From Roseovarius sp. A-2 (GTDB lineage: Bacteria; Pseudomonadota; Alphaproteobacteria; Rhodobacterales; Rhodobacteraceae): DNA of 64,000 nucleotides. The stretch is taken from NCBI RefSeq assembly GCF_002072155.1, contig NZ_BDIY01000003.1:1-64000 (forward strand), read 5' to 3'. Numbering within the stretch: position 1 is the first letter of the stretch; each line of letters starts with the position of its first letter. This document shows positions 1-64,000 of the stretch, in pieces. Position numbers and translations under genes: made by a program. The notes under the pieces were generated by a model. The model saw nothing but the letters and a program-made list of their open reading frames with translations, did no database searches and was not told the DNA's origin.

Positions 1-134
1 TCCATCACGCTATCGACCACCGCGCAGGCGTTGGAGCCGGGATCCTTCACCACGTAGCTGATCGTGTTGGTGGCCTCGTCAAAGAACGCCGTGACCTGCG
101 GATGCACATCCATGTTCACCGGGTAATTGCCCAT
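1..134 (-). CDS. MBL-fold metallohydrolase, persulfide dioxygenase/Blh-like (5' part only)
   Basis: Only the first 44 codons are inside the window; the gene runs off the left edge. The N-terminus (MGNYPVNMDVHPQVTAFFDE, then a TISYVV segment and an AVVDSVMD segment) matches the start of ETHE1/Blh-type metallo-beta-lactamase-fold proteins, which oxidise glutathione persulfide during sulfide detoxification. The zinc-binding HxHxDH motif lies outside the window and cannot be checked. The start ATG at 134 has an AGGAGAG ribosome site just upstream. A palindrome at 224-239 fits a sulfide-responsive repressor site, which supports the sulfur role. A general glyoxalase-II-like hydrolase is the alternative. 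Confidence 0.7.
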   Translation of the reverse strand, partial: MGNYPVNMDVHPQVTAFFDEATNTISYVVKDPGSNACAVVDSVM

Positions 135-223
135 GATGCTCTCTCCTTTACTCCGGGATGCAAGTCCCGTTTGCACGACCAATAAAGCGTAGTGCCGGGA
201 TGTTCGGTGATAAGATCACAAAC

Positions 224-239
224 ATTCTATAATCGGAAT
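224..239. promoter_or_regulatory. candidate SqrR/BigR-type operator
   Basis: The sequence ATTC-TATAATCG-GAAT is an inverted repeat of the form ATTC-N8-GAAT, the form known for the persulfide-responsive repressors SqrR and BigR. It lies 90 bp upstream of the start of the metallohydrolase at 134, in an AT-rich stretch of an otherwise GC-rich genome. BigR-family repressors are known to control Blh genes. Binding is inferred. Confidence 0.55.
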
Positions 240-360
240 ATAAAAACACAGCGATGTTCCCTCAAGTGTCGGGGGCACCTTTCCGACTTCCCATCACTGC
301 CTTAAGGATTATCTGGCGTGACGAAGGAGCGTTTGCACCTGATCGGCGGGCGATATCGCC

Positions 361-612
361 TTTCAGGCGCGGCGTGGCCTGCAGAAATACCCCAAACAAC
401 TTTCGGGCGGGCAGCAACAGCGAGTGACCACCGCCCGCACCCTTGCCGCCGGGCCATAACTCGTGCTGGCCGACGAGCCGACCGGCAATCTCGACGAGGC
501 AGGCTCGGATGCCCGGACAATCACCTCGGTGCCCTATTGGGAAGGACCGGTCACCATCAGCGGCAACCATTCCGGCACCGGCTATCCGGAAATGACCGGC
601 TACGATGAATGA
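361..612 (+). pseudogene. fused remnant: ABC-transporter ATPase fragment joined to AttH-like C-terminal tail
   Basis: One reading frame carries the core of a LolD/MacB-type ATPase: LSGGQQQR from 400, an ARTLAAGP segment, an in-frame TAA at 457, then [13 protein letters not shown] from 460. Directly after this the same frame reads VPYWEGPV and ends GTGYPEMTGYDE before TGA at 610. That ending is the C-terminal signature of the lipocalin-like AttH/hydroxyneurosporene-synthase family (YWEG ... GYxELTGY). AttH genes often sit in one operon with such an ATPase and a FtsX-type permease. A deletion has apparently removed the ATPase end, the permease and most of attH. Walker A is absent and other stops occur upstream at 319 and 340. 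Confidence 0.75.
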
Positions 613-653
613 TCCGGTCACGCCGCGCGATCCGCAGCGTGACCGGATGGCCC

Positions 654-1943
654 TTAGCCGCCCGGCGTGAGCTTGTGGATCGAGCCTTCTTCCATGGCGG
701 TATAGAGACTGCCATCCGGCCCCAGCACCAGTGCCCGGAAGCGGCCCGATTGCATCGGCAGGGTCATCTCGGTGACATCGACCACCGATGTATCGCCGTC
801 GAGTTCGATCACGTCTATGCGCTGGCCGATCGGTGTGCCGCCAAAGCCGATGCCCATCAGGCTGACCGCCAGGGCCCCGTCCCAGTCGCCCCATTGCTCG
901 CCCTGCAGGAAGGCGGCCGCCGAGGTGCCTTGCGACCAGCCATTGTTGGTCCAGATCGGCGGCATCGCGTCGGGATAGCTCTCGAAATCGGTCATCGGCA
1001 TGAACGAGGCGCGCGCGTAGCGGTTCATTCCCTCCGATTGGTTGGGCATGTAACCGCAATACCCGTCCGGGCAGTCGCCGCGCCCGGCCATGTTGTCGCG
1101 CGGATCCCAGCCGCCATTACCCCCGTTCTGCAACGCGGTGATTTCGTCGGAATGCCAGGGGCCATGCTCGGCCGCGATCGGTGTGCCGGTGCCGGGATGA
1201 AAGGCGATGCCCTGCACGTTGCGATGGCCATAGGTATAGGTCCGAGTGTCAAAACCTTCAGGCGGCGTGTTTTCTTGATGGGCTTTTCCGTCGGTATCGA
1301 GTCGCAGCACCTTGGAACCCATAATCGTCGGGCTTTGCGGGATCTTCGGATTGTGGTTGTCGCCGGTGGTCAGCCAAAGCGCCCCGTCGGGGCCAAAGCG
1401 CACGCGCCCGCCATTATGCGCGCCGGGGCCTCCGAACGGGTGATCGCTGGCCTCCACCTTATACGGCACGTCATCGACAATGTCGGTGCGGTCTGACACG
1501 TCGGTGAAATCCTCGTTCACCACGAGGCGCATCAGACGGTTGGTGCGCGGGTTTGATTTCTCGGAGGTCGAATAGACATAGATCCGGCGGTTGTCGGAGA
1601 AATCCGGGTCGATCGCGACACCCATCATCCCGGCCTGCCCCTCGCAGACGAGATCGGCGGCCGCCGAGGCATAGCCCTCGCTGCCCGACATGCCCAGAAG
1701 CGCGTTGACGGTGCCGTCGGGCATCCGCACCGAGAGGCCGTCGCATTTCTCGGTGAAAAGCATCGTGCCATTGGCGAGAAAGGCCATGTCCCACGGGCTG
1801 TCGAGCCCGTCGAGTACGACTTCGTGTTGCAGGCTTGTGGTGTTCATGCCGGATTGCGCAAGCGCGGGGTTTGCGCCAATCACCGTGGCAAGGGCACCTG
1901 CGGCCAGGCTGGCCAAGGCGCGGTCGGTCGGTCGAATCGTCAT
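654..1943 (-). CDS. PQQ-dependent soluble aldose sugar dehydrogenase family protein
   Basis: A 429-residue secreted protein of the GDH-B/YliI type, which oxidises sugars or other carbonyl compounds in the periplasm with PQQ. Residues 1-30 form a signal peptide ending ALAQ. The six-bladed propeller fold is indicated by SPWDMAF near 49, the catalytic-type histidine in GGPGAHNGGRVRFGPDG (His176), an LTTGDNHNP segment, YGHRNVQGIAFHP and AEHGPW. Cysteines in CDGL, LVCEG, DCPDGYC may form disulfides. It is a single gene that ends 42 bp from the ATPase/AttH scar on the other strand. The substrate is unknown. Confidence 0.85.
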   Translation of the reverse strand: MTIRPTDRALASLAAGALATVIGANPALAQSGMNTTSLQHEVVLDGLDSPWDMAFLANGTMLFTEKCDGLSVRMPDGTVNALLGMSGSEGYASAAADLVCEGQAGMMGVAIDPDFSDNRRIYVYSTSEKSNPRTNRLMRLVVNEDFTDVSDRTDIVDDVPYKVEASDHPFGGPGAHNGGRVRFGPDGALWLTTGDNHNPKIPQSPTIMGSKVLRLDTDGKAHQENTPPEGFDTRTYTYGHRNVQGIAFHPGTGTPIAAEHGPWHSDEITALQNGGNGGWDPRDNMAGRGDCPDGYCGYMPNQSEGMNRYARASFMPMTDFESYPDAMPPIWTNNGWSQGTSAAAFLQGEQWGDWDGALAVSLMGIGFGGTPIGQRIDVIELDGDTSVVDVTEMTLPMQSGRFRALVLGPDGSLYTAMEEGSIHKLTPGG

Positions 1944-2039
1944 GGTATCCTCCCTTCAACGGCCGCCATATGCGGCCGTTTTCCTGTATCGCGTCTTTCA
2001 GGATAACCCGGAATGCGTGTGCTGCAACATTCGGCAGGT

Positions 2040-2089
2040 CAAAAAGGGAAAGCCGAAGGCGACCCCGGGCATGGCCCGAGGTGGGTCGC
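2040..2089 (-). terminator. candidate terminator after the dihydroxyacetone kinase gene
   Basis: Nested inverted repeat: GCGACCC (2059-2065) pairs with GGGTCGC (2083-2089), and inside it CGGGC (2066-2070) pairs with GCCCG (2074-2078). Reading leftwards on the minus strand it is followed by a T-rich run ending TTTTT. It begins 7 bp after the kinase stop codon, as expected for the end of the importer operon. Confidence 0.6.
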
Positions 2090-2096
2090 GCGCCGC

Positions 2097-3722
2097 TCAG
2101 CGGTCGCTCAGGGCCTCGAACAGGCGTGCGACCGCCTCGGCCCCAGGATCGACATGGCCGCGCAATTGCTCAATGTTGATATAGGCGGCGCGCCCGGCGC
2201 GCGCGCGCTCCATCGCGGCGGTCTTGTCCGCGCCCTCGCGCGCCGCCTGTGCCGCCGCCGCCAGACCCTGCGGCAGGGCCGCGAGCGCGGGATGAAGCGC
2301 GTCGATCATGGTCCGGTCGCCGGGCCGCGCGCCGCCGATCTCCTGCATCCTTGCCAGCCCCGCCTCCAGCGCCTCGCCCATGCTCTGCCCGCTCGAGGCG
2401 GCATCGCCTGCCGCGGCAAAGAAGATTGCCAGCAACACCCCCGAAGAGCCGCCCATGGTCTCGCTCAACTCCTGCCCGATGGCACGATAAAGCTGCGTGT
2501 GATCCGAAAGCGGCAGCCGGTCCATCGCGGCGATCAGCGCGCGCGCCGCCGAGGCCAGGGTAGAGCCGGTATCGCCGTCGCCCGTCTTGGCGTCGAGCGC
2601 GTTGAGATCGGTTTCGGCGGCGATCAGGATCTCGCAGCACTGGGTCAGAAAGGCCCGTGTCGCCCCGTGATCCGAGGCCAGCGGGCGAATCGGGCGCAGC
2701 CCGTCAGGCAGTTCCACGGTTCCGACCGGCGCGATCTCGGCCATGCCCGGCCAGGCGGCCAGCGGCACGGCTCGGTGCAGCGCGGCCAGATCAGCCGCAT
2801 CGGCAGGAAACAGCGATACCGAAAAGCCCCGCATGTCGAGCGAGGTCATCATCGCCGCCGGTCCCACAACATGCGACAGGCGGCCCGCGAGCGGCGACTG
2901 CACCAGCTCATGCGCCAACACCGCCATCTCCAGCACCGAGGCACCGCCCAGATTGTTGAGCAGCGCCACGTGCCGTACGTCCGGCGCGGTAAACGTCGCG
3001 AGCTTTTCGGCGACCATATGCATGGCCGAGCGCGCATCGGTATAGGCCACCTGCTCGACCCCGGCCTCGCCATGGATGCCAAGGCCCAGCTCGGCCTTGC
3101 CCGGTGCGATCCGCTCTTCACGCGGCGCGCCCGGCACGGTGCAGGTATCAAGCGACATGCCGATGGAATGCGTGCCCGTCACCACCCGCGCCGCCGCCGC
3201 CGCCACCTCGTGGAGCGGCGCGCCCTGCTCGGCCAGGGCACCGGCGATCTTGTGCACGAAAAGCGTACCCGCCACGCCGCGCGCCTGCGGCAGATCGGGC
3301 AGCGCGATATCGTCATCGACGATCACCATTTCGACCTTGAGGCCGAAGGCGCGCGCGCGTTCCGCCGCCAGCCCATAATTCAGCCGGTCACCGGTATAGT
3401 TCTTGACGATCAAGAGGCATCCCGCCTCGCCGGTCACGGCCATTATACCCGCCAGCACCGCATCGACCGAAGGGCTGGCGAAGACATCGCCGCAGACCGC
3501 CGCCGTCAGCATCCCCTCACCGACAAAACCCGCATGCGCCGGCTCGTGCCCCGAGCCGCCGCCCGACACCAGCGCCACGCGTGACCGGTCCCAGCCCGCG
3601 CGCATCACCACCCGGATATGCGGGTAGCCGTCCAGTCGCACCAGCCGTCCGCCCGAGGTGGCGATCAGCCCGTCGATGGCCTCCTGCACGATATCTTCCT
3701 TGCGGTTGATGAATTGGGTCAT
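2097..3722 (-). CDS. ATP-dependent dihydroxyacetone kinase, DhaK-DhaL fusion
   Basis: A 541-residue cytoplasmic enzyme phosphorylating dihydroxyacetone (or a similar short keto-sugar) to dihydroxyacetone phosphate. The DhaK half (about 1-330) has GGGSGHEPAHAG at 54-65 and GIHGEAG with His217, the residue that forms a covalent hemiaminal with substrate. The DhaL half (about 350-541) has DAKTGDGDTG at 377-386, which binds Mg-ATP, and GGSSGVLLA near 425. Length and order match single-chain ATP-dependent kinases rather than PTS-type subunits. The start at 3722 is chosen because GGAGAGAGAG precedes it. It is the last gene of the importer operon, so the imported substrate is probably a triose, polyol or keto-sugar. 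Confidence 0.88.
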   Translation of the reverse strand: MTQFINRKEDIVQEAIDGLIATSGGRLVRLDGYPHIRVVMRAGWDRSRVALVSGGGSGHEPAHAGFVGEGMLTAAVCGDVFASPSVDAVLAGIMAVTGEAGCLLIVKNYTGDRLNYGLAAERARAFGLKVEMVIVDDDIALPDLPQARGVAGTLFVHKIAGALAEQGAPLHEVAAAAARVVTGTHSIGMSLDTCTVPGAPREERIAPGKAELGLGIHGEAGVEQVAYTDARSAMHMVAEKLATFTAPDVRHVALLNNLGGASVLEMAVLAHELVQSPLAGRLSHVVGPAAMMTSLDMRGFSVSLFPADAADLAALHRAVPLAAWPGMAEIAPVGTVELPDGLRPIRPLASDHGATRAFLTQCCEILIAAETDLNALDAKTGDGDTGSTLASAARALIAAMDRLPLSDHTQLYRAIGQELSETMGGSSGVLLAIFFAAAGDAASSGQSMGEALEAGLARMQEIGGARPGDRTMIDALHPALAALPQGLAAAAQAAREGADKTAAMERARAGRAAYINIEQLRGHVDPGAEAVARLFEALSDR

Positions 3723-3735
3723 TCTCTCTCTCTCC

Positions 3736-4734
3736 TCAGGCCCGGATGCGCGCCCCGTCAGCGGCAAAGAAAAACGGACGATGCGGTGCGATGGCGACCA
3801 CGTCGCCCCTGCGCAGGGCGGTATGCGGGTCGGTCACGGTGACGATGTCATGGTCGCGGAAATTCAGATGCAGCCGGGTCTGATCGCCCAGCCGTTCCAC
3901 CCTTGTGACACGTGCGTCCTGCCCCTCTCCCTGCCGGATCTGCTCGGGCCGCAGCCCGATGGAGCGCGCGCCGGGTGGCGCGGTGCCAAAGAGATCGGCG
4001 GGCAGGATGTTGATGCGCGGCAGGCCCAGGCGGCTCGCGGCATAGATGCTGACCGGGTCCTCGTAGATCTCGCGCGGGGTGCCGGTCTGCACCAGCCTGC
4101 CTTCGTCGAGCACACCCACATGCGTGGCCATGGTCATCGCCTCGATCTGGTCATGGGTGACATAGAGGATCGTCGCGCCCGAATCCGCCTGAATGGATTT
4201 CAGCTCGATCCGCAGGTCGGCGCGCAGCTTGGCGTCGAGCGAGCTGAGCGGCTCATCCATCAGATAGGCAACCGGGTCGCGCACCAGCGCGCGCCCGATC
4301 GAGACGCGCTGCATCTCGCCACCCGAGAGCGCGGTCGCCTTGTTGTCGAGCTTGTGCGCGATTTGCAAGGTTTCGGCGACCCGCGTGACCTTTTGCGCCA
4401 TCGCGTCGCGGGGCGTGCGCAGAAGCGGCGATTTGAGCGGAAATTCGAGGTTTTCGCGCACCGTGAGATGCGGGTAGAGCGAATATTGCTGGAACACCAT
4501 CGCCACGTTGCGCTGCGCAGGCGTCAGCCCGGTCACCTCTTGCCCGCCGATCCGCACCTCGCCCGCATCGGGGCGCGTCAGGCCCGAGACCGCGCGCAGC
4601 GTAGTGGTTTTGCCCGCCCCGGTCGGCCCGAGCAGCACCATGAAGGCGCCATCCGGCACATGCAGGTCGAGCGCGTCGAGCGCGGTGGTGGTGCCGTATC
4701 GCACCGTGACGCCCGAGAGCGTGACCTCAGCCAT
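3736..4734 (-). CDS. ABC importer ATP-binding protein (CUT1/MalK-like), second ATPase
   Basis: A 332-residue ATPase energising the importer. It has Walker A GPTGAGKTTT, signature LSGGEMQRVSIGRALV, Walker B YLMDEPLSSLD and switch THDQIEAM, followed by a C-terminal TOBE-like regulatory region with GLRPEQI. It lies 13 bp upstream of the kinase gene. Its start codon overlaps the end of the other ATPase by 8 bp, so the two are probably co-translated. Two unequal ATPases plus a DUF2160 protein recall the glycerol importer GlpSTPQUV of Rhizobium leguminosarum. Confidence 0.88.
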   Translation of the reverse strand: MAEVTLSGVTVRYGTTTALDALDLHVPDGAFMVLLGPTGAGKTTTLRAVSGLTRPDAGEVRIGGQEVTGLTPAQRNVAMVFQQYSLYPHLTVRENLEFPLKSPLLRTPRDAMAQKVTRVAETLQIAHKLDNKATALSGGEMQRVSIGRALVRDPVAYLMDEPLSSLDAKLRADLRIELKSIQADSGATILYVTHDQIEAMTMATHVGVLDEGRLVQTGTPREIYEDPVSIYAASRLGLPRINILPADLFGTAPPGARSIGLRPEQIRQGEGQDARVTRVERLGDQTRLHLNFRDHDIVTVTDPHTALRRGDVVAIAPHRPFFFAADGARIRA

Positions 4735-5824
4735 GTGACAGCACCCCCTCATTGGCCGAGGAGCGCAGCGCGCGCCCGGTCGCCGTGTCAAAGACCGACA
4801 ACGTGCGCGCATCGAGGTCGAGCCCGGCGGTCTCGTGCATCGCAACCCGCCGATCCGAGGCAATGCGCGCCTTCACCTCGCCGAACGCCGTGCGCAGGGT
4901 GACGATCTGCGTGGTGCCGAGATATTCGGTTGCCAGCACCTCGCCGCGCAGCGCGCCCGAATCGCTCAGCCGCACATGCTCGGGCCGCACGCCTAGCGCG
5001 AAATCGCCTGCCACCCCCTCGCGCAGCGCTGGCATGGCAAGCCGCGCGTCGCCTAGCATCACGTGATCGGCACCCGCGCCGAGCATGCCATGCCCGCGCA
5101 GCATGTTCATCGGCGGTGCACCGATGAAATCGGCTACAAACATCGTGGCGGGCCAGTCGTAGATATCCTGCGGCACGCCGAACTGTTCGACGACACCGTG
5201 ATTCATCACCACGATCTTGTCGCCCATCTGCATCGCCTCGAGCTGATCATGGGTGACATAGACGGTGGTCGCCCCCATCCGGTCATGCAGCGCGCGCAGC
5301 TCTTCGGACATGCGTTCGCGGAATTCCGCATCGAGCGCGCCGAGCGGCTCGTCCATGAAGAACGCCTTTGGCTCGCGCACGATCGCCCGGCCAAGTGCGA
5401 CGCGCTGCCGGTCGCCGCCCGACAGCCCGCCTACGGGTTTGTCGAGCATCGCCTCGATGCCGAGGATACGCGCCACCTCGGCGACACGCTCGCGGACCTG
5501 CGCGCGCTTCATGCCTTGGCTGATCAGCGGATAGGCGATGTTGCGACGCACGTTCATATGCGGGTAGAGCGCGAACATCTGGAAGACGAAGGCGATGTCG
5601 CGCTGGCTCGCCGGTTTCTGGCCGACCTCCTCACCGTCGATATAAACCCGCCCCGAGCTTGGCAGCTCCAGCCCGGCCATCATCCGCAGTGTCGTCGTCT
5701 TGCCACAGCCCGATGGCCCCAGCAGCATGAAGAATTCGCCATCCTCGACCGTGAATGTCGAGGATTGCACGGCGGTGAATGCCCCGAAGTCCTTGCGCAG
5801 ATGTTCGATCTTGATCTGGGCCAT
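4727..5824 (-). CDS. ABC importer ATP-binding protein (CUT1/MalK-like), first ATPase
   Basis: A 365-residue ATPase with Walker A GPSGCGKTTT, signature LSGGDRQRVALGRAIV, Walker B FFMDEPLGALDAEFRE, switch THDQLEAM and a C-terminal regulatory domain with GVRPEHV. It likely forms a heterodimer with the neighbouring ATPase. The start MAQIKIEH at 5824 sits 2 bp from the stop of the small membrane gene upstream. A much longer in-frame extension runs back across that gene and is not used. Confidence 0.88.
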   Translation of the reverse strand: MAQIKIEHLRKDFGAFTAVQSSTFTVEDGEFFMLLGPSGCGKTTTLRMMAGLELPSSGRVYIDGEEVGQKPASQRDIAFVFQMFALYPHMNVRRNIAYPLISQGMKRAQVRERVAEVARILGIEAMLDKPVGGLSGGDRQRVALGRAIVREPKAFFMDEPLGALDAEFRERMSEELRALHDRMGATTVYVTHDQLEAMQMGDKIVVMNHGVVEQFGVPQDIYDWPATMFVADFIGAPPMNMLRGHGMLGAGADHVMLGDARLAMPALREGVAGDFALGVRPEHVRLSDSGALRGEVLATEYLGTTQIVTLRTAFGEVKARIASDRRVAMHETAGLDLDARTLSVFDTATGRALRSSANEGVLSHG

Positions 5825-5826
5825 GA

Positions 5827-6015
5827 TCACTCCGGGAAATGGCTGACAATGAGGAACATCACCGTGCCCACAAGGATCACGATGAAGGACCACGTATAAA
5901 GCGCGAGGAAGAAGGGTTGCATCAGCATCACCACCCCCACCGCGATGAGGATCGAGGCCAGCATCTCCCACGGGCCGCGGCGCAGGCGTAGAAAGGCTTT
6001 GAGGATCTCACTCAT
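5827..6015 (-). CDS. DUF2160-type small membrane protein (GlpU-like)
   Basis: A 62-residue protein with two hydrophobic helices (about 19-36 and 43-58) and a basic N-terminus, MSEILKAFLRLRRGPWE. It matches the small DUF2160 proteins found inside glycerol-type ABC importer operons, such as GlpU of Rhizobium. Its start overlaps the stop of the upstream permease (ATGA) and its stop is 2 bp before the next ATPase, so it is a tightly coupled operon member. Its biochemical role in the transporter is not known. Confidence 0.8.
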   Translation of the reverse strand: MSEILKAFLRLRRGPWEMLASILIAVGVVMLMQPFFLALYTWSFIVILVGTVMFLIVSHFPE

Positions 6016-6950
6016 TTGCGGACCGCCCCAAAGGTGATGCCCCGCAGCAGATGCTTGCGCAACAGGATGGTAAAGACCATGACCGGCACCAGAAAGATCG
6101 TGGCACCTGCGGCCACGGCGGGCCAGTCCTTGCCGCCGACGCCGATGATGGTGGGGATAAAGGGCGGTGCCGTCTGCGCGGTGCCCGAGGTCAGCAGCAC
6201 CGCGAAGGCGTATTCGTTCCAAGCAAAGATCAGGCAGAAAATCGCGGTCGAGGCAATGCCGGTGGCCGCCTGCGGTAGCACCACCTTGGTAAAGGCCTGA
6301 AACCGGGTATAGCCGTCGATCAGCGCCGCCTCTTCGTATTCGACCGGGATTTCGTCGATGAACCCCTTGAGCAGCCAGACCGAGAGCGACAGATTAACCG
6401 CCGTATAAAGCAGGATCATACCGAGATGCGTGTCGTTGAGGCCCAGTTGGCGGAACATCAGGAAGATCGGGATCGCCACGGCGATGGGGGGCATCATGCG
6501 GGTACTCAGGATGAAGAACATCAGATCGTCCCGCAGCGGCACCCGAAAGCGCGAGAACGCATAGGCCGCGGCGGTGCCCAGCACCATGCACAGGAAGGTA
6601 GAGCCGAAGCCGATGATCACCGAGTTGACGAACCGCTCGCCATAGCGCGACGGCCCGGCGATGCTCTGCCCCTGTTCGCGCGCGATGCGTTCATACCATG
6701 TCTCGGCGGGCGGCGGCGTGGCCTGTTCCTCCTCGCTGATCCGGGTGCGCGTGGTGAACAGGTTGACATAGCCCTCCAGCGACGGTTCGAAGATGACCTT
6801 GGGCGGGTAGGCGATGGAATCCTCAGGTGATTTGAACCCGGTGGCGATGATCCACAAGAGCGGCAACAGCGTGATCATTGCATAGAGCACCACCGTCACA
6901 CCGGCGATCCAGCGCGACAGGGGCGAGGGGTCGGTGACCGAATAACTCAT
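6012..6950 (-). CDS. ABC importer permease (second, CUT1 family)
   Basis: A 312-residue inner-membrane permease with about six helices. The EAA loop reads EEAALIDGYTRFQAFTKVVL, the contact site for an ATPase. A hydrophilic periplasmic insert of roughly 60 residues lies between the first and second helices (region around TRTRISEEE to GQSIAGPSR). The start MSYSVTDP at 6950 overlaps the stop of the first permease by ATGA. It forms the translocation pore with that permease. Confidence 0.88.
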   Translation of the reverse strand: MSYSVTDPSPLSRWIAGVTVVLYAMITLLPLLWIIATGFKSPEDSIAYPPKVIFEPSLEGYVNLFTTRTRISEEEQATPPPAETWYERIAREQGQSIAGPSRYGERFVNSVIIGFGSTFLCMVLGTAAAYAFSRFRVPLRDDLMFFILSTRMMPPIAVAIPIFLMFRQLGLNDTHLGMILLYTAVNLSLSVWLLKGFIDEIPVEYEEAALIDGYTRFQAFTKVVLPQAATGIASTAIFCLIFAWNEYAFAVLLTSGTAQTAPPFIPTIIGVGGKDWPAVAAGATIFLVPVMVFTILLRKHLLRGITFGAVRK

Positions 6951-7894
6951 CTTTCCTTCACCTTGTTCAGCGCCTTGACGTAGATCGAGGCCAATCCGAA
7001 GACGGTGACGAAAAGGATCACCGCATAGGCCGAGGCATAGCCGGTGCGCCAGCGCTCGAACGCCTCGCGCTTGAGGTCGATCGAGGTGAGCGTCGTGGTA
7101 TTGCCCGGCCCGCCGCCGGTCAGTTGCACCACCAGATCGAACATCTTGAAATTCTCGATGCCGCGAAATAGCACCGCCAGCATCAGGAACGGCAGCACCA
7201 TCGGCACGGTGATGGTCCAGAACTGCCGCCATTTGCTGGCGCGGTCACATTCCGCGGCCTCGTAGATTGACGCCGGGATCGAGCGTAGCCCGGCAAGGCA
7301 GATCAGCATCACGAAGGGTGTCCACATCCAGGTATCGGCGATCACGATGGCCCAGGGGGCCAGATGCACATCGCCGATCATCGAGAAACTCGCCGGATCA
7401 ACGCCGGTGAAAAACGCCACGGCATGATTGAACAGCCCGATTTGCGGCTGATAGAGAAAGGTCCAGAAATTGCCGACCACTGCGGGGCTGAGCATCATCG
7501 GCAGTACGATCACCGTGGTCCAGAAATTGCTGCTCCGGAACTTGCTGTTGATCAGCCAGGCAAGAGCAAAGCCGATCAGCACCTGCAACACAATCGTCCA
7601 GATCAGAAAATGCGCGGTGGCCTGCATGGTCTGCCAGACATCGGCATCGGTCAGGATTCGCTCGTAATTGCGCAGCCCGATCCACTCGATATCCCGGTTC
7701 GGGCGGTTGACCCGGTAATTGGTAAAGCTGAGCCGGATCGTCCAGATCAGCGGAAAGATATTGACCGCCAGCAACAGAAAGAGCGTGGGGGCCACGAAAA
7801 TCCACGCAATCGCCCGGTCCGACAGCCCCCGCACGCGGGCCGCGACCGGCTCGGGTGTGGCGTGGGCGGCGCGGGTGATCGTTGACTTGACCAT
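6947..7894 (-). CDS. ABC importer permease (first, CUT1 family)
   Basis: A 315-residue inner-membrane permease with about six helices; the N-terminal one covers AIAWIFVAPTLFLLLAV. The EAA loop reads YEAAECDRASKWRQF; the glycine usual in EAA-xxx-DGA is replaced by arginine here, which I note without claiming loss of function. It follows the binding-protein gene after a 105-bp gap holding a strong hairpin, and it overlaps the next permease by 4 bp. Confidence 0.87.
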   Translation of the reverse strand: MVKSTITRAAHATPEPVAARVRGLSDRAIAWIFVAPTLFLLLAVNIFPLIWTIRLSFTNYRVNRPNRDIEWIGLRNYERILTDADVWQTMQATAHFLIWTIVLQVLIGFALAWLINSKFRSSNFWTTVIVLPMMLSPAVVGNFWTFLYQPQIGLFNHAVAFFTGVDPASFSMIGDVHLAPWAIVIADTWMWTPFVMLICLAGLRSIPASIYEAAECDRASKWRQFWTITVPMVLPFLMLAVLFRGIENFKMFDLVVQLTGGGPGNTTTLTSIDLKREAFERWRTGYASAYAVILFVTVFGLASIYVKALNKVKER

Positions 7895-7966
7895 GGGCGG
7901 AGCATCCTCTGGTGCCGGGCGCGGAATGCGGCGCGGCGATTCTGTGGTGACGGGTCGGGCGATGGT

Positions 7967-7990
7967 CCCGGGCGGGGTGGCACGCCCGGG
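7967..7990 (-). terminator. GC-rich hairpin between binding-protein and permease genes (attenuator)
   Basis: A perfect 8-bp inverted repeat, CCCGGGCG (7967-7974) and CGCCCGGG (7983-7990), with an 8-nt loop. It lies 10 bp beyond the stop of the binding-protein gene. No strong U-tract follows, so partial termination or protection of the upstream mRNA is more likely than full termination. Confidence 0.6.
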
Positions 7991-7999
7991 ATGCGGGGC

Positions 8000-9316
8000 C
8001 TAGAGCTTGCCCTCATCCTCGAAGATGATGGTCCAGTCCTCGACCAGCGCATCGAGCGCCTCCTGCGCCGTGCCGCTGCCTGCGATCACGTAATTGTGGA
8101 CGTGATCCTGCATCGACAGCAACAGATCGGCATAGGCCGGTTCCGCCCAGAAATCCTTGACGATGGCCATCGAGTCCAGGAACGTCTGCGCGTAGGGCTG
8201 GCTACTGGCAAAGCCGGGGTCTTCGACCACCGCATTCAGCGCCGAATAGCCGCCCGATTCCCACCATTTCTGCTGCACCTCGGGCTGCGCGAACCACTTG
8301 ATGTATTCAAGCGCCGCGTCCTGCTTCTCGGAATAGGCGACGACCGAAATCCCTTGCCCGCCAAGCTGCGCGAAATGCCCACCGGGCCCTGCCGGATTGG
8401 GGAAATAGCCCGATTTGCCGCCGCCGACATTGGGATCGGCCTCGACCCCCGGCCAGATGAAGGCAAAGTTCATCTGAAGCGCCACCTGCCCGGATTTGTA
8501 GGCGTCGATATTCTCGCCCATATACCAGTTGGACGAGCCCGGCGGCGTGCAGCAGTCATAAAGCGCCTTGTAGAATTCCAGCCCCGCCACCGCGCCTGCC
8601 GAATTGATATAGCCGTCCAGATCATAGGGGTTGTCGGGATTGTCGTATTCGAACCCGTAATTATAGAGCGCGTTGGTCACGCCCATTGTGATCCCCTCCG
8701 AGCCACGCTCGGTATAGATCGCGGCACCGTAGACCGTGGTGCCGTCGATCTCGCGGCCCTGAAAGAACTCGGCGATATCCTTGAGTTCCTCAAGCGTGTT
8801 CGGTGCATCAAGCGCGCGGCCGTGTTTTTCCTGGAACTCGGCCTGCAACTCGGGTCGCTCGAACCAGTCCTTGCGGTAGGTCCAGCCGACCACGTCGCCA
8901 AAGGCCGGCAACGCCCAGTAATTCGGCGTACCCTTGGGCCATTCCGAATAGCCGGTGACGGTGGCGGGGATGAAATCCGCCATGTCGATGCCTTCCTGCG
9001 CGAAGAAATCATTGAGCTTGACGTAATGCCCGCTTTCCGCCGCGCCGCCGATCCATTGGCTGTCGCCGATCATCAGGTCGCAGAGCTGTCCGCCTGAATT
9101 CAGCTCGTTCAGCATCCGGTCGGCGAAATTGGGCCAAGGCACGAATTCGAAACCCATGTCATGCCCGCTCTGCGCCTCGAAATCCTTGCTCAACTCGACC
9201 AGCGCGTTGGCCGGATCCCAGGCCGCCCAGCACAGTGTCAGGTCTTCGGCCTGTGCCGCCGGTGCGGTGCCGACGGTGAGCGCCGCCGCTGCGGTCAATG
9301 CGAGTGTGCTTTTCAT
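8000..9316 (-). CDS. ABC importer substrate-binding protein (CUT1 type)
   Basis: A 438-residue periplasmic protein with a signal peptide (MKSTLALTAAAALTVG to about AQA at 23). It begins the mature chain with LTLCWAAWDPANALVELSKD, typical of MalE-like binding proteins. Aromatic residues (W, Y, F) are frequent, as in polyol and sugar binders. It is clearly shorter than what I recall for rhizobial GlpV, so glycerol is not assured. GGGAGGAG precedes the start. It is the first gene of the importer operon under a LacI-type regulator. Given the dihydroxyacetone kinase at the operon end, a triose or polyol substrate is the best guess. Confidence 0.85.
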   Translation of the reverse strand: MKSTLALTAAAALTVGTAPAAQAEDLTLCWAAWDPANALVELSKDFEAQSGHDMGFEFVPWPNFADRMLNELNSGGQLCDLMIGDSQWIGGAAESGHYVKLNDFFAQEGIDMADFIPATVTGYSEWPKGTPNYWALPAFGDVVGWTYRKDWFERPELQAEFQEKHGRALDAPNTLEELKDIAEFFQGREIDGTTVYGAAIYTERGSEGITMGVTNALYNYGFEYDNPDNPYDLDGYINSAGAVAGLEFYKALYDCCTPPGSSNWYMGENIDAYKSGQVALQMNFAFIWPGVEADPNVGGGKSGYFPNPAGPGGHFAQLGGQGISVVAYSEKQDAALEYIKWFAQPEVQQKWWESGGYSALNAVVEDPGFASSQPYAQTFLDSMAIVKDFWAEPAYADLLLSMQDHVHNYVIAGSGTAQEALDALVEDWTIIFEDEGKL

Positions 9317-9384
9317 TCCGAAACTCCTCCCAAGAGTGATGTCGCAGCCTCCTCGCAGCGACTCGGTAGTAAAATCTTCTTAGG

Positions 9385-9430
9385 TGACGCACGTGCATCA
9401 AAGCAAGAAAAATCTGAGGCACGTGCCTCA
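9385..9430. promoter_or_regulatory. two LacI-type operators, 30 bp apart
   Basis: TGAGGCACGTGCCTCA at 9415-9430 is a perfect 16-bp palindrome with a central CG, as LacI-family sites usually have. TGACGCACGTGCATCA at 9385-9400 matches it at 14 of 16 positions. Their starts are exactly 30 bp apart, near three helical turns. They sit between the divergent binding-protein gene (start 9316) and the lacI-type gene (start 9496), so one repressor could control both. Confidence 0.8.
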
Positions 9431-9495
9431 AATACCTTGCATGATGCCGAAATATTGCCGAAATTGGATCAGATTGAGGGAGGAAATACAGACAG

Positions 9496-10569
9496 ATGCG
9501 CCCGACGACCAAAGATTTGGCCCGCGAGGCTGGGGTGAGTCGCGCCACCGTGGACCGCGTGCTCAATGGCCGCCCCGGCGTGCAGGAAAAGACCGTCAGA
9601 GCGGTGCAGGACGCCATTGCCCGGCTCGGTTTCGAGCGCAACCTCTCGGCGGCCAATCTCGCCAAGCGGCGGGTCTACCGATTCGATTTCCTGTTGCCGC
9701 GCGAGGGCGGCGAGTTTCTGGCCGAACTCGAGACGCAAATCCGCGACCACGGCCAGCAGATGCGCGCCGACAGCGTCGAGATCCGCGCCCGCCGTGTGCT
9801 CGAGCGCGATCCGCATCAGGTGGTGGCCACCCTTGCCGCGCTCTCGCCCGACGAGGTGGACGGCGTGGCGATCATGGCCTCTGAAAGCCCGCAGGTCCGC
9901 GACGCCACCCTGCGCCTGAACGAGCGGGGCATCCACGTGGTGCAGTTCATCTCGGGCCAGCACGGCGTGCGGCCCTTCGATTTCGTGGGCATCGACAACC
10001 ATGCCGCCGGGGCCACGGCGGCGCGGCTGCTTGGCGGGTTCTGCAACCGCCTGCAGGGCCATGTCCTCGTGATCACCGAATCAATGAATTCGCTCGACAG
10101 CGCTGAGCGGCGGCTCGGCTTTGATCATGTGCTGAACACGCGGTTCGCGGAGCTTGCCGCCCTGCCCACGCTGGAGACCCATGGCGATCCGGCGCGCGCG
10201 CGGACCATCGTCGCCGCCGCCTTTCGCAATTTTCCCGATATCGTCGGGGTCTATGTCATGAGTTCCGAGGCCGCCGCGCCGCTCGACGCGATCCTGCGCC
10301 ATGACCGGCACGCGCAGTTGACGATCATCGCCCATGAGCGAACCGAGAGCACCCTCGACCTGCTGGAGCGTGACCGGCTGGATGCGCTGATCGTGCAAAA
10401 CCCTGGCCATGTGGTGCGCAGTGCGGTGCGACTGCTCAAAAGCCGTTGCGACGGCCGACAGCCGCTCGCCTCGCAGGACGATATCCGGATCGAGATCTTG
10501 CTGAAGGAGAATATCGGTGGTGCGCGGGTCCGGCAGACGCTTAGCGACCGTCAGCGCCCTGCGCCCTGA
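9496..10569 (+). CDS. LacI-family transcriptional regulator of the importer/kinase operon
   Basis: A 357-residue regulator. The N-terminal helix-turn-helix reads TTKDLAREAGVSRATVDRVL and continues with the hinge segment NLSAANLAKRR; the rest is a periplasmic-binding-protein-like sensor domain with EREST-type contacts near the C-terminus. It is divergent from the importer operon and its own promoter region holds two matched palindromes, so autoregulation and control of the importer are expected. Its last 29 bp overlap the 3' end of the convergent ABC exporter gene. The inducer is unknown. Confidence 0.9.
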   Translation: MRPTTKDLAREAGVSRATVDRVLNGRPGVQEKTVRAVQDAIARLGFERNLSAANLAKRRVYRFDFLLPREGGEFLAELETQIRDHGQQMRADSVEIRARRVLERDPHQVVATLAALSPDEVDGVAIMASESPQVRDATLRLNERGIHVVQFISGQHGVRPFDFVGIDNHAAGATAARLLGGFCNRLQGHVLVITESMNSLDSAERRLGFDHVLNTRFAELAALPTLETHGDPARARTIVAAAFRNFPDIVGVYVMSSEAAAPLDAILRHDRHAQLTIIAHERTESTLDLLERDRLDALIVQNPGHVVRSAVRLLKSRCDGRQPLASQDDIRIEILLKENIGGARVRQTLSDRQRPAP

Positions 10570-12319
10570 GCAGCCGTGCGTAAACACCGTCGCACGCAAC
10601 CAGATCGCCATGGCGGCCTTGTTCCACCAGCCGCCCGGCCTTGAGCACATGGATGCAATCGGCATCCGCGACAGAGGCGAGACGATGCGCCACCACGATG
10701 GTCGTGCGCCCCTTGGTCAGCCGCTGCAACGCCGACCTGATTCGCGCCTCGGTGCCCTGGTCGAGCGCGCTCGTTGCCTCGTCCAGAAGCAGGATCGGCG
10801 CATCGGTCAGAAAGGCCCGGGCAATCGCGATTCGCTGCCTCTGCCCGGCCGAGAGTTGTGCCCCACGGGGCCCGACCGGCGTATCACCCCGCTCGCGGAT
10901 CAACTCGGCGATCTCGGCATTCTCGGCGGCCTGCCGGATCTCGGCCTCGCTGGCATCGGGCCGGACGTAGCGGATGTTTTCCCGGATCGAATTGTCGAAG
11001 ATCACGATATCCTGCGCCACCACAGCAAAGGCCGCGCGCAGGGCCGGGATACGAAGGTTGCGGATCGGCGTGCCGCCGATGGTGATCTCCCCGCCCTGCA
11101 CATCGTAGAGCCGCGACAGCAGCGACAGCACCGTGGTCTTGCCCGCGCCGGTGGGCCCCACAATGGCCGAGACCTTGCCGCCCTCGAAGCGCACCGACAG
11201 CTCGTCGAAAAGCGGCTGATCGGCGTTATAGTCGAACCTGACGTTGTCGAACACGATATCGCCGCCGGTGTCAAACGCGCTCACCGCGTCCGGGGCATCG
11301 GTAATCGCAGGCCGCGTGTCCATCAGCGCGCGCAGCCGGTCGAGCACCACCATATGGGCCTGAAACTGCCCCAGATACTGCGCCAGAAGCCGCGCCGGAT
11401 CGAAGACCAGTACCAGCCCCAAAAGAAAGGTGATGATCGCCGCACCGTCCATGTCAAAGGACGGACTGAGCACCATGTAGCCGCCGCCGCCGATCACCAG
11501 CACATAGACTACCGCCGAGGACAGGTCGATCGACGGCATCACCAGCGCCTGCGCGCGTTGCAGGTTCAGCGACAGATCGCGCAGCTTGGCGGTGTCCTTT
11601 TCAAGCCGCGCCGCCTCGACCTCTTCCTGACCGGCGATCTTGACCGTGCGCATCGCGCCCACGGTTTCCTCGATCGCGCTCATATAGCCCCCAAGCGCGC
11701 GGTCGGTCTCGCCTTGCAGGGTTCTCACCCGCGCCGAAACGTGGTTCATCACCCAAACGATGACCGGCAGCACCAGAACGGCGGCGCCGAACAGAAGCGG
11801 GTTCATCCAGATCAGATAGGCCGAGACGATCACCACCGTCGCCGCATCGCGCAGCGCGTTCACGCTGGCCAGCCCGATGAAATGGCCGAGCGTCTGCGTC
11901 TGCATCACGATCCTTTGCAGGATCTCGCCGCTTCGGGTGCGGTCGAAATAGGCGAGGTCCAGCCGCAGCACATGGCCGATCAGGTCGCCCCGCATCTGGT
12001 GAATCGCGCCATTTGACACTGTCGCTGCGATCCGCGGCACCAGCCAGCCCATCGCTCCGCGCAGAACGAAAAGGCCGAAGACCGCCAGGCAGATCACCGC
12101 CAGTTCGCGCAGCGTGCCGTGCTCAAAAATCACCCGCAACCCGGTCTCGGTGATCGCGAGGAATTGCTGATAGACAACCCCCTGCACAAGGATCATTCCG
12201 AGGACCAGGATCAGCCAGGGCGCGCGCCGCCGCAGGTAGCGCCGCCAGAACCAGCGCAGGTTGGCGCGGTCCCGTGACGAGAGGGTCGGCGCTTCGGCGG
12301 TTTGGTCGGGCTTGGACAT
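10541..12319 (-). CDS. ABC exporter, fused membrane and ATPase domains (MsbA-like)
   Basis: A 592-residue half-transporter: six helices in about residues 30-320, then a nucleotide-binding domain with Walker A VGPTGAGKTTVLSLL, signature LSAGQRQRIAIARAF, Walker B ILLLDEATSALD and switch histidine in VVAHRLASV. It would work as a homodimer in the inner membrane exporting a lipid or hydrophobic compound. It is transcribed alone or with the downstream region only, and overlaps the convergent lacI gene by 29 bp. The substrate cannot be read from sequence. Confidence 0.88.
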   Translation of the reverse strand: MSKPDQTAEAPTLSSRDRANLRWFWRRYLRRRAPWLILVLGMILVQGVVYQQFLAITETGLRVIFEHGTLRELAVICLAVFGLFVLRGAMGWLVPRIAATVSNGAIHQMRGDLIGHVLRLDLAYFDRTRSGEILQRIVMQTQTLGHFIGLASVNALRDAATVVIVSAYLIWMNPLLFGAAVLVLPVIVWVMNHVSARVRTLQGETDRALGGYMSAIEETVGAMRTVKIAGQEEVEAARLEKDTAKLRDLSLNLQRAQALVMPSIDLSSAVVYVLVIGGGGYMVLSPSFDMDGAAIITFLLGLVLVFDPARLLAQYLGQFQAHMVVLDRLRALMDTRPAITDAPDAVSAFDTGGDIVFDNVRFDYNADQPLFDELSVRFEGGKVSAIVGPTGAGKTTVLSLLSRLYDVQGGEITIGGTPIRNLRIPALRAAFAVVAQDIVIFDNSIRENIRYVRPDASEAEIRQAAENAEIAELIRERGDTPVGPRGAQLSAGQRQRIAIARAFLTDAPILLLDEATSALDQGTEARIRSALQRLTKGRTTIVVAHRLASVADADCIHVLKAGRLVEQGRHGDLVACDGVYARLLRAQGADGR

Positions 12320-12382
12320 GCAGGCAGGGCCGTGGTTGGAAAGGCGCGCCCCCCCTCATAGAGGCAATCGCTGCCCGCGTCA

Positions 12383-13189
12383 TCACGGATAGCTGCGCGG
12401 CAGGTCCAGCAACTCGTCCAACTGCCGGGCTATCCAGCCACGCGGGATGAAATGGCCCCGCCCATGCACATCGAGCGCGATGCGCCCCTCGGCACAGTCC
12501 CAGGTGGTCCGGGCGAAGGTGTCGTGTTCGGTGATGCTCCATTCCCCGACGGATTGGCCCGCCCCGGAGCAGCCCATCCGCGCGCGCCACAGCCGGACCG
12601 GCCCGGTCGTCTCGCCATTCGGGCCAAAGGGGAAATCCATCACGGTGTCCGAGGTGCCATGGACGTGGCGCACCTCTCCCGGAGCCTCCGGGCAGGTCTC
12701 GTCCTGTCGCAGCGTGCCCGATACCGCCAGCAGCGCCGCCACCCCGTTCCCGCTCTCGCAGGCATAGCGCCAGGCCATGGCCGAGCCGTAGGAATAGCCC
12801 GAGACATAGATCCGGCTGCGGTCGATCGGATAACGTTTGGCCGCGTCCTCTATCACGGCACTGGCGAACGCCACGTCATCGGTCTGATCGGTCCAGAAAT
12901 CCCACGTCTTGCCCTGTCCGTTGGGCGCGAGCAGCAGAACCCCGCGCCGCCGCGTCGCCCCCGAGATGCGGCCATGTTTGACGATCAGCGTGCCCTGCCG
13001 CATCCAGCCGTGGAAATGCAACAGCACCGGAAGGGATGATGTGCCGTCCCATTCGTCGGGTTCCTTGACGTGATAGGAGCGTGCGCCAAGCGGGCAGGGC
13101 ACCTCGGCGTGACAGGCGGCGTGCTCCGGCCCGGAGGCGAACACGGTGACAGGCCAAAGAAGACACAGCAAGAACGGGATCAGGCGCAT
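12383..13189 (-). CDS. secreted alpha/beta-hydrolase esterase, LpqC / PHB-depolymerase-like
   Basis: A 268-residue protein with a signal peptide (MRLIPFLLCLLWPVTVFA). The fold and motifs match the LpqC/feruloyl-esterase family: HFHGWMRQG (oxyanion region), nucleophile Ser in GYSYGSAMAW, acid region near HGTSDTVMDF, and the catalytic His in HGRGHFIPRGW. Six or more cysteines suggest disulfides, in keeping with export. The start at 13189 is preferred because it begins the signal peptide and follows GGAG; a longer in-frame form adds 17 residues. It probably hydrolyses an ester such as a polyhydroxyalkanoate or aryl ester outside the cytoplasm. Confidence 0.8.
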   Translation of the reverse strand: MRLIPFLLCLLWPVTVFASGPEHAACHAEVPCPLGARSYHVKEPDEWDGTSSLPVLLHFHGWMRQGTLIVKHGRISGATRRRGVLLLAPNGQGKTWDFWTDQTDDVAFASAVIEDAAKRYPIDRSRIYVSGYSYGSAMAWRYACESGNGVAALLAVSGTLRQDETCPEAPGEVRHVHGTSDTVMDFPFGPNGETTGPVRLWRARMGCSGAGQSVGEWSITEHDTFARTTWDCAEGRIALDVHGRGHFIPRGWIARQLDELLDLPRSYP

Positions 13190-13252
13190 GGGCACTCCGG
13201 CAAACTTGGACCAAATTAACCGGAGTGCCTGAAATGTCATGTCACAAGCCTG

Positions 13253-16200
13253 TCAGGCACGCGGCATCGGCACCGCGTGCAGCATCGGCCCGGTCAGGAG
13301 CGCGATCGCCTCATGACGCATCAGCCCTGCAAAGGCAGCATCGTCGCTCCACAGACCGCCGGTATAGGTGCCGTAGGCGGGCAGGATCACCCGGTCGCTG
13401 TCGATCAGAAAGGCCGGGCGGCTGAGGCTGCGCCCGCGCAGGGCAAGCCGCGCCTTGGGGTGGTAATGGCCCGACACCTCGCCCGATTGCCCGGCCCGCG
13501 CGATATGGCGAAAGACCAGCGGCGGGTTGGGCAATTCTGCCATATGCGCGCCGCCCAGATCCACCGGGCCGGGATCGTGATTACCCTCGATCCAGACCCA
13601 GCGACGCCCGGCCTGCAACTTGGCGATCCACAGCTTCTCGGCGTCGGGCAGGGCATGGGCGGCGGCGCTGTCGTCGAAACTGTCGCCCAGGCAGATCACC
13701 GTGGCCGCCCCGGTACGGCGCAGATCCTCTTCCAGCCGGGTGAGGGTATCGCGCGTCTCGTAGGGGGGCAGGGGCGGTTCGCCCAATCGCGCGCGGCGTT
13801 CGGATTTTCCAAAATGCAGGTCCGACACACAGAGCAGGTTGCACGCCTCCCAGTATAGAGCGCCCGAGGGCAAGGCGGTAAGACCCGCGCCGGCGAGAGT
13901 AAAACTGTAACCGTCCATACCGCATTGGTGGCGCGGGCGGCGGGGAATGGCAAGGCCGGTCATCGCCCCCGGTCGACCGATGCCAGTCCCGCCGCCTGCA
14001 TCAGGCGCGCTTTCCTTGGCCAAGAGCCGCTCTTGGGCCGCACCGTTGATCGGGGTGCGCCCGGCCTCGAGAAAGAGCGGGGCCGCAAGCGGGCTCACGC
14101 GCTTGAGGCGGCGCAGAGTGATGCGGCCATTGATACGATTGAGCATCTCCTCGATGCGGCCGAAATCCACCAGCCCGCGCATCGCCTCGGCCTGCGTGAT
14201 GTCCAGCAGCAGGTGACCGGGGTCGTATTTCACCAGCGTGTCATAGAGGATATCGGACGAGATCGTGGTTTGCCTGCCATTCTTTCGCGCCTGCGGGCTG
14301 TTGCGTTGAATGAGCCCCGCGATGGTGGCCGAGGCGCGGAAGGTGCGTTTCATCACCGCATTGCCCATCAGCCAGCTTTCCAGCCCGTCGTGCAAGGTGT
14401 CGCGGGCAAAGATCGGGCCGGCATCGGTTAGCGGCTCCAGCCCCCAGATGAGCGTCGCGTAATCAGTCGAGACGAAGCCCAAGGGCGCAAGCCCCTCTGC
14501 CTCCATCCGCCTGGTGACCAGAAGGCCGAGGGTCTGCATCGCGTTTCGCCCGGCAAAGCCATAGATGCAGACATGCTCGCGGCCCTCATGCGGAAAGCTT
14601 TCGATCAGCAGGCGGCCGGCCTGCGGCATTTCCGAAAGGCTGCGCTGCAAGTTCAGCCAGTCGCGGATATGGGTGGGCAGGTCGGGCCAGTCGGGTTGAT
14701 TGAGGATTGCGAGAATGCGTTCAGAGAGTTGCGTCGAGGTGGCGAATTTGGTGCCCGTGAACGTGGCGATCTTGGGCGTGCGCCCGGGGTCGCGGCTGAC
14801 CTCGACGACCATTTCGCGCAGCGATTCAAAGCGCACGATCTGCCCGCCGATCAGGAAAGTGTCGCCGGGGCTGAGCGTGGCGGCGAAGCCTTCCTCGATC
14901 TCGCCTAAAGGCTTGCCTCCGCGCGCCCGGCGCATCCGCACCTTGAGCGTGTCGGTGTCCTGAATCGTGCCGATATTCATCCGGATCAGGCGTCGGCTGC
15001 GCGGATCGCGCAATTGCCAGAGGTCGTCGGGGCGCTGCTTCAGCCGCTGCCATTGGTCATAGGCTCTGAGCGCATAGCCCCCCGTGGCGCAGAACTCGAG
15101 GCAGGCGTCGAACTGCGCGCGGGTGAGCGTGGCATAGGCCCCGGCAGAGGCGACCTCGGTATATAGGTCATCCGCGTTGAACGGCCCCGCGCAGGCGCGG
15201 ATCAGGATATGCTGGCAGAGGACATCACGCGGCCCGTCCCCGCGCGGCGCGCCATCCAGATCGCGATCCTTGACCGCCTGCAACGCGGCCAGACATTCCA
15301 CCACCTCGAACCGGTTGGCGGGCACCAGGAGCGCCTTGGACGGCGCGTTATAGCGGTGATTGGCCCGCCCGATCCGCTGCACGAGGCGTTTGACGTTCTT
15401 TGGCGCGCCCACCTGAATGACCAGATCGACATCGCCCCAATCAAGCCCCAGATCTAGGCTGCCGGTGCAGACCACGGCGCGCAACTCGCCGCGCACCATC
15501 GCGCCCTCGACCCGCTCGCGCTGCACCCGGTCGAGGCTGCCGTGATGGATGCCGATGGGCAGCGCGTCCTCGTTGGCGAGCCAGAGGTTGCGAAAGAAGA
15601 TCTCGGCCTGCGCGCGGGTGTTGTGGAAAATCAGCGTGGTCTTGTGACGGCGCAGCTGATCCAGAACGGCGGGGATTGCATAGGCAGCCCCGCCGCCGGA
15701 CCACGGCGGAGCCTCGGCCGTTTCCAGCATGGCGATATCGGGATCGGGCCCGGGATCGGCGCGCAGGATGTCGCAAGGGTGATCGCGATGCGCCATGAAG
15801 CGGGCCAGGGCAGGCGGGTCCTCGACCGTGGCCGACAGTCCGACGCGTCGCATCCCGGGGCAAAGTGCGTGCAGACGTGAGAGCGCCAGCATCAGCTGAT
15901 CGCCGCGTTTCGATTCGGCCAGGCTGTGCACCTCGTCCACCACCACGCGTTTCAGCCCGGCAAAGATGCGCGGCGCGTCTTCGTAAGAGGTCAGCAGCGC
16001 CAGGCTCTCGGGGGTGGTGAGCAGGATATGCGGCGGGTCGGCACGTTGGCGACGCTTGGCATGGGACGAGGTATCGCCGGTGCGATCCTCGATCCGGATG
16101 GCCAAGCTCATCTCCGCGACCGGCCGCGTCAGGTTGCGCCGGATATCCGCCGCCAGCGCCTTTAAGGGCGAGATATAGAGCGTGTGCAGCCCGGCGTGAT

Positions 16201-16381
16201 CGGCCTGCGCCAGATCGGTCAGCGTCGGCAGGAACCCCGCCAGCGTCTTGCCGCCGCCGGTGGGCGCGATCAACAGCGTTGCGGGGTCTTCGGCGCGGGC
16301 GAGCATCTCGGCCTGATGCGGATGCAATCGCCAGCCGCGCGCGGCGAACCAGTGATCGAGGGGGGCGGGCAGGGCGGACAT
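13253..16381 (-). CDS. ligase-associated DEXH-box helicase fused in frame to PdeM metallophosphoesterase
   Basis: A 1042-residue chain made of two proteins that are normally separate. Residues 1-790 are an Lhr-like DNA helicase: Walker A APTGGGKT (39-46), VVVDEVHS with DEVH at 149-152, SATVEDP near 184 and VQRIGRANHR near 334. Residues 822-1042 are a calcineurin-like phosphoesterase: SDLHFGK (Asp854, His856), GDSFD (899), GNHD (933) and GHYH (971). Both belong to a DNA-repair set that travels with ATP-dependent ligases. Residues 791-821 are out-of-frame former helicase tail: reading it with two extra bases restores a normal end, RLMQAAGLASVDRGR then TGA, overlapping the ATG at 13963. Either a real recent fusion or a sequencing/assembly error. 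Confidence 0.85.
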   Translation of the reverse strand: MSALPAPLDHWFAARGWRLHPHQAEMLARAEDPATLLIAPTGGGKTLAGFLPTLTDLAQADHAGLHTLYISPLKALAADIRRNLTRPVAEMSLAIRIEDRTGDTSSHAKRRQRADPPHILLTTPESLALLTSYEDAPRIFAGLKRVVVDEVHSLAESKRGDQLMLALSRLHALCPGMRRVGLSATVEDPPALARFMAHRDHPCDILRADPGPDPDIAMLETAEAPPWSGGGAAYAIPAVLDQLRRHKTTLIFHNTRAQAEIFFRNLWLANEDALPIGIHHGSLDRVQRERVEGAMVRGELRAVVCTGSLDLGLDWGDVDLVIQVGAPKNVKRLVQRIGRANHRYNAPSKALLVPANRFEVVECLAALQAVKDRDLDGAPRGDGPRDVLCQHILIRACAGPFNADDLYTEVASAGAYATLTRAQFDACLEFCATGGYALRAYDQWQRLKQRPDDLWQLRDPRSRRLIRMNIGTIQDTDTLKVRMRRARGGKPLGEIEEGFAATLSPGDTFLIGGQIVRFESLREMVVEVSRDPGRTPKIATFTGTKFATSTQLSERILAILNQPDWPDLPTHIRDWLNLQRSLSEMPQAGRLLIESFPHEGREHVCIYGFAGRNAMQTLGLLVTRRMEAEGLAPLGFVSTDYATLIWGLEPLTDAGPIFARDTLHDGLESWLMGNAVMKRTFRASATIAGLIQRNSPQARKNGRQTTISSDILYDTLVKYDPGHLLLDITQAEAMRGLVDFGRIEEMLNRINGRITLRRLKRVSPLAAPLFLEAGRTPINGAAQERLLAKESAPDAGGGTGIGRPGAMTGLAIPRRPRHQCGMDGYSFTLAGAGLTALPSGALYWEACNLLCVSDLHFGKSERRARLGEPPLPPYETRDTLTRLEEDLRRTGAATVICLGDSFDDSAAAHALPDAEKLWIAKLQAGRRWVWIEGNHDPGPVDLGGAHMAELPNPPLVFRHIARAGQSGEVSGHYHPKARLALRGRSLSRPAFLIDSDRVILPAYGTYTGGLWSDDAAFAGLMRHEAIALLTGPMLHAVPMPRA

Positions 16382-16431
16382 GACCGCAAACCTAGGCGCG
16401 ATGCCGCGCAAGGCAAAGGCTCAGGCGCGCC

Positions 16432-16953
16432 TCACATCCACCAGCGCAGCCGGTCATGCCGCGCCAGCCAGCCTCCGATGCTGAAATGATCGCGCCGAAT
16501 CAGCAGCACCAGCGCGATGAACGCGCCCAGCACGGCCAGATCGATCACCTGATTGCGGTTGACCGGAAAGCCCCGGTCATTCACCGCGAAGGGATCGAAA
16601 AACCCTTCCCACCGGCGGGTCACGGTAAAGAAATGCATCACCAGCAGGCTGCCATAGCTGAGATAGCGAAACAGCCCGACCGCCACCAGCACGCAGAGCG
16701 CGATCTGCACACCGCCCAGCATGTAGACTTGCATCAGGCTCACATCCACGTCATCGAAATGCCGCGCGAGGTTCTGGTATTGCGCGGGCGTGATCACCTT
16801 GTGCGCGGCCCACAGAAAGATGAACCACGCAAGCCCGAGCCGCATCACCAGTAGTGCCAGTCCGTCCAGCTTGTCCTGCGGCGACAGGACGATCTTGTCG
16901 TTCAACGCCATCTCGTAAGACCCCCGTTCCGAATACCCTCTGGCTAACGGCAT
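16432..16953 (-). CDS. DoxX-like integral membrane protein of unknown function
   Basis: A 173-residue protein with about four hydrophobic segments (near 30-50, 75-100, 100-115 and 137-155). The N-terminal part LVMRLGLAWFIFLWAAHKV resembles DoxX/DUF417-type membrane proteins, but I do not recognise a specific family. The start at 16953 has AGGAG upstream but with a short gap; a second ATG at 16911 (MALNDK) gives 159 residues and may be the true start. It stands alone between the helicase fusion and a monooxygenase-like gene. Confidence 0.7.
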   Translation of the reverse strand: MPLARGYSERGSYEMALNDKIVLSPQDKLDGLALLVMRLGLAWFIFLWAAHKVITPAQYQNLARHFDDVDVSLMQVYMLGGVQIALCVLVAVGLFRYLSYGSLLVMHFFTVTRRWEGFFDPFAVNDRGFPVNRNQVIDLAVLGAFIALVLLIRRDHFSIGGWLARHDRLRWWM

Positions 16954-16993
16954 AATCTCCTGCGATCAAATCACGGCTTGGCGAGAGATTATG

Positions 16994-17341
16994 TCAGCCG
17001 CCATGTGCCTCGAGGCTATCAGCGGGGGCCTCGGCGCGGTCGTGCTTGCCATAGTCGCGGATCACGCTGACGACGCGCAGGCGGTAGTCGTCGAACATCA
17101 CCTTGCGCCCGAGGCTTTGTGCGTGCCGATGCTCATGCAGCCCGCGCCAGCGCTCGACCGCCGCCTCGTCTTCCCAGTAACTCAGCGACAGGAGCTTGCC
17201 GGGGTTGGTCAGGCTCTGGAAGCGCTCGACGCTGATGAACCCTTCAACCCCCTCGACCAGCGAACGCATCTTCGCCGCCATCTCCAGATAGGGCTCTTTC
17301 TGCCCCTCAGCCAGTTCCACCTCGAATATGATCGCAATCAT
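16994..17341 (-). CDS. antibiotic biosynthesis monooxygenase (ABM) domain protein
   Basis: A 115-residue cytoplasmic protein of the ferredoxin-like ABM fold, seen in MIAIIFEVELAEGQKEPYLE at the start, a GFISVERFQSLTNPGKLLSLSYW core and a C-terminal DYRLRVV strand. Members range from quinol monooxygenases to heme-degrading enzymes; the exact reaction cannot be assigned. AAAGGA precedes the start. It is divergent from tauR, 138 bp away, so the two may share a control region. Confidence 0.8.
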   Translation of the reverse strand: MIAIIFEVELAEGQKEPYLEMAAKMRSLVEGVEGFISVERFQSLTNPGKLLSLSYWEDEAAVERWRGLHEHRHAQSLGRKVMFDDYRLRVVSVIRDYGKHDRAEAPADSLEAHGG

Positions 17342-17433
17342 CGCTGTCGTCCTTTCCTGTTCCAGCAGGTCACGTCCGGATTGCGGCCATGTGTAGGAAA
17401 CCCGGACGGTGCCGCGCAACCTGTTCCTTTGGG

Positions 17434-17465
17434 TTCGGACCAGATTGCGCAAGGCATAAGTCCAA
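17434..17465 (-). promoter_or_regulatory. candidate TauR-binding direct repeats upstream of tauR
   Basis: On the minus strand TTGGACTTAT (17456-17465) and CTGGTCCGAA (17434-17443) form a direct repeat with 22-bp spacing. The first is close to the CTGGAC(T/C)TAA half-site described for TauR of Rhodobacter capsulatus. They lie 15-46 bp before the tauR start codon, where autoregulation would act. The second copy is degenerate. Confidence 0.4.
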
Positions 17466-17479
17466 TCTACTCTTGTGCC

Positions 17480-18946
17480 ATGGCGATTCCGGTTGAGACA
17501 TTCTTTCTCGCTCCCGAGGCGGAGGGCACCTTGCAGGCGCAGATCCAGCAGATGATTGCGCAGGGCATTCTGTCGGGCCGCTTCCGCAAGGGGGAAAAGC
17601 TGCCCTCGTCGCGCAAACTCGCCGCGCATCTGGGCGTGAGCCGGATCACCGCGACCCTGGCACTGACCGAGTTGCAGGCTAATGACTACCTCGAGTCGCG
17701 CGACCGGTCCGGCTATTATGTCTCTGAAAACGCCCCCGAACCTCCGGCCTTCACCGCCCCCGCCGCGCGTGCCGACACGATCGACTGGTCGCGCGCACTG
17801 GGGCGGCGGTTCACCGGCGGCGACACGCCCGAGAAACCGCAGGACTGGGCGCGCTATCCCTATCCGTTCATCTATGGCCAGACCGACCCGGCGCTCTTTG
17901 ATCACACCAACTGGCGGCATTGCGCGCTGCGCGCGCTCGGGCAAAAGGACTTTCAGTCGCTGACCGCCGATTACTACGATCAGGACGATCCCGAACTGAT
18001 CGAATTCATTGCCCGCCACACATTGCCGCGTCGCGGAATTCTTGCGCAACCGTCTGAGATCCTTGTGACAATGGGGGCACAAAACGCGCTCTGGCTGACC
18101 GCGCAGGTGCTCCTGACGCAGCGCCGCACGGCGGTGATCGAAAACCCCTGCTACCACGCGCTGCGCGACATTCTCACCCAATCGCGCTGTCATCTTCTGC
18201 CGGTCAACGTGGACCGCGACGGCCTCCCGCCCGAGGCATTGCCCGATCAGGCCGATGTGATCTTTACCACCCCCAGCCATCAGGCCCCGACCAATGCCAC
18301 CATGCCCCGCGCCCGGCGCGAGGCGTTGCTGACAAAGGCCGCCGATATGGGCGCGCTGATCGTCGAGGATGATTACGAGTTCGAGGTGTCCTTTCTCCGT
18401 GCGCCCTTGCCGGCTCTCAAATCGCTCGATACCGAAGGGCGGGTCATTTACGTGGGAAGCTTTTCCAAGTCGATCTTTCCGGGCCTGCGCCTTGGCTATC
18501 TTGTCGGCTCCAAGGCGTTTATCCGCGAATGCCGGGCCCTGCGCGCCTCGGTGCTGCGGCACCCGCCGGGCCATATTCAGCGCACGGCGGCCTATTTCCT
18601 GTCGCTTGGGCATTACGACAGCCTCGTGCGGAGGATGGGTCAGGTCTTTGGCCGGCGCCGCAAGGCCATGGAAGACGCACTCTCAGAGCACGGGCTCGAC
18701 GTCGCCGGGCGCGGGGTCTTTGGCGGCTCGTCGATCTGGATGGAGGCCCCCGCTCACATCGACATGGGCCAGCTTGACGCGCGCCTGCGCAAGCGTGGCG
18801 TTCTGGTGGAGCCGGGTGCCCCGTTCTTTCACGGCGACCGCCGCCCGCGCAATTTCTACCGCCTCGCCTATTCCTCTATCCCATCGGAGCGTATCGCCCC
18901 CGGCATCGCGTTACTGGCACGCGAATTGGCAGATTTTTCCGGGTAA
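17480..18946 (+). CDS. tauR: MocR/PdxR-type GntR regulator, TauR-like
   Basis: A 488-residue regulator. Residues 18-80 form a GntR winged helix (FRKGEKLPSSRKLAAHLGVS). The rest is a class-I aminotransferase-like domain; Lys330 in VGSFSKSIFPGLRLGY is the expected PLP lysine, and IVEDDYEFE precedes it. Such proteins sense amines: TauR activates taurine use. Its position directly before xsc, ackA and soeABC supports this call over PdxR or GabR. No clear ribosome site is seen before the ATG at 17480. The usual transaminase (tpa) and dehydrogenase genes are not in the window. Confidence 0.7.
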   Translation: MAIPVETFFLAPEAEGTLQAQIQQMIAQGILSGRFRKGEKLPSSRKLAAHLGVSRITATLALTELQANDYLESRDRSGYYVSENAPEPPAFTAPAARADTIDWSRALGRRFTGGDTPEKPQDWARYPYPFIYGQTDPALFDHTNWRHCALRALGQKDFQSLTADYYDQDDPELIEFIARHTLPRRGILAQPSEILVTMGAQNALWLTAQVLLTQRRTAVIENPCYHALRDILTQSRCHLLPVNVDRDGLPPEALPDQADVIFTTPSHQAPTNATMPRARREALLTKAADMGALIVEDDYEFEVSFLRAPLPALKSLDTEGRVIYVGSFSKSIFPGLRLGYLVGSKAFIRECRALRASVLRHPPGHIQRTAAYFLSLGHYDSLVRRMGQVFGRRRKAMEDALSEHGLDVAGRGVFGGSSIWMEAPAHIDMGQLDARLRKRGVLVEPGAPFFHGDRRPRNFYRLAYSSIPSERIAPGIALLARELADFSG

Positions 18947-19196
18947 GCCTTGGGTGTGATCGAGGGAAAAAAGCTTGTTTTAATATCAAAGCATTAGCGG
19001 CTAGTTTTGCAAATTTATCTTAAGCTCCTACGCAATGAAATCTTATGTTATTGATACCATTATTCTCATTAAATGCAATTATTGGCACTATCTGACATAA
19101 TCAACTGGCCCTAGAACTGCCCCGCCCGCGCGGCTAGGGTCCGTGCAGATATTCACGCCCGGCGCCGGATTGCGCCCGACCCGAAGGATGACACCG
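18947..19196 (+). promoter_or_regulatory. AT-rich promoter region before xsc
   Basis: A 250-bp gap that is markedly richer in A and T than the flanking genes, with runs such as TTTTAATATC and TTAAGCTCC. Near its end AACTGGCCC (19103-19111) and AACTGCCCC (19115-19123) make a direct repeat of 12-bp period that might be TauR half-sites. CCCTAG (19109-19114) and CTAGGG (19134-19139) could form a leader hairpin. No gene is seen here. Confidence 0.45.
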
Positions 19197-20972
19197 ATGA
19201 AGATGACCACCGAGGAAGCCTTTGTAAAAACTCTGCAAATGCATGGAATTCAACACGCATTCGGGATCATCGGGTCGGCGATGATGCCGATCTCCGATAT
19301 TTTCCCCAAGGCGGGAATCACCTTTTGGGACTGTGCGCATGAGGGCAGCGCGGGGATGATGGCCGATGGCTACACCCGCGCTACGGCCAAGATGTCGATG
19401 ATGATCGCGCAGAACGGCCCTGGCATCACCAATTTCGTGACTGCCGTGAAAACCGCCTACTGGAATCACACGCCGCTCCTGCTGGTGACCCCGCAGGCCG
19501 CCAACAAGACCATCGGGCAGGGCGGCTTTCAGGAGGTTGAGCAGATGAAGCTCTTCGAGGACATGGTCGCCTATCAGGAAGAGGTGCGCGACCCCACCCG
19601 CGTAGCCGAAACGCTCAACCGCGTGATCCTTCAGGCCAAGCGCGCCTCGGCCCCCGCTCAGATCAACATCCCGCGCGATTTCTGGACGCAGGTGATCGAC
19701 ATCGAGCTGCCCGCCATTGTCGAGTTCGAGCGTCCCTCGGGCGGAGAGACCGCGATTGCCGAGGCCGCCAAGCTGCTCAGCGAGGCCAAGTTTCCGGTTA
19801 TTCTCAACGGCGCGGGCGTCGTTCTGGCGGGTGGCATCGACGCCTCTCGCCAACTGGCCGAGCGCCTCGATGCGCCGGTCTGCGTGGGCTATCAGCACAA
19901 TGACGCCTTCCCCGGCTCGCATCCGCTGTTTGCCGGGCCTTTGGGCTATAACGGCTCCAAGGCGGGGATGGAACTCATTGCCAAGGCCGATGTCGTGCTT
20001 TGCCTCGGCACGCGCCTCAATCCGTTTTCGACCCTGCCGGGCTATGGCATCAATTACTGGCCCGGGGACGCAAGGATCATTCAGGTCGATATCAACCCAG
20101 ACCGTATCGGCCTGACCAAAAAGGTCACCGTGGGCATCGTGGGCGATGCGAAAAAGGTCGCGACCTCGATCCTGGGCCGCCTTTCAGACAGTGCGGGCGA
20201 TGCGGGCCGCAATGAACGCAAGGCCCTGATCGCACAGACAAAATCCACCTGGGCACAGCAGCTGTCTTCGATGGATCACGAAGAGGACGATCCCGGCACC
20301 ACCTGGAACGAACGCGCCCGCGCCGACAAGCCCGACTGGATGAGCCCGCGCATGGCCTGGCGTGCCATTCAGGCGGCGTTGCCGAAGGAGGCGATCATTT
20401 CGTCAGATATCGGCAACAACTGCGCCATCGGCAACGCCTACCCGTCTTTTGAGGAGGGGCGCAAATACCTCGCCCCCGGCCTGTTCGGCCCCTGTGGCTA
20501 TGGCCTGCCGTCGATTATCGGCGCCAAGATTGGCCAGCCGGACGTGCCCGTCGTGGGCTTTGCGGGGGATGGTGCCTTTGGCATCGCCGTGAACGAGCTG
20601 ACCGCGATCGGCCGCGAGGAGTGGCCGCCCGTCACACAGATCGTGTTCCGCAACTATCAGTGGGGCGCGGAAAAGCGCAATTCGACGCTGTGGTTCGACG
20701 ACAATTTTGTCGGCACCGAGCTTGACACCAAGGTCTCCTATGCCGGGATCGCAGAGGCTTGCGGGCTCAAGGGCGTGCAGGTCAAGACGATGGAGGCACT
20801 GACCGACGCGCTCAATCAGGCGATCAAGGACCAGATGGAGAACAACACCACGACGCTGATCGAGGTGCTGCTTAATCAGGAACTGGGCGAGCCGTTCCGC
20901 CGTGACGCGATGAAAAAGCCGGTTGCGGTCGCCGGGATCGACCTAGCCGACATGCGCGAGCAGCAGGTCTGA
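19197..20972 (+). CDS. xsc: sulfoacetaldehyde acetyltransferase
   Basis: A 591-residue ThDP-dependent enzyme converting sulfoacetaldehyde plus phosphate to acetyl phosphate and sulfite. The N-terminus TTEEAFVKTLQMHGIQHAFG, the HEGSAGMMADGY segment and the ThDP/Mg motif GDGAFGIAVNEL followed by FRNYQWGAEKRN are characteristic of Xsc rather than acetolactate synthase. The start MKMTTEE at 19197 follows GAAGGA by 8 bp; two in-frame ATG codons upstream are less well placed. It is 3 bp upstream of ackA and follows tauR. It is the central desulfonation step for taurine and related C2 sulfonates. Confidence 0.95.
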   Translation: MKMTTEEAFVKTLQMHGIQHAFGIIGSAMMPISDIFPKAGITFWDCAHEGSAGMMADGYTRATAKMSMMIAQNGPGITNFVTAVKTAYWNHTPLLLVTPQAANKTIGQGGFQEVEQMKLFEDMVAYQEEVRDPTRVAETLNRVILQAKRASAPAQINIPRDFWTQVIDIELPAIVEFERPSGGETAIAEAAKLLSEAKFPVILNGAGVVLAGGIDASRQLAERLDAPVCVGYQHNDAFPGSHPLFAGPLGYNGSKAGMELIAKADVVLCLGTRLNPFSTLPGYGINYWPGDARIIQVDINPDRIGLTKKVTVGIVGDAKKVATSILGRLSDSAGDAGRNERKALIAQTKSTWAQQLSSMDHEEDDPGTTWNERARADKPDWMSPRMAWRAIQAALPKEAIISSDIGNNCAIGNAYPSFEEGRKYLAPGLFGPCGYGLPSIIGAKIGQPDVPVVGFAGDGAFGIAVNELTAIGREEWPPVTQIVFRNYQWGAEKRNSTLWFDDNFVGTELDTKVSYAGIAEACGLKGVQVKTMEALTDALNQAIKDQMENNTTTLIEVLLNQELGEPFRRDAMKKPVAVAGIDLADMREQQV

Positions 20973-20975
20973 TTA

Positions 20976-22142
20976 ATGAACGACCCGGTGACAGGAGATC
21001 TTATACTGGTCCTCAACGTCGGGTCGTCCTCTATCAAGCTCGCGGTTTTCGACAGTGATCTAACCGAAACATTGACCGGGATCGCCGAGGGTATCGGGGG
21101 CGCGGGCCATCTGAAACTGGGCAGCGTCAAGACCGTTCAGGATTTCCCCGACCATGACAGTGCGCTGCAAGCGGTGCTGTCGGGGCTGGAAGTCAACGGC
21201 CTGCCCTTCAGCCGCTTTCGCGCCGCCGCGCACCGGGTCGTGCATGGCGGCACGGAACTGACCGAACCGGCGCGCGTCACGCCGGGGGTAATCGCGGCGA
21301 TCGACCGCTGTTTGGAGCTTGCCCCGCTGCACAACCCGCATAACCTTGCCGCCATCAACACGCTGGCCCGCCTTGTGCCCGGCCTACCGCAATGCGCTAC
21401 ATTCGACACCGCCTTTCATGCCACTAACCCCGACGTCGCGGCGCGCTATGCCCTGCCCGCCGGGATCGAGGCGCGCGGCATCCGGCGTTATGGGTTCCAC
21501 GGCATCTCCTACGCGTCGCTGGTGCGACATATGCCGGGGCTGACTGGCGCGGCGCTGCCCGGGCGTCTGCTGGCCCTTCACCTCGGCAACGGGGCCTCTA
21601 TCTGTGCCATCCGCGACGGGCGGTCGGTTGCCACCACCATGGGCTATTCGCCGCTAGGGGGGATGACCATGGGCACCCGCACCGGCGAGATCGACGGTAA
21701 CGCCGTGCTGCGCCTGGCCGAGGAAGACGGGATCGCGGCGACGCATCATCTGCTCAACAAGGAAAGCGGGCTGCGCGGCCTCTCGGGCGGGCTGTCGGAC
21801 ATGCGCGCGCTGATGGAGGCGGACACGGCAGAGGCGCGCTTTGCCATCGACCATTTCTGCTACTGGGCCATCCGCCATGCCGGATCGCTGATCGCCGCCA
21901 TGGGTGGACTGGATGCGGTGGCCTTCACAGGTGGCATCGGTGAGTATGCGGCCCCGATCCGGGCACGTATATTTCAGGGCCTTGCATGGCTTGGTGCGCA
22001 GATGAATGAGGCGGCGAACACGCGCAATGATACGCGCCTTCACGCCAAGGAGTCTGCCATCACCGGCTGGATCGTACCCGCGCAGGAGGAACGCATGATC
22101 GCCGCCGATGCGCTGCGCCTGTTGAATGCAACGCAACCATGA
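20976..22142 (+). CDS. ackA: acetate kinase
   Basis: A 388-residue ASKHA-fold kinase: VLNVGSSSIKLAVF at the start (phosphate-binding), AHRVVHGG, FDTAFH, RRYGFHGISY, HLGNGASICAI, TMGYSPLGGMTMGTR and FTGGIGE. It moves the phosphate of acetyl phosphate to ADP, giving acetate and ATP. It begins 3 bp after xsc, so in this operon it takes the place usually held by phosphate acetyltransferase and would give ATP directly from the Xsc product. Confidence 0.93.
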   Translation: MNDPVTGDLILVLNVGSSSIKLAVFDSDLTETLTGIAEGIGGAGHLKLGSVKTVQDFPDHDSALQAVLSGLEVNGLPFSRFRAAAHRVVHGGTELTEPARVTPGVIAAIDRCLELAPLHNPHNLAAINTLARLVPGLPQCATFDTAFHATNPDVAARYALPAGIEARGIRRYGFHGISYASLVRHMPGLTGAALPGRLLALHLGNGASICAIRDGRSVATTMGYSPLGGMTMGTRTGEIDGNAVLRLAEEDGIAATHHLLNKESGLRGLSGGLSDMRALMEADTAEARFAIDHFCYWAIRHAGSLIAAMGGLDAVAFTGGIGEYAAPIRARIFQGLAWLGAQMNEAANTRNDTRLHAKESAITGWIVPAQEERMIAADALRLLNATQP

Positions 22143-22274
22143 AAACGGGAACATTGACACTCGTGTTTCGGAAATTCCAAGATATATATTCGGATAATCC
22201 AAAGATATCAGAAAACGGTCGCGGCCAGACTTCGTCTGTCCTAACGTGACGCCGACCAAGGACAAGGCCCAGCC

Positions 22275-25112
22275 ATGACGCATCATCAGCCACGCATCGA
22301 CACCTCTCCCCATGTCTCGGACGAAGTGCGCAAGACCACCTGCTACATGTGCGCCTGCCGCTGCGGGATCAACGTGCATATGAAAGGTGGCCCCGACGGC
22401 AAGAAACATGTCGCCTATATCGAGGGAAATCGCGATCACCCGGTGAACAAGGGCGTGCTCTGCGCCAAGGGATCTGCGGGCATCATGCAGGTCAACGCAC
22501 CCTCGCGCCTGCGCGCACCATTGAAGCGCGTCGGCCCCCGTGGCTCGGGCGAGTTCGAGGAAATTTCCTGGGATGAGGCGCTGCAAATCGCTTGCGACTG
22601 GCTGGAACCGATCCGCAAGACAGACCCGTCCAAGCTTGCGTTCTTTACCGGGCGCGATCAGTCTCAGAGCTTCACCGGCTATTGGGCGCAGAATTTCGGT
22701 ACACCGAATTTCGCCGCGCATGGCGGCTTCTGCTCGGTCAACATGGCCGCGGGCGGCATCTACACGATGGGCGGCGCGTTCTGGGAATTCGGCCAGCCGG
22801 ATTGGGACCATACCAAGCTATTCATGCTGTTCGGCGTGGCCGAGGATCATGACAGTAATCCGATTAAGATGGGAATCGGCAAGATCAAGGCACGCGGCGC
22901 GCGGGTGATCGGGGTGAATCCGATCCGTTCGGGTTATAACGCCGTGGCCGACGATTGGGTGGGCATCACGCCGGGCACGGATGGCCTCTTCATCCTGTCG
23001 CTGATCCATGAACTGATGCGCGCGGGTAAAATCGACCTCGATTACCTCGCCCGCTACACCAACGCGCCGGTGCTGGTGAATGCCGATCCAAATTCGCCCG
23101 AGCACGGCCTCTTCCTACGCGACACGGACGGCAAGCCGCTGGTGAAGGATCGCAAGACCGGCAAGCTGATGGCGTTTGATGCGCCCGGCGTGCGCCCCGA
23201 CCTGAGCGCCACGCATGAGGCGGATGGCGTCACTCACCGCCCGGTCATGCACCTGATGGCCGAGCGGTATCTCGATCCGCAATACTCCCCCGAGGCTGTG
23301 GCCGAGCGCTGCGGCATCACCGCCGACAAGATCCGTCGCATCGCCGCCGAGATCGCGCGCGTGGCCTTTGACGAGGCCTTCACCCTCGACCACGAATGGA
23401 CCGATTTCCGGGGCGAGACGCACAAGACCATGACGGGCCGCCCGGTCAGCTTTCACGCCATGCGCGGCATTTCGGCCCATTCCAACGGCTTTCAGACCGC
23501 CCGCGCGCTGCACGTGCTGCAAATCATCCTCGGTACGGTCGAGGTGCCCGGCGGGTTCCGCTTCAAGCCCCCCTACCCCAAGCCGGTGAGCGCCCATCCC
23601 ACGCCGCATTGCAAATACGCACCCGGTCAGCCGCTCGACGGGCCGCATCTGGGCTTTGTGCGCGGCCCTGAAGACCTCGCGCTCAAGGACGACGGCAGCC
23701 CGGCCCGCATCGACAAGGCCTTCACATGGGAAAACCCGATGTCGGCGCATGGGTTGATGCACATGGTCATCTCCAACGCTCATGCGGGCGACCCCTACAA
23801 GATCGACACGCTGTTCATGTACATGGCCAACATGTCGTGGAATTCGTCGATGAACACGCGCGGCGTCATCGACATGCTGACCGACACGGATGAGAATGGT
23901 GAGTATGTCATCCCGCGCATCATCTACTCGGATGCCTACAGCTCGGAAATGGTCGCCTATGCCGACCTGATCCTGCCCGACACGACCTATCTGGAGCGGC
24001 ACGACTGCATCTCGTTGCTCGACCGCCCGATTTGCGAGGCGGATGCGGCGGCGGACGCGATCCGCTGGCCGGTGATCGAGCCCGACCGCGACGTGCGCGG
24101 CTTTCAGACGGTGCTGGTGCAACTGGCCAACAAGCTGAAACTACCTGGGTTCACCGCCGAGGACGGCACGCCGCGCTACACCGATTACGCCGATTACATC
24201 CTCAAGCACGAACGCAAGCCGGGAATCGGCCCGCTGGCGGGCTTTCGTGGGAACGGCGAGGATGTGGGGCGCGGCGCGCCCAACCCCGCGCAGATCGACC
24301 GCTATATCGAAAACGGCGGCTTTTTCGTCAGCCACATTCCCGAGGGCGCCAATTACTACAAGCCGTGGAACATGGCCTATCAGGACTGGGCCGTCGGCAT
24401 GGGCATATTCGACAAGCCGCAGCCCTATATTTTCGATCTCTACGCCGAGCCGATGCGCAAATTCCAGCTTGCCGCCGAAGGCCATGGCGACCGCCAGCCG
24501 CCCGATCACTTGCGCGCGCGGATCAAATCCATGATGGACCCGCTACCGATCTGGTATCCGCCCTTCGAGGACGCGAGCGTCGATACCGACGAATTCCACG
24601 TCCATGCGCTGACGCAGCGCCCGATGGCGATGTATCATAGCTGGGGCACGCAAAATGCCTGGCTGCGACAGATCCATGGGCAGAACCCGCTCTACCTGCC
24701 GACCAAGCTGTGGGAGAAACACGGCTTTGCGATAGGCGATTGGGCGCGCGTTACCTCGGCGCATGGCGAGATCACCGTGCCGGTGGCCCATATGGCTGCG
24801 CTCAATGAAAACACCGTCTGGACATGGAACGCCATCGGCAAGCGCAAGGGGGCCTGGGCGCTGTCCGAGGATGCGCCCGAGGCCACGCGCGGCTTTCTAC
24901 TCAACCACCTTATCCACGAGTTGTTGCCGCCCAAGGGTGACGGCCTGAGATGGTCCAACTCCGATCCGATCACCGGACAGGCGGCATGGTTCGACCTGCG
25001 GGTGAAAATCGAGAAGGCGGCACCCCCCTCGGAGGCGCAACCGTCCTTTGCCCCGATCAAATCGCCGGTTGGCTGTGGCCCCGATCACCTTGAATGGAAG
25101 GTCGGGAAATGA
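22275..25112 (+). CDS. soeA: sulfite dehydrogenase, molybdopterin subunit SoeA
   Basis: A 945-residue DMSO-reductase-family oxidoreductase. An N-terminal [4Fe-4S] site is formed by Cys23, Cys26, Cys30 and Cys63 (CYMCACRC and VLCAKG). There is no Tat signal, so it is cytoplasmic, as known for SoeA, which oxidises sulfite to sulfate and passes electrons to the quinone pool. The C-terminal MopB domain carries MYHSWGTQNAWLRQIHGQNP. It lies 132 bp after ackA with a TTGACA box at 22154 that may start a separate transcript. Polysulfide or thiosulfate reductase is the alternative, but context with xsc points to sulfite. Confidence 0.85.
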   Translation: MTHHQPRIDTSPHVSDEVRKTTCYMCACRCGINVHMKGGPDGKKHVAYIEGNRDHPVNKGVLCAKGSAGIMQVNAPSRLRAPLKRVGPRGSGEFEEISWDEALQIACDWLEPIRKTDPSKLAFFTGRDQSQSFTGYWAQNFGTPNFAAHGGFCSVNMAAGGIYTMGGAFWEFGQPDWDHTKLFMLFGVAEDHDSNPIKMGIGKIKARGARVIGVNPIRSGYNAVADDWVGITPGTDGLFILSLIHELMRAGKIDLDYLARYTNAPVLVNADPNSPEHGLFLRDTDGKPLVKDRKTGKLMAFDAPGVRPDLSATHEADGVTHRPVMHLMAERYLDPQYSPEAVAERCGITADKIRRIAAEIARVAFDEAFTLDHEWTDFRGETHKTMTGRPVSFHAMRGISAHSNGFQTARALHVLQIILGTVEVPGGFRFKPPYPKPVSAHPTPHCKYAPGQPLDGPHLGFVRGPEDLALKDDGSPARIDKAFTWENPMSAHGLMHMVISNAHAGDPYKIDTLFMYMANMSWNSSMNTRGVIDMLTDTDENGEYVIPRIIYSDAYSSEMVAYADLILPDTTYLERHDCISLLDRPICEADAAADAIRWPVIEPDRDVRGFQTVLVQLANKLKLPGFTAEDGTPRYTDYADYILKHERKPGIGPLAGFRGNGEDVGRGAPNPAQIDRYIENGGFFVSHIPEGANYYKPWNMAYQDWAVGMGIFDKPQPYIFDLYAEPMRKFQLAAEGHGDRQPPDHLRARIKSMMDPLPIWYPPFEDASVDTDEFHVHALTQRPMAMYHSWGTQNAWLRQIHGQNPLYLPTKLWEKHGFAIGDWARVTSAHGEITVPVAHMAALNENTVWTWNAIGKRKGAWALSEDAPEATRGFLLNHLIHELLPPKGDGLRWSNSDPITGQAAWFDLRVKIEKAAPPSEAQPSFAPIKSPVGCGPDHLEWKVGK

Positions 25113-25258
25113 GCGGCAAGACCATGACATTGCTTGCCATTTTCACCTTTATCGCCTTCGGCATCGGCTCGTTCATCTGGTTTATCGCCACATGGGACAA
25201 GACCCGCGAAGAGCCGGTGAGCACCCGCACCCACATAATTCAGGAGCGCCCCGCATGA
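25109..25258 (+). CDS. small single-helix membrane protein between soeA and soeB
   Basis: A 49-residue frame starting ATG at 25109 inside the soeA stop (ATGA) and ending at TGA 25256-25258, itself overlapping the soeB start (ATGA). The product MSGKTMTLLAIFTFIAFGIG continues with SFIWFIATWDK and a polar tail rich in R, E and T. One transmembrane helix (about 7-27) is evident, with the charged tail probably cytoplasmic. Double coupling by 4-bp overlaps argues that it is translated. I do not recognise a family; size and position recall small assembly or subunit proteins of respiratory complexes such as CcoQ. Confidence 0.75.
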   Translation: MSGKTMTLLAIFTFIAFGIGSFIWFIATWDKTREEPVSTRTHIIQERPA

Positions 25259-26037
25259 CCACGCTTCCCGAAAGCACCACCCGCAAGCTCGGCCTGGTGA
25301 TCGACCTGGACACCTGTGTCGGCTGTCATGCCTGCGTGGTGTCCTGCAAAGGCTGGAATACTGAGAACTACGGCGCGCCGCTCAGCGATCAGAACCCTTA
25401 CGGCGCTGATCCATCCGGCACCTTCCTCAACCGCGTGCACAGCTACGAGGTGCAGCCGCTTGCGACCTCGACCATGCCGCATCCTGCGGCACAACTGGTG
25501 CATTTCCCCAAATCCTGCCTGCATTGCGAGGAGGCGCCTTGCGTCACCGTCTGCCCCACGGGCGCCAGCTACAAGCGGGTTGAGGACGGCATCGTTTTGG
25601 TCAACGAGAGCGACTGCATCGGCTGCGGGCTCTGCGCCTGGGCCTGCCCCTATGGCGCGCGTGAGATGGATCAGGCCGAAGGGGTGATGAAGAAATGCAC
25701 CCTCTGCGTCGACCGCATCTACAACGACAACCTGCCCGAGGTGGACCGCGTGCCCGCCTGCGTGCGCACCTGCCCGGCAGGTGCCCGGCATTTCGGTGAT
25801 CTCGGCGATCCCGACAGCGACGTGAGCCAGCTTGTGGCCGAGCGTGGCGGCATGGATCTCATGCCCGAACAAGGCACCAAGCCCGTCAACCAATACCTGC
25901 CGCCCCGCCCCAAGGATACGCTCGATCAGCCCAAATCGGCAGGTGAGATCGACATCCTCGCCCCGTTTCTGGAGCCGGTGATGGAAGAGCCCAAGGGCTT
26001 TCTCGGCTGGCTTGACCGCACATTGGAGAAGATCTGA
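25255..26037 (+). CDS. soeB: sulfite dehydrogenase, iron-sulfur subunit SoeB
   Basis: A 260-residue electron-transfer subunit with four [4Fe-4S] cysteine groups: CVGCHACVVSCKGW, CLHCEEAPCVTVCPTG, CIGCGLCAWACPYG and CTLCVDRI with CVRTCPAGA. This is the DmsB/PsrB layout. It carries electrons from SoeA to the membrane subunit. The start overlaps the small gene upstream by 4 bp, and its stop shares one base with soeC (TGATG). Confidence 0.9.
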   Translation: MTTLPESTTRKLGLVIDLDTCVGCHACVVSCKGWNTENYGAPLSDQNPYGADPSGTFLNRVHSYEVQPLATSTMPHPAAQLVHFPKSCLHCEEAPCVTVCPTGASYKRVEDGIVLVNESDCIGCGLCAWACPYGAREMDQAEGVMKKCTLCVDRIYNDNLPEVDRVPACVRTCPAGARHFGDLGDPDSDVSQLVAERGGMDLMPEQGTKPVNQYLPPRPKDTLDQPKSAGEIDILAPFLEPVMEEPKGFLGWLDRTLEKI

Positions 26038-26909
26038 TGCATCCCGCCCCGTCCGTCATCGTTTTCACCACCCTCTCGGGGCTTGGCTTTGGCCTGCTGA
26101 TCTGGCTGGGTCTTGGCCTGCCTGCGGTCACCGGCTGGGTCGCCTTCGCTTTCCTCGCCATCGCCTATACGCTTGCCGTGGGCGGGCTTTTGGCCTCTAC
26201 CTTTCACCTCGGCCACCCTGAGCGCGCGTGGAAGGCGTTCAGCCAGTGGCGCTCAAGCTGGCTGTCGCGTGAAGGCGTCTGCGCGGTCGCGGCCCTGCTG
26301 GTCATGGCCGCCTATGGCGCGGGGCTGGTTTTCTTTGACACGCGGTTGGCGCTGCTCGGCTGGATCGGTGCCCTGCTGTCGCTCGGTACGGTGTTCACCA
26401 CTTCGATGATTTACACGCAGATGAAAACCGTACCGCGCTGGAAAACCCCGCTGACCCCGGCCTTGCTGATTGCCATTTCGCTGGCCGGGGGAGCGCTTCT
26501 GGCCGGGGAAATTGGTGCTGCGCTGATCCTCATTCCCATTGCAGGCGTGCTGCAGATCATGTGGTGGGTGCGCGGCGACGGGGCATTTGCCGCATCGGGC
26601 ACCGACATGGCGACCGCGACCGGCCTTGGCAACATCGGCACCGTAAGCGCGTTCGAGCCACCGCATACCGGCACCAATTACCTGTTGCGTGAAATGGTGC
26701 ATCAGATCGGGCGCAAGCATGCGGTGAAACTGCGCGTCATCGCCTTCGGGCTTGGCTATGTGCTGCCCGTCGCGCTCCTGCTGCTGCCGGTCTCGCATCT
26801 GCTGGCGCTTGTCGCGGTGCTGGCCCATGTTACAGGCATTTCCGTCTCACGCTGGCTGTTCTTTGCGGAGGCCGAGCACGTGGTCGGGCTATACTACGGC
26901 AAGCGCTGA
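26037..26909 (+). CDS. soeC: sulfite dehydrogenase, membrane anchor SoeC
   Basis: A 290-residue protein of the DmsC family with about eight hydrophobic helices, beginning PSVIVFTTLSGLGFGLLIWL and including STFHLGHPERAWKAF and SMIYTQMKTVPRWKTP, both typical of this family. It anchors SoeAB on the cytoplasmic face of the inner membrane and reduces quinone. Last gene of the soe operon; a convergent DUF1523 gene ends 14 bp later. Confidence 0.88.
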   Translation: MHPAPSVIVFTTLSGLGFGLLIWLGLGLPAVTGWVAFAFLAIAYTLAVGGLLASTFHLGHPERAWKAFSQWRSSWLSREGVCAVAALLVMAAYGAGLVFFDTRLALLGWIGALLSLGTVFTTSMIYTQMKTVPRWKTPLTPALLIAISLAGGALLAGEIGAALILIPIAGVLQIMWWVRGDGAFAASGTDMATATGLGNIGTVSAFEPPHTGTNYLLREMVHQIGRKHAVKLRVIAFGLGYVLPVALLLLPVSHLLALVAVLAHVTGISVSRWLFFAEAEHVVGLYYGKR

Positions 26910-26923
26910 GGGGCGCCCGAGGA

Positions 26924-27505
26924 TCAGCGGGCCCCCTCACTCCACTCGTCCATCACCGGCTCGACGCGCCGCCTGCGAAAGCGCTTCCAGCGCACGCGGA
27001 TCGCCCAGAACGTCGCGGCCAGCAGCACGAGAATCACGATCTTGACCCAGGGAATAATCTGCTCGTCCGGCCCCGTGGCGGCGCGGATGCTCACCGCGTT
27101 GGGGTAGATTGAAAACAGTTCATTGCGCCAGCCGTAATGGCGCACCACCACCCATTGCGCGTTCTCGGCACTCTTCTTGGAGATCATGTCCGACGCCTCG
27201 GCCTGCAAATTGGACGTGTCGAACTTGAAATAAGGTGGCCAGCCCCAGCCGGTATCCTCGTTGCGGTAGATCATCGGCTTGTCATTGGCGCGGAAGGCCT
27301 GAATGAAGAACACGTCACGCTCGGTCGCCGTGGGATCGTCACCAGTATCGGCATTCGACCAGAACAGCGCATTATCGCCCGGATTGACCCGCTTTTCGTA
27401 GGTATCGGTAATCCGCACCACGTCATGCTGCGGCAGCGTGTAATGCAGAAAGGCGATCAACACCGTCCAGAAAACGCCCCAGAACACCCATTTGACATAG
27501 ACCAT
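26924..27505 (-). CDS. DUF1523 family membrane-anchored protein
   Basis: A 193-residue protein starting MVYVKWVFWGVFWTVLIAFL, one N-terminal helix, followed by a soluble domain (YTLPQHDVVRITDTYEKRV) and a second helix near 150-170 with a basic tail (RVRWKRFRRRR). The pattern fits DUF1523, a family I associate with alphaproteobacteria; its function is unknown. The start at 27505 is chosen because it begins the helix; longer readings cross the upstream gene. It is 11 bp downstream of a small membrane gene, so the two form an operon. Confidence 0.8.
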   Translation of the reverse strand: MVYVKWVFWGVFWTVLIAFLHYTLPQHDVVRITDTYEKRVNPGDNALFWSNADTGDDPTATERDVFFIQAFRANDKPMIYRNEDTGWGWPPYFKFDTSNLQAEASDMISKKSAENAQWVVVRHYGWRNELFSIYPNAVSIRAATGPDEQIIPWVKIVILVLLAATFWAIRVRWKRFRRRRVEPVMDEWSEGAR

Positions 27506-27516
27506 GCGTGGCCCCC

Positions 27517-27783
27517 TTACATGAAATTCGTGACATAAATGGTGACACCGATCAGCGTCACCGGAACGATATAGACCAGCCAGATCAGCCGCTTGCGCAG
27601 CGAATGCTCGTACTGGGCCATCCCGGCCTCTATATAGGCATCCCGGTCGCCGGGGCGACCCGCTTCTTCCCAGTCGCGGGCCATTTTCTTGCGCCGCACG
27701 GTCCGCGAATACCAGGAAATCCCCAGATAGAGCGCTGTCAGAGCGATCAGCCCGAAGATCAGCAATCGCATCAATGCCAGCAT
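27517..27783 (-). CDS. small two-helix membrane protein, unknown function
   Basis: An 88-residue protein with helices at about 3-22 (LMRLLIFGLIALTALYLGI) and 66-84 (LIWLVYIVPVTLIGVTIYV), separated by a charged loop (RTVRRKKMARDWEEAGRPGD). AGGAG lies upstream of the ATG at 27783. It precedes the DUF1523 gene by 11 bp, and the pair faces away from the cyclase gene. No family is recognised. Confidence 0.75.
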   Translation of the reverse strand: MLALMRLLIFGLIALTALYLGISWYSRTVRRKKMARDWEEAGRPGDRDAYIEAGMAQYEHSLRKRLIWLVYIVPVTLIGVTIYVTNFM

Positions 27784-27887
27784 CCAAACACTCCTAATTC
27801 GGGTTCCCGACCAAAGCCTCACCCTTGCATAGCGCAGAATCATGCTAGGCTGCACCCCATATGCAACGAAGCCAGAAAGGACATGCC

Positions 27888-28703
27888 ATGTGTGATGCTT
27901 GCGTAATCAATGCGGTCAAGGACAGGATGATGTCGCGCCGCACCTTCTTTTCCACCGCCGCCGGGGCCGGAGCGGCGACCGCTCTGTCGGCTGTGGGTGC
28001 ACCACCCGCGATGGCCATGGGCCATAGCGCGGTCGCGGACCTGACCCATGCCTATGATGTCGGCTTCCCAACCTATTTTGGCGTGCCTGGCATCTCGACC
28101 GAGCAGAATTTCAACTTTGCCGAACACGGCTTAAACCTGCTCACGCTCACCATCAACGAGCATACCGGCACCCATGTCGACGCGCCGCTGCATTTTTCCG
28201 CAGATGGTGCCTCGGTCGACGAAATCCCGGTGGGCGATCTCGTGGCCCCGCTCTGCGTTGTCGATATCGCGGCGCGCGCGGCAGAAGACCCCGATGCACT
28301 GCTCACCCCCGATGATCTCTCGGCGTGGATTTCGGCCAATGGCGACATCCCCGACGGGGCTTGTGTGGCGCTTTACTCCGGCTGGGGGGCCAAGACCGGC
28401 AGCGATGCCTTCCGGGGGTTTGACGGCGAAGTGCAGCATTATCCAGGCTTTCACGTCGAGGCCGCGCAGATGCTGATCGAGGAGACCGGCGCGCGTTCCA
28501 TCGCCTCCGACACGCTGTCGCTCGACCACGGGCCGTCGGCGGATTTCGCCACGCATTACGCCTGGCTGCCGACGGGGCGGTTCGGCATCGAATGCATGGC
28601 CAATCTAGACAAGGTTCCCGCAGCAGGGGCGACCATAGTCATTGGCGCGCCCAAGCATCGCGGAGGCACCGGCGGCCCGGCGCGCATCTTTGCGCTGATC
28701 TGA
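27888..28703 (+). CDS. cyclase-family hydrolase (kynurenine-formamidase fold) with Tat-type signal
   Basis: A 271-residue protein of the metal-dependent 'cyclase' family. The metal site is NEHTGTHVDAPLHFS near 92, with LDHGPS near 211 also conserved. The N-terminus has SRRTFFSTAAGAGAATALSA, a twin-arginine export signal ending AMA, preceded by a CDAC pair; export of a folded, metal-loaded enzyme is expected. The start at 27888 has AGAAAGGA upstream; an earlier ATG adds nine residues. Reactions in the family include hydrolysis of N-formylkynurenine and similar amides or esters; the substrate here is unknown. Confidence 0.82.
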   Translation: MCDACVINAVKDRMMSRRTFFSTAAGAGAATALSAVGAPPAMAMGHSAVADLTHAYDVGFPTYFGVPGISTEQNFNFAEHGLNLLTLTINEHTGTHVDAPLHFSADGASVDEIPVGDLVAPLCVVDIAARAAEDPDALLTPDDLSAWISANGDIPDGACVALYSGWGAKTGSDAFRGFDGEVQHYPGFHVEAAQMLIEETGARSIASDTLSLDHGPSADFATHYAWLPTGRFGIECMANLDKVPAAGATIVIGAPKHRGGTGGPARIFALI

Positions 28704-28734
28704 GGAACCCGACGCGCGGCCAAGTGGGCAGGCC

Positions 28735-29697
28735 CTACCGGCTGCGCGTCAATTCGAGGAACACGTCCTGCAGATCGGCCTGCTCGGTCTTCACATCGCG
28801 GATCGAAATCCCGGCGTCGCGCACGGCGGCCAGCACGGCCTCGGCGGGGGTGTCGGTGGAGTGATAGGTAATTTCCAGCGCTCCGCCCTCGCGCCGCGTC
28901 ACGGTCAGCCCCGGGCCTTCCGGCAGGGACGCCACGGGCCGGTCGGGCTGAATGATCATCGTCTTGAAATCGAGCCGTCCCAAGAGGTTCGCCGTGGAAT
29001 CCCGCGCCACCACCTCGCCCAGGTTGATGATCGCGATTTCGTCGCACATCTCCTCGGCCTCCTCCAGATAATGCGTGGTCAGGATGATCGTCATCCCTTC
29101 ACGGTTCAGCTTTCGCACGTTTTCCCACAGCATCTGCCGCAACTCGATATCGACGCCCGCCGTCGGCTCGTCCAGCACCAGAATATGGGGATGATGCACC
29201 AATGCCTTGCCCAGCAGGAGCCGCCGCCGCATGCCGCCCGAGAGGGTGCGCGCATAGGCCTCGGCCTTGTCCTCCAACCCGATCAGCCGCAGGATCTCAT
29301 CGCTGCGGCGCTGTGCGCGCGGCACGCCATATAGCCCGGCCTGTACCTCCAGCGCGCCGCGCGGGGTGAAGAACGGGTCGAGGTTCAACTCCTGCGGCAT
29401 CACCCCGATCGAGGCACGGCTCTGACGTGGATTGCGGTCCTGGTCAAAGCCCCAGATCGTCACCTGACCGGCGGTTTTCACGACCAGCCCGGCCAGAATA
29501 TTGATCAGGGTCGACTTCCCGGCCCCGTTCGGTCCCAGCAGGCCAAAGACAGAGCCCTGTGGAATATCCAGATCGACCCCCTTGAGGGCCTGTTTCGCAG
29601 GGCTTTTGCCTTGACCATCATAGGTTTTGGTCAATCCCCGGATTTCGATGGCATTTGCCGCCATGCTGCTCTTGCCCCTCGGCTTGGCTTCACTCAT
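28735..29697 (-). CDS. ABC-2 type transporter ATP-binding protein
   Basis: A 320-residue ATPase with Walker [20 protein letters not shown], signature [19 protein letters not shown], Walker [17 protein letters not shown] and switch [11 protein letters not shown], followed by a C-terminal DUF4162-like domain. It is of the CcmA/DrrA export class. The partner permease is not adjacent in the window. Two starts are possible: 29697 (MSEAKPRG) and 29664 (MAANAIEI); neither has a strong ribosome site. Confidence 0.87.
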
Positions 29698-29738
29698 ATT
29701 CGCAACTAGTGGAAAGCACGGCAAAAGGAAACGCCCAC

Positions 29739-29918
29739 ATGGTAACCCAGGCCCCGGAAATCCGTATCGTGGACAACTACCGTGTCGCCTGCGACGGGGG
29801 TGAGGGCGCATTGGGCCATCCCCGCGTCTGGCTGCAAATCCCGCGCGAGACGGGCTATGTTGAATGCCCCTATTGCGATGCCAAGCTCATTCATCGCGAT
29901 TTCGAAGGCAAGGTCTGA
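29739..29918 (+). CDS. zinc-finger domain protein (NDUFS6 homologue)
   Basis: A 59-residue protein with Cys in VACDGG, His in [12 protein letters not shown] and a [14 protein letters not shown] ending, the metal-binding pattern of the small zinc-finger subunit that alphaproteobacterial complex I shares with mitochondrial NDUFS6. It is assumed to sit at the peripheral arm of NADH dehydrogenase. AAAAGGAAA lies before the ATG at 29739. It is not near the nuo genes in this window. Confidence 0.85.
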
Positions 29919-29998
29919 CCGACCGCCGCCGCGACCCCTGCCGGGCGCGGGAGGTTGAGTATTCTTGGAACGATGAAGCCTGATCGGGAGGGCGACCC

Positions 29999-32800
29999 AT
30001 GTCATTCGGAAAAGGCTGTCATCTGCATTTGATTGACGGGTCCGCGTTTATTTTCAGGGCCTATCATGCCCTGCCGCCGCTGACGCGCAAATCCGACGGG
30101 TTGCCGATCGGCGCGGTGTCGGGCTTTTGCAACATGCTGCAACGCTATGTGGAGGGCAACAATGGTCATGATGCGCCCACCCATGTGGCGGTGATTTTCG
30201 ACAAAGGCAGCCACACCTTCCGCAACGACCTCTATGACGCCTACAAGGCCAATCGCGACGCGATGCCCGAGGATCTGCGCCCACAGATCCCGCTGACGCG
30301 CGATGCCACCCGCGCCTTCAACATCGCCTGCGAGGAAATCGAGGGCTATGAGGCCGACGACATCATCGCCACGCTCGCCTGTCAAGCCCGCGATCTGGGC
30401 GGGCGGGTGACAATAATCAGTTCCGACAAAGACCTGATGCAGCTGGTCGGCAACGGGGTCGAAATGCTCGACGCGATGAAGAACCGCCGGATCGACGTGG
30501 ACGGAGTGCGCGAGAAATTCGGGGTGGACCCGGCGCAGGTGGTCGATGTGCAGGCCCTGGCCGGTGACAGTGTAGACAACATCCCCGGCGCGCCCGGCAT
30601 CGGGATCAAGACCGCAGCCCTTCTCATCAACGAGTTCGGCTCGCTCGAAGAGCTTCTGGATCGCGCCGAAGAGATCACGCAGCCCAAGCGCCGCGCGACG
30701 CTGATCGAGAAGCGCGCACAAATCGAGATGTCAAAGCGGCTCGTGCAGCTAGACTGCAACACGCCGCTCGATTTCACGCTCGATGATCTGGAAGTGCGCG
30801 ACCCCGATCCCGACACGCTGCTTGGCTTTCTGGCTGAAATGGAGTTTCGCACACTCTCCAGGCGGATCGCCGAGGCACTGGGCAAGGATGCGCCGGTAAT
30901 CCCCGAACCCACCGGGCAGGCAGCAGAGGACGCACCAAAAGCCCCCGATTGGCCCGCGATAGAGCCTGACGCCTACACGCGCATCAGCGATATGGCAAAG
31001 CTGGAGAACTGGATCGCCATCATCCGCGCGCAGGGCTTTGTCGCAATCGACACCGAGACCACCTCGCTCAATGAAATGCAGGCCGATCTGGTGGGCATAT
31101 CGCTCGCCACCACGCCCGGCACTGCCTGCTACATCCCGCTTGGGCACAAGGACGGCGCGTCGGATGACCTCTTTGGCTCCGACACGCTAGCCGAGGGGCA
31201 GTTGTCGATGAAGGACGTGCTGGATGCGCTGAAACCGGTACTGGAGGATGACGCGATCCTCAAGATCGGGCAGAACATGAAATACGATGCCAAGATCCTC
31301 GCGGGGCATGGCATCACGATTGCCCCCATCGACGACACCATGCTGATGTCCTACGCACTGCATGCGGGCGAGCATGGGCATGGCATGGATGCGCTGTCCG
31401 ATCGCTACCTGGGTCATGAGCCGATCCCGATCAAATCTCTTTTGGGGTCCGGCAAATCCGCGATCACATTCGACCGTGTGCCGCTTGACGAGGCGGTGAA
31501 ATACGCCGCCGAGGATGCCGATATCACGCTGCGCCTGTGGCATGTCTTCAAGCCGCAGCTGCACCGCGCCCGCGTCACCACCGTTTATGAGACGCTCGAA
31601 CGGCCGCTTGTTCCGGTTCTCGCCCGGATGGAGCGGCACGGCATCAAGGTGGACCGCGAGACGCTGCGCGCCATGTCGGGCAAGTTCGCGCAGAAAATGG
31701 CTGGGTTGGAGTCTGAAATCCACGAACTCGCCGGGCGCAGTTTCAATGTCGGAAGCCCCAAGCAGTTGGGCGAGATCCTGTTTGACGAGATGGGGCTTGA
31801 CGGGGGCAAGAAGGGCAAGACCGGGGCTTATGCGACCGGTGCCGATGTGCTGGAGGACCTGGCCACGGAGCACGAGTTGCCTGCCCGTGTCCTTGACTGG
31901 CGGCAATTGTCGAAGCTGAAATCGACCTACACGGATGCGTTGCAGGATCACATCGACCCGGACACTGGCCGTGTGCATACCTCTTACGTGCAGACCGGGG
32001 CCAATACGGGCCGGCTCGCGTCGACCGACCCGAACCTGCAGAATATCCCGGTCCGCTCCGAAGAAGGCCGCCGAATCCGCGAGGCGTTCATCGCCGAGCC
32101 GGGCAATCGCCTTGTCAGTCTCGATTATAGCCAGATCGAGCTGCGCATCCTCGCTCATGTGGCGCAGATCGACAGCCTGAAACAGGCGTTCCGCGACGGC
32201 CAGGACATTCATGCCATGACAGCGTCAGAGATGTTCAACGTGCCGATGGACGAGATGACACCCGAGGTGCGCCGTCAGGCCAAGGCGATCAATTTCGGGG
32301 TGATCTACGGTATTTCCGGCTTTGGCCTCGCGCGCAACCTGCGCATCCCGAGGTCAGAGGCGCAGGGCTTCATCGACCGATATTTCGAACGCTTCCCCGG
32401 CATCAAGGAATACATGGACAAAACCGTTGCCTTCGCCAAGGAACACGGCCATGTTCAGACCCTGTTTGGCCGCAAGATCCATACCCCCGAGATCTCGGCA
32501 AAGGGACCGCGCGCAGGCTTTGCTCGCCGCGCCGCGATCAACGCACCGATCCAGGGCACCGCCGCCGACATCATCCGCCGCGCGATGATCCGCATGCCAA
32601 GCGCGATCGAGGGCCTGCCCTGCAAGATGCTGCTACAGGTGCATGATGAACTGATCTTCGAGGTGGCCGAGGACAGCATCGACCGCCTGATCGACGTGGC
32701 ACGGGACGTTATGCAGGGTGCCGCCGACCCGGCGGTGCATCTCGACGTGCCGCTGGTGGTGGATGCGGGGCAGGGCAACAACTGGGCCGAGGCGCATTGA
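29999..32800 (+). CDS. polA: DNA polymerase I
   Basis: A 933-residue repair and Okazaki-fragment polymerase. The order of domains is a 5'-3' exonuclease (LIDGSAFIFRAYHALPPL; the DSVDNIPGAPGIG helix-hairpin-helix), a 3'-5' exonuclease with FVAIDTETTSLNEM intact near 345, and the polymerase domain with motif A SLDYSQIELRILAH, motif B RRQAKAINFGVIYGISGFGLA split around residue 760, and motif C LLQVHDELIFEV. All three activities appear intact. Single gene, length normal. Confidence 0.97.
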   Translation: MSFGKGCHLHLIDGSAFIFRAYHALPPLTRKSDGLPIGAVSGFCNMLQRYVEGNNGHDAPTHVAVIFDKGSHTFRNDLYDAYKANRDAMPEDLRPQIPLTRDATRAFNIACEEIEGYEADDIIATLACQARDLGGRVTIISSDKDLMQLVGNGVEMLDAMKNRRIDVDGVREKFGVDPAQVVDVQALAGDSVDNIPGAPGIGIKTAALLINEFGSLEELLDRAEEITQPKRRATLIEKRAQIEMSKRLVQLDCNTPLDFTLDDLEVRDPDPDTLLGFLAEMEFRTLSRRIAEALGKDAPVIPEPTGQAAEDAPKAPDWPAIEPDAYTRISDMAKLENWIAIIRAQGFVAIDTETTSLNEMQADLVGISLATTPGTACYIPLGHKDGASDDLFGSDTLAEGQLSMKDVLDALKPVLEDDAILKIGQNMKYDAKILAGHGITIAPIDDTMLMSYALHAGEHGHGMDALSDRYLGHEPIPIKSLLGSGKSAITFDRVPLDEAVKYAAEDADITLRLWHVFKPQLHRARVTTVYETLERPLVPVLARMERHGIKVDRETLRAMSGKFAQKMAGLESEIHELAGRSFNVGSPKQLGEILFDEMGLDGGKKGKTGAYATGADVLEDLATEHELPARVLDWRQLSKLKSTYTDALQDHIDPDTGRVHTSYVQTGANTGRLASTDPNLQNIPVRSEEGRRIREAFIAEPGNRLVSLDYSQIELRILAHVAQIDSLKQAFRDGQDIHAMTASEMFNVPMDEMTPEVRRQAKAINFGVIYGISGFGLARNLRIPRSEAQGFIDRYFERFPGIKEYMDKTVAFAKEHGHVQTLFGRKIHTPEISAKGPRAGFARRAAINAPIQGTAADIIRRAMIRMPSAIEGLPCKMLLQVHDELIFEVAEDSIDRLIDVARDVMQGAADPAVHLDVPLVVDAGQGNNWAEAH

Positions 32801-32961
32801 GGCCGCGCGCCAAGATCGACCGGATCATGGCAGTTTAACCGACTGCGCGAAAAGAGATCTGACCCTGACGTCGCAGCCGCAACACAGAGGTCGCGTCAAG
32901 GGCGTATGCCCCGCGACGAATCGGGTTAGGTCATTGCTGACCTCTAATTCCGGAAACCGCC

Positions 32962-33375
32962 ATGCCCCGTCAGACGAAGCTCATCCTCTGCCCTGTCAAC
33001 CTGCGACACGTGAAGGTAGAATATAACGCCTATACCGAGGCCGTGGAAATGGCCCAGAGGCGTGGGGCCAAACTGATCGTGGCGACCGTCGCGCCCGAGA
33101 TCGAGCGCAACATGAACATCTACAATTCCGATGTCTACTGGGGCGAGGAACTCAGGAAATTCGTCGCGGCGCACCCCGCCGAGGGGGTGGATGTGGAACT
33201 GATCGTGCGCAAGGGCGCGGTGCACCGCCAGATCGTCAAGCTCGCGGATGAACGCAAGGTCGATCTGATTGTGATGGAATCCGCCAACCCAAAGGTGCAG
33301 GATTACCTGCTCGGCACCACGGCGAGCCATGTGGTGACACATGCAGAATGCTCAGTTTACGTGGTGCGCAGTTAA
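32962..33375 (+). CDS. universal stress protein, UspA family
   Basis: A 137-residue cytoplasmic protein with the Usp fold: KLILCPVNLRHVKVEYNAYT at the start, VDLIVMESANPK and the C-terminal LLGTTASHVVTHAECSVYVV. The ATP-binding glycine pattern G-x2-G-x9-G(S/T) is incomplete (LGTTASHVVTH), so nucleotide binding is uncertain. Its stop overlaps that of the convergent ytoQ by 3-4 bp. Confidence 0.85.
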   Translation: MPRQTKLILCPVNLRHVKVEYNAYTEAVEMAQRRGAKLIVATVAPEIERNMNIYNSDVYWGEELRKFVAAHPAEGVDVELIVRKGAVHRQIVKLADERKVDLIVMESANPKVQDYLLGTTASHVVTHAECSVYVVRS

Positions 33376-33818
33376 GCGGGTAGCGTCCCGTCCAGCACGT
33401 AGCGCAGGACATCCACCACCTGCCCCGGTTCACGCGCCACCGCGAGGGCCGCGGCATCCACTTCCTTGAGCGCATGATCATGCTCGGGCGGCTGCAGGAT
33501 GATCAACGACTTGCCCAAGGCAGACGCGAAACCTGCATCAAATGCCGCGTTCCACTGCTTGTACTTGTCGCCAAAGCGAACCACCACGATATCGGCATCG
33601 GCAATCCCCTTGCGGGTGCGAATCGCGTTCACCATCGCGCCCTTGTGGTCGTGCCAGTACTTGTTCGGCTCGTCGCCGAGGATCGCGACGCCGCAATCGT
33701 CGCTCGCCGCGTGATCCGTCACCGGGGACGAGAAGGACACATCAAGCCCCTTGGCCCCCGCGATGATCTGCTCCCGCCAATCGGTGTGTATCTCGCCTGA
33801 CAGATAGACATTCAGCAT
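33372..33818 (-). CDS. YtoQ family protein
   Basis: A 148-residue protein matching the YtoQ family, starting MLNVYLSGEIHTDWREQI and containing FSSPVTDHAASDDCG, ADIVVVRFGDKYKQWNAAFDAG and LIILQPPEHDHALKEVD. The fold is related to nucleoside 2-deoxyribosyltransferases; the function is not established. AAAGGAG precedes its start, and it lies 14 bp downstream of pheT, so it is probably co-transcribed with it. Confidence 0.88.
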   Translation of the reverse strand: MLNVYLSGEIHTDWREQIIAGAKGLDVSFSSPVTDHAASDDCGVAILGDEPNKYWHDHKGAMVNAIRTRKGIADADIVVVRFGDKYKQWNAAFDAGFASALGKSLIILQPPEHDHALKEVDAAALAVAREPGQVVDVLRYVLDGTLPA

Positions 33819-33832
33819 CGTTTGCTCCTTTC

Positions 33833-36232
33833 TCAGCCGCGCAGCGTGCCGCCCGTGGCCTTGGTGACCTTTTCGATGATCTTGGCCGAAACAGTCTCGA
33901 TATCGGCCTCTTTCAGCGTGGTGTCGCGGGGCTGCAAGCGGACGGTCATCGCCAGCGATTTCTTGCCCTCGCCCAGAGTGCCGCCGATGAACTCGTCAAA
34001 AATGCGCACTGCCTCGATCAGCGCCTTGTCCGCCCCGGCGGCGGCATTGACCAGCGTCAGCGCCTCGACCTCCTGATCGACGACAAAGGCGAAATCGCGC
34101 TCCACCGCCTGCAGATCGCTGATCGCCATCGCCCCGCGCGTGGCCGAGGGTTTGCGCGGCAGCGGCACCTCTGCAGGCCAGAGGGTAAAGGCCACCGCCG
34201 GCCCCTTCACATCCATCGCGCGCAGCACCTTGGGGTGCAATTCACCAAAGACGCCCATCACCTTCTTGGGGCCAAGGCAAACCATGCCATGCCGCCCCGG
34301 ATGCCACCACTCCGGTGCACCGCGCAGGATCTGCGCCTTGGCGGGTGCACCGATCGCCGCCAGCACCGCCTCGGCATCCGCCTTGGCGTCATAGAGATCA
34401 ACGGCACGCGAGGTGCCGTGCACATCCTTGGGTCCGCTCCGTCCGATCAGAACACCGCAGACCTGCAGATGCTGCTCGCCCGGCTCGCCGCCCTGAAACG
34501 CATGCCCGACCTCGAAGAGCGCCAGGTCCATGATCCCCCGCGCCTGATTGCGCGCGGCGGCCTGCAACAGCCCGGGCAACAGATCGGGCCGCATATGGCT
34601 CATTTCCGAACTGATCGGATTGGCCAGCATCGTCGCCTCATCGCCACCGCCAAAGAGCGTGGCCGAGCCATGGTCGATAAAACTGTAGGTGACGCATTCG
34701 TTGTAGCCGAGTGAGGCCATGCTGCGCCGCGCGATTTGTTCGCGCTTTTGTATCGGGCTCAGGATCGGCTTGGGCACACCGGCATCGACACGCGCCATTG
34801 GTCGCCCCTTCAGCTTGGTAAGGGACGCGATGCGCGCCACCTCCTCGACCAGATCGGCTTCGCCCAGGATATCGGGCCGCCAGCTTGGCACAAGCGCCAT
34901 GTTCCCTTCGAGCTTGAAGCCAAGCGCCGTCAGCGTCTGGCGCTGCTCGCTTTCGGGGATATCCATGCCGACCAGCGATTGCACCCGCGCCGGATCGAGC
35001 TTGTAGGCCCGGTTCACATCCGGCACCTTGCCCGCAATGACACGGTTCGACGGCACACCGCCACACAGATCGAGGATCATCTGTGTCGCAAGATCAAGCG
35101 CCTCCATGTTGAAGGCTGGGTCGATCCCCCGCTCGTTGCGATAGCGCGCGTCGGAATTGATCTTGAGCGCGCGTCCCGTCGTGGCGATCTGGATATGGTC
35201 CCACACCGCTGCCTCGAGAAACACGTTCACAGTCTCCTCGGTACAGCCAGTGGCAAGCCCGCCCATGATGCCGCCGATGCTCTCGATTCCGGTCTCATCG
35301 GAAATCACCACCTGCCCGGGGCCAAAGGTGTATTCTTTTTCATCCAGGCCCAGGAGCGTCTCGCCCCCTGCGGTGCGGTGCACCCGCAGATCGCCGGTCA
35401 CCTTGTCGGCATCGAACACATGCAGCGGGCGGTTGCGGTCATAGGTGAAGAAATTTGTGATATCGACCAGGGCCGAGATCGGGCGCAACCCGATGGCGCG
35501 CAGCCGATCCTGCAGCCACGCGGGCGACGGCCCGTTCTGCACGTCGCGAATAAGACGCCCGCCAAAGACCTCGCAGCCTCCCGTCGCCGTATCCTCGTCG
35601 ATCGTCACCTTGATCGGGCAGGCGAACTGCCCCTCGATATTTGCCGTAGATGCGGGCTTCATTGTCCCCAGCCCCCGCGCCGCCAGATCGAGCGCGATGC
35701 CCCGCACCCCAAGCGCATCGGGGCGGTTTGGCGTGATCGCGATCTCGATCACCGGATCGACCTTGGCCGGATCATGCACCGCCAGCCAATCGACAAACCG
35801 CTCACCCACCTCGCCCGACGGCAGTTCGATGATGCCGTCATGCTCGTCGCTGAGTTCCATCTCGCGCTCCGAGCACATCATGCCGTGGCTCTCGATCCCG
35901 CGGATCTTGCCCACGCCGATGGTCGTGTCGATGCCCGGCACGTAGACGCCCGGTTTGGCGATCACCACGGTGATCCCCTCGCGCGCATTGGGCGCGCCGC
36001 AGATGATCTGCGTCTCGCCCGCATCGGTCGCAACCTGGCACACCCGCAGCTTATCGGCGTCGGGGTGCTTTTCGGCGCGGATCACCTTGCCTATGGTGAA
36101 ATCCCCCAGCCGCGCGGTGGGGTCGGAAATGCTCTCCACCTCCAGCCCCAGATCGGTCAGGGTCTCCGCGATCTCCGCCACCGGGGCCGTGGTCTCGAGA
36201 TGGTCTTTCAGCCAGGACAATGTGAATTTCAT
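33833..36232 (-). CDS. pheT: phenylalanyl-tRNA synthetase beta subunit
   Basis: A 799-residue subunit of the alpha2-beta2 enzyme that charges tRNA-Phe. It starts MKFTLSWLKDHLETTAPVAE, has the tRNA-binding EMAP domain (CGAPNAREGITVVIAKPGVY), the B3/B4 and B5 regions and the C-terminal anticodon-binding domain (AVERDFAFVVDQEVEALTLV). GGAAGAG precedes the start at 36232; an in-frame extension of 20 residues is unlikely. The alpha subunit gene pheS, often directly upstream, is absent from the window. Confidence 0.95.
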   Translation of the reverse strand: MKFTLSWLKDHLETTAPVAEIAETLTDLGLEVESISDPTARLGDFTIGKVIRAEKHPDADKLRVCQVATDAGETQIICGAPNAREGITVVIAKPGVYVPGIDTTIGVGKIRGIESHGMMCSEREMELSDEHDGIIELPSGEVGERFVDWLAVHDPAKVDPVIEIAITPNRPDALGVRGIALDLAARGLGTMKPASTANIEGQFACPIKVTIDEDTATGGCEVFGGRLIRDVQNGPSPAWLQDRLRAIGLRPISALVDITNFFTYDRNRPLHVFDADKVTGDLRVHRTAGGETLLGLDEKEYTFGPGQVVISDETGIESIGGIMGGLATGCTEETVNVFLEAAVWDHIQIATTGRALKINSDARYRNERGIDPAFNMEALDLATQMILDLCGGVPSNRVIAGKVPDVNRAYKLDPARVQSLVGMDIPESEQRQTLTALGFKLEGNMALVPSWRPDILGEADLVEEVARIASLTKLKGRPMARVDAGVPKPILSPIQKREQIARRSMASLGYNECVTYSFIDHGSATLFGGGDEATMLANPISSEMSHMRPDLLPGLLQAAARNQARGIMDLALFEVGHAFQGGEPGEQHLQVCGVLIGRSGPKDVHGTSRAVDLYDAKADAEAVLAAIGAPAKAQILRGAPEWWHPGRHGMVCLGPKKVMGVFGELHPKVLRAMDVKGPAVAFTLWPAEVPLPRKPSATRGAMAISDLQAVERDFAFVVDQEVEALTLVNAAAGADKALIEAVRIFDEFIGGTLGEGKKSLAMTVRLQPRDTTLKEADIETVSAKIIEKVTKATGGTLRG

Positions 36233-36293
36233 GCGTGCTCTTCCGACTGCAAAAATTGGGTCAGACTGCGCTTTACCGGATATGTCGGACATG

Positions 36294-36321
36294 GAAAACC
36301 CCGCATTGCTGCGGGGCTTTG
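36294..36321 (-). terminator. rho-independent terminator of the CuyA-like gene
   Basis: CCCCGCA (36299-36305) pairs with TGCGGGG (36310-36316) around a TTGC loop. On the minus strand the stem is followed by TTTTCC. It starts 30 bp beyond the stop of the sulfo-lyase-like gene and separates it from pheT. Confidence 0.8.
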
Positions 36322-36345
36322 CCGTCGGTCAGCGTGTGATGCCGC

Positions 36346-37362
36346 TCAGTTTGTCCAGCGGGACGCGAAATCAAACGCGCTGTCATAGCCGAACAGCGCC
36401 ACCGACCCGCCGGTATGCAGGAACACGACCCGCTCGCCCTTCTTGAAATGGCCCTTGCGGATGAGATCGACAAAGCCTGCCGCGCCTTTTGCCGAATAGA
36501 CCGGATCGAGCAGGATCGCCTCGAGTTCCGCGAACATCTGAATGGCCTCGATGCCGCTTTTGGTGGGGATGCCATAGCCCTCGCCCACGTAATCGGTATT
36601 GGCGACCACGTCCTCTCGCGCCACAACACCGGCACAGCCCAGCTTTTCCGCCGTCGCACAGGCGAGATTGTAGACGTTTTCCTCCTGCTTGGGCTTGGGC
36701 GCGCGCACCCCGATGCCCAACAGCGGGATTTGCGCGTTCATCGCCTTGAGCCCGGTGATCAGCCCCGCCTGCGTGCCGGCACTGCCGGTCGCATGCACGA
36801 TATGGTCGACTTTGAGCGCGCGATCATTGAACTGCGCCAGCATCTCGAAGGCGCAGTTGACATAGCCGAGCGCGCCGGTGGGGTTCGACCCGCCACCGGG
36901 GATGGTGTAGACATTGCGACCCTCGGCGCGGAACTTGTCGGCGACCTTCTCCATTTCGGCATTCATGTCACCGCCGCCGGGGCGCTTTTCGGTCGTGGCA
37001 CCATGCATGTGATCGAGCAGGACGTTGCCGTTATTGTTGTAATTGGCATTGTTCGAGCCAGTCCGATCCTCCAGCAAGATATGGCAATCCAGCCCCAGCT
37101 TGGCGGCAAAGGCGGCTGTCTGACGGGCGTGGTTGGATTGCGTGGCGCCTTGGGTCATCACCATGTCCGCGCCCTGCAATTCCGCCTCGGCCATCAGGAA
37201 TTCCAGCTTGCGGGTCTTGTTGCCGCCCGTGCTGAGACCGGTGCAATCATCCCGCTTGATCCAGATTTCGGGGCCGTTCAATTCCTTGGTCAGCCGGTCC
37301 AGCCGCTCCAGCGGGGTCGGCAGATGGGCGATGAAACGGCGGGGGTAACGGGCGAGATGCAT
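36346..37362 (-). CDS. cuyA: PLP-dependent D-cysteine desulfhydrase family enzyme, probably L-cysteate sulfo-lyase
   Basis: A 338-residue fold-type II PLP enzyme. Lys49 in [17 protein letters not shown] is the PLP lysine; [20 protein letters not shown] and [13 protein letters not shown] bind substrate and phosphate. It closely resembles what I recall of CuyA from Ruegeria pomeroyi, which cleaves L-cysteate to pyruvate, ammonia and sulfite and is usually mis-annotated as D-cysteine desulfhydrase or ACC deaminase. GGAGG precedes the start at 37362. It faces a divergent LysR gene 98 bp away. The window's sulfonate and sulfite genes support this role, but D-cysteine as substrate is not excluded. 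Confidence 0.65.
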
Positions 37363-37428
37363 TTGAGGTCCTCCATCAAACATGCGTTTCGCGCAGGGTA
37401 GGGCGGGACATTCGCCCCGTCTAATGCT

Positions 37429-37446
37429 ATTCTCGCCAAAGATAAT
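37429..37446. promoter_or_regulatory. candidate LysR-type box
   Basis: ATTCTC-GCCAAA-GATAAT is an imperfect inverted repeat containing a T-N11-A core, the usual LysR-type recognition pattern. It lies in the 98-bp gap between the CuyA-like gene and the divergent LysR gene, 15 bp before the lysR start. Confidence 0.5.
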
Positions 37447-37460
37447 GCAAGGTATGCAAT

Positions 37461-38339
37461 ATGCGGCTGGATTGGCTCGACGATCTTTTGGCTGTGTCTG
37501 ACACCGGCTCGCTCGCCCGCGCCGCCGATATGCGCCATGTCAGTCAATCGGCCTTCACCCGCCGTTTGCGTGCCATCGAAGAGGCGCTCGGCACGCCGCT
37601 TCTCGACCGAAGCCGCAAACCCGTCACGCTTCTGCCGGATGTCACGGCACAGATCCCCGAGATGCGGAGCCTCGCCACGCAACTGCGCACCCTGCGCGAA
37701 ACGCTGGCGCACACTTCGGACGCGCGCGGCCTGACACTGGCCTGTCAGCACGCGATCACCACCACCCATTCCCCGGCTATCGTCAGTATCCTCACCGCCC
37801 AGGGCGGCCGTCCGGTGCGCGTGCGCTCGGACAACCGAGAGGAATGCCTGCTCCGCCTTTTGTCGGGCGCCGCCGATCTCGCCGTGGTCTATGCCGCGCC
37901 CGAGGTCGCCCCCCTGACCCTCGGCCGTGCCTTCGACCGGGTCTCGCTCGGGCTCGAACGCCTGCTGCCGGTGGCGACCCCGCGCCTCATGCAGGGCCCC
38001 GACCTTCCCTATATCGCCTATCCCGGTGACGTGTTTCTCGGGCACGTCATGGCGCGCGCGATCCTGCCGCGGATCCCCGCCTCCCGCGTGCTGCGCCGCC
38101 GGGCGGAAACCGCGTTGACCCTCGCCGCGCATGAATACGCCCGGCGCGGCATCGGCGTGGCCTGGCTGCCCGAAGGCATGGTGCGCGACGATCTGGCAAG
38201 CGGGCGGCTGATTGGCCTCAGTGGCACGCTGCCCGCGCTCGACATGGCGCTCTGGATGATCCGCCTGACCGAGAGTGGCACCGCCCCCTGGGCGCGCGAC
38301 TGGTCCCGGCTTGTGACCGCACTCGGGTACCCCGGCTGA
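37461..38339 (+). CDS. LysR-family transcriptional regulator
   Basis: A 292-residue regulator with an N-terminal winged helix ([39 protein letters not shown]) and a periplasmic-binding-like effector domain. It is divergent from the CuyA-like gene across a gap with a T-N11-A box, so it probably controls that gene and itself. A LysR gene next to cuyA is known in other roseobacters (cuyR). The effector is unknown. Confidence 0.88.
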
Positions 38340-38408
38340 CCGTTCCGCCTTGCACAGCCCTGCCCCCTTTGCTTTAACCGCCGCGATACCCCTGTCGGAG
38401 GTCGCAGC

Positions 38409-39701
38409 ATGGTCGACATCGCAACCCGCGTCTACAATCACCGCTGGAAGATGGACCCCATCGTTCGGTCCCTGATTGACACCGATTTCTACAAGCTGCT
38501 GATGTGCCAGTCGGTGTTTCGCAATCGGCCCGACACGAATGTCACCTTCTCGCTTATCAATCGAACCACGTCGGTCCGGCTGGCCGAACTGGTGGACGAG
38601 GGCGAGTTGCGTGAGCAACTCGATCACATCCGCTCGCTGTCGCTCTCGCGCGGCGAAAGCACCTGGCTGCGCGGCAACACGTTCTACGGCAAGCGCCAGA
38701 TGTTCACCTCCGAATTCATGGAGTGGTTCGAAGGGTTGACCCTGCCGCCCTACCACCTTGAGGTGCGCGACGGCCAATACGAGCTGACCTTCGAGGGCAA
38801 ATGGCCCGAGGTCATGCTTTGGGAAATTCCCGCGCTCGCCGTGCTGATGGAATTGCGCGCCCGCGCTGTGCTGGGTCACATGAAAAAATTCGAGCTTCAG
38901 GTGCTCTATGCCCGTGCGATGACCAAACTCTGGGAAAAGGTCGAGCGGCTGCGCCCCATCGACGGGCTGCGCATCGCCGATTTCGGCACAAGACGTCGGC
39001 ATTCCTTTCTCTGGCAGGACTGGTGCGTTCAGGCCATGCGAGAAGGGCTGGGCGAGCGCTTCGTCGGCACCTCGAACTGTCTCATCGCAAAGAACCGCGA
39101 TCTTGAGGCGATCGGCACCAATGCCCATGAACTGCCGATGGTCTACGCGGCCCTTGCCCCCGATGACGCGAGCCTCGCGCAGGCCCCCTATGACGTGCTG
39201 TCGGACTGGCACGAAGAGCATGACGGCAACCTGCGCATCATCCTGCCCGATACCTATGGCACCAAGGGATTTCTCGACAACGCCCCGGACTGGCTGGCGG
39301 GCTGGACCGGTATCCGCGTCGATTCCGGCGCGCCCGAGGCGGGGGCCGAAACCGCGATCCGCTGGTGGCAAGACCGTGGCGAGGACCCGCGCCAGAAGAT
39401 GGTGATCTTCTCCGACGGGCTCGACGTCGACAAGATCATCGAGTTGCAGGCGCGATTCGCCGGTCGCGTGCGCACCTCCTTCGGCTGGGGCACGCTGCTC
39501 ACCAATGATTTTCGCGGCTTGACCGAGGGTGACGCGCTCGCGCCGTTCTCTTTGGTGTGCAAGGCGGTGTCGACCAACGGGCGACCGACCGTGAAACTAT
39601 CGGACAACCCGCGCAAGGCCATGGGTCCGGCGGATGAGATCGAGCGCTATCGCCGTGTGTTCGGTGTCGGCGAGCAAGAGGCGCTCGACGTGACCGTCTG
39701 A
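38409..39701 (+). CDS. pncB: nicotinate phosphoribosyltransferase
   Basis: A 430-residue enzyme of NAD salvage making nicotinate mononucleotide from nicotinate and PRPP. Motifs: [19 protein letters not shown] at the start, [38 protein letters not shown] and [17 protein letters not shown] lies 6 bp before the ATG. It is preceded by lysR in the same direction and ends 11 bp from the convergent flgI. Confidence 0.94.
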
Positions 39702-39712
39702 AACCGCTCAGG

Positions 39713-40834
39713 CTAGCGTACCACGAATTCGGCATGCAGGGCGCCGGCCGCCTTGATACTCTTGAGAATGTCGATCATGTCACGCGGTGCCACGCCGAGC
39801 GCATTCAAGCCTGCAATCACTTCGGATAGCGAAGTTCCGGCAGGCACCTCGGCCAGGCCGATCCCCGGCTCTTCCTCGATCTCGGCCTCGGTGCGCGGCA
39901 CCACGACGGTCTCGCCACGCGCGAAGGGGTTGGGCTGTACCGCAAGCGGCATTTCCTGGACCCGCAAGGTCAGGTTGCCTTGCGACACTGCGACCCGCGA
40001 GATCCGAACATCCTGACCCATGACAATCGTGCCAGAGCGTTGATCCACCACCACGCGGGCGCGCCGCTCAGGCTCGACCAGCAGGTTTTCGATCCGTCCA
40101 AGGGCATGCGCTGGTGAGGCAGCCTTCATTCTGGCGAAATCGATACGGACCGTACCGGCATCCAGCATCTCCGCGACACCAGGACCGACCGCGCCGTTGA
40201 TGACCCTTTCGATCCTCCCTGCGGTGGTGAAATCCGGCTCACGAAGGGCGAGGCGAATCCTGTCGAGGCTTGCGAAGTCAAACGCGATCTCGCGCTCGAC
40301 CCTGGCCCCCGACGGGATGGTCCCGGAGGTCGGCACCCCCTGGACCACGGCGGCCCCTTCCCCTTCGGCGGCAATGCCACCGGCGATAATCGTTCCTTGC
40401 GCGACCGCGTAAATCTGCCCGTCCGCACCGTTCAGTGGGGTCATGACCAGCGTCCCACCCAGCAGGCTGTCGGCGTCACCGATCGCGGATACCGTCACGT
40501 CGATCTGTCCGCCAGCCCGGGCGAATGGCGGCAATTCGGCGGTCACTAAAACTGACGCTACATTCTTCGGGCGGGACTGTTCGCCCGTGACATTCACCCC
40601 GAGTCGTTCGAGGATGTTCGTCATGATCTCTTCGGTGAAAGGGGAATTCCGCAGGCCGTCTCCCGTACCGTTCAACCCGACCACTAGGCCGTAACCAACC
40701 AGGTCATTGCCGCGCACGCCGTCGAACTCTACGAGATCCTTGATACGGATCGGCCCGGCGGCAACGGGCAGCGCGAGCATACAGAATGCAAGGCCGATGC
40801 GCAGCGCCTGTAACATCCGGTCAATCCGGCTCAC
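39713..40834 (-). CDS. flgI: flagellar P-ring protein FlgI
   Basis: A 373-residue periplasmic ring protein with a signal peptide ending VAAG, then PIRIKDLVEFDGVRGNDLVGYGLVVGL (split around residue 45), GTLVMTPLNGADGQIYAVAQG and the conserved end SLSEVIAGLNALGVAPRDMIDIL. The start is taken as GTG at 40834, overlapping the flgL stop (GTGA); an ATG at 40816 still leaves a signal peptide. It is the last gene of the flagellar operon here. Confidence 0.93.
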   Translation of the reverse strand: MSRIDRMLQALRIGLAFCMLALPVAAGPIRIKDLVEFDGVRGNDLVGYGLVVGLNGTGDGLRNSPFTEEIMTNILERLGVNVTGEQSRPKNVASVLVTAELPPFARAGGQIDVTVSAIGDADSLLGGTLVMTPLNGADGQIYAVAQGTIIAGGIAAEGEGAAVVQGVPTSGTIPSGARVEREIAFDFASLDRIRLALREPDFTTAGRIERVINGAVGPGVAEMLDAGTVRIDFARMKAASPAHALGRIENLLVEPERRARVVVDQRSGTIVMGQDVRISRVAVSQGNLTLRVQEMPLAVQPNPFARGETVVVPRTEAEIEEEPGIGLAEVPAGTSLSEVIAGLNALGVAPRDMIDILKSIKAAGALHAEFVVR

Positions 40835-41838
40835 AGGAAATTCGCCAAGCTCAGCCGCGAGGCTCGCGCCGTAAGCGTATAGAGGGCTTCCAGTTGAAAC
40901 TGAACCTGCTGAAGTTCGCCCGCCGTCGCGGATGGGTCGATCGATGTCAGCGTGTTTCGCGCGATTTCGAGGCTGCTCAGTTCCGACGATATTCGGCTTT
41001 CGGCTCGGGCCACACGCTCTTCGGCAAAGCCCAGATCGGCGCGCAGCTGCGTCAAGCCGGTCTGTGAGGCAAGAAGGTTTGTACCTGCATCCCGCGCAAG
41101 TTCGCTGCGCAGACCGGGCGCGAGAGCAAGCGCGTCATCGTCCAGAAGCGCGGTCAGGGCGGTTTCCTTGATCTGCGCCCGCAGCACGGGATCATCCGCG
41201 CGTATGCTCAAACGGACCGACTCGCCGGAGCCGAGGGCGACAGCGCTAAGATCCCCGATACCGCCCTGGTAGACCGAAGTGGCGAAGGCCCCGTCCGGTG
41301 CATCGAAGAACGTGTCGAGTCCTTGCCGGATCTCGGCGCCTGTGACGGCACCGGACAGTGCGGTCCGCAATTGGTCCATCAGAACGTCGGCACTGCTCAG
41401 CGGTGGTTGCTCGACGCGGTTCCCGGCGAACAGGGACCGTCCCGCCGATGTGCCATTTAGACTGGCAATGATCGTTTCCAGGGCACCGCGTGCTTCGGTC
41501 GCGAGTGCCGGTATCGCGGTGCTACTTGAGTCGCTTCCGACTAGGATTGCAGAGGATGCCAGCGACGTACTCGTGTCCTGAATCTGTTCGAGCGCAGCTT
41601 GCATGAGGGCCGCGTCGGTTGCGGCGCTGCGTGCCGCGCCGCGATGCGCAACCTGCACGTCGAGCGCGCGTTCGATATCGGCCAGTTGAACGAGATCGCC
41701 CGACAGATGCGCAGAGAGATCCGCGGCTCTGCCTGTGGATAATTCCTGGGTCAGACGGTCCATCTGCCGGTTGAGTTCAACACTTTGGCGGCGCAGCGAG
41801 AAACTCTGTGCCAGATCGCCGATGGATTGCATGGTCAT
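40831..41838 (-). CDS. flgL: flagellar hook-filament junction protein FlgL
   Basis: A 335-residue flagellin-like junction protein. The N-terminal helix MQSIGDLAQSFSLRRQSVEL and the coiled-coil C-terminus (VARAESRISSELSSLEIARN) pack in the filament core. It joins FlgK to the filament. Its start overlaps the flgK stop (ATGA) and AGGAGC precedes it. Confidence 0.85.
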   Translation of the reverse strand: MTMQSIGDLAQSFSLRRQSVELNRQMDRLTQELSTGRAADLSAHLSGDLVQLADIERALDVQVAHRGAARSAATDAALMQAALEQIQDTSTSLASSAILVGSDSSSTAIPALATEARGALETIIASLNGTSAGRSLFAGNRVEQPPLSSADVLMDQLRTALSGAVTGAEIRQGLDTFFDAPDGAFATSVYQGGIGDLSAVALGSGESVRLSIRADDPVLRAQIKETALTALLDDDALALAPGLRSELARDAGTNLLASQTGLTQLRADLGFAEERVARAESRISSELSSLEIARNTLTSIDPSATAGELQQVQFQLEALYTLTARASRLSLANFL

Positions 41839-43274
41839 GCTCCTATCCTCAGAAGGGTCTGCATCAGGTCATCGATGGTCTGGACCAAGCGCGCATTGGC
41901 CGCGAAGGCCTGTTCGACCAGAAGCAGACGCTGCAATTCGGCGTCACTGTCCACGCCGTTTTCCAACTCGAGCGACCGCAATTCGTTAGCCTGGGACGTG
42001 CCGAAACTAAGCTCACGCTCCGTGGTCAGGCGATCCTGTGCCAGTCGGCTCGCGAAATCCGCGATATGGCCACTCGCATCGCGTATCGCCGACTCCGGGC
42101 CGAGGGAGCTGCGCGACGTCAAGGCGTCGCCCATGCGTTGCAGAAGATCGGCATTGCCAGGCGGTCCGGACTCGGTTGCACCCAGACCGTCACGCAATCG
42201 CGAGACGACGCCGCCGGATTGCGGATCGACCAAGGGATTGATGGCAAGGCGACTGGCGAGCCCGGTTTCGGTTGCGGGGTCAAGCGCGCTCCCTGCATCG
42301 GTGAATAGTCCAGGCGTGCCGGGCGCCTGGGTCGGATCGAGACCGGGTTGTGAGAACCGTTCGATGAAATCCCGGGCTATGGCGTCGAGGCCGGATTGGG
42401 CCTCGGTTGCGGCCACGTCACGGTTCTGAAAGAGCGCGGCCAGCTTGCCGCCGGACAGAGGACCCGGGTCGTCAAGGGATATCTCCTGCCCGGCAATGCG
42501 TATACCCGAAAGCAGGCCGTTCTCTCGGGTCATATGCGGCGCAACGATTCGTGATGCATCAAACTCGAGATGGGCTGCGCGACCGTCGAGCAGGACAGCG
42601 CCGCCGGTGGTCACAAGGGCCACGGCACCGTTGTCCCTTGGCAGTTGGCGCAGTGGTACGATCTGCGCAATGTCGTCGATCGCGGCTTGTCGTTGATCTT
42701 CGAGTCCTGCGGTCGCACGCCCGTTCGCTGTGGCTTGCGTGATCTGCCTGTTGAGGGTCGCGACGGAATCCAGCACCGTGTTCAGTGTGTCCACGGTCGC
42801 GGCGATCTCGGCATCCGCGCGACTGCGCAGGTCCTGGATACCGTCAGAGACGGCATTCACGTTGGCGCTCAGCGCAGATGCCGCGTCGACCACCGACTGA
42901 AGGCGGTTCGGCTCTTCCGGGCGCGCGGCGGCGCTGATCAGGCTGGTTTCGAATGTGGCAAGCCGGGTTGAAAACGCGCCCTCGTCGCCGGGCGTCCCGA
43001 TCATGCGTTCGAGGGACAGCGCGAAATCGGAGCGTGTTTCGGCGGCGGCTTGCGCGCTGTCGGCCAATCGACGGTCGCCGAGCAGGGCCGTATCGACGAA
43101 ACGCGTGACGCCGACAATCGACACGCCGCCGTTCTGCCGCGATTCGAGCGCGACCTGCCGCGGGGCGAAGCCCTCGGTCAGGACGTTTGCAATATTGGCG
43201 GAGACGGTATCTGCCATGCGGGAACTGGCGTTCAACCCGCTCAGCGCGTTGGACAGGGCCGAGGAAATCGTCAT
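41835..43274 (-). CDS. flgK: flagellar hook-associated protein FlgK
   Basis: A 479-residue hook-associated protein with the rod-hook N-terminus (SNALSGLNASSRMADTVSAN) and the conserved C-terminus (LLLVEQAFAANARLVQTIDD). It is exported by the flagellar type III system and lacks a signal peptide. The ATG at 43274 has AAAGG 8 bp upstream; a GTG three codons earlier is also possible. It follows flgE by 29 bp. Confidence 0.92.
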   Translation of the reverse strand: MTISSALSNALSGLNASSRMADTVSANIANVLTEGFAPRQVALESRQNGGVSIVGVTRFVDTALLGDRRLADSAQAAAETRSDFALSLERMIGTPGDEGAFSTRLATFETSLISAAARPEEPNRLQSVVDAASALSANVNAVSDGIQDLRSRADAEIAATVDTLNTVLDSVATLNRQITQATANGRATAGLEDQRQAAIDDIAQIVPLRQLPRDNGAVALVTTGGAVLLDGRAAHLEFDASRIVAPHMTRENGLLSGIRIAGQEISLDDPGPLSGGKLAALFQNRDVAATEAQSGLDAIARDFIERFSQPGLDPTQAPGTPGLFTDAGSALDPATETGLASRLAINPLVDPQSGGVVSRLRDGLGATESGPPGNADLLQRMGDALTSRSSLGPESAIRDASGHIADFASRLAQDRLTTERELSFGTSQANELRSLELENGVDSDAELQRLLLVEQAFAANARLVQTIDDLMQTLLRIGA

Positions 43275-43303
43275 GTCATGCACCTTTCATCGGTCTATGC
43301 GAC

Positions 43304-44605
43304 TCAGCGGATGAGGTTCGTGGTTTCCTGCAACATCTCGTCAACGGTCTGGATCACGTTCGCGTTCGAGGAATAGGCGCGTTGCGTCTGGATCATGTCG
43401 GTGAGTTCCCGTGCGATATCGGTCGCGGATTCCTGGCGTGCGAAGGAGACCATGTCACCGGTCGGGCCATCCCCGGCGTTCCAGAGAAAGAACGCGCCGC
43501 TTTCGGTCGAGGGCAGGAAGGTCTGCTGATCCAGAGAGCGCATGCCATTCGGATTCGGCAGATCGACAAGCGGAACCTGATAGATCACCCGGCTTGCACC
43601 GGTATCGAATGTCGCATGCACGAAACCGTTTTCGTCAACCTCGGCAGAGGTCATGTTGCCAACCGGCGAGCCGTCCTTATTGATTGCGAGCGGGGCAAAG
43701 GTGTTCGAAAGCTGCGTCAGACCTTCGGACGTGCCGGGCCGTCCGATGTTGATCTCGATCGGGCCGCTCTCGACATTGACGATCACGCGTCCCGTGGCCG
43801 GATCATAGGCGCCACCGCTGACATCGGTCACGTCAAGAAGCGTTCCGCCCGTTGCGCGCGCGTCATCGAAGGTCAGGCGATACTCCCCGACAAGCGCGCC
43901 ATCCTGCGCCGAGTCCGACAGCGTCACTGTCCACTCATTCGATGTGCCATCCGCAGGCACTGTCGGTGTGAAGGCGATCTGTATGGTCTCGGATCTGCCG
44001 AGATTGTCGAAATACTCCACCGAGAGCTGTTGCGCCGTGCCATCGCCACCCGCCTCGGTCTCGGTCGCGGGAAGATTGATGCCGAGATTGATGCTCGTCG
44101 TCGGTTCGCCGGTCAGCTGGTTGACGTTGATCTGCACCGGTTCCAGCCCTTGGCTTGTGTCGCGCGGGAAGGGTGGCACCGTGCCATCGGCATTCGCCGG
44201 CCAACCCAGAAGGACAAGACCGGATTCGGTCACGAGGCGTCCGGCGGAATCGGTCCGGAACGATCCGGTTGAGGTCAGCAACATCTGCGGGTCTCCGTTG
44301 GAAACAGCCACATCGCTGGACAGCGCGACGGGCAGGAAGCCACGACCGCGCACCGCCAGATCGGTCGGATTAGACGTGCTGACAAGCGAGCCACCCTGAT
44401 CGATCAGACGCTGCGTGTTGGCACGCACCCCGCCGGCTGCGAATGTTGCGCCCCCGTCCGAGACGACGAGCGATTCGAAGCTCGTCTCGACCCGGCGGTA
44501 TCCGAAAGTGGAGGAGTTCGCGATATTGTCGGAAATCGCACCGAGCCGCGAAGCATTGGCGTTGAGCCCCGCCACGCCTGCGTTCAAGGAGGAGGATATC
44601 GTCAT
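43304..44605 (-). CDS. flgE: flagellar hook protein FlgE
   Basis: A 433-residue hook subunit. The N-terminus SSLNAGVAGLNANASRLGAI and IANSSTFGYRR, the central FlgE D2-type region (WPANADGTVPPFPRD), and the C-terminal VSFARQESATDIARELTDMI with QRAYSSNANVIQTVDEML are the shared rod-hook motifs. GAAAGG precedes the start at 44605; an in-frame 15-residue extension is not needed. It lies 96 bp after motB. Confidence 0.92.
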   Translation of the reverse strand: MTISSSLNAGVAGLNANASRLGAISDNIANSSTFGYRRVETSFESLVVSDGGATFAAGGVRANTQRLIDQGGSLVSTSNPTDLAVRGRGFLPVALSSDVAVSNGDPQMLLTSTGSFRTDSAGRLVTESGLVLLGWPANADGTVPPFPRDTSQGLEPVQINVNQLTGEPTTSINLGINLPATETEAGGDGTAQQLSVEYFDNLGRSETIQIAFTPTVPADGTSNEWTVTLSDSAQDGALVGEYRLTFDDARATGGTLLDVTDVSGGAYDPATGRVIVNVESGPIEINIGRPGTSEGLTQLSNTFAPLAINKDGSPVGNMTSAEVDENGFVHATFDTGASRVIYQVPLVDLPNPNGMRSLDQQTFLPSTESGAFFLWNAGDGPTGDMVSFARQESATDIARELTDMIQTQRAYSSNANVIQTVDEMLQETTNLIR

Positions 44606-44701
44606 GATCACGCCTTTCTGCTGTATCGACCAAATCTGGAAGACAGTCATAAGCGCGTATCTTTAACATGCGGCTAACGCCCGTGACATTCGCGACGCGT
44701 C

Positions 44702-45550
44702 TCAGGCAGAGCGCAGCAGAATCACCTCGAGCCGGTTGTTGCGCGGGGCCATCGGATCCTCGACGGCGGGGTTGCGGTCTGCGTGACCGGTGACGCGTTT
44801 GACCCGCGCAGACGCGATTCCGTCCTCCTCGAGCAGCATGCGCATCCGGTTGGCACGCTCCGACGAAATGTCCCAGACGGGATTGTCGATCAAGGTGACA
44901 GGTCGCGCGCTCACATGCGCTGCGATGGCCATGTCATTCTCGACGAGTTGCGAGACACGCGCGATCAACGCCGCGAGATCCTCGAGCAGGCGCGTTGGCT
45001 GCGCGCGCTCGGTGAAAAGCACCGTTGCGCCGAGGTCGAACAGTTCGATCACGAGCCCCTCATCGGTCACGCGCGTGCGGATATGTTGCAGGATGTCGTC
45101 CGGGACGAGGCTCTCGCCACTGCTCGCCGTGAGCATATCGGATAGTCGGGCAAAGGCCGCATCCTCCACCGCGCGTTGCTGCGCCGCAGGCTCGGCGGAT
45201 GTGAGGCCCTGGTCGCCGCGGGCCTGGCGGTTGTCGCTGGTATAGGTGCTGGTCGCGCCGATTCCGTTCTGGGCAAGCGTCTCCTCGGAGAAGACGCTGT
45301 CGCCGCCGAACGCGCCGTCACCGCCGCCGGAGATCCGGTTGACCGGCAAGGTGGGACTGAAATAATCGGCGATCCCCTTGCGTTGCTGTTCTGTCGTCGC
45401 GTTCAACAACCACATCAGCAGGAAAAAGGCCATCATCGCGGTCACGAAATCGGCATAGGCGACCTTCCAGGCCCCCCCATGGTGCCCGCCATCGGCAATG
45501 ATCTTTTTCCGTTTGATGATGACCGGTGCCGCGTTGCTGCGCACGTCCAT
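44702..45550 (-). CDS. motB: flagellar motor protein MotB
   Basis: A 282-residue stator subunit. One transmembrane helix at about 29-49 (WKVAYADFVTAMMAFFLLMW) carries Asp34, the proton-binding residue; a C-terminal OmpA-like domain binds peptidoglycan. The ATG at 45550 follows tandem GTG codons, which could serve as earlier starts. Its partner motA is not in the window. It heads the run motB-flgE-flgK-flgL-flgI on the minus strand. Confidence 0.92.
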   Translation of the reverse strand: MDVRSNAAPVIIKRKKIIADGGHHGGAWKVAYADFVTAMMAFFLLMWLLNATTEQQRKGIADYFSPTLPVNRISGGGDGAFGGDSVFSEETLAQNGIGATSTYTSDNRQARGDQGLTSAEPAAQQRAVEDAAFARLSDMLTASSGESLVPDDILQHIRTRVTDEGLVIELFDLGATVLFTERAQPTRLLEDLAALIARVSQLVENDMAIAAHVSARPVTLIDNPVWDISSERANRMRMLLEEDGIASARVKRVTGHADRNPAVEDPMAPRNNRLEVILLRSA

Positions 45551-45634
45551 ACTCACCACCTTGTCTCACCCGATCCAAGGGGTAGCACACTGCTGATTAC
45601 CGGTCTGTTAACGCGTCAAGTTTTACGGGCTTCG

Positions 45635-47035
45635 CTAGGCCAGACTCGGCAACCACAGCACAATCGCCGGGAACGCAACCAGCAGACCAATGGTCACCGC
45701 ATCGGCCACAAAGAACGGCATCACCCCCTTGAAAACATCCTGCACGCTCAGATCGGGCCGCACACCCGCCACGACGAAACAGTTGAGGCCAATGGGCGGT
45801 GTGATCAGGCAGAACTCGGCCATCTTGACCACTAGGATTCCGAACCAGACCGCGCACATTGGCCCCGACATGCCAAACGTGCTGTCGGCAGCAGAGACCA
45901 TCGCGCCCCCGTTGAGCGCCATCACCGCCGGATAGACGACCGGCAGCGTCAGCAGCAGCATCCCGATCGCGTCCATGAACATGCCCAGCACCGCATAGGC
46001 CAGAAGGATGCAGATCAGGATCAGCATGGGCGACAACGTCAGCGAGGTGATCCAGTCGGCGAAGGCCGAGGGCAGATCGGCGAAGCCAAGAAACCGCACA
46101 TAGATCAGCACCCCCCAGATGATCGTGAAGATCATCACGCTGAGCTTGGCGGTCTCCAGGAGTGCATCCTTCAACTCAGGCCAGCGCATGCCGCGGTAGA
46201 GTGCCATCAGGAACACCACGAATGCGCCAATCGCCCCGCCTTCTGTTGGCGTGCCCCAGGCGTCGCCGCCAAACGGGTTATAGACGAAGAAGATAATCGT
46301 CACGACGACAAAGACGATGGGCAGGGCGGGGGGCAGCGAGGCAAAGCGCTCACGCCAGGTAAAGCCACCCACCGGCGGGCCAAACCCCTTGATGGTCAGC
46401 GCGAGCCCGATGATCAGAAAGGCGTAAACAAAGGCCGAAAACACGCCGGGCACAAAGCCTGCAAGCAGCAGCTTGCCAACATCCTGCTCGACAATGATCG
46501 CGTAGATCACCAAGAGTGCCGAGGGCGGGATGAGCGAGGCCAATGTGCCGCCCGCCGCCACGACACCCGCCGCGAAGCGCTTGTCATAGCCGATCTTGAG
46601 CATCTCGGGGATGGCGATGCGCGCAAACACCGCCGCCGTCGCCACGCTCGCCCCCGACACGGCGGCAAAGCCAGCCGTGGCAAACACGGTCGAAACCGCG
46701 AGACCACCCGGCACCCAGGCAACCCAGCGTTTTGCCGCCTCGAAGAGCGCCTTGGTCAGCCCCGCGTAGTAGGCGAGATAGCCGATCATGATAAAGGTGG
46801 GAATCAGGCTCAGCGCTTGCGAACTGACCTTGGAATGCGGCACTTGACCGGCGGTCTTGACCGCGACGGTCAGCGCCCAGAAAAATTCGTCGCCCGCATA
46901 GCCCTTCTTGGACCAGAAAATCCAGATCAGCCCGACCGTGCCCGCAAGAGCGGCGGCAAAGGCCACGCGCATGCCCAGAAGGACGACGACCAGCATCAGA
47001 CCGGTCACGACAAGCCCGATATCTATCGGCTCCAT
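45635..47035 (-). CDS. dctM: TRAP transporter large permease (DctM)
   Basis: A 466-residue membrane protein with about twelve helices. ALSLIPTFIMIGYLAYYAG, ASVATAAVFARIAIPEM, GTLASLIPPSALLVIYAI and CLITPPIGLNCFVVAGV are DctM family signatures, the last being highly conserved. It drives sodium-coupled uptake of a carboxylate caught by the binding protein. AAGGAT lies upstream of the ATG at 47035. It is 12 bp after dctQ. Confidence 0.92.
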   Translation of the reverse strand: MEPIDIGLVVTGLMLVVVLLGMRVAFAAALAGTVGLIWIFWSKKGYAGDEFFWALTVAVKTAGQVPHSKVSSQALSLIPTFIMIGYLAYYAGLTKALFEAAKRWVAWVPGGLAVSTVFATAGFAAVSGASVATAAVFARIAIPEMLKIGYDKRFAAGVVAAGGTLASLIPPSALLVIYAIIVEQDVGKLLLAGFVPGVFSAFVYAFLIIGLALTIKGFGPPVGGFTWRERFASLPPALPIVFVVVTIIFFVYNPFGGDAWGTPTEGGAIGAFVVFLMALYRGMRWPELKDALLETAKLSVMIFTIIWGVLIYVRFLGFADLPSAFADWITSLTLSPMLILICILLAYAVLGMFMDAIGMLLLTLPVVYPAVMALNGGAMVSAADSTFGMSGPMCAVWFGILVVKMAEFCLITPPIGLNCFVVAGVRPDLSVQDVFKGVMPFFVADAVTIGLLVAFPAIVLWLPSLA

Positions 47036-47047
47036 CAAGTGAAATCC

Positions 47048-47680
47048 TTATTCATCACGGCCGCCGACATGCGCCGCCTCACGTGCGGCCTGTGCCGCGG
47101 CATCCTCGATCAGCGGCACCGCAACGGGTCGCTCTGCCCCGGTGAAGAATGCGCGTCCGAAGCCCCAGACCTGCAACATCAGCCGCAGCGAAAGAACGCC
47201 GAAGGCAATCGGCGCGAGGATCTTGGCAGGCCAGATCGGCAGCGCGATGTCGATGGTGCTGTCGCGGCTCCACATCGGCGCGTTCCAGTCGAAACTGCGT
47301 TCGAAATGCGCCCAACTGCCCCAGACCAGCAGCAGCATCAGCGTCAGAACCGCTAGCGTCGTGATCAACTCGATCAGCCAGAGCGCGCGACCACTGAACA
47401 ATCCGACGAAAATATCCATCCTGATATGGCCGCCATCGCGCTGCGTATAGGCCACGCCCATAAAGGCAATCAGCGGCATGATCTGTTCGATCCAGTCGAC
47501 ATACCCGGGCAGCGGCTGATTGAAGAAATTGCGCCCGCCGACGGAGAACACTGCCAGCACCATGAGCGAGAACACCGCCAGCCCGCTCAGGAGCGCAAGC
47601 TGCCGCTCGATCCGGTAAAGACCGCGATCAAGTTTGCTCAGATTGCTGTTGTCGGACAGGACAGAGGCCGCACCCGCCAT
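47048..47680 (-). CDS. dctQ: TRAP transporter small permease (DctQ)
   Basis: A 210-residue four-helix subunit. The pattern LERQLALLSGLAVFSLMVLA-like first helix, NFFNQPLPGYVDWIEQIMPL and AYTQRDGGHIRMDIFVGLF is typical of DctQ. AGGAG precedes the ATG. It pairs with DctM and lies 71 bp after dctP, a gap that contains a hairpin. Confidence 0.88.
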   Translation of the reverse strand: MAGAASVLSDNSNLSKLDRGLYRIERQLALLSGLAVFSLMVLAVFSVGGRNFFNQPLPGYVDWIEQIMPLIAFMGVAYTQRDGGHIRMDIFVGLFSGRALWLIELITTLAVLTLMLLLVWGSWAHFERSFDWNAPMWSRDSTIDIALPIWPAKILAPIAFGVLSLRLMLQVWGFGRAFFTGAERPVAVPLIEDAAAQAAREAAHVGGRDE

Positions 47681-47711
47681 GGATCATCTCCTGCTCTGGT
47701 CATAAGACTAT

Positions 47712-47737
47712 GGCCCGCGACGTTTCCGCCACGGGCC
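47712..47737 (-). terminator. hairpin between TRAP binding protein and dctQ (attenuator)
   Basis: GGCCCG (47712-47717) pairs with CGGGCC (47732-47737) around a 14-nt loop, between the dctP stop (47752) and the dctQ start (47680). No U-tract follows. It resembles the hairpins at the same place in the other two importer operons of this window. Confidence 0.5.
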
Positions 47738-47751
47738 GACAGGGTCAGAGC

Positions 47752-48771
47752 TCAGGAGCCGCCCTTGAGCTCTGCCAGCTTGCCGGTGGCGAATTCATAG
47801 AGCTCTTGCGCGGGGATCCCACGATTGCTCATGTCCTCGATCCAGGCGGCTGCGGCAGGACCGGCCACTGCCTCTTCGAACTTCGCAAGAGACCCTTCGT
47901 CGAAGCTGATCACCTCGATGCCTCGCTCTTCGAGCGCCGGGCCCCAGGCCTCCATCGTGTTGTTCTGGTAATTGGCGACATAGTGGTCGAGCGCCTCGTC
48001 GATCGACCCCAACAGCGCCTCGCGGTGTTCATCAGACAGGCCGTCGAGCGCGTCGGTATTCGCCACCACCGGGCAATTCACCGTGCCGGGGTTCAGGTTT
48101 GCAGTCCACCACTTGCCGTTCTCGATTGTGCCGAAGGACATATGCGCATGCGGCGCAAAGGCCACGGCCTTGACCACGCCGCTATCCATCGCCTGCCGCA
48201 CCTCGGTTGCCGACATCGAGGTCGGCACTGCGCCCACGGCCTCCATCGCGGCCCCGATCCCGCCGGTCGCACGCACGCTGAGCCCTTCGAAATCGTCAAG
48301 GCCGCGGGGCGCGTCGCCCAGACCCACAAGATTGTATTGGGGCATCGGCGACGGCATCAGCAGCGTCGCATTCCAGCGCGCCAGATCGGCCTTGACCGCC
48401 GGCTGATCATAAAGCGCCATCGACAGCGCGGTTTCCTGCTCCAGGTTCTCGACGCCCAGAAACGGCAGTTCCAGCACGGTGATCGTGGGGTTCTTGTCGC
48501 GGTGATAGCCCGCGCAGAACTGCGCCATCTCGAACGCCCCGATGGAAATGCCGTCCAGGTTCTCGCGGTTGTTCGACAGGCCGCCATAGCTGATGTTGAG
48601 GGTGAATTCGCCGTCGGTCTTCTCGGAAACCAACTCGGCCAGCTTCTCGACATGCTCGGTAAACGCCCGGCGCTTGCCCCAGAGCGAGACGTTCCATTCG
48701 GTGGCCATCGCCTCACCGGCAAAGGCGAGGCTGATCGCGGCCACAGCGGTATAACTCAGAAATTTCGGCAT
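47752..48771 (-). CDS. dctP: TRAP transporter substrate-binding protein (DctP)
   Basis: A 339-residue periplasmic protein with a signal peptide (MPKFLSYTAVAAISLAFAGE, cleaved after MAT or AMA). The arginine in DFEGLSVRATGGIG is the conserved residue that binds the substrate carboxylate. GGAGGAG precedes the start. The first gene of dctPQM, beside dctBD. A C4-dicarboxylate is the default guess from the regulators; another organic acid is equally possible. Confidence 0.88.
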   Translation of the reverse strand: MPKFLSYTAVAAISLAFAGEAMATEWNVSLWGKRRAFTEHVEKLAELVSEKTDGEFTLNISYGGLSNNRENLDGISIGAFEMAQFCAGYHRDKNPTITVLELPFLGVENLEQETALSMALYDQPAVKADLARWNATLLMPSPMPQYNLVGLGDAPRGLDDFEGLSVRATGGIGAAMEAVGAVPTSMSATEVRQAMDSGVVKAVAFAPHAHMSFGTIENGKWWTANLNPGTVNCPVVANTDALDGLSDEHREALLGSIDEALDHYVANYQNNTMEAWGPALEERGIEVISFDEGSLAKFEEAVAGPAAAAWIEDMSNRGIPAQELYEFATGKLAELKGGS

Positions 48772-48874
48772 GGTTTCTCCTCCCAGATGTCATGCGTCAT
48801 TTGATGGGCGCTACCTTGGGTCATCCCCGACACGATGGCTATGAAGAAAACCGCGCATGCCCCGGCAACCGCCC

Positions 48875-48888
48875 TGCGGATATCCGCA
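48875..48888. promoter_or_regulatory. 14-bp palindrome upstream of dctP
   Basis: TGCGGATATCCGCA is a perfect palindrome 104-117 bp before the dctP start and 6 bp after the dctD stop. It could be the binding site of the DctD-type regulator or a hairpin at the end of dctD. I could not find a convincing sigma-54 promoter (GG-N10-GC) between it and dctP. Confidence 0.45.
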
Positions 48889-48894
48889 AGGTGA

Positions 48895-50229
48895 CTACAG
48901 CAGCGCCTCCTTGTCCAGCCCCAGCTTGACGATCTTCTCATTGAGCGTGCGCCGTCCGATGCCAAGTGCCTCTGCCACCGCCTCCATCTTACCGTCATGT
49001 GCGGTGATCGCCTTGGCAATGAGTTCCCGCTCGAACGCCGCCACGGCGGCGCGCAGCGTGTCGGGCACATCATCGGCCAGCGCATCGCGGCGCAGCGCCT
49101 GCGCCATCGAGCCACCCCCGCGTCGCGCGCTCAGCGCGCGGCGTTCGCAGACGCTGCGCAATTCGCGCACATTGCCGGGCCAGTCATGCGCCAACAGGGC
49201 GGCGCTGTCCTCGGGCGTGAGGTCAGGCACGCGGGTCTCGTAGACGCGCGCGAACTCGTCCAGAAACCGCGCCGCCAGCAGCATCACGTCATCGCGCCGC
49301 TGTCGCAGGGTTGGCAGGGCAATCACCGTGGTATTCAGCCGGTACAGCAAATCGGCCCGCAGCCGCCCCTCGCGCACCGCCAGATCAGGATCCTCGTTGG
49401 TTGCCGAAATCACCCGGAACGCCAGCGGCACCGCAGCCCCGGCCCCGAGCGGCAACACCTGCTTGTCCTCGATTACCCGCAACAGCTTGGCCTGCACCGG
49501 CATCGGGCAGGAACAGATCTCGTCAAGAAACAGCGTGCCGCCACCCGCCGCCTGCAACCGTCCCTCGGCCCTGCCCTCGGCCCCGAACATCTCTGCCTCG
49601 AACCCCTCGACCGACAGCGCGGCACAATTGAGCGCCAGAAAAGGCCCCGCCGCATCGCCGCCCAGATCATGCAGCGCCCGCGCCACCAGTTCCTTGCCGG
49701 TGCCGGTTTCGCCCTGCAACATCACCGCAGCGCCGCTCTGCGACAGATCCAGCACCTCCTCGCGCAGGGCCACGGTCTCGGGCGTATGGCCCAACAGCAC
49801 CCGGTCCAGCCCCGACAGCTGCAACAGCCGCGATTTCAACCGCTCGGTCGTGCGCCGCATCGCGTGCTGATCGGCGGCATGGCGCAGGATGTTCAGCAAG
49901 CGGCGCGGCTCATAGGGCTTCTCGACAAAGCTATAGGCCCCGCGCCGCATCGCATCGACCGCCATGGCGATATCGCCATGCGCCGAAATCAGCACCAAGG
50001 GCGGTGACAGATCGCGGTCGAGACTGTCCAGCAACTCCAGCCCGGACATGCCCGGCATCCGCACATCTGACAGAATCACATCCGGCTGAAACGCCTCCAG
50101 CCGGTCGGCCAGCCGCTCGGCGCGCGGTAGCGCCTCGACGCACCATTCGGACGCCTCCAGCAGGTCGATCAGCGACAGGCGCATCGCGCGGTCATCCTCG
50201 ACGATAAGGATACGGGGGGTGCTGCTCAT
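48895..50229 (-). CDS. dctD: DctD-like NtrC-family response regulator lacking the GAFTGA motif
   Basis: A 444-residue regulator with a receiver domain (phosphoacceptor Asp55 in VILSDVRMPGMSG, Lys104), an AAA+ domain (Walker A GETGTGKE at 173-180, Walker B GTLFLDE at 231-237) and a Fis-type helix-turn-helix (MEAVAEALGIGRRTLNEKIV). Between EAEMFG (211-216) and Walker B the sequence is only AEGRAEGRLQAAGG: the GAFTGA loop that contacts sigma-54 is gone, with about ten residues missing. It probably acts with sigma-70 instead, as NtrC of Rhodobacter capsulatus does. It overlaps dctB by ATGA. Confidence 0.88.
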   Translation of the reverse strand: MSSTPRILIVEDDRAMRLSLIDLLEASEWCVEALPRAERLADRLEAFQPDVILSDVRMPGMSGLELLDSLDRDLSPPLVLISAHGDIAMAVDAMRRGAYSFVEKPYEPRRLLNILRHAADQHAMRRTTERLKSRLLQLSGLDRVLLGHTPETVALREEVLDLSQSGAAVMLQGETGTGKELVARALHDLGGDAAGPFLALNCAALSVEGFEAEMFGAEGRAEGRLQAAGGGTLFLDEICSCPMPVQAKLLRVIEDKQVLPLGAGAAVPLAFRVISATNEDPDLAVREGRLRADLLYRLNTTVIALPTLRQRRDDVMLLAARFLDEFARVYETRVPDLTPEDSAALLAHDWPGNVRELRSVCERRALSARRGGGSMAQALRRDALADDVPDTLRAAVAAFERELIAKAITAHDGKMEAVAEALGIGRRTLNEKIVKLGLDKEALL

Positions 50230-51959
50230 GCCACGCTCAAATCCTCTTCGATCCCCTGTTGCGGGATCTCGATCCGGAACATCGCACCACCTTGGGCAAG
50301 GTTGCCCGCGCTGAACCGGCCCTGATGCGCCTTGACGATATTCGCTGAAATCGCAAGGCCCAACCCCATGCCGCGACCGCTCTCGCGCGTGGTGACGAAC
50401 GGCTCCTGCAACTCGTCGAGGCGTGCCTGCCCCAACCCATGCCCGGTGTCGCGCACCTCGACCCAGCCCGCGCCATCGTCTTGCCCCAGCGTGATATCAA
50501 CCCGCCGCTCGGTACAATCCTCCACCGCATCGACAGCATTGCGCAACACATTGGTCAGCACCTGTTCCAGCCGTAACTGATTGCCGCGCACCAGCACCGG
50601 TGACCCGGGCGCATCGAACGACTTGGTGACACCCACCTTGGCAATATTCGGCTCCACCAGCGCCAGCGCCGCCTGCACCACGGCCCCCAGATCGACCGGC
50701 CCGAACTCCTCGCGGTTGTTGCGGGCAAAGAACTTGAGCTGCCGCGTGATCCCCTCCATCCGGTCGACGATCCCGGTGATCCTCGGGATCACCTTCGCCG
50801 CCGGTTGCCCGCCGATCTCGGCCGCTGTCAGGTGGTTGCGCATCGCGGCAATAGGCTGCCCCAACTCATGCGTGACCGAGGCCGCCAACTGCCCCAACGC
50901 CGCCAGACGGCTCGCACGCTCCAACTCGTCCTGCGTGCGCTTCAACCGGCGTTCGGCGGTGCGGCGCTCTTCGATCTCGACCGCCAGCCGCTCATTGGCC
51001 TCACGCAATTGCGCCTCTTCTGCCTCGGACCGGCGCAAGGCGGCCCCGATGCGCTGCGTTCGCCGCACCTGCGACACCAGAAACCCCGCACCGGCCAGAA
51101 TCATCACCAGCCCGGTGAGCAACCAGCTGCGCGTCACCGCAGCACTGTCATCGGCAAAGTAATGCAGCACCCAGTCATGCGGTGCGACAGAGGCCGAGAG
51201 GTGAATCCGCTCCGTCCCGCCGATTACGGCGCGCGTCTCGGCCTTGGGTTGCCAGTAAAGCGGGTCAAGATCCTGCCCCGGAAACTGTCGGCTCTGCGCG
51301 ATGCGCGCGCGCTGATCGGTACTCAGCGCACTCAGGCTGCGATAGCGCCAGTCCGGGTCTGATGACAGCAATACCACACCGTCACGATTGGCCAGAAACA
51401 CCTGCTCTCCGGCCGCGCGCCAGGCCTCTTCAAGATCGGTCAGACCCAGCTTGATGGCGATCACCCCGGCCAAGCCGCCCCCGGCATCGCGCACCGCATC
51501 GGCGATGAAATAGCCGGGCAATCCCGTGGTTGCCCCGATCCCGTAGAACCGACCCTGCGCGCCGTCCCGCGCCGCGCGGAAATAGGGGCGAAAGGAATAG
51601 TCCTGCCCGACGAAGGTGCCGGGCCGTCCGGCGTTGGACGCGGCAATCGTCATCCCGTCAGGCCGCATCAGATAGATCGCATCCAGCCCCGATTGCGCCG
51701 CAAAGGCCGCCAGCCTGCGATCCAGCCGCCCGGTCGGGCCGCCCGTGGCCGTGTCGATCACATGACTGTCGCGCGCCAGCACATAGGTCAGATGGGAAAA
51801 CCGCTCCAGCTCCGACAGTACGGTGCTGTGGTACAGTGACAGCCGCCCGCGCGCCTTGGCCTCTTCCTCGGATTGGAAAAAGCTGAGCGAGAGCCAGAAC
51901 ACGCCAATCGTCACGCAGAGCGCGGTTATGGCGGCAAGAGCGGTGGTGGTCAGTCGCAT
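50226..51959 (-). CDS. dctB: DctB-like sensor histidine kinase
   Basis: A 577-residue membrane kinase. Helix one at about 8-28, a periplasmic double-PAS sensor (about 30-275; FVGQDYSFRPYFRAARDG is the DctB-type ligand motif), a second helix at 279-296, a coiled coil, then His364 in SVTHELGQPIAAMRNH, the N box NVLRNAVDAVED and the G boxes DTGHGLG and GMGLGLAIS. It senses an extracellular C4-dicarboxylate-like acid and phosphorylates the adjacent regulator. First gene of the pair. Confidence 0.9.
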   Translation of the reverse strand: MRLTTTALAAITALCVTIGVFWLSLSFFQSEEEAKARGRLSLYHSTVLSELERFSHLTYVLARDSHVIDTATGGPTGRLDRRLAAFAAQSGLDAIYLMRPDGMTIAASNAGRPGTFVGQDYSFRPYFRAARDGAQGRFYGIGATTGLPGYFIADAVRDAGGGLAGVIAIKLGLTDLEEAWRAAGEQVFLANRDGVVLLSSDPDWRYRSLSALSTDQRARIAQSRQFPGQDLDPLYWQPKAETRAVIGGTERIHLSASVAPHDWVLHYFADDSAAVTRSWLLTGLVMILAGAGFLVSQVRRTQRIGAALRRSEAEEAQLREANERLAVEIEERRTAERRLKRTQDELERASRLAALGQLAASVTHELGQPIAAMRNHLTAAEIGGQPAAKVIPRITGIVDRMEGITRQLKFFARNNREEFGPVDLGAVVQAALALVEPNIAKVGVTKSFDAPGSPVLVRGNQLRLEQVLTNVLRNAVDAVEDCTERRVDITLGQDDGAGWVEVRDTGHGLGQARLDELQEPFVTTRESGRGMGLGLAISANIVKAHQGRFSAGNLAQGGAMFRIEIPQQGIEEDLSVA

Positions 51960-52034
51960 GGGAAACAGGTATCGGTATCTTTACCGGGTCACGCAAGAGA
52001 AAGCATGGCCCGGACGCACCACGCCGGAGGAGCA

Positions 52035-52667
52035 ATGACCGACCATCTGAACCGCGCCCTGAAAAACGCCCGTGTCGTTCCGGTGATACGCCACCACGAT
52101 ACGAGCATCGCCGAAACCGCATGTCACCTGCTCGCCCATGAAGGCGCTCGCGTCCTCGAAATCACCATGAGCGTGCCCGGCGCGAACGGGCTCTTGCAGC
52201 GCCTTGGTGTCGCGCATCCCGATGTCATTCTCGGGGCGGGTACTGTTCTTGATGCAACGCAGGCGCAGGCGGCCATCGCCTCGGGCGCGCAGTTCATCGT
52301 CTCGCCCTGTTGGTGCGACGCTGTGGCAGCAGCCTGTCGCGCAGCACAGATCCCCTATCTGCCCGGCGCCATGACACCCGGCGAAGTGCTGCACCACGCA
52401 CAGGCGGGCGCGCATGTGGTCAAGATCTTTCCCGCCGATGCCGCAGGCGGACCCGGGTTTCTGAGGGCGCTTCGGGCGGTGTTCCCCGACATCGCGCTCA
52501 TGCCCACCGGCGGCATCACACCGGGTAACGCCGCTGATTACCTCGCCGCCGGGGCGCTCTGCGTCGGCATGGGCGGCAACCTGTTGCCCGCCGCCGCCCT
52601 TGAGGCGGACGACGAGGCCACGGCGCGCGATCTCATCCGCGCAGCTTTGAACGGGGCGGGCATGTGA
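52035..52667 (+). CDS. eda: 2-keto-3-deoxy-6-phosphogluconate aldolase
   Basis: A 210-residue class I aldolase splitting KDPG (or 4-hydroxy-2-oxoglutarate) to pyruvate and glyceraldehyde 3-phosphate. Lys130 in VVKIFPADAAGGP forms the Schiff base; Glu42 in VLEITM and FIVSPCWC, ALMPTGGITPGNA complete the site. GGAGGAG precedes the ATG. It is divergent from dctB with a 75-bp gap. The edd partner is not in the window, so a role with KDPGal or other keto acids cannot be excluded. Confidence 0.9.
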   Translation: MTDHLNRALKNARVVPVIRHHDTSIAETACHLLAHEGARVLEITMSVPGANGLLQRLGVAHPDVILGAGTVLDATQAQAAIASGAQFIVSPCWCDAVAAACRAAQIPYLPGAMTPGEVLHHAQAGAHVVKIFPADAAGGPGFLRALRAVFPDIALMPTGGITPGNAADYLAAGALCVGMGGNLLPAAALEADDEATARDLIRAALNGAGM

Positions 52668-53114
52668 GATATCTCACCCTAGTCGAGGCCTATGTCAGCA
52701 CAGCAGCGGCTCTCGCGGTGCAGGGCTACGGTGCCATAGCCCCGATCCCCAGGCGCGCGGACGTGGAGGCGGTTCTTTCCGGGTCCTAGGTGGAGTACCT
52801 TATAGCACGCGGCGAAGGAGCGTGAGTGGCCGATTGTGTTGAAAAACGCTGCAACCTGAGAGTCGCCTCAAAATTTTGAAACAGCGTTCCTTAATGTCAC
52901 CCTTGGGCAAACTGTGTTTGCGCGACGGAGCTTTCACGGGAGGATAGACTGCAGATTTGCGTCTTCTTCGCAGCAAACCAACTTTTCAATACAATCAGGC
53001 CTATTGCTATCGTTGCCGTGAGCCGCGCGGCGGCCTAACGGCCGCGTCTCGCGCAGGGGGCTTCAATCGGATTTCCCCTTCAGACAAAAATCCGCATGTC
53101 CTCTGATCCCAAAA
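52668..53114. other. 447-bp gap with palindromes; possible mobile-element scar
   Basis: No convincing gene. GTGAGATATCTCAC (52664-52677) is a perfect 14-bp palindrome across the eda stop. AACGCTG (52845-52851) and CAGCGTT (52882-52888) form an inverted repeat enclosing the 12-bp palindrome TCAAAATTTTGA (52868-52879). The stretch GGCCGATTGTGTTGAAAAAC just before it resembles the ends of some insertion sequences, from memory only. GCGGCC (53030-53035) and GGCCGC (53040-53045) make a tight hairpin. A 42-codon frame (52664-52789) starting GTG has no recognisable product. Confidence 0.4.
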
Positions 53115-54083
53115 TCATCCCGCAGGCCGGTCATCCTCGATATAGGCGCGCACATTCTCTTCAAAACTGCCATCCGCCTCCAGTCCCAGCGCAAGCGCCC
53201 GGTCGGCATTTATATCGAAGCGCCAGCCCCCCACGATCTGACGCACCGCCTCTTCCGGCTGCCACGTGATCAGGCGCGCGGGCTCCGACCCGGCCACGGC
53301 CGTCATCGCGTCGATCATCTGCCGGATCGACAAGGTCCGCCCCGGCATTTGCAGAATGCGATTGCCCCCCAGATCCCCGGCGGAGATTTCCGCCACCCGG
53401 ATCAGGTTCTCGACGCATTTGCGCGGGCTGAGATAATAATGCTGGAAATCCTCATCCACCGGGCAATTGGCCATCTGCCCGTTCAGCGGCTCGCGCAGGA
53501 TCGAGGACATGAAGCTCGACGCCGCGCGGTTCGGCTTGCCGGGGCGGATCGAGATCGTCGGCAGGCGCACGCCACGCCCGTCGATATAACCCTTGCGCGC
53601 ATAATCGTTGACCAGCAATTCGCCTATGGCCTTTTGCGTGCCATAAGAGCTTTGAGGATTGAGCAGCGAGACCTCGGTGATCGGGTCTGGCACCTCGCCA
53701 CCGTAAACCGCCAAAGACGAGGTGAACACCAGCAGCGGCACACTGTCCAGCTCCCGGCACCGCTCCAATATGTTGAGCGTTCCATGCAGGTTTATCTGCA
53801 TTCCCTCCTCGAACTCCTCCTCGGCATGCGAGGACACGACAGCGGCGAGGTGATAGATCACGTCCGTCTCACCGGTAACCACTTGCGCGACCGAGGCCGG
53901 ATCGGTGATGTCGCAGCGCGCGGTTTTGATTGGCACCCTGGCATCCGTGATCCCGGCAGGATCGTTCACATCCGCCAGAGTGATGCACGAGATTTGCCTG
54001 CCGTCGAGCGTACCCCGTGCGACCAGTGCGCGCGCCAGCTTCTGTCCCAGAAATCCGCCGCCGCCGATGATGGTGATGTTCAT
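53115..54083 (-). CDS. denD: NAD-dependent epimerase/dehydratase, D-erythronate dehydrogenase-like
   Basis: A 322-residue extended SDR. NAD-binding GGGGFLGQKLARAL near the start, DVIYHLAAVVSSHAEEEFEE, SSLAVYGG and the catalytic SSYGTQKAIGE (Tyr-x3-Lys) are seen. The sequence looks like DenD, which oxidises D-erythronate at C2 in the four-carbon acid-sugar pathway. The isomerase and kinase partners of that pathway (otnI, otnK) are not present, so a related sugar acid may be the substrate. It is last in the unit lysE-type gene, FAD oxidase, denD, 40 bp after the oxidase. The start at 54083 begins the Rossmann strand. Confidence 0.78.
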   Translation of the reverse strand: MNITIIGGGGFLGQKLARALVARGTLDGRQISCITLADVNDPAGITDARVPIKTARCDITDPASVAQVVTGETDVIYHLAAVVSSHAEEEFEEGMQINLHGTLNILERCRELDSVPLLVFTSSLAVYGGEVPDPITEVSLLNPQSSYGTQKAIGELLVNDYARKGYIDGRGVRLPTISIRPGKPNRAASSFMSSILREPLNGQMANCPVDEDFQHYYLSPRKCVENLIRVAEISAGDLGGNRILQMPGRTLSIRQMIDAMTAVAGSEPARLITWQPEEAVRQIVGGWRFDINADRALALGLEADGSFEENVRAYIEDDRPAG

Positions 54084-54123
54084 GTCGCGTCCTCTTGCTG
54101 TCGTGTGGCCGGTGTTGCCCGGA

Positions 54124-55533
54124 TCAAGCCTCGCTGCCCTCCTCGGGCGGCAGCAGCTTGCCGGGATTGAGAATGTCCTGCGGATCGAGCGCGGTCTTGA
54201 TCGCTCGCATGACATCGACCGCCGCGCCGTGCTCGGCGTGCATCAGGTCGCGCTTGCCGAGGCCAATGCCGTGTTCGCCCGACACCGTCCCGCCGAGCCG
54301 CAGCGCCATGTCCGCGAGGTCATGCCCGAAACCCGAGGCGCGGGCGAGATCGGCCCGGTCGGTCGGGTCGATGCTGACGCCGCAATGGAAGTTGCCGTCG
54401 CCGACATGGCCGACGATGGTCGAGACAAGCCCGAGATCACGCGCCCGGCTCTGGGCATGGGTCACCGCATCGGCCAGCCGAGAGATCGGCACGCAAACAT
54501 CGGTCACGTAGAGCTGCGTGCCAGGGCCGCCCAGTGCCTGACTGGCATAATGCGCCTTGTGCCGCATCGACCAGAGCGCGTTGCGCTCCTCGGTCCTGGT
54601 GGCCGTCTGCCACGCCTGCATGCCGAACTCTTCGGCGATGTCCGCGAAACCGCCGCTCTGCTCGGTGACGCTCGCCGGGGTGCCGGTGAATTCGAGAAAG
54701 AGATGCGGGCGCTCGGGCAGGCCGCTGTCAGAATAGAGGTTGAAGCCGCGCACCATCATCTCGTCCAGTAGCTCGATCCGGGCCATCGGCAGGCCCGATT
54801 GGATGGTTGCGATCACGCAGTTCACCGCATCCTTGACCGTCGCGAACCGGCAGGTCGCGGCCAGCACTGCCTCGGGCACGCCCTGAAGACGCAGGGTCAG
54901 TTCGGTGATGATCCCGAGCGTGCCTTCGGAGCCGATCAGCAGATGAGTGAGGTCATAGCCTGTGGAGGATTTGCGCGCCCTCGATCCAGTCCGGATGACC
55001 GTGCCATCCGCCATCACCGCCTCGAGCGCCAGCACATTCTCGCGCATCGTGCCGTGGCGCACGGCAGTGGTGCCGCTGGCGCGTGTTGCCGCCATCCCGC
55101 CGAGCGAGGCATCGGCACCGGGGTCGACTGGAAAATACAATCCAGTCGCGCGAATGTCCTCATTGAGCGCGTGCCGTGTGACGCCCGGTTGCACCACCGC
55201 ATGCAGATCCTCGGCGCTGACCGTGAGCACGCGATTCATCCGGGTCATGTCGAGACTGATCCCGCCCGAAATCGCCAGATGCTGCCCCTCGAGCGCACTT
55301 GCCGCGCCACAGGCCACGACCGGGCAGCGATGCGTCTGACAGAGCTTGACGATCTCCGAGACCTCTTCGGTGGTCTCGGGATAGGCGACCGCCTCGGGCG
55401 GGGTGGGCGGATACCATGTCTCGCAGCGGCCATGCGCGTCGCGGTCGGCCGTTGTCGTGACCAGCCGGTCCCCCAGCAGGTCGCGGAGCGCGTCAATTGC
55501 GGAGGGATGGGCGGACGGGGTATCGAGGGTCAT
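54124..55533 (-). CDS. FAD-linked 2-hydroxyacid oxidase/dehydrogenase (GlcD / D-lactate dehydrogenase type)
   Basis: A 469-residue flavoprotein of the VAO/PCMH family. The FAD-binding part has VVACGAASALEGQHL, VDPGADASLGGMAATRASGT and GSEGTLGIITELTLRL; the C-terminal cap has GHVGDGNFHCGV with metal-binding histidines and GEHGIGLGKRD. It oxidises a D-2-hydroxyacid such as D-lactate or glycolate, passing electrons to cytochrome c or quinone. It lies 15 bp after the LysE-type gene. In this block it may oxidise a lactate or glycolate fragment from the sugar acid. Confidence 0.85.
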   Translation of the reverse strand: MTLDTPSAHPSAIDALRDLLGDRLVTTTADRDAHGRCETWYPPTPPEAVAYPETTEEVSEIVKLCQTHRCPVVACGAASALEGQHLAISGGISLDMTRMNRVLTVSAEDLHAVVQPGVTRHALNEDIRATGLYFPVDPGADASLGGMAATRASGTTAVRHGTMRENVLALEAVMADGTVIRTGSRARKSSTGYDLTHLLIGSEGTLGIITELTLRLQGVPEAVLAATCRFATVKDAVNCVIATIQSGLPMARIELLDEMMVRGFNLYSDSGLPERPHLFLEFTGTPASVTEQSGGFADIAEEFGMQAWQTATRTEERNALWSMRHKAHYASQALGGPGTQLYVTDVCVPISRLADAVTHAQSRARDLGLVSTIVGHVGDGNFHCGVSIDPTDRADLARASGFGHDLADMALRLGGTVSGEHGIGLGKRDLMHAEHGAAVDVMRAIKTALDPQDILNPGKLLPPEEGSEA

Positions 55534-55548
55534 GGTGTCGGTCCTTTC

Positions 55549-56148
55549 TCAGCCCGTTCTCAGTGCGGTAACGGACGCCAGCACCACCACCGCCAGCATC
55601 GAAGCTGCCATCGCGGCGTTGATCCGGCGATGCGCGCGTTCCGTGAGGTTTAGCCGGTGCAGCGCCACCCCTGCCCAGAGCCAGCCGAGGTGAATGGGAA
55701 TCCAGTTCAGATTCATGATGACCAGCTTGCTCGCGGTCTCGAACAGCAGGTTTCCTGGTGCGTAGGGAAAGCCCGCCATCAGCGTGGTGTTGACCGCATA
55801 GGCCTTGGGGTTGATCGCCTGCAGCAGGATCCCCGCGCCGATCCCGGGGGCGCGGCGCGCCTCGATGAACGCGATCCGCGACCCAGCCAGCGCGATCCGT
55901 GCGGCGAGATAGAGCAGGTAGAGGATCGAGGCGGCCATAAGCAGGGTGCGAATCACCGGCTCTGCCAGAAGGATTGCCGCAAGCCCCGAGATCACCGCGA
56001 GCGCGACAAGGTTGGCGCCGATGAACAGCCCGGTGACATAGGTCAGACCGGCCCGGAACCCGTAGGCCGATCCCACTCCGGCGGTGGACAAGACCCCCGG
56101 ACCCGGCGTGATGATCAGGAACAGCACGGCAAGCGCGAATGTCAGCAT
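55549..56148 (-). CDS. LysE/RhtB-family exporter
   Basis: A 199-residue membrane protein with about six helices. The start MLTFALAVLFLIITPGPGVL carries the TPGP motif of the LysE family, and LLQAINPKAYAVNTTLM the conserved NPK. The family exports amino acids and small metabolites. It is the first gene of a three-gene minus-strand unit and has a TGGTATACCA site 74 bp upstream, so it is tied to the sugar-acid regulon; release of an overflow metabolite is a guess. Confidence 0.83.
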   Translation of the reverse strand: MLTFALAVLFLIITPGPGVLSTAGVGSAYGFRAGLTYVTGLFIGANLVALAVISGLAAILLAEPVIRTLLMAASILYLLYLAARIALAGSRIAFIEARRAPGIGAGILLQAINPKAYAVNTTLMAGFPYAPGNLLFETASKLVIMNLNWIPIHLGWLWAGVALHRLNLTERAHRRINAAMAASMLAVVVLASVTALRTG

Positions 56149-56221
56149 CTGCGCGTCCTGTCCGTCGCCGTTCTGCGCGCTTGCATCCGCTCTCCCGTTC
56201 GTTCCGTGGTTGTGCCGCCTC

Positions 56222-56231
56222 TGGTATACCA
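56222..56231. promoter_or_regulatory. GntR-type operator, copy 1
   Basis: TGGTATACCA, a perfect 10-bp palindrome, 74 bp upstream of the LysE-type gene start on the minus strand. The same word occurs three more times in this block and fits the size of FadR/FCD-family operators. Confidence 0.75.
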
Positions 56232-56470
56232 TTTGACTAGTGCCGGCATGTCCCAAAGGTCAACAGCGATTTGGACCATATCGGATGACATGCTGTTGGT
56301 TGGAGGGGCCGCCGCCACCCACCGGCCGAATCGCGGCGCACCCTTGGCGACGTCGGGCGGTCGGATCGGGCGTGACGCCATCGCCTGTGCGAGCGCTGTT
56401 TCCTGATGCCACGGCGTCAGCGGCGGGCACTGCACCGTGTATTTCAAAGGGCCCATGTTTTGGCTTGCAT

Positions 56471-56484
56471 TTTGGTATACCAAA
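56471..56484. promoter_or_regulatory. GntR-type operator, copy 2
   Basis: TTTGGTATACCAAA, a perfect 14-bp palindrome around the shared 10-bp core, 66 bp upstream of the dehydratase start on the plus strand. Confidence 0.8.
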
Positions 56485-56549
56485 TCCGATGCTTGCCGCA
56501 AACGCCGCGCGACAGCACTCGGGCAGGCGGACGTCTCGAGGAGGACAGC

Positions 56550-58331
56550 ATGAGCAATACCCGCGCCAACAAGCGTTTCCGCTCGCAGGAATGGTTCGAC
56601 AATCCCAACAATCCGGGCATGACCGCGCTCTATCTGGAGCGCTATCAGAACCAGACATTCACCCGCGAGGAACTGCAGAGCGGCCGGCCCGTCATCGGCA
56701 TCGCCAATACCGGATCCGATCTCGCACCCTGCAACAAGATCCACATCTTCCTGATGGATCGGATCAAGGCGGGCATTCGCGACGCGGGCGGCATCCCGAT
56801 GGAATTTCCGATCCACCCGATCCAGGAGACCGGCAAGCGGCCCACGGCGGCGCTTGACCGTAATCTCGCCTATCTCAGCCTGGTCGAGGTTCTGCATGGC
56901 TATCCGATCGACGGCGTAGTGCTGACCACCGGCTGTGACAAGACCACCCCGGCCCAGCTCATGGGGGCGGCGACGGTGGACCTGCCCGCGATTGCACTCA
57001 ATGGCGGGCCGATGCTCGATGGCTGGTACAAGGGCAAGCGCGCGGGCTCGGGCATGGTCGTCTGGGAGGGTCGCCGCCTGCTGGCCGAGGGCAAGATCGA
57101 CTACGAAGAGTTCATGGAGCGCGCCTGCGCCTCTGCCCCGTCGCTGGGGCATTGCAACACGATGGGCACTGCCTCGACGATGAACGCCATGGCAGAGGCG
57201 CTTGGCATGACGCTCACGGGATCGTCGGCCATTCCCGCGCCCTTCCGCGAGCGCATGGAGATGGCCTTTGCCACCGGCAAGCGGATCGTCGAGATGGTGC
57301 TGGAGGATCTCAAGCCCTCCGATATCCTGACGCGCGCGGCCTTCGAGAACGCGATCAAGACCAACACCGCCATCGGCGGTTCGACCAACGCGCCGCCGCA
57401 TCTGCAGGCCATCGCGCGTCATGCGGGCGTGGACCTGCATGTGCAGGACTGGCAGACCGTCGGCTTCGAAGAGCCGCTTCTGGTCAACATGCAGCCCGCC
57501 GGAGTCTATCTCGGCGAGAGTTTCCACCGCGCGGGCGGTGTGCCTGCGGTGATGGGCGAACTGCACAAGGCCGGTCGTTTGCATGGCGGGGTGATGACCG
57601 TCACGGGCAAGACAATGGCCGAAAACCTCGTGGGTTGCGACAGCGTAGATCATGACGTGATCCGCCCCTATGACCGCCCGCTGCGCGAGAATGCAGGGTT
57701 CATCGTGCTCTCGGGCAATCTGTTCGACTCCGCGCTGATGAAGACCTCCGTGATCTCGCCCGACTTCCGCAAGCGGTTTCTCTCCACCCCCGGTGAGGAG
57801 GGCATCTTTGAAGGGCGGGCCGTGGTGTTCGAGGGGCCCGAAGATTACCACGACCGGATCAATGACGAGAGCCTTGGAATTGATGAAGAAACCATCCTGT
57901 TCATCCGCAATGTCGGCTGTGTCGGCTACCCCGGCGCGGCCGAGGTGGTGAATATGCAGCCGCCCGATGCGGTGCTGCGTGCCGGTGTGCATCACCTGCC
58001 CACGGTCGGCGACGGGCGGCAATCGGGCACGTCGGAAAGCCCCTCGATCCTCAACGCCTCGCCCGAATCGGTGGTCGGCGGCGGCCTGGCCTATCTTCAG
58101 ACCGGCGACCGGGTGCGGCTCGACCTCAACACCGCCTCGATGGAGGCGCTGGTGGAGCAGGAGGAATGGGACCGCCGCAAGGCTGACTGGACCCCGCCCG
58201 AAATCGAGAACCAGACACCGTGGCAGGAGATCTATCGCCGCCATGTCGGGCAACTGGCCGAGGGTGGTTGTCTTGAACTGGCGACGGCCTATCAACGTGT
58301 CGCCCGCAACCTGCCGCGCGACAATCACTGA
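56550..58331 (+). CDS. IlvD/Edd-family sugar-acid dehydratase (pentonate/arabinonate type)
   Basis: A 593-residue iron-sulfur dehydratase making 2-keto-3-deoxy acids from aldonates. Cys61 (DLAPCNK), Cys129 ([16 protein letters not shown]) and Cys202 ([12 protein letters not shown]) fit the three [2Fe-2S] ligands of pentonate dehydratases. [16 protein letters not shown] and [20 protein letters not shown] near the end are typical of the L-arabinonate/D-xylonate branch rather than IlvD proper. GAGGAGGA precedes the ATG at 56550. It is first in a four-gene plus-strand unit and carries an operator 66 bp upstream. Which aldonate is used cannot be read from sequence. Confidence 0.88.
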
Positions 58332-58340
58332 GGGGGAGCC

Positions 58341-59078
58341 ATGGCGCAGAACATTATCATCACCGGTGCGGGCAGTGGCGTGGGACGCGCCACCGCCCGG
58401 GTCTTTCTCGATGCGGGGTGGCAGGTCGGCCTTGTCGGACGCCGCGTCGAGGCGCTCGAAGAGACGGCGGCGGCCCACGGTGCGGCGCTTGTCCTGCCCT
58501 GCGACGTGACCGACGCCGATGCGACCGAGGCGATGGTGGCGCGTGCGGCCAGAGAATGGGGCCGTGTGGACGCGCTCTTCAATAATGCCGGTGTCGCGAT
58601 GAAGGGCGCACCGATAGACGAGCTGGATATCGACGAGATCCGCACCCTGATCGACGTGAATGTCATGGGGGCGTTCATCGCCGCGCGCGCCGCCTTTGCG
58701 CAGATGCGGCGGCAGGATCCGCAGGGCGGACGGATCATCAACAATGGCTCGGTCTCGGCCCATGTGCCCCGCTGGGGCTCTGCCCCCTATACCGCCTCGA
58801 AACACGCGATCACCGGGCTGACACGCACGCTCTCGCTCGACGGGCGGGCGTTCGACATCGCCTGCGGTCAGATCGATATCGGCAACGCCCTGACCGAGAT
58901 GGCGCAGGCCATGACCCAGGGCGTGCCGCAGGCGGACGGATCGCTGGCGGTGGAGCCGGTGATGGATGTGACCCATGTGGCGCAATCCGTGCTGCACATG
59001 GCCTCCTTGCCGCTTGAGGCCAATGTGCAATTCATGACCGTGATGGCCAGCGCCATGCCCTATATCGGGCGCGGCTGA
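58341..59078 (+). CDS. short-chain dehydrogenase/reductase
   Basis: A 245-residue classical SDR: TGAGSGVGRATARVF (NAD binding), FNNAGVAMKG, Ser in NGSVSAHVPRWGSAPY and the catalytic Tyr-x3-Lys in PYTASKHAITG. It lies 9 bp after the dehydratase. A likely role is oxidation of the 2-keto-3-deoxy acid to a diketo acid for the FAH-family hydrolase, as in known nonphosphorylated rhamnonate or fuconate routes; this is inference. Confidence 0.87.
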   Translation: MAQNIIITGAGSGVGRATARVFLDAGWQVGLVGRRVEALEETAAAHGAALVLPCDVTDADATEAMVARAAREWGRVDALFNNAGVAMKGAPIDELDIDEIRTLIDVNVMGAFIAARAAFAQMRRQDPQGGRIINNGSVSAHVPRWGSAPYTASKHAITGLTRTLSLDGRAFDIACGQIDIGNALTEMAQAMTQGVPQADGSLAVEPVMDVTHVAQSVLHMASLPLEANVQFMTVMASAMPYIGRG

Positions 59079-59101
59079 ACATTTTTCAGGGAGATCTACA
59101 C

Positions 59102-60040
59102 ATGACCGAAACCCTCGCAATCGGAACCTTCAGCGAGGTGGACGAGACCGCCCTTGAGGACGATCTCGGCGCCCGGATCGTGGACAGCCTAGACGTCGCC
59201 GCGGCGCTGAACGAAGAGACTCGCGGCGCGGTTCGCGCCATCGCCTTCAAGGGACATACGCGCTTTGACGGGGCGTTGATGGATCTCTTTCCGGCGCTTG
59301 GTCTGATCGCAAATTACGGCGTTGGCTATGACGCGATCAACGTGGCCGATGCGCAGGCCCGCGGCATCGCGGTGACCAACACGCCCGATGTGCTCAATGA
59401 CGATGTCGCCGATCTCGCGGTCGGCATGATGATCGCGCAATGCCGCCGGATGGTGCAGGGCGATCATCATGCCCGCTCCGGGGCCTGGGCCAACGGGCAG
59501 GCATTTCCGCTCAATCGCAAGATGTCGGGCGGGCGCGTGGGCATTCTCGGGCTGGGACGGATCGGACGCGAGATCGCAGACCGTCTGGCCGCGTTCAAGA
59601 TGGAGCTGCACTACTGGTCGCGCAGCGAAAAGGACACGCCGGGCTGGACCTATCACGACGATCCCGCGTCCCTCGCGCGGGCGGTGGATTTCCTGGTGGT
59701 GGCCCTAGTCGGTGGTCCGGAGACCGAGAGCATGGTGTCGGCCGAGGTGCTGGATGCGCTCGGGCAGGAGGGGGTGCTGGTAAACATCTCGCGCGGCTCG
59801 ACGGTGGATGAGGGCGCGTTGCTCGACCGGCTGGAGGATGGCCGCCTGGCCGGTGCCGCGCTCGACGTGTTCTGCTCCGAGCCGGAGCTCGACCCGCGCT
59901 TTGCCGCACTCGACAACGTGGTCCTGCAACCGCATCAGGGCTCGGGCACGCATGTCACGCGCGCAGCCATGGGAAAATTGCAACGCGACAACATCGCGGC
60001 CTTTATGGCGGGCAAGCCGCTTTTGACGCAGGTCGCGTGA
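59102..60040 (+). CDS. D-2-hydroxyacid dehydrogenase (glyoxylate/hydroxypyruvate reductase type)
   Basis: A 312-residue NAD(P)-dependent enzyme. IANYGVGYDAINVADAQARG, the Rossmann glycines GRVGILGLGRIGREIAD, the substrate arginine in NISRGSTVDEGALL, the Glu in CSEPELDPRF region and His in VVLQPHQGSGTH are all present. AGGGAGAT lies before the ATG. It is the third gene of the unit and ends 23 bp before the next start. It would reduce a 2-keto acid such as glyoxylate or hydroxypyruvate. Confidence 0.87.
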   Translation: MTETLAIGTFSEVDETALEDDLGARIVDSLDVAAALNEETRGAVRAIAFKGHTRFDGALMDLFPALGLIANYGVGYDAINVADAQARGIAVTNTPDVLNDDVADLAVGMMIAQCRRMVQGDHHARSGAWANGQAFPLNRKMSGGRVGILGLGRIGREIADRLAAFKMELHYWSRSEKDTPGWTYHDDPASLARAVDFLVVALVGGPETESMVSAEVLDALGQEGVLVNISRGSTVDEGALLDRLEDGRLAGAALDVFCSEPELDPRFAALDNVVLQPHQGSGTHVTRAAMGKLQRDNIAAFMAGKPLLTQVA

Positions 60041-60063
60041 ACCGGAACAAGGAGGACAGGAAT

Positions 60064-60987
60064 GTGACGGGTCAACCAAAAATCGGCTTTGTCGGCGTGG
60101 GCTATATGGGCCATGGCATGGCCAAGAATATTCTCAAGGGCGGCTATGACCTGATGATCAAGGGCAACCGCAACCGCGCGCCCGTCGAAAGCCTGACGGC
60201 TATGGGCGCGCGGGAGGCCGCAAGCCTCTCGGAGATGGCGGCGGCCTGTGACATCGTGTTTCTGTGCCTGTCGAACTCGCCACAGGTGGAGGCGGTGGTC
60301 AGGGGCGAGGACGGGTTGATCGCCAATGGCAAGCCGGGACTAATCGTGGTCGATACCACCACCGCAAACCCGGTCTCGACAGAGGCGCTCGCCACCGAGT
60401 TGGAGGCACGCGACATGCATATGGTCGATGCCCCGCTCGGCCGCACACCCAAGGAGGCCGAGGCCGGCACGCTCGATGCCATGGTCGGGGCCGCGCCGGA
60501 GGTGTTTGAGAGCGTCAGGCCGGTGATCGACTGCTGGGCCGGATCGGTCACGCATCTCGGGCCGGTGGGCGCGGGGCACAAGATGAAACTGGTGATGAAT
60601 TTCCTCGGCACCGGCTATGCCGCGCTCTATGCCGAGGCGTTCACCATGGGGGCCAAGGTCGGGCTCGCGCCACAGCTTGTTCGCGAGGTGATCGGTGGCA
60701 GCCGCATGGGCTGCGGCTTTTTCGAGACCTACACACAATGGGTCTGCGACCGAAACCGCGAGGCGCATGTCTTCAGCCTCGATAATGCCGCCAAGGATAT
60801 CGGCTATGTCTGTCTGATGGCACAGGCGGCGGGCATGGCCAATCCCATGTCTGCCACGATCCGCAACGCCTTTGCCAGTGCCGTCGCACAGGGCAAGGGG
60901 GCCGATTACATGCCGATGCTGGCCGATCACGTGGCCGCGCTGAATGGCCTCGATCTGGGTGCGGAGGTCGAGAAGGGCCGTAGCTGA
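60064..60987 (+). CDS. 3-hydroxyisobutyrate dehydrogenase-family enzyme (tartronate semialdehyde reductase / threonate dehydrogenase type)
   Basis: A 307-residue beta-hydroxyacid dehydrogenase. KIGFVGVGYMGHGMAKNILK binds the cofactor, VDAPLGRTPKEAEAGTL is the substrate loop and GAGHKMKLVMNF carries the catalytic Lys. GarR, GlxR and LtnD belong here. The start is taken as GTG at 60064, which lies 7 bp after GGAGGA; the ATG two bases earlier is followed at once by a stop codon. Fourth and last gene of the plus-strand unit. Confidence 0.85.
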   Translation: MTGQPKIGFVGVGYMGHGMAKNILKGGYDLMIKGNRNRAPVESLTAMGAREAASLSEMAAACDIVFLCLSNSPQVEAVVRGEDGLIANGKPGLIVVDTTTANPVSTEALATELEARDMHMVDAPLGRTPKEAEAGTLDAMVGAAPEVFESVRPVIDCWAGSVTHLGPVGAGHKMKLVMNFLGTGYAALYAEAFTMGAKVGLAPQLVREVIGGSRMGCGFFETYTQWVCDRNREAHVFSLDNAAKDIGYVCLMAQAAGMANPMSATIRNAFASAVAQGKGADYMPMLADHVAALNGLDLGAEVEKGRS

Positions 60988-60997
60988 CGCGAGGACA

Positions 60998-61028
60998 CGG
61001 GCCCGACGATTCGTTGTCGCCAGGCCCG
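60998..61028. terminator. candidate bidirectional terminator hairpin
   Basis: CGGGCC (60998-61003) pairs with GGCCCG (61023-61028), with a weaker inner stem CGAC/GTCG. It sits in the 46-bp gap between two convergent genes. No clear U-tract on either side. Confidence 0.45.
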
Positions 61029-61033
61029 GTGCC

Positions 61034-61879
61034 TTAGTTGGCCGCGATCACCTCCTGGCGCTGATTGCCAAGGCCCTCAATGGTCAGCTCCATCACGTCG
61101 CCCGGCTTCAGAAAGCGTTGCGGCGACATGCCGAGGCCAACACCCGAGGGCGTTCCGGTGGCGATAATGTCCCCCGCGCGCAGTAGCATGAAGTGGCTGA
61201 GATAGGACACGATCTCGGCCACGCCGAAAATCATGTCCGAGGTGTTGGAGGATTGCACCGTCTCGCCGTTGAGCGCCAGCGACAGGTCGAGCGCCTGCGG
61301 GTCGGGCACCTCGTCGGCGGTGACCAGCCAGGGGCCGATTGGCCCGAAACCGGGGGCGGATTTGCCCTTGACCCATTGCCCGCCGCGTTCGATCTGGAAG
61401 GCGCGCTCGGAGACGTCGTTGATCACGCAATATCCCGCGACGTGATCGAGCGCATCCTCCTCTGGGACGTAGAGCGTGTCACGTCCGATGATGACCCCAA
61501 GCTCGACCTCCCAGTCGGCCTTGCTCGACCCGCGCGGCAGAGGCACCGGGTCGTTGGGACCGGACAGGCAGCTTGTGACCTTCGAAAAGACGACCGGCTC
61601 CTCTGGCGCCTTGGCCCCCGTCTCGGCGGCGTGTTGGGCGTAGTTCAGCCCGATGGCGATGAAATTCGGGACCCAACTCAGGCACGGGCCAATGCGACCC
61701 GGTTCCTCGATCACCGGAAGGCTCGCGGTATTGAGCGCCGCAATCCGCGCGAGCGCGTCCTGGGATACCGCGTCGCCGGCGAAATCGGGCACCTCGCCCG
61801 ACAGGTCGCGCAGTTGTCCGTCGGCATCGAGAATGGCGGGCCGTTCCGCGCCATGCGGGCCAACTCTAAGAAGTTTCAT
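61034..61879 (-). CDS. fumarylacetoacetate hydrolase-family enzyme (2,4-diketo-3-deoxy acid hydrolase candidate)
   Basis: A 281-residue enzyme of the FAH fold. The metal site and core are GLNYAQHAAETG, PVVFSKVTSCLSGPNDPVPL, DWEVELGVIIGRD and NDVSERAFQIERGGQW, with TGTPSGVGLGMSPQRFLKPGD at the end. Family members hydrolyse C-C bonds of diketo acids, including 2,4-diketo-3-deoxy-L-rhamnonate to pyruvate and lactate; others are ureidoglycolate lyases. Its start overlaps the end of the upstream gntR gene by 14 bp, so the two form one unit. Confidence 0.85.
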   Translation of the reverse strand: MKLLRVGPHGAERPAILDADGQLRDLSGEVPDFAGDAVSQDALARIAALNTASLPVIEEPGRIGPCLSWVPNFIAIGLNYAQHAAETGAKAPEEPVVFSKVTSCLSGPNDPVPLPRGSSKADWEVELGVIIGRDTLYVPEEDALDHVAGYCVINDVSERAFQIERGGQWVKGKSAPGFGPIGPWLVTADEVPDPQALDLSLALNGETVQSSNTSDMIFGVAEIVSYLSHFMLLRAGDIIATGTPSGVGLGMSPQRFLKPGDVMELTIEGLGNQRQEVIAAN

Positions 61880-62570
61880 GGGTCTCCTCTTCTCCGGGCT
61901 TTTCCGGTGTCTTAGGTTGATCCCGCATTTGCGAGATCATCAGGTTCTCGAGATCCGTGAGCAGGTTCCCGAGATGGGCGTCGAACGCAGAGCAAAGCGC
62001 GGCCTTGTCGCGCGCCAGGATCGCGTCGAGGATGCCGTCATGCTGGGTCAACACGCGCTCTCGGTTCTCGCGCATGCGCGAGGTCAGGTAACGGGCATGC
62101 CACAGCCGCGCGAGATAGGCCTTGTGCGTGCGCGCAAGCGCGGCGTTGCGCGAGGCTTCGGCGATGGTGGTGTGAAAGGCCATGTCCATTTCAAAAGAGT
62201 CGATCCGCTCGGCTGTGTAGAAGGTCTCTTCCATGAGGCGTGCCGCCTCGCGAATGTGGTCGAGATCGGCCTCGGTCGCGTGGTCGCAGGCCAGTTCGCC
62301 GGAGAGCTTTTCGAGCGCCACCAGCACGACCGCCTGATCGCACAGCTCTTTCGCCGTGGGTCGGCTCACGACCGGGCTGCGCGACGGGCTGAGCACGACC
62401 AGCCCCTCCTTGGCCAGAATGCGAATCGCTTCGCGCATCGGCGTGCGGCTGACGCCCATGGCCGCCGCGTGGTCGCGTTCTTTGATCGGCGCACCGGGCA
62501 CAAGCTCGCCGCGCAGGATGCTGCGGCGCAACTCGTTGGCGATGCGGTTTGCGAGCGTTGGTCCTGACAT
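61866..62570 (-). CDS. GntR-family regulator (FadR/FCD subfamily) of the sugar-acid block
   Basis: A 234-residue regulator. The winged helix reads LANRIANELRRSILRGELVP with VSRTPMREAIRILAKEGLV; the C-terminal all-helical FCD domain has FHTTIAEASRN and a metal-binding-type His pattern (H in TQHDGILDAI, DAHLGNL). The palindrome TGGTATACCA at 62648 lies 78 bp upstream of its start and recurs at three other promoters of the block, so this protein is the likely repressor. The inducer is probably the imported acid or a pathway intermediate. Confidence 0.88.
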   Translation of the reverse strand: MSGPTLANRIANELRRSILRGELVPGAPIKERDHAAAMGVSRTPMREAIRILAKEGLVVLSPSRSPVVSRPTAKELCDQAVVLVALEKLSGELACDHATEADLDHIREAARLMEETFYTAERIDSFEMDMAFHTTIAEASRNAALARTHKAYLARLWHARYLTSRMRENRERVLTQHDGILDAILARDKAALCSAFDAHLGNLLTDLENLMISQMRDQPKTPEKPGEEETHETS

Positions 62571-62645
62571 CGCAAAGAAATTCCTCGACCTGTGCGTTCC
62601 CGGGCTCTGCTAACCCGTGCCGGGCAGCGCGTCCATAATTCTCGA

Positions 62646-62659
62646 TTTGGTATACCAAA
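62646..62659. promoter_or_regulatory. GntR-type operator, copy 3
   Basis: TTTGGTATACCAAA, identical over 14 bp to the copy at 56471. It lies between the gntR start (62570) and copy 4, 76 bp upstream of gntR. Confidence 0.8.
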
Positions 62660-62702
62660 ACAAGTTGATTGTGAAATTCACTTTGTTTACCGTCCATTCC
62701 GG

Positions 62703-62716
62703 AATGGTATACCATT
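62703..62716. promoter_or_regulatory. GntR-type operator, copy 4
   Basis: AATGGTATACCATT, a perfect 14-bp palindrome around the shared core, 65 bp upstream of the TRAP binding-protein start and 57 bp from copy 3. Confidence 0.8.
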
Positions 62717-62780
62717 TTGGTGCAGGGCGATCCTGCAACGGAGGAAGCGGCACAGAAGCCGTGACAGGGAGGAAAGACCA

Positions 62781-63794
62781 ATGACCTTGAAGCCACTACT
62801 CACATCTACCGCTGCCGCCGCGCTACTGGCCACAGGTGCCCTCGGGCAGGAGGTGACCCTGCGGATGCAGACCCATTACGCCACGGAGCATCCCACCGGG
62901 CAGGCGCTCGCGCGCTTCATCGACGATGTCGAGACCATGTCCGACGGCGAAATCGCGATCGAGATGTTCTATTCCTCGGCCGTCGTCGCCACGACCGAAA
63001 CCTTTGACGCGGCGATCAACGGTATTCTCGACTGCGACGCTACCGGCGGGGCCTATCAGACCGGCAAGAACCCGGCCTTCCAGTTCGTCGGTGACTTCAT
63101 GGGCGGCTATGACACCGCCTGGCAGCAATATTCATGGCTCTATTACGGCGGCGGTTACGAGGCGGCGCAGAACCTCTATAACGAGCACAACATGCAGTTG
63201 GTCGGCTGGTCCATTTACGGTCAGGAATCGCTGTCGTCCTCCGAACCTATCGCTGGCCCAGAGGACCTCAAGGGCTGGAAGTTCCGTTCGCCCCCTGGCA
63301 TGGAGACCGAGATTTTCGAGCAACTCGGGGCCTCGCCCATCGTGATGGATTTCACCGAGATTTTCACCGCGCTCGAGACCGGGATCATCGACGGGGCGGA
63401 TGCCTCGGGGCTGGCCAACAATGTCGGGCTCGGGCTTTATGATATCGTCGATCACGCCACCTATCCCGGCTTTCACTCGATGCCTTCGGACCATTTGGCC
63501 TGCAACAAGGACGTCTGGGAGGGGCTGACGGAATCGCAGCGCCGGATCATCGAGACCGCCTGGCAGAAGATGGGCTTTCACATCGCCCTCACCAATGAGC
63601 GCGCCAATGCCGAGGCTGCCGCCAAGCTGGAGGAGCAGGGCGTAACCCTGCACACCTGGTCGAATGAAGACCGCAAGGTGTTCCGCGACGCGGCGCAAGT
63701 TTCTTGGGAACGCTGGGGCGACAAGAATGAACAGGCGCGCGCCATTCTCGAGAGCCACAAGGCCTATCTGCGGCAGCTTGGGCTTCTGAACTAA
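62781..63794 (+). CDS. TRAP transporter substrate-binding protein (DctP family)
   Basis: A 337-residue periplasmic protein. Signal peptide MTLKPLLTSTAAAALLATGA, cleaved near ALG/Q. LRMQTHYATEHPTGQALARF begins the mature domain; the carboxylate-binding arginine is in LKGWKFRSPPG and the helix after it contains MDFTEIFTALETGIIDGADA. This profile resembles mandelate/keto-acid or sugar-acid binding TRAP proteins more than succinate-type DctP. GGGAGGAAAG precedes the ATG. With operator copy 4 upstream it belongs to the sugar-acid regulon and probably imports its substrate. Confidence 0.88.
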   Translation: MTLKPLLTSTAAAALLATGALGQEVTLRMQTHYATEHPTGQALARFIDDVETMSDGEIAIEMFYSSAVVATTETFDAAINGILDCDATGGAYQTGKNPAFQFVGDFMGGYDTAWQQYSWLYYGGGYEAAQNLYNEHNMQLVGWSIYGQESLSSSEPIAGPEDLKGWKFRSPPGMETEIFEQLGASPIVMDFTEIFTALETGIIDGADASGLANNVGLGLYDIVDHATYPGFHSMPSDHLACNKDVWEGLTESQRRIIETAWQKMGFHIALTNERANAEAAAKLEEQGVTLHTWSNEDRKVFRDAAQVSWERWGDKNEQARAILESHKAYLRQLGLLN

Positions 63795-63809
63795 CTCAAC
63801 CCCATGCGC

Positions 63810-63836
63810 AAGGCGGGCTGCCTTGGCCCGCCTTTT
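63810..63836 (+). terminator. strong hairpin with T-run after the TRAP binding-protein gene
   Basis: AAGGCGGGC (63810-63818) pairs with GCCCGCCTT (63826-63834) around a 7-nt loop, and is followed by TT. It lies 16 bp after the stop and 54 bp before the small-permease start, so it would stop part of the transcripts and lower permease expression. Confidence 0.75.
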
Positions 63837-63889
63837 CCAGTTTGCAAACGGACCGGTCCATGCGGCACGGGAGTGGGAGACCTAAAATA

Positions 63890-64000
63890 ATGAGCAAGAG
63901 TGTCTGGCTTGGCCGCGCGCGCCGACCCGTGAAACTGTCAATGATCGGGTTTTGCGGTGTCGCGCTGCTCCTCTATGTCTGGCTCGTGGCGGCGCGGCTC
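63890..64000 (+). CDS. TRAP transporter small permease (DctQ family), 5' part only
   Basis: 37 codons are visible before the right edge: MSKSVWLGRARRPVKLSMIG, then a hydrophobic stretch (CGVALLLYVWLV). A basic N-terminus followed by a helix right after a TRAP binding-protein gene fits DctQ. GGGAGTGGGAG lies upstream but some 15 bp from the ATG, so the exact start is uncertain. The large permease presumably follows outside the window. Confidence 0.6.
   Translation, partial: MSKSVWLGRARRPVKLSMIGFCGVALLLYVWLVAARL

Follow-up and report, generated by a model that had tools for sequence, protein, structure and literature searches.

A single GntR regulator very probably controls both the uptake and the breakdown of a sugar acid through four sites of the form TGGTATACCA in the window, by which we mean the whole 64,000-nucleotide stretch analyzed here. 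We hold with considerable confidence that these four words are operators of a GntR/FCD repressor and that the sugar acid or a product of it would lift the repression of the four units that they precede. In the mechanism that we propose, a GntR dimer would occupy each palindrome, overlapping or adjoining the promoter of the respective unit, and would thereby block transcription of lysE-glcD-denD, of the dehydratase unit, of gntR with a fumarylacetoacetate-hydrolase-type gene and of the TRAP transporter unit. Between gntR and dctP one dimer would sit at either end of a 57-bp stretch containing promoter elements, and binding of the sugar acid or its product to the FCD domain would release the repressor.

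Exact copies of the 10-bp perfect palindrome occur at 56222-56231, 56473-56482, 62648-62657 and 62705-62714, precisely where a sequence-only reading of this DNA had placed them, and the window contains no further copy with one mismatch. The expected number in the window is 0.061 copies at equal base use, in agreement with the value of about 0.06 given by that reading, and 0.024 for the window's own composition; none of 100 dinucleotide shuffles had an exact copy. The words lie 73 bp from the start codon of lysE, 67 bp from that of the dehydratase gene, 77 bp from that of gntR and 66 bp from that of dctP, within the 65-78 bp first claimed. What that reading called "four divergent units" amounts to two divergent intergenic regions, each serving two units. 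The three extensions to 14-bp perfect palindromes are likewise present, as TTTGGTATACCAAA at 56471 and 62646 and as AATGGTATACCATT at 62703, and the lysE copy is palindromic over 10 bp only. Other palindromic 10-mers found at least three times in the window are GCGCGCGCGC (six copies), CGCGCGCGCG (three) and CGGTGCACCG (three).

Gene content of the predicted regulon

The regulator gene gntR (61866..62570, reverse strand) encodes 234 residues with an N-terminal GntR winged helix (PF00392, 55.2 bits against a cut-off of 27) and a C-terminal FCD domain (PF07729, 77.8 bits against 24.3). D129, H133, H177 and H199 are invariant across 26 orthologs, with no more than one exception, and we take them to be the Asp-His-His-His ligand/metal tetrad of the FCD domain, with metal binding as a prediction. 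The protein matches 13 NCBIfam families, each of them below cut-off. The enterobacterial hexuronate regulators UxuR and ExuR are likewise GntR/FCD proteins of sugar-acid catabolism, and the UxuR operator resembles TTGGTATACCAA; however, the GntR protein scores only 31.9 of 442 bits and 36.6 of 396 bits in the respective NCBIfam equivalogs, far below both cut-offs. Overlapping gntR, and presumably in its unit, is the gene for the fumarylacetoacetate-hydrolase-type enzyme (61034..61879, reverse strand; PF01557), whose best NCBIfam match, 2,4-didehydro-3-deoxy-L-rhamnonate hydrolase, is below cut-off (386 of 500).

Facing gntR on the forward strand are dctP (62781..63794; PF03480), encoding a TRAP transporter binding protein with matches to many solved relatives, and dctQ (from 63890 to 64000 and on past the window; PF04290), encoding the small membrane subunit; they are followed in the genome by dctM and by genes for a dehydrogenase, an SDR and an EamA permease. 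DctP, DctQ and DctM are thus encoded side by side, with PF03480, PF04290 and PF06808 all over cut-off. In the other divergent region the predicted 14-bp operator TTTGGTATACCAAA (56471..56484) precedes, on the forward strand, the genes for an IlvD/Edd-family dehydratase (56550..58331; PF00920, PF24877), a short-chain dehydrogenase (58341..59078; PF00106), a D-2-hydroxyacid dehydrogenase (59102..60040; PF02826, PF00389) and a 3-hydroxyisobutyrate-dehydrogenase-family reductase (60064..60987; PF03446, PF14833). The closest solved chain to the dehydratase is 5oyn, and the NCBIfam cut-offs that it passes are of subfamily rank only (NF009560). On the reverse strand the predicted 10-bp operator (56222..56231) precedes genes for a LysE-type exporter (55549..56148; PF01810), a GlcD-like FAD-linked oxidase (54124..55533; PF02913, PF01565), presumably in one unit with lysE, and DenD, a D-erythronate-dehydrogenase-like protein (53115..54083). 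DenD, with 414.5 bits in NF043036 against a cut-off of 325, is the sole enzyme over an equivalog cut-off among the enzymes scanned. The gene content agrees with the sugar acid named in the sequence-only reading, and neither the enzyme matches nor those of DctP single out one substrate.

Of the predicted regulon's members, the lysE copy is the weakest. Just four of 16 lysE orthologs, counting the one in the window, have a site within 400 bp upstream, and plain membership of lysE was set aside on this count. The lysE site is retained because an idnO/idnD-like divergon with a site of the same class heads the lysE unit in relatives: the site lies between the two genes in all ten adjacent idnO/idnD-like pairs, and lysE is directly 3' of the idnD-like gene in nine of these ten loci. 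Operon context in relatives is thus the main argument for its membership. We use idnO and idnD as tentative names, since the one pair scanned (L259) is below the equivalog cut-offs.

The regulon also extends beyond the four units of the window, and the comparisons support the inclusion of a distant gene: a fifth copy, an exact 14-bp site, lies outside the window upstream of a galactarate/altronate-dehydratase-like (GD_AH/UxaA-type) gene. In 12 sampled relatives this gene is 3.8-10.3 kb from gntR, and it adjoins the TRAP genes in six of the eight named relatives. Its placement in the pathway leaves fewer substrate candidates to search. Further, orthologs of the D-2-hydroxyacid dehydrogenase gene have a site of their own directly upstream in three stretches from relatives (L262, L265 and L268).

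The word and the regulator gene across genomes

The genome-wide scan proposed by the sequence-only reading recovered seven copies of TGGTATACCA in 4.58 Mb (126 contigs), against one of the reversed control word, and each of the seven has a predicted start codon 30-77 bp downstream, with starts chosen by hand among the predictions. In each of the eight named relatives the exact word is found upstream of the regulator ortholog, and their genomes contain 3-12 copies each (0-4 for the control word). It is present at the regulator in 18 of the 21 genomes, this one included, that encode a protein at least 46% identical, and at none of eight weaker matches (below 46%). The three exceptions (L035, L049 and L050) have no exact word within 1.5 kb on either side; the sole related word at L035 has one mismatch and is about 0.9 kb off, and a one-mismatch word is also present at one weak-match locus (L056).

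The abundance of the word follows the regulator as well. Genomes with an ortholog average 5.2 copies (n=21), those with a weak match 1.4 (n=7) and the rest 0.85 (n=121); the counts of the 21 differ from those of the 128 others with a p-value of 1.5e-13, and the upstream regions of dehydratase orthologs at least 79% identical, the set to which the test was confined, contain the word in 17 of 18 regulator-carrying genomes and in none of 11 without the regulator (p 3.5e-7, Fisher), both p-values overstating independence because the compared genomes are kin. The lone ortholog without the word among the 18 is that of G137. Of the 11 genomes counted as lacking the regulator, G014 does encode a weakly matching protein (41% identical). 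In all, 53 of 54 regulator-free dehydratase matches were examined (one had no locus), with just 102 upstream bases for one of them (L243). The reversed control word showed no difference between ortholog-carrying genomes and the others. Some genomes have many copies despite having no regulator (seven in G136 and five in G063).

As a perfect palindrome, TGGTATACCA could in principle be a structural or replication-related element, or the copies a chance cluster, independent of GntR. We consider this exceedingly improbable, given that all seven genomic copies are upstream of predicted starts and that the word upstream of the dehydratase gene depends on the regulator gene; on the shuffles, the positions and the test of regulator dependence we rejected it. 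What the comparative tests support instead is a regulon tied to the GntR/FCD protein encoded at this locus. The sequence-only reading, which had tied all units to one such regulator, is thus supported in part, but the word alone is not regulator-specific, the regulon is larger than was proposed and the lysE copy is its weakest member. For a GntR/FCD regulator without a match to any curated function, this yields a well-supported regulon prediction that is conserved in many genera of the family. It also has an internal control often absent from such predictions, in that the dehydratase gene has the operator only alongside the regulator gene.

Predicted operators and candidate promoters

The predicted operator, read as TGGT-AT-ACCA, has the form by which the FadR subfamily is defined in the parts of the survey by Suvorova et al. 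2015 (PMC4494728) considered here, namely TKGT/ACMA boxes with 2-3 nt between GT and AC. There, a spacing of 2 nt is described for the GntR, HpxS, HypR, MdcY, PrpR and UxuR groups, as are "operon-specific" double sites, two per divergon and each near its own operon. The present sites are alike in both the GT-N2-AC spacing and the operon-specific pairing; in contrast, those parts of the survey mention neither this orthologous group nor its genes, nor a spacing of 55-57 bp.

The 210-bp gntR-dctP intergenic region (62571-62780) is such a two-site divergon, with a predicted gntR-proximal operator TTTGGTATACCAAA (62646..62659) 77 bp from gntR and a predicted dctP-proximal operator AATGGTATACCATT (62703..62716), 57 bp from the former, 66 bp from dctP. 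Two copies of TGGTATACCA at 55-57 bp spacing are found between the two genes in 16 of 23 loci, and just one exact copy in six of the 23. The divergon table leaves aside four loci (L024, L129, L131 and L133) in which dctP was not found next to gntR. Its gene starts are tblastn ends, some of them shifted by hand, such that gene distances hold to within a few bases and spacings are unaffected; for the window it is off by one base, 77 and 66 bp being the correct values.

In neither intergenic region did a scan with consensus promoters recover a sigma-70-like promoter, and the promoter positions given here come from alignment, which covered 15 of 17 two-site divergons for gntR-dctP; elements were counted in 22 of 23 divergons and in 16 of 17 dehydratase regions with a site. 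TTGATTG is present in 15 of the 22 divergons, and the pattern TTGA-N18..20-TANNGT in 11 of the 22, where mononucleotide shuffles predict 0.14. In the window the corresponding element TTGATTG...TACCGT, between the two operators (62665..62693, forward strand), may form the core of the dctP promoter.

These positions bear on the direction of regulation. GntR could instead activate transcription, or both activate and repress it, if it acted from upstream of the dctP promoter at the gntR-proximal site and from downstream at the second one; the gntR-proximal operator does lie just upstream of the conserved TTGATTG, a possible -35 region of dctP. We regard this as unlikely, since the alignments would place the dctP-proximal operator at or just past the transcription start, and since the dehydratase operator directly follows TTGCAT in 11 of 16 regions, both as repression predicts. 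Most likely, then, the regulator is a repressor of the classical FadR type whose operators are operon-specific and overlap the promoters. This type of switch is already familiar, and the regulon is a further example of it.

Among comparable systems, a study of mat bacteria (PMC5507952) predicts GntR regulons with TRAP/TTT sugar-acid transporters, e.g. those of GguR and of an L-fuconate/L-galactonate locus. In the parts of it considered, these loci are alike in bringing together a regulator, a TRAP or related transporter and sugar-acid enzymes, and in that the regulons come from genome comparison; they differ in having other regulators, mostly in other organisms, and the UxuR regulon of its Rhodobacteraceae bins includes an ABC transporter. 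Literature searches with the literal word TGGTATACCA gave only unrelated papers among the matches listed, as did those with TTGGTATACCAA, and none describing the regulon was among the matches listed for GntR/TRAP regulons with Rhodobacter-type names, a search with most subscription papers, and RegPrecise itself, outside its scope.

A second FCD regulator with the same core

The genome has 25 FCD loci, and we inspected about 1.5 kb on each side of these, four ending at contig edges. TGGTATACCA occurs at two of them, the second being that of a regulator of an oxalate cluster (C1:522489; L005, G000:C1), with genes for oxalyl-CoA decarboxylase and formyl-CoA transferase downstream. Here the core lies 38 bp upstream of the regulator's own gene, and 13 of 19 orthologous loci, that of this genome among them, have it upstream. 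Because a second FCD regulator has the same core upstream, TGGTATACCA by itself is not regulator-specific, and the notion that the 10-mer alone names its regulator was rejected.

The sugar-acid sites might hence be bound by both GntR and the oxalate regulator, or by the latter alone, the two recognizing the same core; the S-R-T-P stretch common to their DNA-binding domains fits such a reading. We judge it slightly less probable still than activation by GntR. The two proteins are only 26% identical, and the oxalate loci have asymmetric flanks, TATGGTATACCA(C/G) in 11 of the 13 loci with the exact word, unlike those of the sugar-acid sites. Moreover, the word count and the dehydratase sites track the sugar-acid GntR, and among the 21 close-ortholog genomes only this one (G000) also has a match to the oxalate regulator (E up to 1e-60).

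Two regulators with a common 10-bp core in one genome offer a test case for flanks separating paralogous repressors. Tentatively, and with some doubt, we suggest that promoter-specific flanks around an invariant 10-bp core may set a fixed order of induction under the one repressor, i.e. transporter versus enzymes versus regulator, and may exclude the oxalate regulator. The flanks of the sugar-acid sites are conserved from genus to genus: gntR and, for the most part, the dehydratase gene have TTT..AAA, dctP has GAT..ATC and idnO/idnD have AAAT..ATTT.

The palindrome and the genes around it

An exact scan of the window bore out the four copies of the 10-bp palindrome TGGTATACCA reported in the sequence-only reading, and found no further copy when one mismatch was allowed. 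The word is present in none of 100 dinucleotide shuffles of the window, and its analytic expectation is 0.061 copies with equal base use and 0.024 with the window's composition. The copies at 56473, 62648 and 62705 are 14-bp perfect palindromes placed, respectively, 67 bp from the start codon of an IlvD/Edd-family dehydratase (56550-58331), 77 bp from that of gntR (61866-62570) and 66 bp from that of dctP; the copy at 56222, 73 bp from the lysE start codon, does not extend to 14 bp. In the gntR product both the GntR and FCD domains score over their cut-offs, while its matches to 13 NCBIfam families all fall below the family cut-off; by those cut-offs it is neither UxuR nor ExuR. The regulator gene is adjoined by TRAP transporter genes (DctP, DctQ, DctM), and its other neighbors encode the dehydratase, several dehydrogenases, an FAH-type hydrolase, a GlcD-like oxidase and the LysE-type exporter; a D-erythronate-dehydrogenase-like protein near it is over its NCBIfam cut-off. 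The locus looks like one for the catabolism of some sugar acid. Not far from the cluster is a KDPG/KHG aldolase family protein (51873-52667), near which the word does not occur.

Conservation of the word with the regulator

The word lies upstream of gntR in all eight named relatives, from Roseovarius, Wenxinia, Salipiger, Alloyangia and Palleronia, which were found by protein (regulator identity 55-83%); their genomes hold 3-12 copies versus 0-4 of the reversed control word. In a family sample of 149 genomes, 28 of them with a regulator match, the fetched locus contained the word for 18 of 21 matches of at least 46% identity (this genome included), and the exact word for 0 of 8 below 46%, one of which has it with one mismatch. 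On average a genome held 5.2 copies if it was among the 21 with a close regulator, 1.4 if among the 7 with a weak match and 0.85 otherwise (121 genomes); the corresponding means for the control word were 1.6, 1.1 and 1.8. We also traced the dehydratase gene separately from the regulator. In regulator-carrying genomes, the word precedes the start of 17 of 18 dehydratase orthologs (at least 81% identity) by 32-179 bp, and three more distant homologs lack it. Where the genome has no close regulator, all 18 of the better homologs (65-83%) lack the word within 400 bp, and 35 others lack it within 1.5 kb. At 79% dehydratase identity or more the counts are 17/18 with the regulator versus 0/11 without it (p 3.5e-7, which is optimistic given that the genomes are related, though the direction is clear). 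Taken together, these sequence comparisons argue for a real, conserved regulon of the GntR/FCD regulator, predicted to cover an apparent sugar-acid uptake and catabolic system. In Roseovarius azorensis an extra copy (L023 10890) lies beyond the FAH-type gene, upstream of other genes.

Architecture of the predicted operators

Two exact copies occur in 17 of 23 gntR-dctP regions and one in the other six; the paired copies are spaced 55-57 bp apart in 16 regions and 23 bp in one. Their flanks differ by position and are kept in 13-16 of the 17 two-copy regions, the gntR-side site being TTTGGTATACCAAA and the dctP-side site GATGGTATACCATC (AATGGTATACCATT in the window). Between the two predicted operators TTGATTG is present in 15 of 22 regions, followed by TANNGT in 11 of 22 versus 0.14 expected from mononucleotide shuffles. 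We read these as candidate promoter elements, which would explain the fixed 55-57 bp spacing; a plain promoter scan did not detect this element between the gntR and dctP sites. Further, TTGCAT stands directly 5' of the predicted dehydratase operator in 11 of 16 regions, and both arrangements would suit repression by occlusion. In some relatives the two words of a pair are just 23-25 bp apart, either in the upstream region of the dehydratase gene or in the gntR-dctP region (L116 19567 and 19592; L131 14085 and 14109; L123 8752 and 8775).

For the FadR/FCD subfamily, Suvorova et al. 2015 (PMC4494728) describe palindromes of TKGT/ACMA boxes in which GT and AC stand 2 or 3 nt apart, as well as divergons whose double sites are operon-specific; the sites seen here closely fit that description in palindrome type and double sites. 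Our literature searches found no description of this particular regulon. Its type is well known, and the flank classes are the testable point.

Copies outside the cluster and a second FCD regulator

The whole genome has seven copies of the word. With up to three mismatches it yields 52 matches versus 48 for the control word, and weak matches are therefore uninformative. Two of the remaining copies lie within or next to a cluster for oxalate that has oxalyl-CoA decarboxylase and formyl-CoA transferase genes. One (L005 7121-7130; G000:C1:519120) precedes by 30 bp a succinate-CoA-ligase-like gene, which adjoins a second such pair, and the other (L005 10442-10451; G000:C1:522441) is 38 bp upstream of the cluster's own FCD regulator. 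Among the 25 FCD loci of the genome, scanned about 1.5 kb on each side with four cut at contig ends, only the sugar-acid gntR and this oxalate regulator have the word. The two proteins share 26% identity. As the exact word lies upstream of the oxalate regulator in 13 of its 19 loci, the core is common to two FCD regulators; the site is TATGGTATACCA(C/G) in 11 of those 13. A few regulator-free genomes are rich in the word, such as G136 (7 copies) and G063 (5); both have an oxalate-type regulator, and no sugar-acid GntR ortholog was found in either at E up to 1e-40. The proposal that one regulator accounts for the four copies in the window stands, corrected in that their 10-mer core does not belong to that regulator exclusively. 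On this evidence the two regulators must be kept apart by flanks or protein levels, or else overlap.

The fifth copy, on another contig, is a 14-bp perfect palindrome (TTTGGTATACCAAA) 62 bp upstream of a galactarate/altronate-dehydratase-like (uxaA-like) gene (L006 5951-7519; G000:C4), forming a predicted orphan operator. Distant from gntR in this genome, this gene lies 3.8-10.3 kb from it in twelve sampled relatives, being the next mapped gene after dctM in 11 of them, and adjoins the TRAP genes in 6 of the 8 named relatives. The orphan copy thus marks a gene that belongs to the gntR cluster in relatives; the word is within 1.5 kb in only 2 of 30 uxaA-like loci scanned (this genome and G045). 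In all 10 relatives' loci with adjacent idnO-like and idnD-like genes (tentative names) the word lies between the two, with lysE directly 3' of the idnD-like gene in 9. This arrangement suggests that the lysE copy in the window, where neither gene was found, may derive from an idnO/idnD operator after their loss or removal. In three stretches of relatives the word is also directly upstream of a 2-hydroxyacid dehydrogenase.
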